A stretch of 10,851 nucleotides of DNA from Methanoregula sp. (GTDB lineage: Archaea; Halobacteriota; Methanomicrobia; Methanomicrobiales; Methanospirillaceae): assembly GCF_002835825.1 (NCBI RefSeq), contig NZ_PIZH01000032.1, positions 1 to 10,851 on the forward strand, in the 5' to 3' direction. The translations under genes and the position numbers were made by a program. Below, piece by piece: positions 1 to 10,851 of this stretch; position 1 is the stretch's first letter, and every line of letters begins with the position of its first letter. Under the pieces are notes generated by a model. It was not told the origin of the DNA, searched no databases, and was given only the letters and a program-made list of their open reading frames with translations.

Positions 1-129
1 GAGTTTCGTTCCGCTGGTCGACATGAATGTCTGCATATCTTCACGGTCTGCTCTCTCGTCGAGAAGGAGCTCTGCCATTACACCACTTGCAATGTTGCCG
101 AGTTTGGCAACGCCTAATTTAACAACCAT
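1..129 (-). CDS. mtd: F420-dependent methylenetetrahydromethanopterin dehydrogenase, N-terminal part
   Basis: The minus strand encodes the first 43 residues, beginning [20 protein letters not shown] and continuing with a [11 protein letters not shown] segment; the gene runs off the window start. This N-terminus is characteristic of Mtd, which reversibly reduces methenyl-tetrahydromethanopterin to methylene-tetrahydromethanopterin with reduced coenzyme F420, a cytoplasmic step of CO2-reducing methanogenesis. The family is normally about 275-280 residues, so roughly 15 percent is visible. The start is supported by a GAGGTG ribosome-binding sequence seven bases upstream and a TATA box about 50 bases upstream. 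The gene is transcribed away from tfx and the ribosomal operon. The identification rests on recognising the N-terminal motif; cofactor-binding parts lie outside the window. Confidence 0.9.
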
Positions 130-177
130 GTATTTTCACCTCGAAAATGTTATAGCACGTAGTTATGACAAGGGATT

Positions 178-185
178 CTTATAAA
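178..185 (-). promoter_or_regulatory. TATA box of mtd, near-symmetric
   Basis: On the minus strand the element reads TTTATAAG in an AT-rich setting, about 49 bases before the mtd ATG. This predicts transcription starting near position 155 and a leader of roughly 25 bases containing the GAGGTG site. On the plus strand the same bases read CTTATAAA, which is also a passable TATA box, so it could drive a divergent transcript starting near 207. Directionality would depend on the BRE, which I cannot decide by eye. Confidence 0.6.
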
Positions 186-303
186 CATTTTGAAATGTCC
201 TCTCTCGTCGGAAAACAAGGAATCCGGGGTTCACCTGCGCAGGGATTGTTGCCGGAGCAGGGAATGGATTTCGCCTGCCCCCAAGGGGCCGGAGCCCGGA
301 TCG

Positions 304-329
304 GCGCCCGGATTTCCGGATCCGGGTGC
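304..329. other. Strong hairpin in the mtd-tfx intergenic region
   Basis: Bases 304-313 (GCGCCCGGAT) pair with 320-329 (ATCCGGGTGC) as a ten-base-pair stem with one G-U pair and a six-base loop TTCCGG. No T tract follows, so it does not look like a terminator. It lies between the near-symmetric TATA box and the terminator-like hairpin at 397-422, so it could be a domain of a small plus-strand RNA. No function can be assigned. Confidence 0.5.
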
Positions 330-396
330 AGCAAACCGGAGTCTGCCCTCAAGCTGGATGGGGAATTATTGCTCTGAATTTCAGCGCGGTTGCCGG

Positions 397-422
397 ACCT
401 GTTGTTCCAGCAGGTTTTTTTT
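397..422 (+). terminator. Terminator-like hairpin with T8 tract, no obvious upstream gene
   Basis: ACCTGTTG pairs with CAGCAGGT across a TTC loop (397-415, eight pairs including one wobble) and is followed directly by eight T residues (415-422). Oligo-T tracts are the main intrinsic terminators in archaea, so this would end a plus-strand transcript. No convincing plus-strand gene precedes it, and on the minus strand the T tract is on the wrong side. This implies a small RNA between about 207 and 422, or a relic of a lost gene. Confidence 0.5.
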
Positions 423-466
423 GCGATTCCGGGTGGGGGATTTCAACCTGTGTCCCTGAAGACCTT

Positions 467-586
467 GTTGTACCCATGCGACCCCCCACACGGCGCCTTC
501 ACTGAAAACACTCAAAACTCCCTCGTAAATGTAGACATTGTGAGGAGTATTTTTAGTACGTCGAGCGGGGGGTCGCATGGGTACAA
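467..586. repeat. Inverted-repeat element with 20-bp perfect arms
   Basis: Positions 468-487 (starting TTGTACCCATGCG and ending in six C) are the exact reverse complement of 567-586 (six G, then TCGCATGGGTACAA). The arms enclose 79 bp holding further nested symmetry: ACTCCCTC against GAGGAGT, around an AATGT-AG-ACATT core. The whole could fold as a cruciform or RNA hairpin. The layout resembles a MITE or extragenic palindromic element with terminal inverted repeats, but I see no target-site duplication and no transposase. A genome-wide copy number would decide this. Confidence 0.7.
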
Positions 587-671
587 ACGGGATCCCGGCC
601 AATACTGCCCGTAAAAAAATGAACGATTTCCGGTGATAATCTTCCATATGGGCCGGGTCTGGCGGGATCAT

Positions 672-692
672 GTTGTACCCTTGTGACCCCCC
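672..692 (+). repeat. Third copy of the 21-bp repeat motif
   Basis: GTTGTACCCTTGTGA followed by six C matches the left arm at 467-487 in 19 of 21 positions and in the same orientation. It sits 85 bases after the right arm and about 155 bases before tfx. No facing inverted partner is visible nearby, so it is a solo arm. It could be a decayed element end or a protein-binding site shared with the arms upstream. Confidence 0.65.
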
Positions 693-751
693 TAAACCTC
701 CTGCGCGACCGTTTGATTTGCGGACATGCAGATGCCTGAACTGTTGTACTG

Positions 752-790
752 GGGGGAACTCCACCGGCATGAAGCCTTGTGGGTTCCCCC
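752..790. other. Long hairpin upstream of tfx
   Basis: GGGGGAAC (752-759) pairs perfectly with GTTCCCCC (783-790); inside it CCAC (761-764) pairs with GTGG (779-782) and GGC (766-768) with GCC (774-776), leaving an ATGAA loop. That gives 15 base pairs with two small interruptions. A GTTGTACTGGGG stretch entering the left arm (743-754) resembles the start of the 21-bp repeat. A competing small stem, CCCCG (787-791) with CGGGG (796-800), would exclude the long one. It ends 55 bases before the tfx start, so it may be an operator-like site or part of a leader. Confidence 0.55.
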
Positions 791-845
791 GAATCCGGGG
801 AAAGTTAACGAAAAGTGTTTAAGTTCCGGTTGTGAAGGTGTTACT

Positions 846-1250
846 ATGAAGGACGGACTGCTTACCGAACGCCAGATGGAGGTACTGCGGTACCGCAAGC
901 AGGGGCTGACTCAGCAGCAGATCGCTGACATCATCTCAACGTCGAAGGCCAATGTCTGTACGATCGAGAAGAGTGCGATGGAGAATATCCGCCGCGCAAA
1001 GGAGACGCTTGAATTCCTTTACACGCTCGATGCAACGCATCTCTGCACCATCCCGTCCGGCACCGATCTTTTCAATGTCCCTGCAATCATTTTCGGGGAG
1101 GCCGAGAAGATCAATATCAAGGTAAAATATGATACCATCTCCCTGATCAACCGGCTGCGTGAGTCACGGGCACAGGCATGCAAGGCCCGGGTGGTCTGTG
1201 AAGATATCATCGTTTACATAACTGACCAGGGAGAGTTATATTTCGGATAA
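846..1250 (+). CDS. tfx: Tfx-family DNA-binding transcriptional regulator
   Basis: This 134-residue protein starts MKDGLLTERQMEVLRYRKQG, followed by a helix-turn-helix (LTQQQIADIISTSKANVCTI, about residues 21-40), a layout typical of Tfx. The C-terminal part contains a GTDLFNVP motif near residue 72 and ends in a short beta-like segment. Tfx was described in Methanothermobacter as a protein binding the fmdECB region, which encodes molybdenum formylmethanofuran dehydrogenase; the target here is unknown. I chose the ATG at 846, preceded by GAAGGTG at 834-840, over an in-frame start at 726, because family members begin close to the LTERQ motif. The divergent neighbour is another methanogenesis gene, mtd. 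The promoter is unclear: GTTTAAG at 817-823 is a weak TATA candidate. Repeats and hairpins upstream are candidate regulatory sites. Confidence 0.85.
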   Translation: MKDGLLTERQMEVLRYRKQGLTQQQIADIISTSKANVCTIEKSAMENIRRAKETLEFLYTLDATHLCTIPSGTDLFNVPAIIFGEAEKINIKVKYDTISLINRLRESRAQACKARVVCEDIIVYITDQGELYFG

Positions 1251-1300
1251 CGCCGGGCGACACGTCCGTCACTGAATTTCCCTGCTCTCCTGAAATGCTG

Positions 1301-1316
1301 GCATATATTTATATGC
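1301..1316 (+). promoter_or_regulatory. Palindromic TATA promoter element
   Basis: GCATATA-TT-TATATGC is a perfect 7+7 palindrome around two T residues and includes ATTTATAT, a good archaeal TATA box. It lies 51 bases after the tfx stop and predicts a plus-strand start near 1336, where the sequence becomes GC-rich and hairpin-dense. It is the strongest promoter-like sequence upstream of the ribosomal operon. The symmetry could also make it an operator. Confidence 0.65.
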
Positions 1317-1335
1317 TATTTTCTACAATAATTAT

Positions 1336-1782
1336 GGAAGCCGATAGGAGGTTATCCTCTCCAGATAAGCATATCCCCCCGACGGGGGCATGCCCGTTCT
1401 GGGAACGGCGGGACCATACATCCGGACACTGGAGTGAGGGTCCTGCCGTGGGAAAACCTTGATTGGTGGATCCCCGTGTAACAACGGGGTTATCCCGAGA
1501 AGGAGTTGTGATTCGTCACAACAGGCTGACAGAGTGGGTCTGATCAGGCGCATGGGCGAACGTTCGTGCAACGAGCCCCTTCTTCGTGAGGTCGTACGAC
1601 CAAACGAAGATGCGCCATTGTCAGGATCTTCTTTCGCGAGACAGGAATGCTGGTGCACACCGGCAGAGCAGTGGGACATATCCCCTGCGCAAATCCGATA
1701 CGGGTGAAATTCGTCCGCAGTCAGCAGTGCAGCGTATCCAAAAAGGATCCCCTGCACCGCCTGAACTGCCCCGTCGTTTTCT
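1336..1782 (+). ncRNA. Candidate large structured RNA of unrecognised family
   Basis: About ten stems are visible by eye: CCTCTCCAG (1356-1364) with 1429-1439 (two-base bulge), enclosing CCGTTC/GAACGG (1394-1408) and CCCCC/GGGGG (1376-1388); GGATCCCCG with CGGGGTTATCC (1468-1495); GTTGTGA-TTCG-TCACAAC (1505-1522), a UUCG tetraloop; GGCGCAT (1547-1553) with ATGCGCC (1610-1616), enclosing hairpins 1554-1578 and 1582-1609 as a three-way junction and extended by CTGA/TCAG (1540-1543, 1621-1624); GCTGGTG/CACCGGC (1649-1664); GCAG-GGG with CCC-CTGC (1668-1688); GTGCAG/CTGCAC (1727-1757). A strong TATA element precedes it and a short T run (1777-1780) may end it. I found neither the SRP RNA helix-8 signature nor a canonical RNase P CR-I, so the family is open. 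It could instead be a leader of the ribosomal operon. Confidence 0.55.
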
Positions 1783-1897
1783 CCCGTCGCGTGTTGGCAT
1801 CCGGAACCTGCAAAGGTTTTGGAAAAGTCTCGGATGAATCTCTCAAACGTGTCGCAATGAGAACAACCTACACGCAAAAGTCAGGATGGATTAATAC
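1783..1897 (+). promoter_or_regulatory. Leader immediately upstream of the ribosomal operon
   Basis: These 115 bases separate the structured-RNA candidate from rpl3. No clear TATA box is visible at a suitable distance. The only ribosome-binding candidate is AGGATGG at 1883-1889, eight bases before the ATG, which matches the consensus only in part. The bases GGATGAATCTC (1832-1842) can pair with GAGGTTATCC (1348-1357) with one bulge, so this stretch may belong to the same RNA as the upstream structure. Confidence 0.35.
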
Positions 1898-2911
1898 ATG
1901 CCAAAAATCAACAGACCACGCCGTGGCTCTCTTGCATTCAGCCCGAGAAAGCGCGCAAAGAGCCACATCCCGAAATACCAGTCGTGGCCCTCAGTCGAGG
2001 GAGCACCGATCCTCCAGGGATTTGCCGGATATAAAGTGGGTATGACGCACGTTGTCATGGTGGACGACCACAAGAGCAGCCCGACCGAGGGCAAAGAAAT
2101 TATGGTCCCCGTCACCGTCATCGAAGTCCCCGCAATGAAAGTAGCAGCGATCCGCGCCTACAGCAAGGATACCTACGGCAAACACGCGTTCACCGAACTC
2201 TGGGCAGAACAGCTCGATGGCGTCCTTGGGCGCCGTATCAACCTGCCCAAGGAATACGACCGGGATGCAGCCATAAAGAAATTCTCGGATGCCGTTGCCG
2301 CGGGCACGGTTGCCGAGATCTATGCACTTGCCTACACCCAGCCGGCAGCAATGTCCGGTGTACCGAAGAAAGTCCCCGACCTCATGGAGATCAAGGTCGG
2401 CGGTGCAGACATCAAGAAGCTCTTCGAGTTTGCCCGGGGACTCCTCGGAAAGGAAGTCGGGTTAAGCAACGTCATCCAGACCGGTGCCTATGCAGACATT
2501 ACGGCAATCACCACCGGTAAGGGCACCCAGGGCGCAGTCAAGCGCTGGGGTGTTGCACTGCGCAAGCGCAAGCACGCGGTCGGCGGCAAGAAGCGCCATG
2601 TCGGTACCCTTGGACCCTGGAACCCCCACCACATCCGCTGGGAAGTCCCGCAGATCGGTCAGCTGGGGTACCAGCAGCGTACCGAGTTCAACAAGCGTAT
2701 CCTCAAGGTCAGCGAGAACGCAAGCGAGATTACGCCTGCCGGTGGATTCCTCCACTACGGTGTGCTCAAGAACCCGTACGTGCTCGTCAAGGGATCCATT
2801 CCCGGACCGGTCAAGCGGCTGATCCGTATCAGGCCCGCAATCCGCCAGGGAGAACATGTCGTCAGGATGCCGACAATCCAGTTCGTGAGCGTCCAGAGCA
2901 AGCAGGGATGA
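1898..2911 (+). CDS. rpl3: 50S ribosomal protein uL3
   Basis: This 337-residue protein is the first gene of the ribosomal cluster, at the usual archaeal full length. The N-terminus [20 protein letters not shown] is typical of archaeal uL3. The family core is seen as [13 protein letters not shown] (about residues 207-219), then PWNPHHIRW with tryptophans at 241 and 248, [14 protein letters not shown], and [18 protein letters not shown] near residue 298. In the large subunit, uL3 helps nucleate assembly and sends an extension towards the peptidyl transferase centre. The start at 1898 is fixed by the conserved N-terminus. The next gene, uL4, begins after six bases. The promoter is uncertain; the nearest convincing TATA element is about 580 bases upstream. 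Confidence 0.97.
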
Positions 2912-2917
2912 TCAGAG

Positions 2918-3664
2918 ATGAAAGCACAGGTTAAGTCAATTGATGGCGGTGTCGCAAAGGACATCGAACTCCCGGCAATCTTCTCCGAGGATTACCGCCC
3001 CGATCTGATCAAGAAAGCAGTCATGGCGCTCCAGAGCACCCGCAGGCAGCCCCACGGGACATACCCGTATGCAGGCATCTGCTCGTCAGCAGTCGGCTGG
3101 GGAAGCGGTCGCGGCTCATCCCACGTCCCCCGTATCAGGAACGGATCCCGCGCAGCAAAGGTCCCTCAGGCAAAGGGTGGTCGTGAGGCACACCCGCCGA
3201 AGGTTGAGAAGGTTTTGATCAAGGAGATCAACCAGAAAGAGAAACAGAAGGCCTTCCGGTCAGCGGTAGCTGCAAGCATCAGCGCCGAGCTCCTCAGGAG
3301 CAGGGGACATGTCTTCGAAGGCGCTGTCCCGGTAGTATTCGAGGACAAGTTCGAGACCCTCGCACAGACCAAGGATGTCATCTCCGCCCTGACCGCAATC
3401 GGTGTCTACAATGACATTGAGCGGGCAAAGGACAGCAGGAAAGTCAAGGCAGGGAGAGGCAAGATGCGTGGCCGCCGGTTCAAGCAGAGGAAGAGCCTCC
3501 TGATTGTCACCGCAGACACACCACTGACAGCAGCCCGGAACCTCTCTGGTGTCGACGTTGTCACGGTCGACCAGCTGAATGTCGAGCACCTCGCTCCCGG
3601 CATGCAGGCAGGACGCCTGACGGTCTGGACCGAAGCTGCACTGATCCGCCTGGAGGGAAGGTAA
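2918..3664 (+). CDS. rpl4: 50S ribosomal protein uL4 (archaeal L4/L1e type)
   Basis: This 248-residue protein carries the archaeal/eukaryotic uL4 pattern: RRQPHGTYPYAGICSSAVGW (about residues 42-61), a basic Gly/Arg/Lys-rich loop with RIRNGSRAAKVPQAKGGREA, and a later KMRGRRFKQRKSLLIV segment (from about 182) before the C-terminal VDVVTVDQLNVEHLAPG motif. In the large subunit the basic loop lines the nascent-chain exit tunnel. The start ATG follows GGATGATC, which overlaps the uL3 stop and resembles the anti-Shine-Dalgarno complement. Its stop TAA is followed directly by the uL23 ATG. In bacteria and some archaea, proteins of this cluster regulate their own operon; nothing in the sequence proves that here. 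Confidence 0.96.
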   Translation: MKAQVKSIDGGVAKDIELPAIFSEDYRPDLIKKAVMALQSTRRQPHGTYPYAGICSSAVGWGSGRGSSHVPRIRNGSRAAKVPQAKGGREAHPPKVEKVLIKEINQKEKQKAFRSAVAASISAELLRSRGHVFEGAVPVVFEDKFETLAQTKDVISALTAIGVYNDIERAKDSRKVKAGRGKMRGRRFKQRKSLLIVTADTPLTAARNLSGVDVVTVDQLNVEHLAPGMQAGRLTVWTEAALIRLEGR

Positions 3665-3913
3665 ATGACCCTCAAGTACCCGTTTGTTACGGAAAAGGCG
3701 ATGGTTCTCCTCGAGAACCAGAGCAAGCTCCAGTTCCTTGTCACCCGCGAGGCGACAAAGGACGACGTCAAGCGAGAGATCGAGAAGTCCTTCGGCCAGA
3801 AAGTCAAGAGCGTCAGGACGCTCATGAACACCCACGGCCAGAAGAAGGCAATCGTGAGCTTTGAGAACGAGAAGGCCGCCGAGGAGATCCTCAGCCGGCT
3901 CGGTATAATGTAA
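3665..3913 (+). CDS. rpl23: 50S ribosomal protein uL23
   Basis: This 82-residue protein has the expected archaeal length and begins TLKYPFVTEKAMVLLENQ, the canonical uL23 start (PxxTEKA). The middle contains the KSVRTLMNTHGQKKAIVSF segment and the C-terminus ends SRLGIM. uL23 binds 23S rRNA at the tunnel exit and forms part of the docking site for the signal recognition particle. The ATG lies directly after the uL4 stop codon with no gap, and GGAGGGAAGG just upstream supplies the ribosome-binding site. Confidence 0.96.
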   Translation: MTLKYPFVTEKAMVLLENQSKLQFLVTREATKDDVKREIEKSFGQKVKSVRTLMNTHGQKKAIVSFENEKAAEEILSRLGIM

Positions 3914-3919
3914 GGTGGG
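3913..3919 (+). promoter_or_regulatory. Ribosome-binding site deciding the uL2 start
   Basis: AGGTGGG sits four bases before the ATG at 3924. An in-frame GTG at 3915 lies inside this site, so it is part of the binding site, not the start codon. Confidence 0.8.
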
Positions 3920-3923
3920 AAAC

Positions 3924-4640
3924 ATGGGACATCGAATCACCACACAAGCCCGCGGAAGGGGAGGCCCGACATACCGTGCACCATCCCACCGTTACAAGGC
4001 TGAACTGAAGCACATCGGTGACGACACGCAGAAGATCACCGGCACGGTCATTGACATAGAGCACGACCCGGCACGGAATGCACCGATCGCCCTCGTAAAG
4101 CTCGATGACGGAAAGAAGGTCTACATGCTCGTTACCGAAGGCCTGGGCCTCGGGGACGTCGTTACCTGGGCCGCAACCGGTGAAATCCGGAACGGTAACA
4201 CGCTCACGCTCGGGAACATCCCGACCGGTACCTACATCTGCAACATTGAAGCCCGCCCGAATGATGGCGGCAAATTTGTCCGCTCCTCGGGAGTACAGGC
4301 AGTCGTTGTCGACAAGGCAGAAGACCGCGTCGGCATCCGGATGCCCAGCGGCAAGACGAAATGGTTCAACGCACGCTGCCGTGCAACCATCGGAATTGTA
4401 GCCGGTGGCGGCCGTGTCGAGAAGCCGTTCGTCAAAGCAGGCAACAAGTACCACAAGATGCACAACACCGCAGCCAACTGGCCCCGCGTCCGTGGTGTCG
4501 CAATGAACGTCATCGATCACCCGTTCGGTGGCGGTGGACACCAGCACCCCGGTCGTCCGAAGACTATTGCACGCGGGACATCTCCCGGAAGAACTGTCGG
4601 ACACATTGCAGCACGCAGGACAGGTAAGAGCAGGAAGTGA
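3924..4640 (+). CDS. rpl2: 50S ribosomal protein uL2
   Basis: This 238-residue protein begins MGHRITTQARGRGGPTYRAP, the archaeal uL2 N-terminus. Its signature lies near the C-terminus: MNVIDHPFGGGGHQHPGRPK, with Met194 and the Asp-His-Pro at 198-200, followed by GRTVGHIAARRTG. This loop reaches towards the peptidyl transferase centre, and uL2 is needed for subunit association and tRNA binding. The fold is an OB domain followed by an SH3-like domain. I chose the ATG at 3924 over the upstream GTG because family members start at this methionine and the Shine-Dalgarno sequence covers the GTG. The uL23 stop lies ten bases upstream and uS19 begins seven bases downstream. Confidence 0.97.
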   Translation: MGHRITTQARGRGGPTYRAPSHRYKAELKHIGDDTQKITGTVIDIEHDPARNAPIALVKLDDGKKVYMLVTEGLGLGDVVTWAATGEIRNGNTLTLGNIPTGTYICNIEARPNDGGKFVRSSGVQAVVVDKAEDRVGIRMPSGKTKWFNARCRATIGIVAGGGRVEKPFVKAGNKYHKMHNTAANWPRVRGVAMNVIDHPFGGGGHQHPGRPKTIARGTSPGRTVGHIAARRTGKSRK

Positions 4641-4647
4641 TGGGTAA

Positions 4648-5067
4648 ATGGCAGCACCAAAGAAGACTCAGAAAAGAATGCCAAGACGGCGTGAGGAGTT
4701 CACCTATCGCGGCTACAAGATCGACGAGCTCAAGGCGATGGGGATATCAGAACTCCTCCCCCTGATGCCCGCCCGTCCGCGCCGCAAGATTACCCGCGGT
4801 TTCTCCCGCGGTGAAGAAACGCTCCTCGCGAAGATCCGCGATGGCGACGAGAAGATCCGGACTCACCTCCGTGAAATGATCGTCATGCCCGAGATGATCG
4901 GCAAGACCATCGAGATCTACAATGGCAAGGAGTTTGTCAAGGTAGAGTTCCAGCCGGAGTCGGTTTTCCGCTACATCGGGGAATTCGCCCTGACAAGAAA
5001 GAGGGTTACTCACGGAAGCGCCGGTATCGGTGCAACCAGAGGCAGCAAGTATGTTCCGCTGAAGTGA
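4648..5067 (+). CDS. rps19: 30S ribosomal protein uS19
   Basis: This 139-residue protein matches archaeal uS19, which is longer at the N-terminus than the bacterial form (about 90 residues). After a basic start ([20 protein letters not shown]) comes the core with [20 protein letters not shown] (about residues 75-94) and the C-terminal signature [15 protein letters not shown], ending [12 protein letters not shown]. uS19 sits in the head of the small subunit and, with uS13, contacts the A-site region and the large subunit. The start follows a GTGATGGG sequence overlapping the uL2 stop. uL22 starts five bases after the stop. Confidence 0.96.
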
Positions 5068-5072
5068 TGGTC

Positions 5073-5537
5073 ATGGCACGCATTGATTACTCCAATAAAA
5101 CCAAGGGCGACACGGTTGCGCGGGCCAAGGCCAACGAGCTGAACATGTCTCCCAAGCACTCGATCGAGATTGCCGGGTTCATCCGGAACAAGAAGGTCAA
5201 CGACGCGATCGCGTACCTGAACGATGTTGTCAAGCTGAAGAAGGCGGTGCCGTTCCGGTACTTCAACCGGAATGTTGCGCACAAGCGCGGTCTCCCCGGC
5301 AACTGGGATGCAGGACGCTACCCCGTCAAGGCTTCGAAGGAATATATCCGGCTCCTTGAGTCGGTCAAGAAGAATGCCGAATATATTGGTCTTGATGCAG
5401 AAAACCTCGAGATCATCCACGCCTCCGCAAACCGCGGTCGCGCACAGAAAGCATTCTTCCCCCGCGCAATGGGACGTGCGACACCCAAGGTCCGCGAGTC
5501 CGTAAACCTCGAGATCATCGTCCGCGAGGTGGCATAA
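5073..5537 (+). CDS. rpl22: 50S ribosomal protein uL22
   Basis: This 154-residue protein begins [20 protein letters not shown] and contains [18 protein letters not shown] near residues 26-43, as in archaeal uL22. The tunnel-facing loop and the C-terminal [17 protein letters not shown] strand are present. In the large subunit the protein contacts most 23S rRNA domains and forms the exit-tunnel constriction with uL4. Earlier in-frame GTG (5064) and ATG (5067) codons exist, but family members begin MARI and the GTGATGG sequence is better read as the ribosome-binding site, so I chose 5073. The stop TAA overlaps the uS3 ATG by one base. Confidence 0.94.
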
Positions 5538-6232
5538 TGGCAGTAGAGAGAAAATTCATCGCTGAGGGTGTCAGGAAAGCCCGCGTCGAGAAGTACCTGT
5601 CCAAGGAACTGAAACGCGCAGGGTATGGCGGTATGGATATTGCCCGCACCCCCCTTGGGACACAGGTCACGATCTTTGCCGAGAAACCCGGTATCGTCAT
5701 CGGTAAGGGTGGCAAGCTGGTCCACCAGCTCACCCAGGACCTTGCCCAGAACTACGGTGTCGAATCCCCGCAGATCGAGGTCCAGCAGGTCAACAACCCC
5801 AGCTTCAACGCCCAGATCATGGCGGAAAGGCTGGCCAATGCCCTCGAACGCGGCTGGTACTTCCGGAAGGCCGGAACCAGCATCCTGCGCAGGGTCATGG
5901 ACTCGGGTGCACTCGGATGCGAAGTCGTTATTGCCGGCAAACTCACCGGTGCCCGTGCTCGTACCCAGAAGTTCACCGAAGGGTACATCAAGCACTGCGG
6001 CGAGCCGAGCAACACGATTGTTGAGAAGGGCTACGCAGTGGCCGTCAAGAAACTCGGTGTCATCGGCGTCCAGGTCAAGCTGGTCCCGGCCGGCGCGAAA
6101 CTGCCCGACCACTTCTCCATTATCGAACAGGAGAAGAAGCGACCCGCCCAGAATGCCAGTGTAACTCCGGTCAGCGATGCTGACACGGAAGAGCCAGCGC
6201 TTCCCGATGAGGAATTCGCGGAGGAACAGTAA
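5537..6232 (+). CDS. rps3: 30S ribosomal protein uS3
   Basis: This 231-residue protein carries a type II KH RNA-binding domain with the GKGG loop at residues 56-59 (IVIGKGGKLVHQLTQ), followed by the C-terminal S3 domain with GALGCEVVIAGKLTGARAR. uS3 lies at the mRNA entry channel of the small subunit and takes part in mRNA unwinding. After the conserved domain comes a tail of about 30 residues (from KKRPAQNAS) ending in a strongly acidic stretch, EEPALPDEEFAEEQ; such variable acidic tails occur in archaeal uS3. The start overlaps the uL22 stop (TAATG) and is preceded by GAGGTGG. The uL29 ATG again overlaps the stop by one base. Confidence 0.96.
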   Translation: MAVERKFIAEGVRKARVEKYLSKELKRAGYGGMDIARTPLGTQVTIFAEKPGIVIGKGGKLVHQLTQDLAQNYGVESPQIEVQQVNNPSFNAQIMAERLANALERGWYFRKAGTSILRRVMDSGALGCEVVIAGKLTGARARTQKFTEGYIKHCGEPSNTIVEKGYAVAVKKLGVIGVQVKLVPAGAKLPDHFSIIEQEKKRPAQNASVTPVSDADTEEPALPDEEFAEEQ

Positions 6233-6435
6233 TGGCATTATTCAGGGCCAAGGACGTGAAGCAGTTCTCTGACGTGGAACTGCAGGAAAACATGGGCAAG
6301 CTCCGGATGGAGCTCGTCCAGCACTACGGCAAGGTCAGTGCCGGTGGTGCGACCGAGAATCCCGGTCACATCCGCGAACTCCGGCGCACCATTGCCCGTA
6401 TGATGACCGAGCAGAACCGCAGGAGAACTGCATGA
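6232..6435 (+). CDS. rpl29: 50S ribosomal protein uL29
   Basis: This 67-residue protein shows the two-helix uL29 pattern: MALFRAKDVKQFSDVELQEN, then LRMELVQHYGKVSAGGATENPGHIRELRRTIAR, with the conserved proline-glycine-histidine-IRELRRTIAR turn near residue 44. It is a small large-subunit protein next to uL23 at the tunnel exit. The ATG overlaps the uS3 stop by one base and follows GGAGG at 6220-6224. Its stop overlaps the rnp1 start by four bases (ATGA). The SUI1/aIF1 gene that lies between uL29 and rnp1 in some archaea is absent. Confidence 0.94.
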   Translation: MALFRAKDVKQFSDVELQENMGKLRMELVQHYGKVSAGGATENPGHIRELRRTIARMMTEQNRRRTA

Positions 6436-6716
6436 TCTCTCCCCAGAATGTCCTCCGTCATGAACTGATCGGGCTGGACATTCTGGTATCAGGAGCTGCA
6501 AATCCAGACCAGAGAGGACTTTCCGGTCGCGTCATCGATGAGACAAGGAACCTGCTCGTGATCGAGACTCCAAAAGGGGTCCGCCGCATCCAAAAGGCGC
6601 ATAGCACCTTTGTTGTGCGCCTTCCCGGCAGGGAAACTGTTGAGATAGACGGGTCCGTGATGGTTCTGGCTCCTGAGAAGAGGATCAACCTGCACGAAAA
6701 GAAGAGGATACCATAA
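6432..6716 (+). CDS. rnp1: Ribonuclease P protein component 1 (Rpp29/Pop4 family)
   Basis: This 94-residue protein is the archaeal homologue of eukaryotic Rpp29/Pop4. It begins [20 protein letters not shown] and contains [21 protein letters not shown] (about residues 29-49), [15 protein letters not shown] and a C-terminal [19 protein letters not shown], the expected Sm-like beta-barrel pattern. Rnp1 pairs with Rpp21 and binds the specificity domain of RNase P RNA, helping 5' maturation of pre-tRNA. Its place between uL29 and uS17 is standard in archaea and links tRNA processing to ribosome synthesis. The ATG overlaps the uL29 stop (ATGA) after AGGAG, and the stop overlaps the uS17 ATG by one base. 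Confidence 0.93.
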
Positions 6717-7042
6717 TGGCACTTAACATTGGATTGGACGTCCAGGCACCCCAGCAGGAGTGCAAGGACGTTAATTGTCCGTTTCACGGCACTTTACCGG
6801 TGCGCGGCCAGGTGATCACCGGTAAAGTCGTGAGCGACCGCATGATGGGGACGGTCGTAGTTGCACGGAACTACATGCACTACGTCCGCAAATACAAGCG
6901 GTATGAAAAGAGAAGCTCGAAGATCCATGCCCACAGCCCTGCCTGTATCGGGGCAAAGGCTGGTGACATGGTGAAGATTGCCGAATGCCGCCCGCTCTCG
7001 AAGAGTACGACATTCGTCGTTGTGGAGGTGCAGAAGCCATGA
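6716..7042 (+). CDS. rps17: 30S ribosomal protein uS17
   Basis: This 108-residue protein is archaeal uS17 with its N-terminal extension: residues 8-30 include [20 protein letters not shown] (Cys16, Cys21), followed by the OB-fold core [40 protein letters not shown] and [20 protein letters not shown]. uS17 is a primary 16S rRNA-binding protein in the lower body of the small subunit. The start overlaps the rnp1 stop (TAATG). The end overlaps the uL14 start by four bases (ATGA), suggesting coupled translation. Confidence 0.96.
7024..7030 (+). promoter_or_regulatory. Ribosome-binding site deciding the uL14 start
   Basis: GGAGGTG lies inside the end of uS17, eight bases before the ATG at 7039. 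It supports that start over an in-frame ATG at 6985, which would add 18 residues unlike the family. Confidence 0.8.
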
Positions 7043-7437
7043 AGGCAAAGCAGTCCAAGACGCCGAGGTCGCTTGCGACCGGGACGAGGCTTGCATGCGC
7101 CGACAACACCGGCGCGAGGACAGTCCAGATCATCTCTGTCTTCGGTTACCACGGTGTCAGGCGCCGCCAGCCCAAGCTGGGTCTTGGCGATCTCTGTACC
7201 GCCAGTGTCCAGAAAGGCACACCCGACATGCGCCGGAAACTGGTGCGTGCGGTCGTTATCCGCGCAAAGAAGGAGATGCGCAGGCCCAGCGGCTTACGGG
7301 TTTCATTCGATGACAACGCTGTCGTAGTCGTTGATGAGAAGAACGAGCCGAAGGGGACCGAGATCAAGGGACCGGTAGCCCGCGAAGTTGCGGAGCGCTT
7401 CCCGAAGCTCGGCTCCATGGCAACAATCATTGTCTGA
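7039..7437 (+). CDS. rpl14: 50S ribosomal protein uL14
   Basis: This 132-residue protein has the uL14 hallmarks: [20 protein letters not shown] (about residues 15-34), [34 protein letters not shown], and the C-terminal [20 protein letters not shown]. It binds 23S rRNA and forms an inter-subunit bridge next to uL3 and eL24. The start at 7039 forms an ATGA overlap with uS17 and follows a perfect GGAGGTG. Ten bases separate its stop from the uL24 ATG. Confidence 0.96.
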
Positions 7438-7447
7438 GGTGTGCACG

Positions 7448-7810
7448 ATGGCAAGAATTGCAAGCGAACAGCCAAGAAAACAGAGGAAGGCACGCTACAC
7501 AGCACCCTCCCACGTGAGGACCAAGTTCCTCAATGCACCCCTTTCAGACGCACTGAAAGAGCAGTACAAGAAGAAGACGCTGCGCGTCGTCAAGGGCGAC
7601 ACCGTCAAGGTGACCCGCGGTGACTTTGCCGGAAGCGAAGGCGTTGTTGACGGAGTGGACACGGCAAAATCAAAGATCATTGTCCACGGCGTTTCATCAA
7701 CAAAGGCAGACGGGACCGAAGTGCCCCGCGCAATCGACCCCTCCAACGTCCAGCTGACCAAGCTCAAGCTTGACGACAAGCGCCGCGTTGCAAAACTCGG
7801 GGAGGCCTAA
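7448..7810 (+). CDS. rpl24: 50S ribosomal protein uL24
   Basis: This 120-residue protein begins MARIASEQPRKQRKARYTAP, with HVRTKFLNAPLSDALKEQYK next, as in archaeal/eukaryotic uL24. A KOW motif follows near residues 46-70 (VVKGDTVKVTRGDFAGSEGV), and the tail has SNVQLTKLKLDDKRR. uL24 is an assembly-initiator protein binding 23S rRNA near the tunnel exit. The ATG at 7448 lies six bases after GAGGTG (7436-7441), which overlaps the uL14 stop; an earlier in-frame start at 7388 inside uL14 is not supported. GGAGG at its end serves the next gene, eS4, three bases on. Confidence 0.95.
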   Translation: MARIASEQPRKQRKARYTAPSHVRTKFLNAPLSDALKEQYKKKTLRVVKGDTVKVTRGDFAGSEGVVDGVDTAKSKIIVHGVSSTKADGTEVPRAIDPSNVQLTKLKLDDKRRVAKLGEA

Positions 7811-7813
7811 ACC

Positions 7814-8539
7814 ATGTCAGATCACCTGAAGCGACTCAACGCACCGGAATCCTGGCACATTGCCAAGAAGGCCAACACGTTCATCACCAAGACCGCACCC
7901 GGTCCGCACAATGCGAACGCGATGCCGATTGCCGTCTGGCTCCGTGACCACATGAAGCTCGCACGGAACATGAAAGAGGTCAAGCAGATCCTCGGCCAGA
8001 AGGATGCCATTGTCAACGGGCGACCCTGCCGCGACCCCAAGATGGGCGTCGGCATCTTCGATATCATCGCCCTGCCGAAGATCAACAAGTATTACCGTAT
8101 CCTGCGCGACAGGAACGGCCGGCATGTATCGGTCGAGATCGATGCAGAAGCAGCCAAGACCCGCCTGTGCAAGGTGAAAAACAAGACAACGATTACCGGC
8201 GGCAAGGTCCAGCTGAACCTCCGCGATGGTGCGAACATCCTTGCGGATAACACCTATAAGTCCGGGGACTCCGTTGTGGTCTCGCTTGAGTCCGAGACGC
8301 GGTTCAAGATTGTTGACCACTTCCCCTTCGTTGTCGGGAACATGGCAATGATTATCGGCGGCAAGCATTCCGGTAACGTTGCACGGATCGTTGACATCAT
8401 CAAGATGCCCGGCTCTGTCCCGAACAAGATCATCCTCCAGGATGAGCAGACCGGGACGAAGTTCGACACGATTGCTCCCTACATCTACATGGTGGGTAAA
8501 CAGACCCCCGCGATAGCGAAATGGGGGCATGAAGAATGA
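7814..8539 (+). CDS. rps4e: 30S ribosomal protein eS4
   Basis: This 241-residue protein is the archaeal/eukaryotic-type S4e, absent from bacteria. It begins [20 protein letters not shown], with an S4 RNA-binding segment at about residues 42-95 ([20 protein letters not shown] through [12 protein letters not shown]), a central S4e domain, and a KOW-like segment near residue 177 ([20 protein letters not shown]). It ends [16 protein letters not shown]. eS4 sits in the small-subunit body. The start follows GGAGG, and the stop overlaps the uL5 start by four bases (ATGA). Its place between uL24 and uL5 is a standard mark of an archaeal spc cluster. Confidence 0.97.
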
Positions 8540-9042
8540 CCGCGATGCGCGATATCTACATCGACAAGGTTGTCGTCCACATGGGTGTCGGCGAGGCCGG
8601 CGATAAGCTCGTGAAAGCCGAGAACATCATGAAGGCCATCACGAAGCAGACCCCGATCCGGAGCATTGCCAAGAAGACCCAGCCGGCCTTCTCTGTCAGG
8701 AAAGGCATGCCTATCGGCTGCAAGGTCACCCTCCGTGGTCAGCCCGCAAGGGATTTTATCGCAACGGCACTTACCATCGTCCAGAAGACGATCTTTGAGA
8801 GCCAGTTCGACAAGAGCGGGAACTTCTCATTCGGTATCGAGGAGCACACGGATTTCCCCGGACAGTCCTATGACCCGCAGATCGGTATCTACGGTATGGA
8901 CGTCAACGTCGTGCTCGAACGCAGAGGCATACGGATCACCCGCAGGCGCAAGGAGCAGAAGAAACTCCCGGCAAAGCAGCGTGTCAGCAAGCAGGATGCG
9001 ATCACGTTCCTCAAGGAAAAATACCAGGCAGAGGTGCGCTAA
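8536..9042 (+). CDS. rpl5: 50S ribosomal protein uL5
   Basis: This 168-residue protein shows the uL5 pattern: [20 protein letters not shown] (from residue 4), [20 protein letters not shown] (about 48-67), [20 protein letters not shown] and [20 protein letters not shown]. uL5 binds 5S rRNA, forms part of the central protuberance and contacts the small subunit. The ATG at 8536 makes an ATGA overlap with eS4; a second ATG three codons later is possible. The stop TAA overlaps the uS14 ATG by one base. Confidence 0.95.
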
Positions 9043-9197
9043 TGGCTGGAGAAAGGAAGAAGATCTACGGTCGCGGTGCAAACGAATGCAAGATGTGCGG
9101 CCGCAAGCAGGGACTGGTACGCAGGTACCATATCATGTTCTGCAGGCAGTGCTTCCGTGAGTGGGCCCAGAAGATGGGCTTCAAGAAGATGAGCTGA
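9042..9197 (+). CDS. rps14: 30S ribosomal protein uS14, zinc-binding type
   Basis: This short gene of 51 residues is easily missed. It reads [20 protein letters not shown], then [20 protein letters not shown] and a [11 protein letters not shown] end. Four cysteines at positions 16, 19, 34 and 37 form the C-x2-C-x14-C-x2-C zinc site of the C+ type of uS14. It lies in the small-subunit head near uS3 and uS10. The ATG overlaps the uL5 stop (TAATG) and follows GAGGTG at 9031-9036. A 13-base gap with a GGAGTGA site leads to uS8. Confidence 0.96.
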
Positions 9198-9210
9198 GGA
9201 GTGAGCAAAA

Positions 9211-9603
9211 ATGACACGAACGAATACCATTGCAGACGGAATGTGTGCCCTGAAGAATGCAGGCGACACCGGAAAAGCAGTCTGCACTATTGAACCCGCA
9301 AGCAAGCTCCTCGGCGCGATGCTCCGCATTATGCAGGACGCCGGGTATATCGGCGGCTTCGAGTTTGTCGAGGATGGCAGGGGCGGACAGCTCAAAGTCA
9401 CCCTCAACGGCAGGATCAACCGCTGCGGTGCCATCACCCCGCGGTTCTCCGTCCAGCTGGACGAGATGGAATACTGGGAGAAACAGTATCTCCCCGGCAA
9501 GAACTTCGGTCTCCTGATGCTTTCGACCTCCCGTGGCGTAATGTCCCACGAGCAGGCCCGGAAAGAGGGCATCGGCGGCGAACTGCTCGGGTACGTGTAC
9601 TAG
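9211..9603 (+). CDS. rps8: 30S ribosomal protein uS8
   Basis: This 130-residue protein begins [20 protein letters not shown] and ends with the uS8 signature [20 protein letters not shown] followed by LLGYVY. Between them lies [19 protein letters not shown] sequence (from about residue 38) typical of the archaeal form. uS8 is a primary 16S rRNA-binding protein of the central domain; in Escherichia coli it also represses its own operon by binding mRNA, and no comparable site is evident here. GGAGTGA upstream supports the ATG at 9211. Ten bases separate it from uL6. Confidence 0.96.
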
Positions 9604-9608
9604 AGGTG
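9603..9608 (+). promoter_or_regulatory. Ribosome-binding site deciding the uL6 start
   Basis: GAGGTG overlaps the last base of the uS8 stop and lies five bases before the ATG at 9614. An in-frame GTG at 9608 begins within this site and is unlikely to be used. Confidence 0.75.
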
Positions 9609-9613
9609 TGACG

Positions 9614-10138
9614 ATGACAGCAGTACGTAAGGTAAAAATTCCCGACGGCGTCAAGGCACAGCTCGAAGGTACCCGGCTTAAGATCGAAGGTCCCAAGGGA
9701 CAACTGGTACGGAATGTCCGTTTCCCCCAGGTCACGATAACCTGTGACGGAAAGGAAGTCACCATCTCCACGGAATCCAAAAGAAAAGAGATCACTTCGA
9801 TGGTAGGCACCCTTGAGGCGCACACCAAGAACATGATCCGCGGTGTCAGCGAGGGCTTCGAGTACCGGATGAAAGTGGTGTACAGCCACTTCCCCATTCA
9901 GCTCAAGGTCCAGGGTAACAAGCTTGAGATCGCAAACTTCCTTGGTGAGAAGAAAGCCCGCTCCGCACGGATTGAGACTGGTGTGACGGCCAAAGTCGCA
10001 AACGACGAAGTTGTCCTTACCGGCATTGACCGCGAACTGGTTGGAAATTCGGCAGCGAACATTGAGCATGCCTGCCACATCCGCAACCGCGATCCGCGTG
10101 TGTTCCAGGATGGCATTTACATGGTCCAGAGGGGTTGA
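9614..10138 (+). CDS. rpl6: 50S ribosomal protein uL6
   Basis: This 174-residue protein begins MTAVRKVKIPDGVKAQLEGT and shows the two related uL6 halves. The second carries VVYSHFPIQLKVQGNKLEIA, then NFLGEKKARSARI (about residues 88-120), as in archaeal/eukaryotic L9-type uL6. The C-terminus has HIRNRDPRVFQDGIYMV. uL6 sits at the base of the L7/L12 stalk near the sarcin-ricin loop, where elongation factors bind. The start at 9614 is set by GAGGTG and by similarity of the N-terminus. eL32 begins five bases downstream. Confidence 0.96.
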   Translation: MTAVRKVKIPDGVKAQLEGTRLKIEGPKGQLVRNVRFPQVTITCDGKEVTISTESKRKEITSMVGTLEAHTKNMIRGVSEGFEYRMKVVYSHFPIQLKVQGNKLEIANFLGEKKARSARIETGVTAKVANDEVVLTGIDRELVGNSAANIEHACHIRNRDPRVFQDGIYMVQRG

Positions 10139-10143
10139 AGTCA

Positions 10144-10851
10144 ATGGCAACAGAAGTCAAGCGACTGATCAAGGTGCGCGTTGAGAAGGGTGCACGCTTC
10201 AAACGCGACGGATACGGCAAGAAACGCCAGCTCTCCGACTCATGGAGAAAGCCCCGCGGCCAGCACAACAAGCAGAGGGAGCAGAAGAAGGCAAAAGGCG
10301 CAATGCCCAAGCCGGGATTCGGAAGCCCTGTGGCCGTACGCGGCATGCACCCGAGCGGATTCTTCGAGGTACTGGTCTCCACGGCAAAGGAACTCGAAGG
10401 ACTCGATCCCAAGACCCAGGCAGTCAGGATCTCTGCAACTGTCGGCGACAAAAAGCGTGTTGCCCTTCAGGATGCAGCACTTGCAGCCGGTCTTAAAGTG
10501 CTCAACGCCCGGACGGTAAAGGCCAAGGCAAAGAAGGCACCGGCCAAGACAGAAGAGAAGAAGCCTGCGGCCTCCAAGACAAAGGCTCCGGCAAAGAAGG
10601 AAGCAAAGTCGGAGAAGCCGGCACCGAAGGCAGAAGAGAAGAAGGCACCTGCAAAGAAAGCAGCAGTAAAGCCCAAGGCCGAAGAGAAGGCAGCACCGGC
10701 AAAGAAGCCGGCTGCAAAGCCCAAGGCAGAAAAACCGGCCGGGGCAAAGCCCGAGAAGAAGGCACCTGCCAAGAAGCCTGCAAAGTCCGGGGTGAAGAAG
10801 AAGACGGAACGTTGCCAACCAGAAACGCGGTCCAGCTCAGATCCTGAAGTG
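10144..10851 (+). CDS. rpl32e: 50S ribosomal protein eL32 with long basic tail, open at the window end
   Basis: The ATG at 10144 opens a frame with no stop before the window ends. Residues 1-124 are an eL32 core: RLIKVRVEKGARFKRDGYGK, QLSDSWRKPRG (Trp34, Pro37, Gly39), KPGFGSP and RGMHPSGF (65-72). From about residue 125 to 220 the sequence is almost only Lys, Ala, Pro and Glu, in imperfect repeats such as KKAPAKK and KPKAEEK, resembling histone H1-like tails. eL32 is an archaeal/eukaryotic large-subunit protein. The last 14 or so residues (from about Thr221, ERCQPETRSS) look like out-of-frame reading of the next gene, so the true end is probably near 10800-10806. The core call is secure; the tail length and stop are not. 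Confidence 0.9.
   Translation, partial: MATEVKRLIKVRVEKGARFKRDGYGKKRQLSDSWRKPRGQHNKQREQKKAKGAMPKPGFGSPVAVRGMHPSGFFEVLVSTAKELEGLDPKTQAVRISATVGDKKRVALQDAALAAGLKVLNARTVKAKAKKAPAKTEEKKPAASKTKAPAKKEAKSEKPAPKAEEKKAPAKKAAVKPKAEEKAAPAKKPAAKPKAEKPAGAKPEKKAPAKKPAKSGVKKKTERCQPETRSSSDPEV
10808..10851 (+). CDS. rpl19e: Probable N-terminal fragment of 50S ribosomal protein eL19, frame disturbed
   Basis: In the frame starting at 10808 the bases read NVANQKRGPAQILK, close to the conserved eL19 opening (xxxANQKRxAAxILKCG), and eL19 is the expected next gene after eL32 in archaeal clusters. This frame has no ATG, GTG or TTG start after an in-frame TGA at 10793. Removing one A from the GGAAC at 10806-10810 would give TDVANQKR in the eL32 frame. 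The sequence therefore probably has an indel, plus a lost start and stop, near a low-quality end. A real fusion or frameshift is the alternative. Confidence 0.55.

What the first reader, a model, noticed from the sequence alone, without database searches (positions are those of the whole stretch)
1336..1782. Large hairpin-dense RNA candidate with its own strong promoter
Seen: about ten stems in 450 bases, several perfect and seven base pairs long, including a UUCG-capped hairpin and a three-way junction (GGCGCAT/ATGCGCC enclosing two hairpins, one with a GA/AA internal loop). A palindromic TATA box lies at the right distance upstream. No convincing protein is coded on either strand. Known: abundant structured archaeal RNAs of this size are RNase P RNA and SRP RNA. 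I see no CCGGAAGG-like SRP helix 8 and no canonical GAGGAAAGUCC of RNase P. GAGGGTCC (1436-1443) and GATGAAT (1833-1839) are only weak echoes of RNase P CR-I and CR-V. Inference: this is either a strongly divergent known RNA or an undescribed structured RNA next to tfx and the ribosomal operon.
Basis: partly seen in the sequence, partly recalled or inferred. Interest (0 to 1): 0.75.

Follow-up and report, generated by a model that had tools for sequence, protein, structure and literature searches.

The report
Ribosomal leader RNA outliving its gene
The hairpin-rich stretch is the long leader of the messenger RNA for ribosomal proteins in a methane-making archaeon, and it appears to be what is left of an RNA-methyltransferase gene whose protein was lost while a regulatory RNA hidden inside the gene was kept.

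Summary
In detail: window 1336-1897 is a structured RNA, but not RNase P, SRP or a free-standing gene. It is the ~560-nt 5' leader of the rpl3-rpl4-rpl23-rpl2 operon of Methanoregula. Covariation supports a larger core (1492-1668) and a 5' domain absent from Rfam (1336-1491).

The unexpected part is evolutionary. In 100 of 100 genomes where I could place both, RF03135 lies inside an intact gene for the SPOUT methyltransferase PF02598. In those genes synonymous sites are conserved over the RNA, and one arginine codon is AGG in 37/37 haloarchaea versus 14/1052 elsewhere. In the order Methanomicrobiales only 4 of 198 genomes keep PF02598, yet 159 of 198 keep the RNA core. The leader still carries frame-broken PF02598 codons. 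The tree fits repeated loss of the protein with the RNA retained, though regain is not excluded.

The likely function, feedback by L4 (or L3) on its operon, is inferred, not shown.

The parts
846..1250 (+). tfx, upstream gene; same order tfx - leader - rpl3 in relatives
   Evidence: TIGR00721 120.1 bits, cutoff 60.25; synteny
1301..1316 (+). TATA-like promoter element GCATATATTTATATGC, about 25 nt before the predicted RNA start
   Evidence: sequence; conserved block in 28 Methanoregula IGRs; TSS is inferred
1336..1897 (+). whole 5' leader (predicted start GGAAGCC to the base before the rpl3 ATG)
   Evidence: 1325-1900 has similar DNA in 37 of 60 genomes, its own included, 33 of them of this genus; fold z -5.66
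1336..1467 (+). 5' domain, four helices, not in Rfam; found in Methanoregula and one near genus (g15)
   Evidence: 63 double-changed cells vs 20.6 shuffled and 16-23 slid; distribution among 46 sources
1346..1357 (+). AGGAGGTTATCC, Shine-Dalgarno-like; in intact relatives a GRGGTWATC stretch precedes the PF02598 start, so probably a relic of that gene's ribosome site
   Evidence: sequence of L032-L035 starts; homology by eye, role inferred
1472..1489 (+). variable hairpin CCCCGT/ACGGGG with visible compensatory changes
   Evidence: alignment A2, read by eye, not counted
1492..1668 (+). core RNA (model R1), order-wide
   Evidence: 190 bits in own genome; 159 of 198 order genomes; covariation
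1505..1522 (+). UUCG-type hairpin GTTGTG-ATTCGT-CACAAC
   Evidence: invariant in 27 Methanoregula; 6 of 7 pairs with two-sided changes across the order
1540..1624 (+). RF03135 L4-Archaeoglobi ribosomal leader (the three-way junction)
   Evidence: 44.3 bits, E 2.5e-6
1649..1664 (+). hairpin GCTGG-TGCACA-CCGGC at the end of the core
   Evidence: 4 of 5 pairs with two-sided changes in Methanoregula, 5 of 5 across ORF-less genomes
1466..1579 (+). relic of PF02598 coding sequence, REGVVIRHNRLTEWV*SGAWANVRATSP, with a stop
   Evidence: tblastn with the L035 protein, E 4e-5 in a set of 87 sequences
1620..1640 (+). relic of the TVR-I-SRD codons (GTCAGGATCTTCTTTCGCGAG), in another frame; the corresponding stretch is highly constrained in the intact genes
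1495..1499 (+). CCGAG, 5' side of a possible long-range pairing
1829..1833 (+). CTCGG, 3' side of that pairing, beginning 69 nt before the rpl3 ATG
   Evidence: 26 of 27 Methanoregula have an exact complement, 4.2 expected; invariant, so no covariation
1848..1874 (+). invariant hairpin CGTGT/ACACG upstream of the rpl3 start
   Evidence: 5 pairs never vary in 28 sequences, so no covariation evidence either way
1898..2911 (+). rpl3 (uL3), first gene of the operon
   Evidence: TIGR03626 482.6 bits
2918..3664 (+). rpl4 (uL4), product is the predicted ligand
   Evidence: TIGR03672 353.7 bits

Best explanation
Supported by the calls: 1336-1897 is a long structured leader upstream of rpl3-rpl4-rpl23-rpl2. 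Its core is the RF03135 ribosomal leader plus flanking hairpins. That core lies inside the coding sequence of a SPOUT methyltransferase gene (PF02598) in other Halobacteriota, and the window retains broken codons of that gene. Inferred: the RNA was a control element nested in the gene before rpl3; in most Methanomicrobiales the protein was lost, probably several times, while the RNA core and its place before rpl3 were kept, and Methanoregula and a near genus carry an added 5' domain. Inferred mechanism (about 50% for L4, 20% for L3, the rest another ligand or signal): when free L4 exceeds rRNA it binds the core and lowers translation or elongation into rpl3, perhaps through the CCGAG/CTCGG contact that would tie the core to the rpl3 start region.
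For: RF03135 above gathering score; rpl3 found in 98 of 100 loci L032-L131. Covariation in 41 ORF-less genomes, 206 double-changed cells vs 56.4 shuffled and 15-61 slid, and in 36 with the gene, 150 vs 49.2 and 19-37. RF03135 inside PF02598 in 100 of 100 genomes with both places compared. Synonymous conservation over the RNA 1.52 vs 0.92 outside in 22 non-haloarchaeal genes (0 of 10000 permutations) and 1.31 vs 1.00 in 37 haloarchaeal ones (1 of 10000). Arg codon AGG in 37/37 haloarchaea vs 14/1052 elsewhere. PF02598 in 4 of 198 order genomes, R1 in 159 of 198 and weakly in 10 of 14 of the 39 others tested locally. PF02598 tblastn hits in 65 of 87 ORF-less loci on the plus strand, 0 hits on the minus strand. 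Since the protein is gone and the RNA stays, that protein is not needed as ligand there.
Against: No expression or binding data for this organism. The L4 assignment rests on precedent in Eckert and Weinberg 2020, who rate the motif borderline ('?'), and I found no 23S similarity above shuffles. A4 and A5 were fitted to the tested structure, so their counts lean towards it, and the shuffle control does not keep relatedness (the slide control does). 4 of 14 locally tested genomes showed no R1 match. The long-range contact and the 3' hairpin are invariant and carry no covariation. One loss plus regains fits the tree as well as repeated losses (4 changes).
Confidence: 0.8

Rival explanations
1. 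The ligand is not L4 but uL3 (the first gene) or another molecule; the leader is still a cis-regulator.
For: rpl3 is the first ribosomal gene after the RNA in the loci checked; the L4 call in the literature is by precedent only.
Against: No positive evidence for another ligand; the leader does not resemble 23S in my test, so the test favours none.
Confidence: 0.4
2. A free-standing trans-acting non-coding RNA with its own promoter, ending before rpl3.
For: Own conserved TATA region and start; very long and ornate for a leader; low conservation at about 1668-1785 would allow an end there.
Against: rpl3 follows in 98 of 100 loci (L097 ends at a contig end, L099 is a sub-threshold RF03135 match); conserved sequence resumes at about 1786 and is found up to the rpl3 ATG, with a weaker stretch at 1803-1817; in other Halobacteriota the core is part of a coding sequence.
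Confidence: 0.08
3. RF03135 is a coding artefact and the window holds only a decaying pseudogene.
For: Every RF03135 match that could be compared with a PF02598 place is inside that gene (100 of 100).
Against: The core is among the best conserved parts of the leader in genomes without the ORF, with compensatory changes; synonymous sites in intact genes are constrained there.
Confidence: 0.03
4. Divergent RNase P or SRP RNA.
For: Size and stem density only.
Against: Both RNAs are found elsewhere in the genome at 203.7 and 165.4 bits; no such match here even at E 5.
Confidence: 0.01

Closest known systems
RF03135 L4-Archaeoglobi ribosomal leader (Eckert and Weinberg 2020, PMC7247131)
   Same: 1540-1624 matches over the gathering score, same operon (rplC, rplD, rplW, rplB), three-way junction
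   Different: Published lineage is Archaeoglobi, rated borderline; here it is widespread in Methanomicrobiales, sits in a larger core and, in Methanoregula, behind a 5' domain; its nesting inside PF02598 genes is not stated in the parts of the paper I saw
PF02598 / COG2106 SPOUT methyltransferase gene (structure 1k3r; human C9orf114/SPOUT1; yeast Upa1/Upa2)
   Same: same locus upstream of rpl3; window keeps its broken codons 1466-1579
   Different: no open reading frame in the window and no match in the (about 90% complete) genome
S10-operon leader of E. coli bound by L4 (recalled)
   Same: leader of an L3/L4/L23/L2 operon, L4 the regulator
   Different: no structural or sequence relation tested or claimed; much longer here
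RNaseP_arch RF00373 and Archaea_SRP RF01857
   Same: size range
   Different: both found elsewhere in this genome

Membership tests
RF03135 L4-Archaeoglobi r-leader | covariance-model score over the gathering threshold | tested here: met
   44.3 vs 34.5 bits at 1540-1624
RF03135 L4-Archaeoglobi r-leader | upstream of an operon containing rpl4 | tested here: met
   rpl3, rpl4, rpl23, rpl2 follow
RF03135 L4-Archaeoglobi r-leader | covariation supporting the stems | tested here: met
   with shuffle and slide controls
RF03135 L4-Archaeoglobi r-leader | binds L4 and represses the operon | not testable with these tools
   prediction only in the parts of PMC7247131 that I saw
PF02598 methyltransferase gene | intact open reading frame matching the profile | tested here: not met
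   0 candidates in own genome; stops and frame shifts
PF02598 methyltransferase gene | recognisable homologous codons (relic) | tested here: met
   tblastn E 4e-5 at 1466-1579; plus strand only across 65 of 87 loci
RNase P RNA / SRP RNA | match to RF00373 / RF01857 | tested here: not met
   no match in the window; one match each, on other contigs
free-standing ncRNA gene | own 3' end before the next gene | not testable with these tools
   no transcript data; conserved sequence from about 1786 to the rpl3 ATG

The most novel reading that the evidence does not exclude
A regulatory RNA embedded in the coding sequence of a predicted RNA-methyltransferase gene (a dual code, conserved across Halobacteriota) has outlived that gene, several times over: in Methanomicrobiales the protein was discarded and the gene body turned into a pure 5' leader of the ribosomal-protein operon, to which Methanoregula and a near genus added a new structural domain.
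Probability: 0.72. Interest if true: 0.8.

Novelty: new variant of a known kind. Interest (0 to 1): 0.7.

Why it matters
Ribosomal leaders are normally thought of as untranslated. Here a published leader family lies inside a protein gene in all 100 genomes in which I could compare the two, so many archaeal genes may carry two overlapping messages. The Methanomicrobiales are a natural knockout series: the protein is gone from 194 of 198 genomes while the RNA remains in most, which separates RNA-level from protein-level selection without an experiment and argues that the lost enzyme is not the ligand there. It also gives a concrete route by which a gene becomes a long untranslated leader, and gives a borderline Rfam family much stronger support.

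Tried and rejected
RNase P and SRP: rejected. Mimicry of 23S rRNA: six segments of the leader aligned to the 23S of a same-genus genome score no better than letter shuffles (19 to 91 of 100 shuffles as high). The best local match of the core, TCGCGAGACAGG to TCGTGAGACAGG, appears from its context to lie near the m3U site proposed for COG2106 (PMC2584109), but it is below the shuffled mean and the GAGAC part is not conserved in most haloarchaeal genes, so I do not use it. A small upstream peptide at ATGAGGTTATCC: rejected, because the ATG is absent in the window, L003 and L020. The 5' domain outside Methanoregula: of 46 sources only the three g15 loci stand out (80, 48.1 and 20.8 bits); noise on the wrong strand of the window reaches 18.6 bits, so the 20.8 is weak and the others (17.5 bits or less) mean nothing. 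The 3' hairpin: invariant, neither supported nor refuted. Literature on whether the nesting and gene loss are in print: (listings and starts of abstracts); nothing listed describes it, but the supplement of PMC7247131, which explains the '?' rating, could not be read here and may mention the overlap.

Rows dropped: L009 (contig end) and L024 (short gap) before the genus alignment; L028 (an N) and identical copies from A1.

Full report
What is there. It reads tfx (846-1250), a 647-base gap, then rpl3, rpl4, rpl23 and rpl2. A TATA-like block at 1301-1316 precedes a conserved GGAAGCC at 1336, which I take as the transcript start. From there to the rpl3 ATG at 1898 is 562 nt. The fold is far more stable than shuffles (z -5.66).

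Known part. Rfam finds one match over threshold, RF03135 L4-Archaeoglobi, at 1540-1624. Eckert and Weinberg 2020 (PMC7247131; I saw abstract, outline, sections 5 and 12 and search passages) describe it as an r-leader of rplC, rplD, rplW, rplB operons in Archaeoglobi, ligand L4 by precedent, rated borderline; the Rfam 14 paper (PMC7779021, passages) shows it as an example family. RNase P and SRP RNAs lie elsewhere in the genome.

More than the known part. DNA similar to 1325-1900 occurs in 37 of 60 genomes, the window's own included. Of 30 loci (L002-L031), 29 show both tfx and rpl3 in that order and one (L009) ends before rpl3. In 27 Methanoregula sequences the core 1492-1668 has 48 cells changed on both sides of a pair, against 12.8 in shuffles and 3-12 when slid. 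The 5' domain (1336-1491, 28 sequences) has 63 against 20.6 and 16-23, including a helix in which all six pairs have two-sided changes. Of 46 sources searched with the 5'-domain model, only Methanoregula and three loci of a near genus (g15; 80, 48.1 and 20.8 bits) stand out; a wrong-strand match of 18.6 bits shows the noise level.

The surprise. Reading the leaders of other families, two of those printed (L033, L034) proved to run inside an open frame. That frame is PF02598, a SPOUT RNA methyltransferase (188.5 bits; solved relatives 1k3r and human C9orf114). Of 106 RF03135 places and 128 PF02598 places that I compared, 100 genomes have both, and in 100 of 100 the RNA is inside the gene (two of these are the order members G042 and G051). 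PMC2584109 (one passage seen) already notes that COG2106 genes sit in ribosomal-protein operons of diverse archaea.

Dual coding. In 59 distinct intact genes I compared same-amino-acid codons between sequence pairs, corrected for codon usage and for each pair's overall similarity. Over codons 108-152 of the L033 gene, which lie within the stretch holding the RNA, identical synonymous codons are 1.52 times expectation in 22 non-haloarchaeal genes (0.92 outside; best non-overlapping window 0.98; 0 of 10000 column permutations as high) and 1.31 in 37 haloarchaeal genes (1.00 outside; best non-overlapping window 1.15; 1 of 10000). Without the four Methanomicrobiales the first figure is 1.48. In haloarchaea the best 45-codon window starts earlier, at codon 82. 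The stretch was chosen after looking at the profile, but it coincides with the RNA. The clearest single case is the arginine of the T-V-R motif: AGG in 37 of 37 haloarchaeal genes against 14 of 1052 arginine codons elsewhere in the same genes; the nearby serine is TCG in 37 of 37 against 283 of 685. In the 22 other genes the site is arginine in 18, AGG in 16 of these against 120 of 461 elsewhere. Pair counts in 36 genomes with the gene also support the structure (150 against 49.2 and 19-37; alignment fitted to the model, many haloarchaeal matches covering only part of it).

Loss of the protein. Within the order only 4 of 198 genomes have PF02598, from 3 genera in two families; the control rang in 2 of 14 named genomes, Haloferax and Sulfolobus. 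The RNA core is found in 159 of 198, RF03135 alone at E 0.001 in 112 of 199. Of the 39 without an R1 match I tested 14 locally: 10 have a weak match and 4 none; 11 of the 14 show tfx upstream of rpl3 at 492-987 nt, 3 have no tfx in the stretch held. PF02598 proteins searched against 87 ORF-less stretches upstream of rpl3 (76 distinct, some genomes twice) give 65 with a plus-strand hit at E below 0.1 and none on the minus strand; the hits concentrate on the codons that overlap the RNA, and frames are broken. The longest plus-strand ORF in the 76 is at most 195 aa, median 86, against 280 or more in the four intact loci. Core lengths in 27 Methanoregula do not keep a frame (14, 7 and 6 sequences for remainders 0, 2 and 1). 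Pair counts in 41 ORF-less genomes: 206 against 56.4 and 15-61 (fitted alignment).

How often. A tree of L3 plus Tfx (73 rows, quick method, SH-aLRT support, some long and gappy rows) puts the four intact loci in two families, among ORF-less neighbours; the label needs 4 changes, at least 3 by well-supported branches. Losses alone would need about six events by my own reading of the drawn tree; one early loss with regains at the same locus is not excluded. The intact genes begin with GGAAACC, GAAGCC or GGAAGCC followed by TATGRGGTWATC, which matches by eye the window's GGAAGCCGATAGGAGGTTATCC, so the RNA start and the ancestral ribosome site seem inherited too.

How it probably works. Supported: conserved promoter region, RNA structure, operon, nesting, relic. 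Inferred: L4 or another operon protein binds the core and lowers expression of its operon. A contact between CCGAG (1495-1499) and CTCGG (1829-1833) is possible: an exact complement lies 65-70 nt before the start codon in 26 of 27 Methanoregula (4.2 expected; in the one miss, L023, my script read two bases off). Of 41 order-level sequences 19 have one (6.6 expected): all 15 with CCGAG, and 4 of 26 without it. It does not covary, so it is a candidate, not a result. Because no methyltransferase gene of this family is found in these genomes, it is unlikely to be the ligand there. What the methyltransferase does in archaea is unsettled: PMC2584109 proposes m3U2619 of 23S, PMC1829167 (passages) leaves it open, and its yeast relatives Upa1-Upa2 mark the earliest pre-60S (PMC8994135, passages).

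Limits. The supplement of PMC7247131 could not be read and may note the overlap with the gene.

Noticed in passing
window 468-692: TTGTACCCATGCGACCCCCC (468-487) and its near-complement GGGGGGTCGCATGGGTACAA (567-586) enclose about 80 bases upstream of tfx, with a partial third copy at 673-692; read by eye, looks like a small repeat or miniature element.
   Followed up: no
window 1346-1357: AGGAGGTTATCC is nearly a full-length Shine-Dalgarno sequence (anti-SD recalled) with no ORF behind it; in intact relatives the same spot precedes the PF02598 start.
   Followed up: partly
L245 (23S rRNA of G033) rRNA positions 2626-2637, and window 1634-1645: TCGTGAGACAGG vs TCGCGAGACAGG, apparently near the m3U site proposed for the lost enzyme in PMC2584109; not above shuffles.
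   Followed up: partly
phylum sample: PF02598 was found in 128 of 245 genomes; the 117 without it are mostly not listed, so whether families outside Methanomicrobiales lost it too, and with or without the RNA, was not checked.
   Followed up: no
PMC5496347 (passages): A DUF171 gene (HQ2843A, 346) stands in the table of most highly expressed genes of Haloquadratum walsbyi, level with rps12 (346), which would fit an abundant nested leader RNA; whether it is the gene next to rpl3 was not checked.
   Followed up: no
G120:C2:407764-407870, G156:C52:3557-3663, G136:C24:50588-50676 (L099): Weak RF03135 matches below the cut-off (32.6, 30 and 30.1 bits); L099 shows no rpl3 nearby, and G136 has its R1 match on another contig, so these may be chance.
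   Followed up: partly
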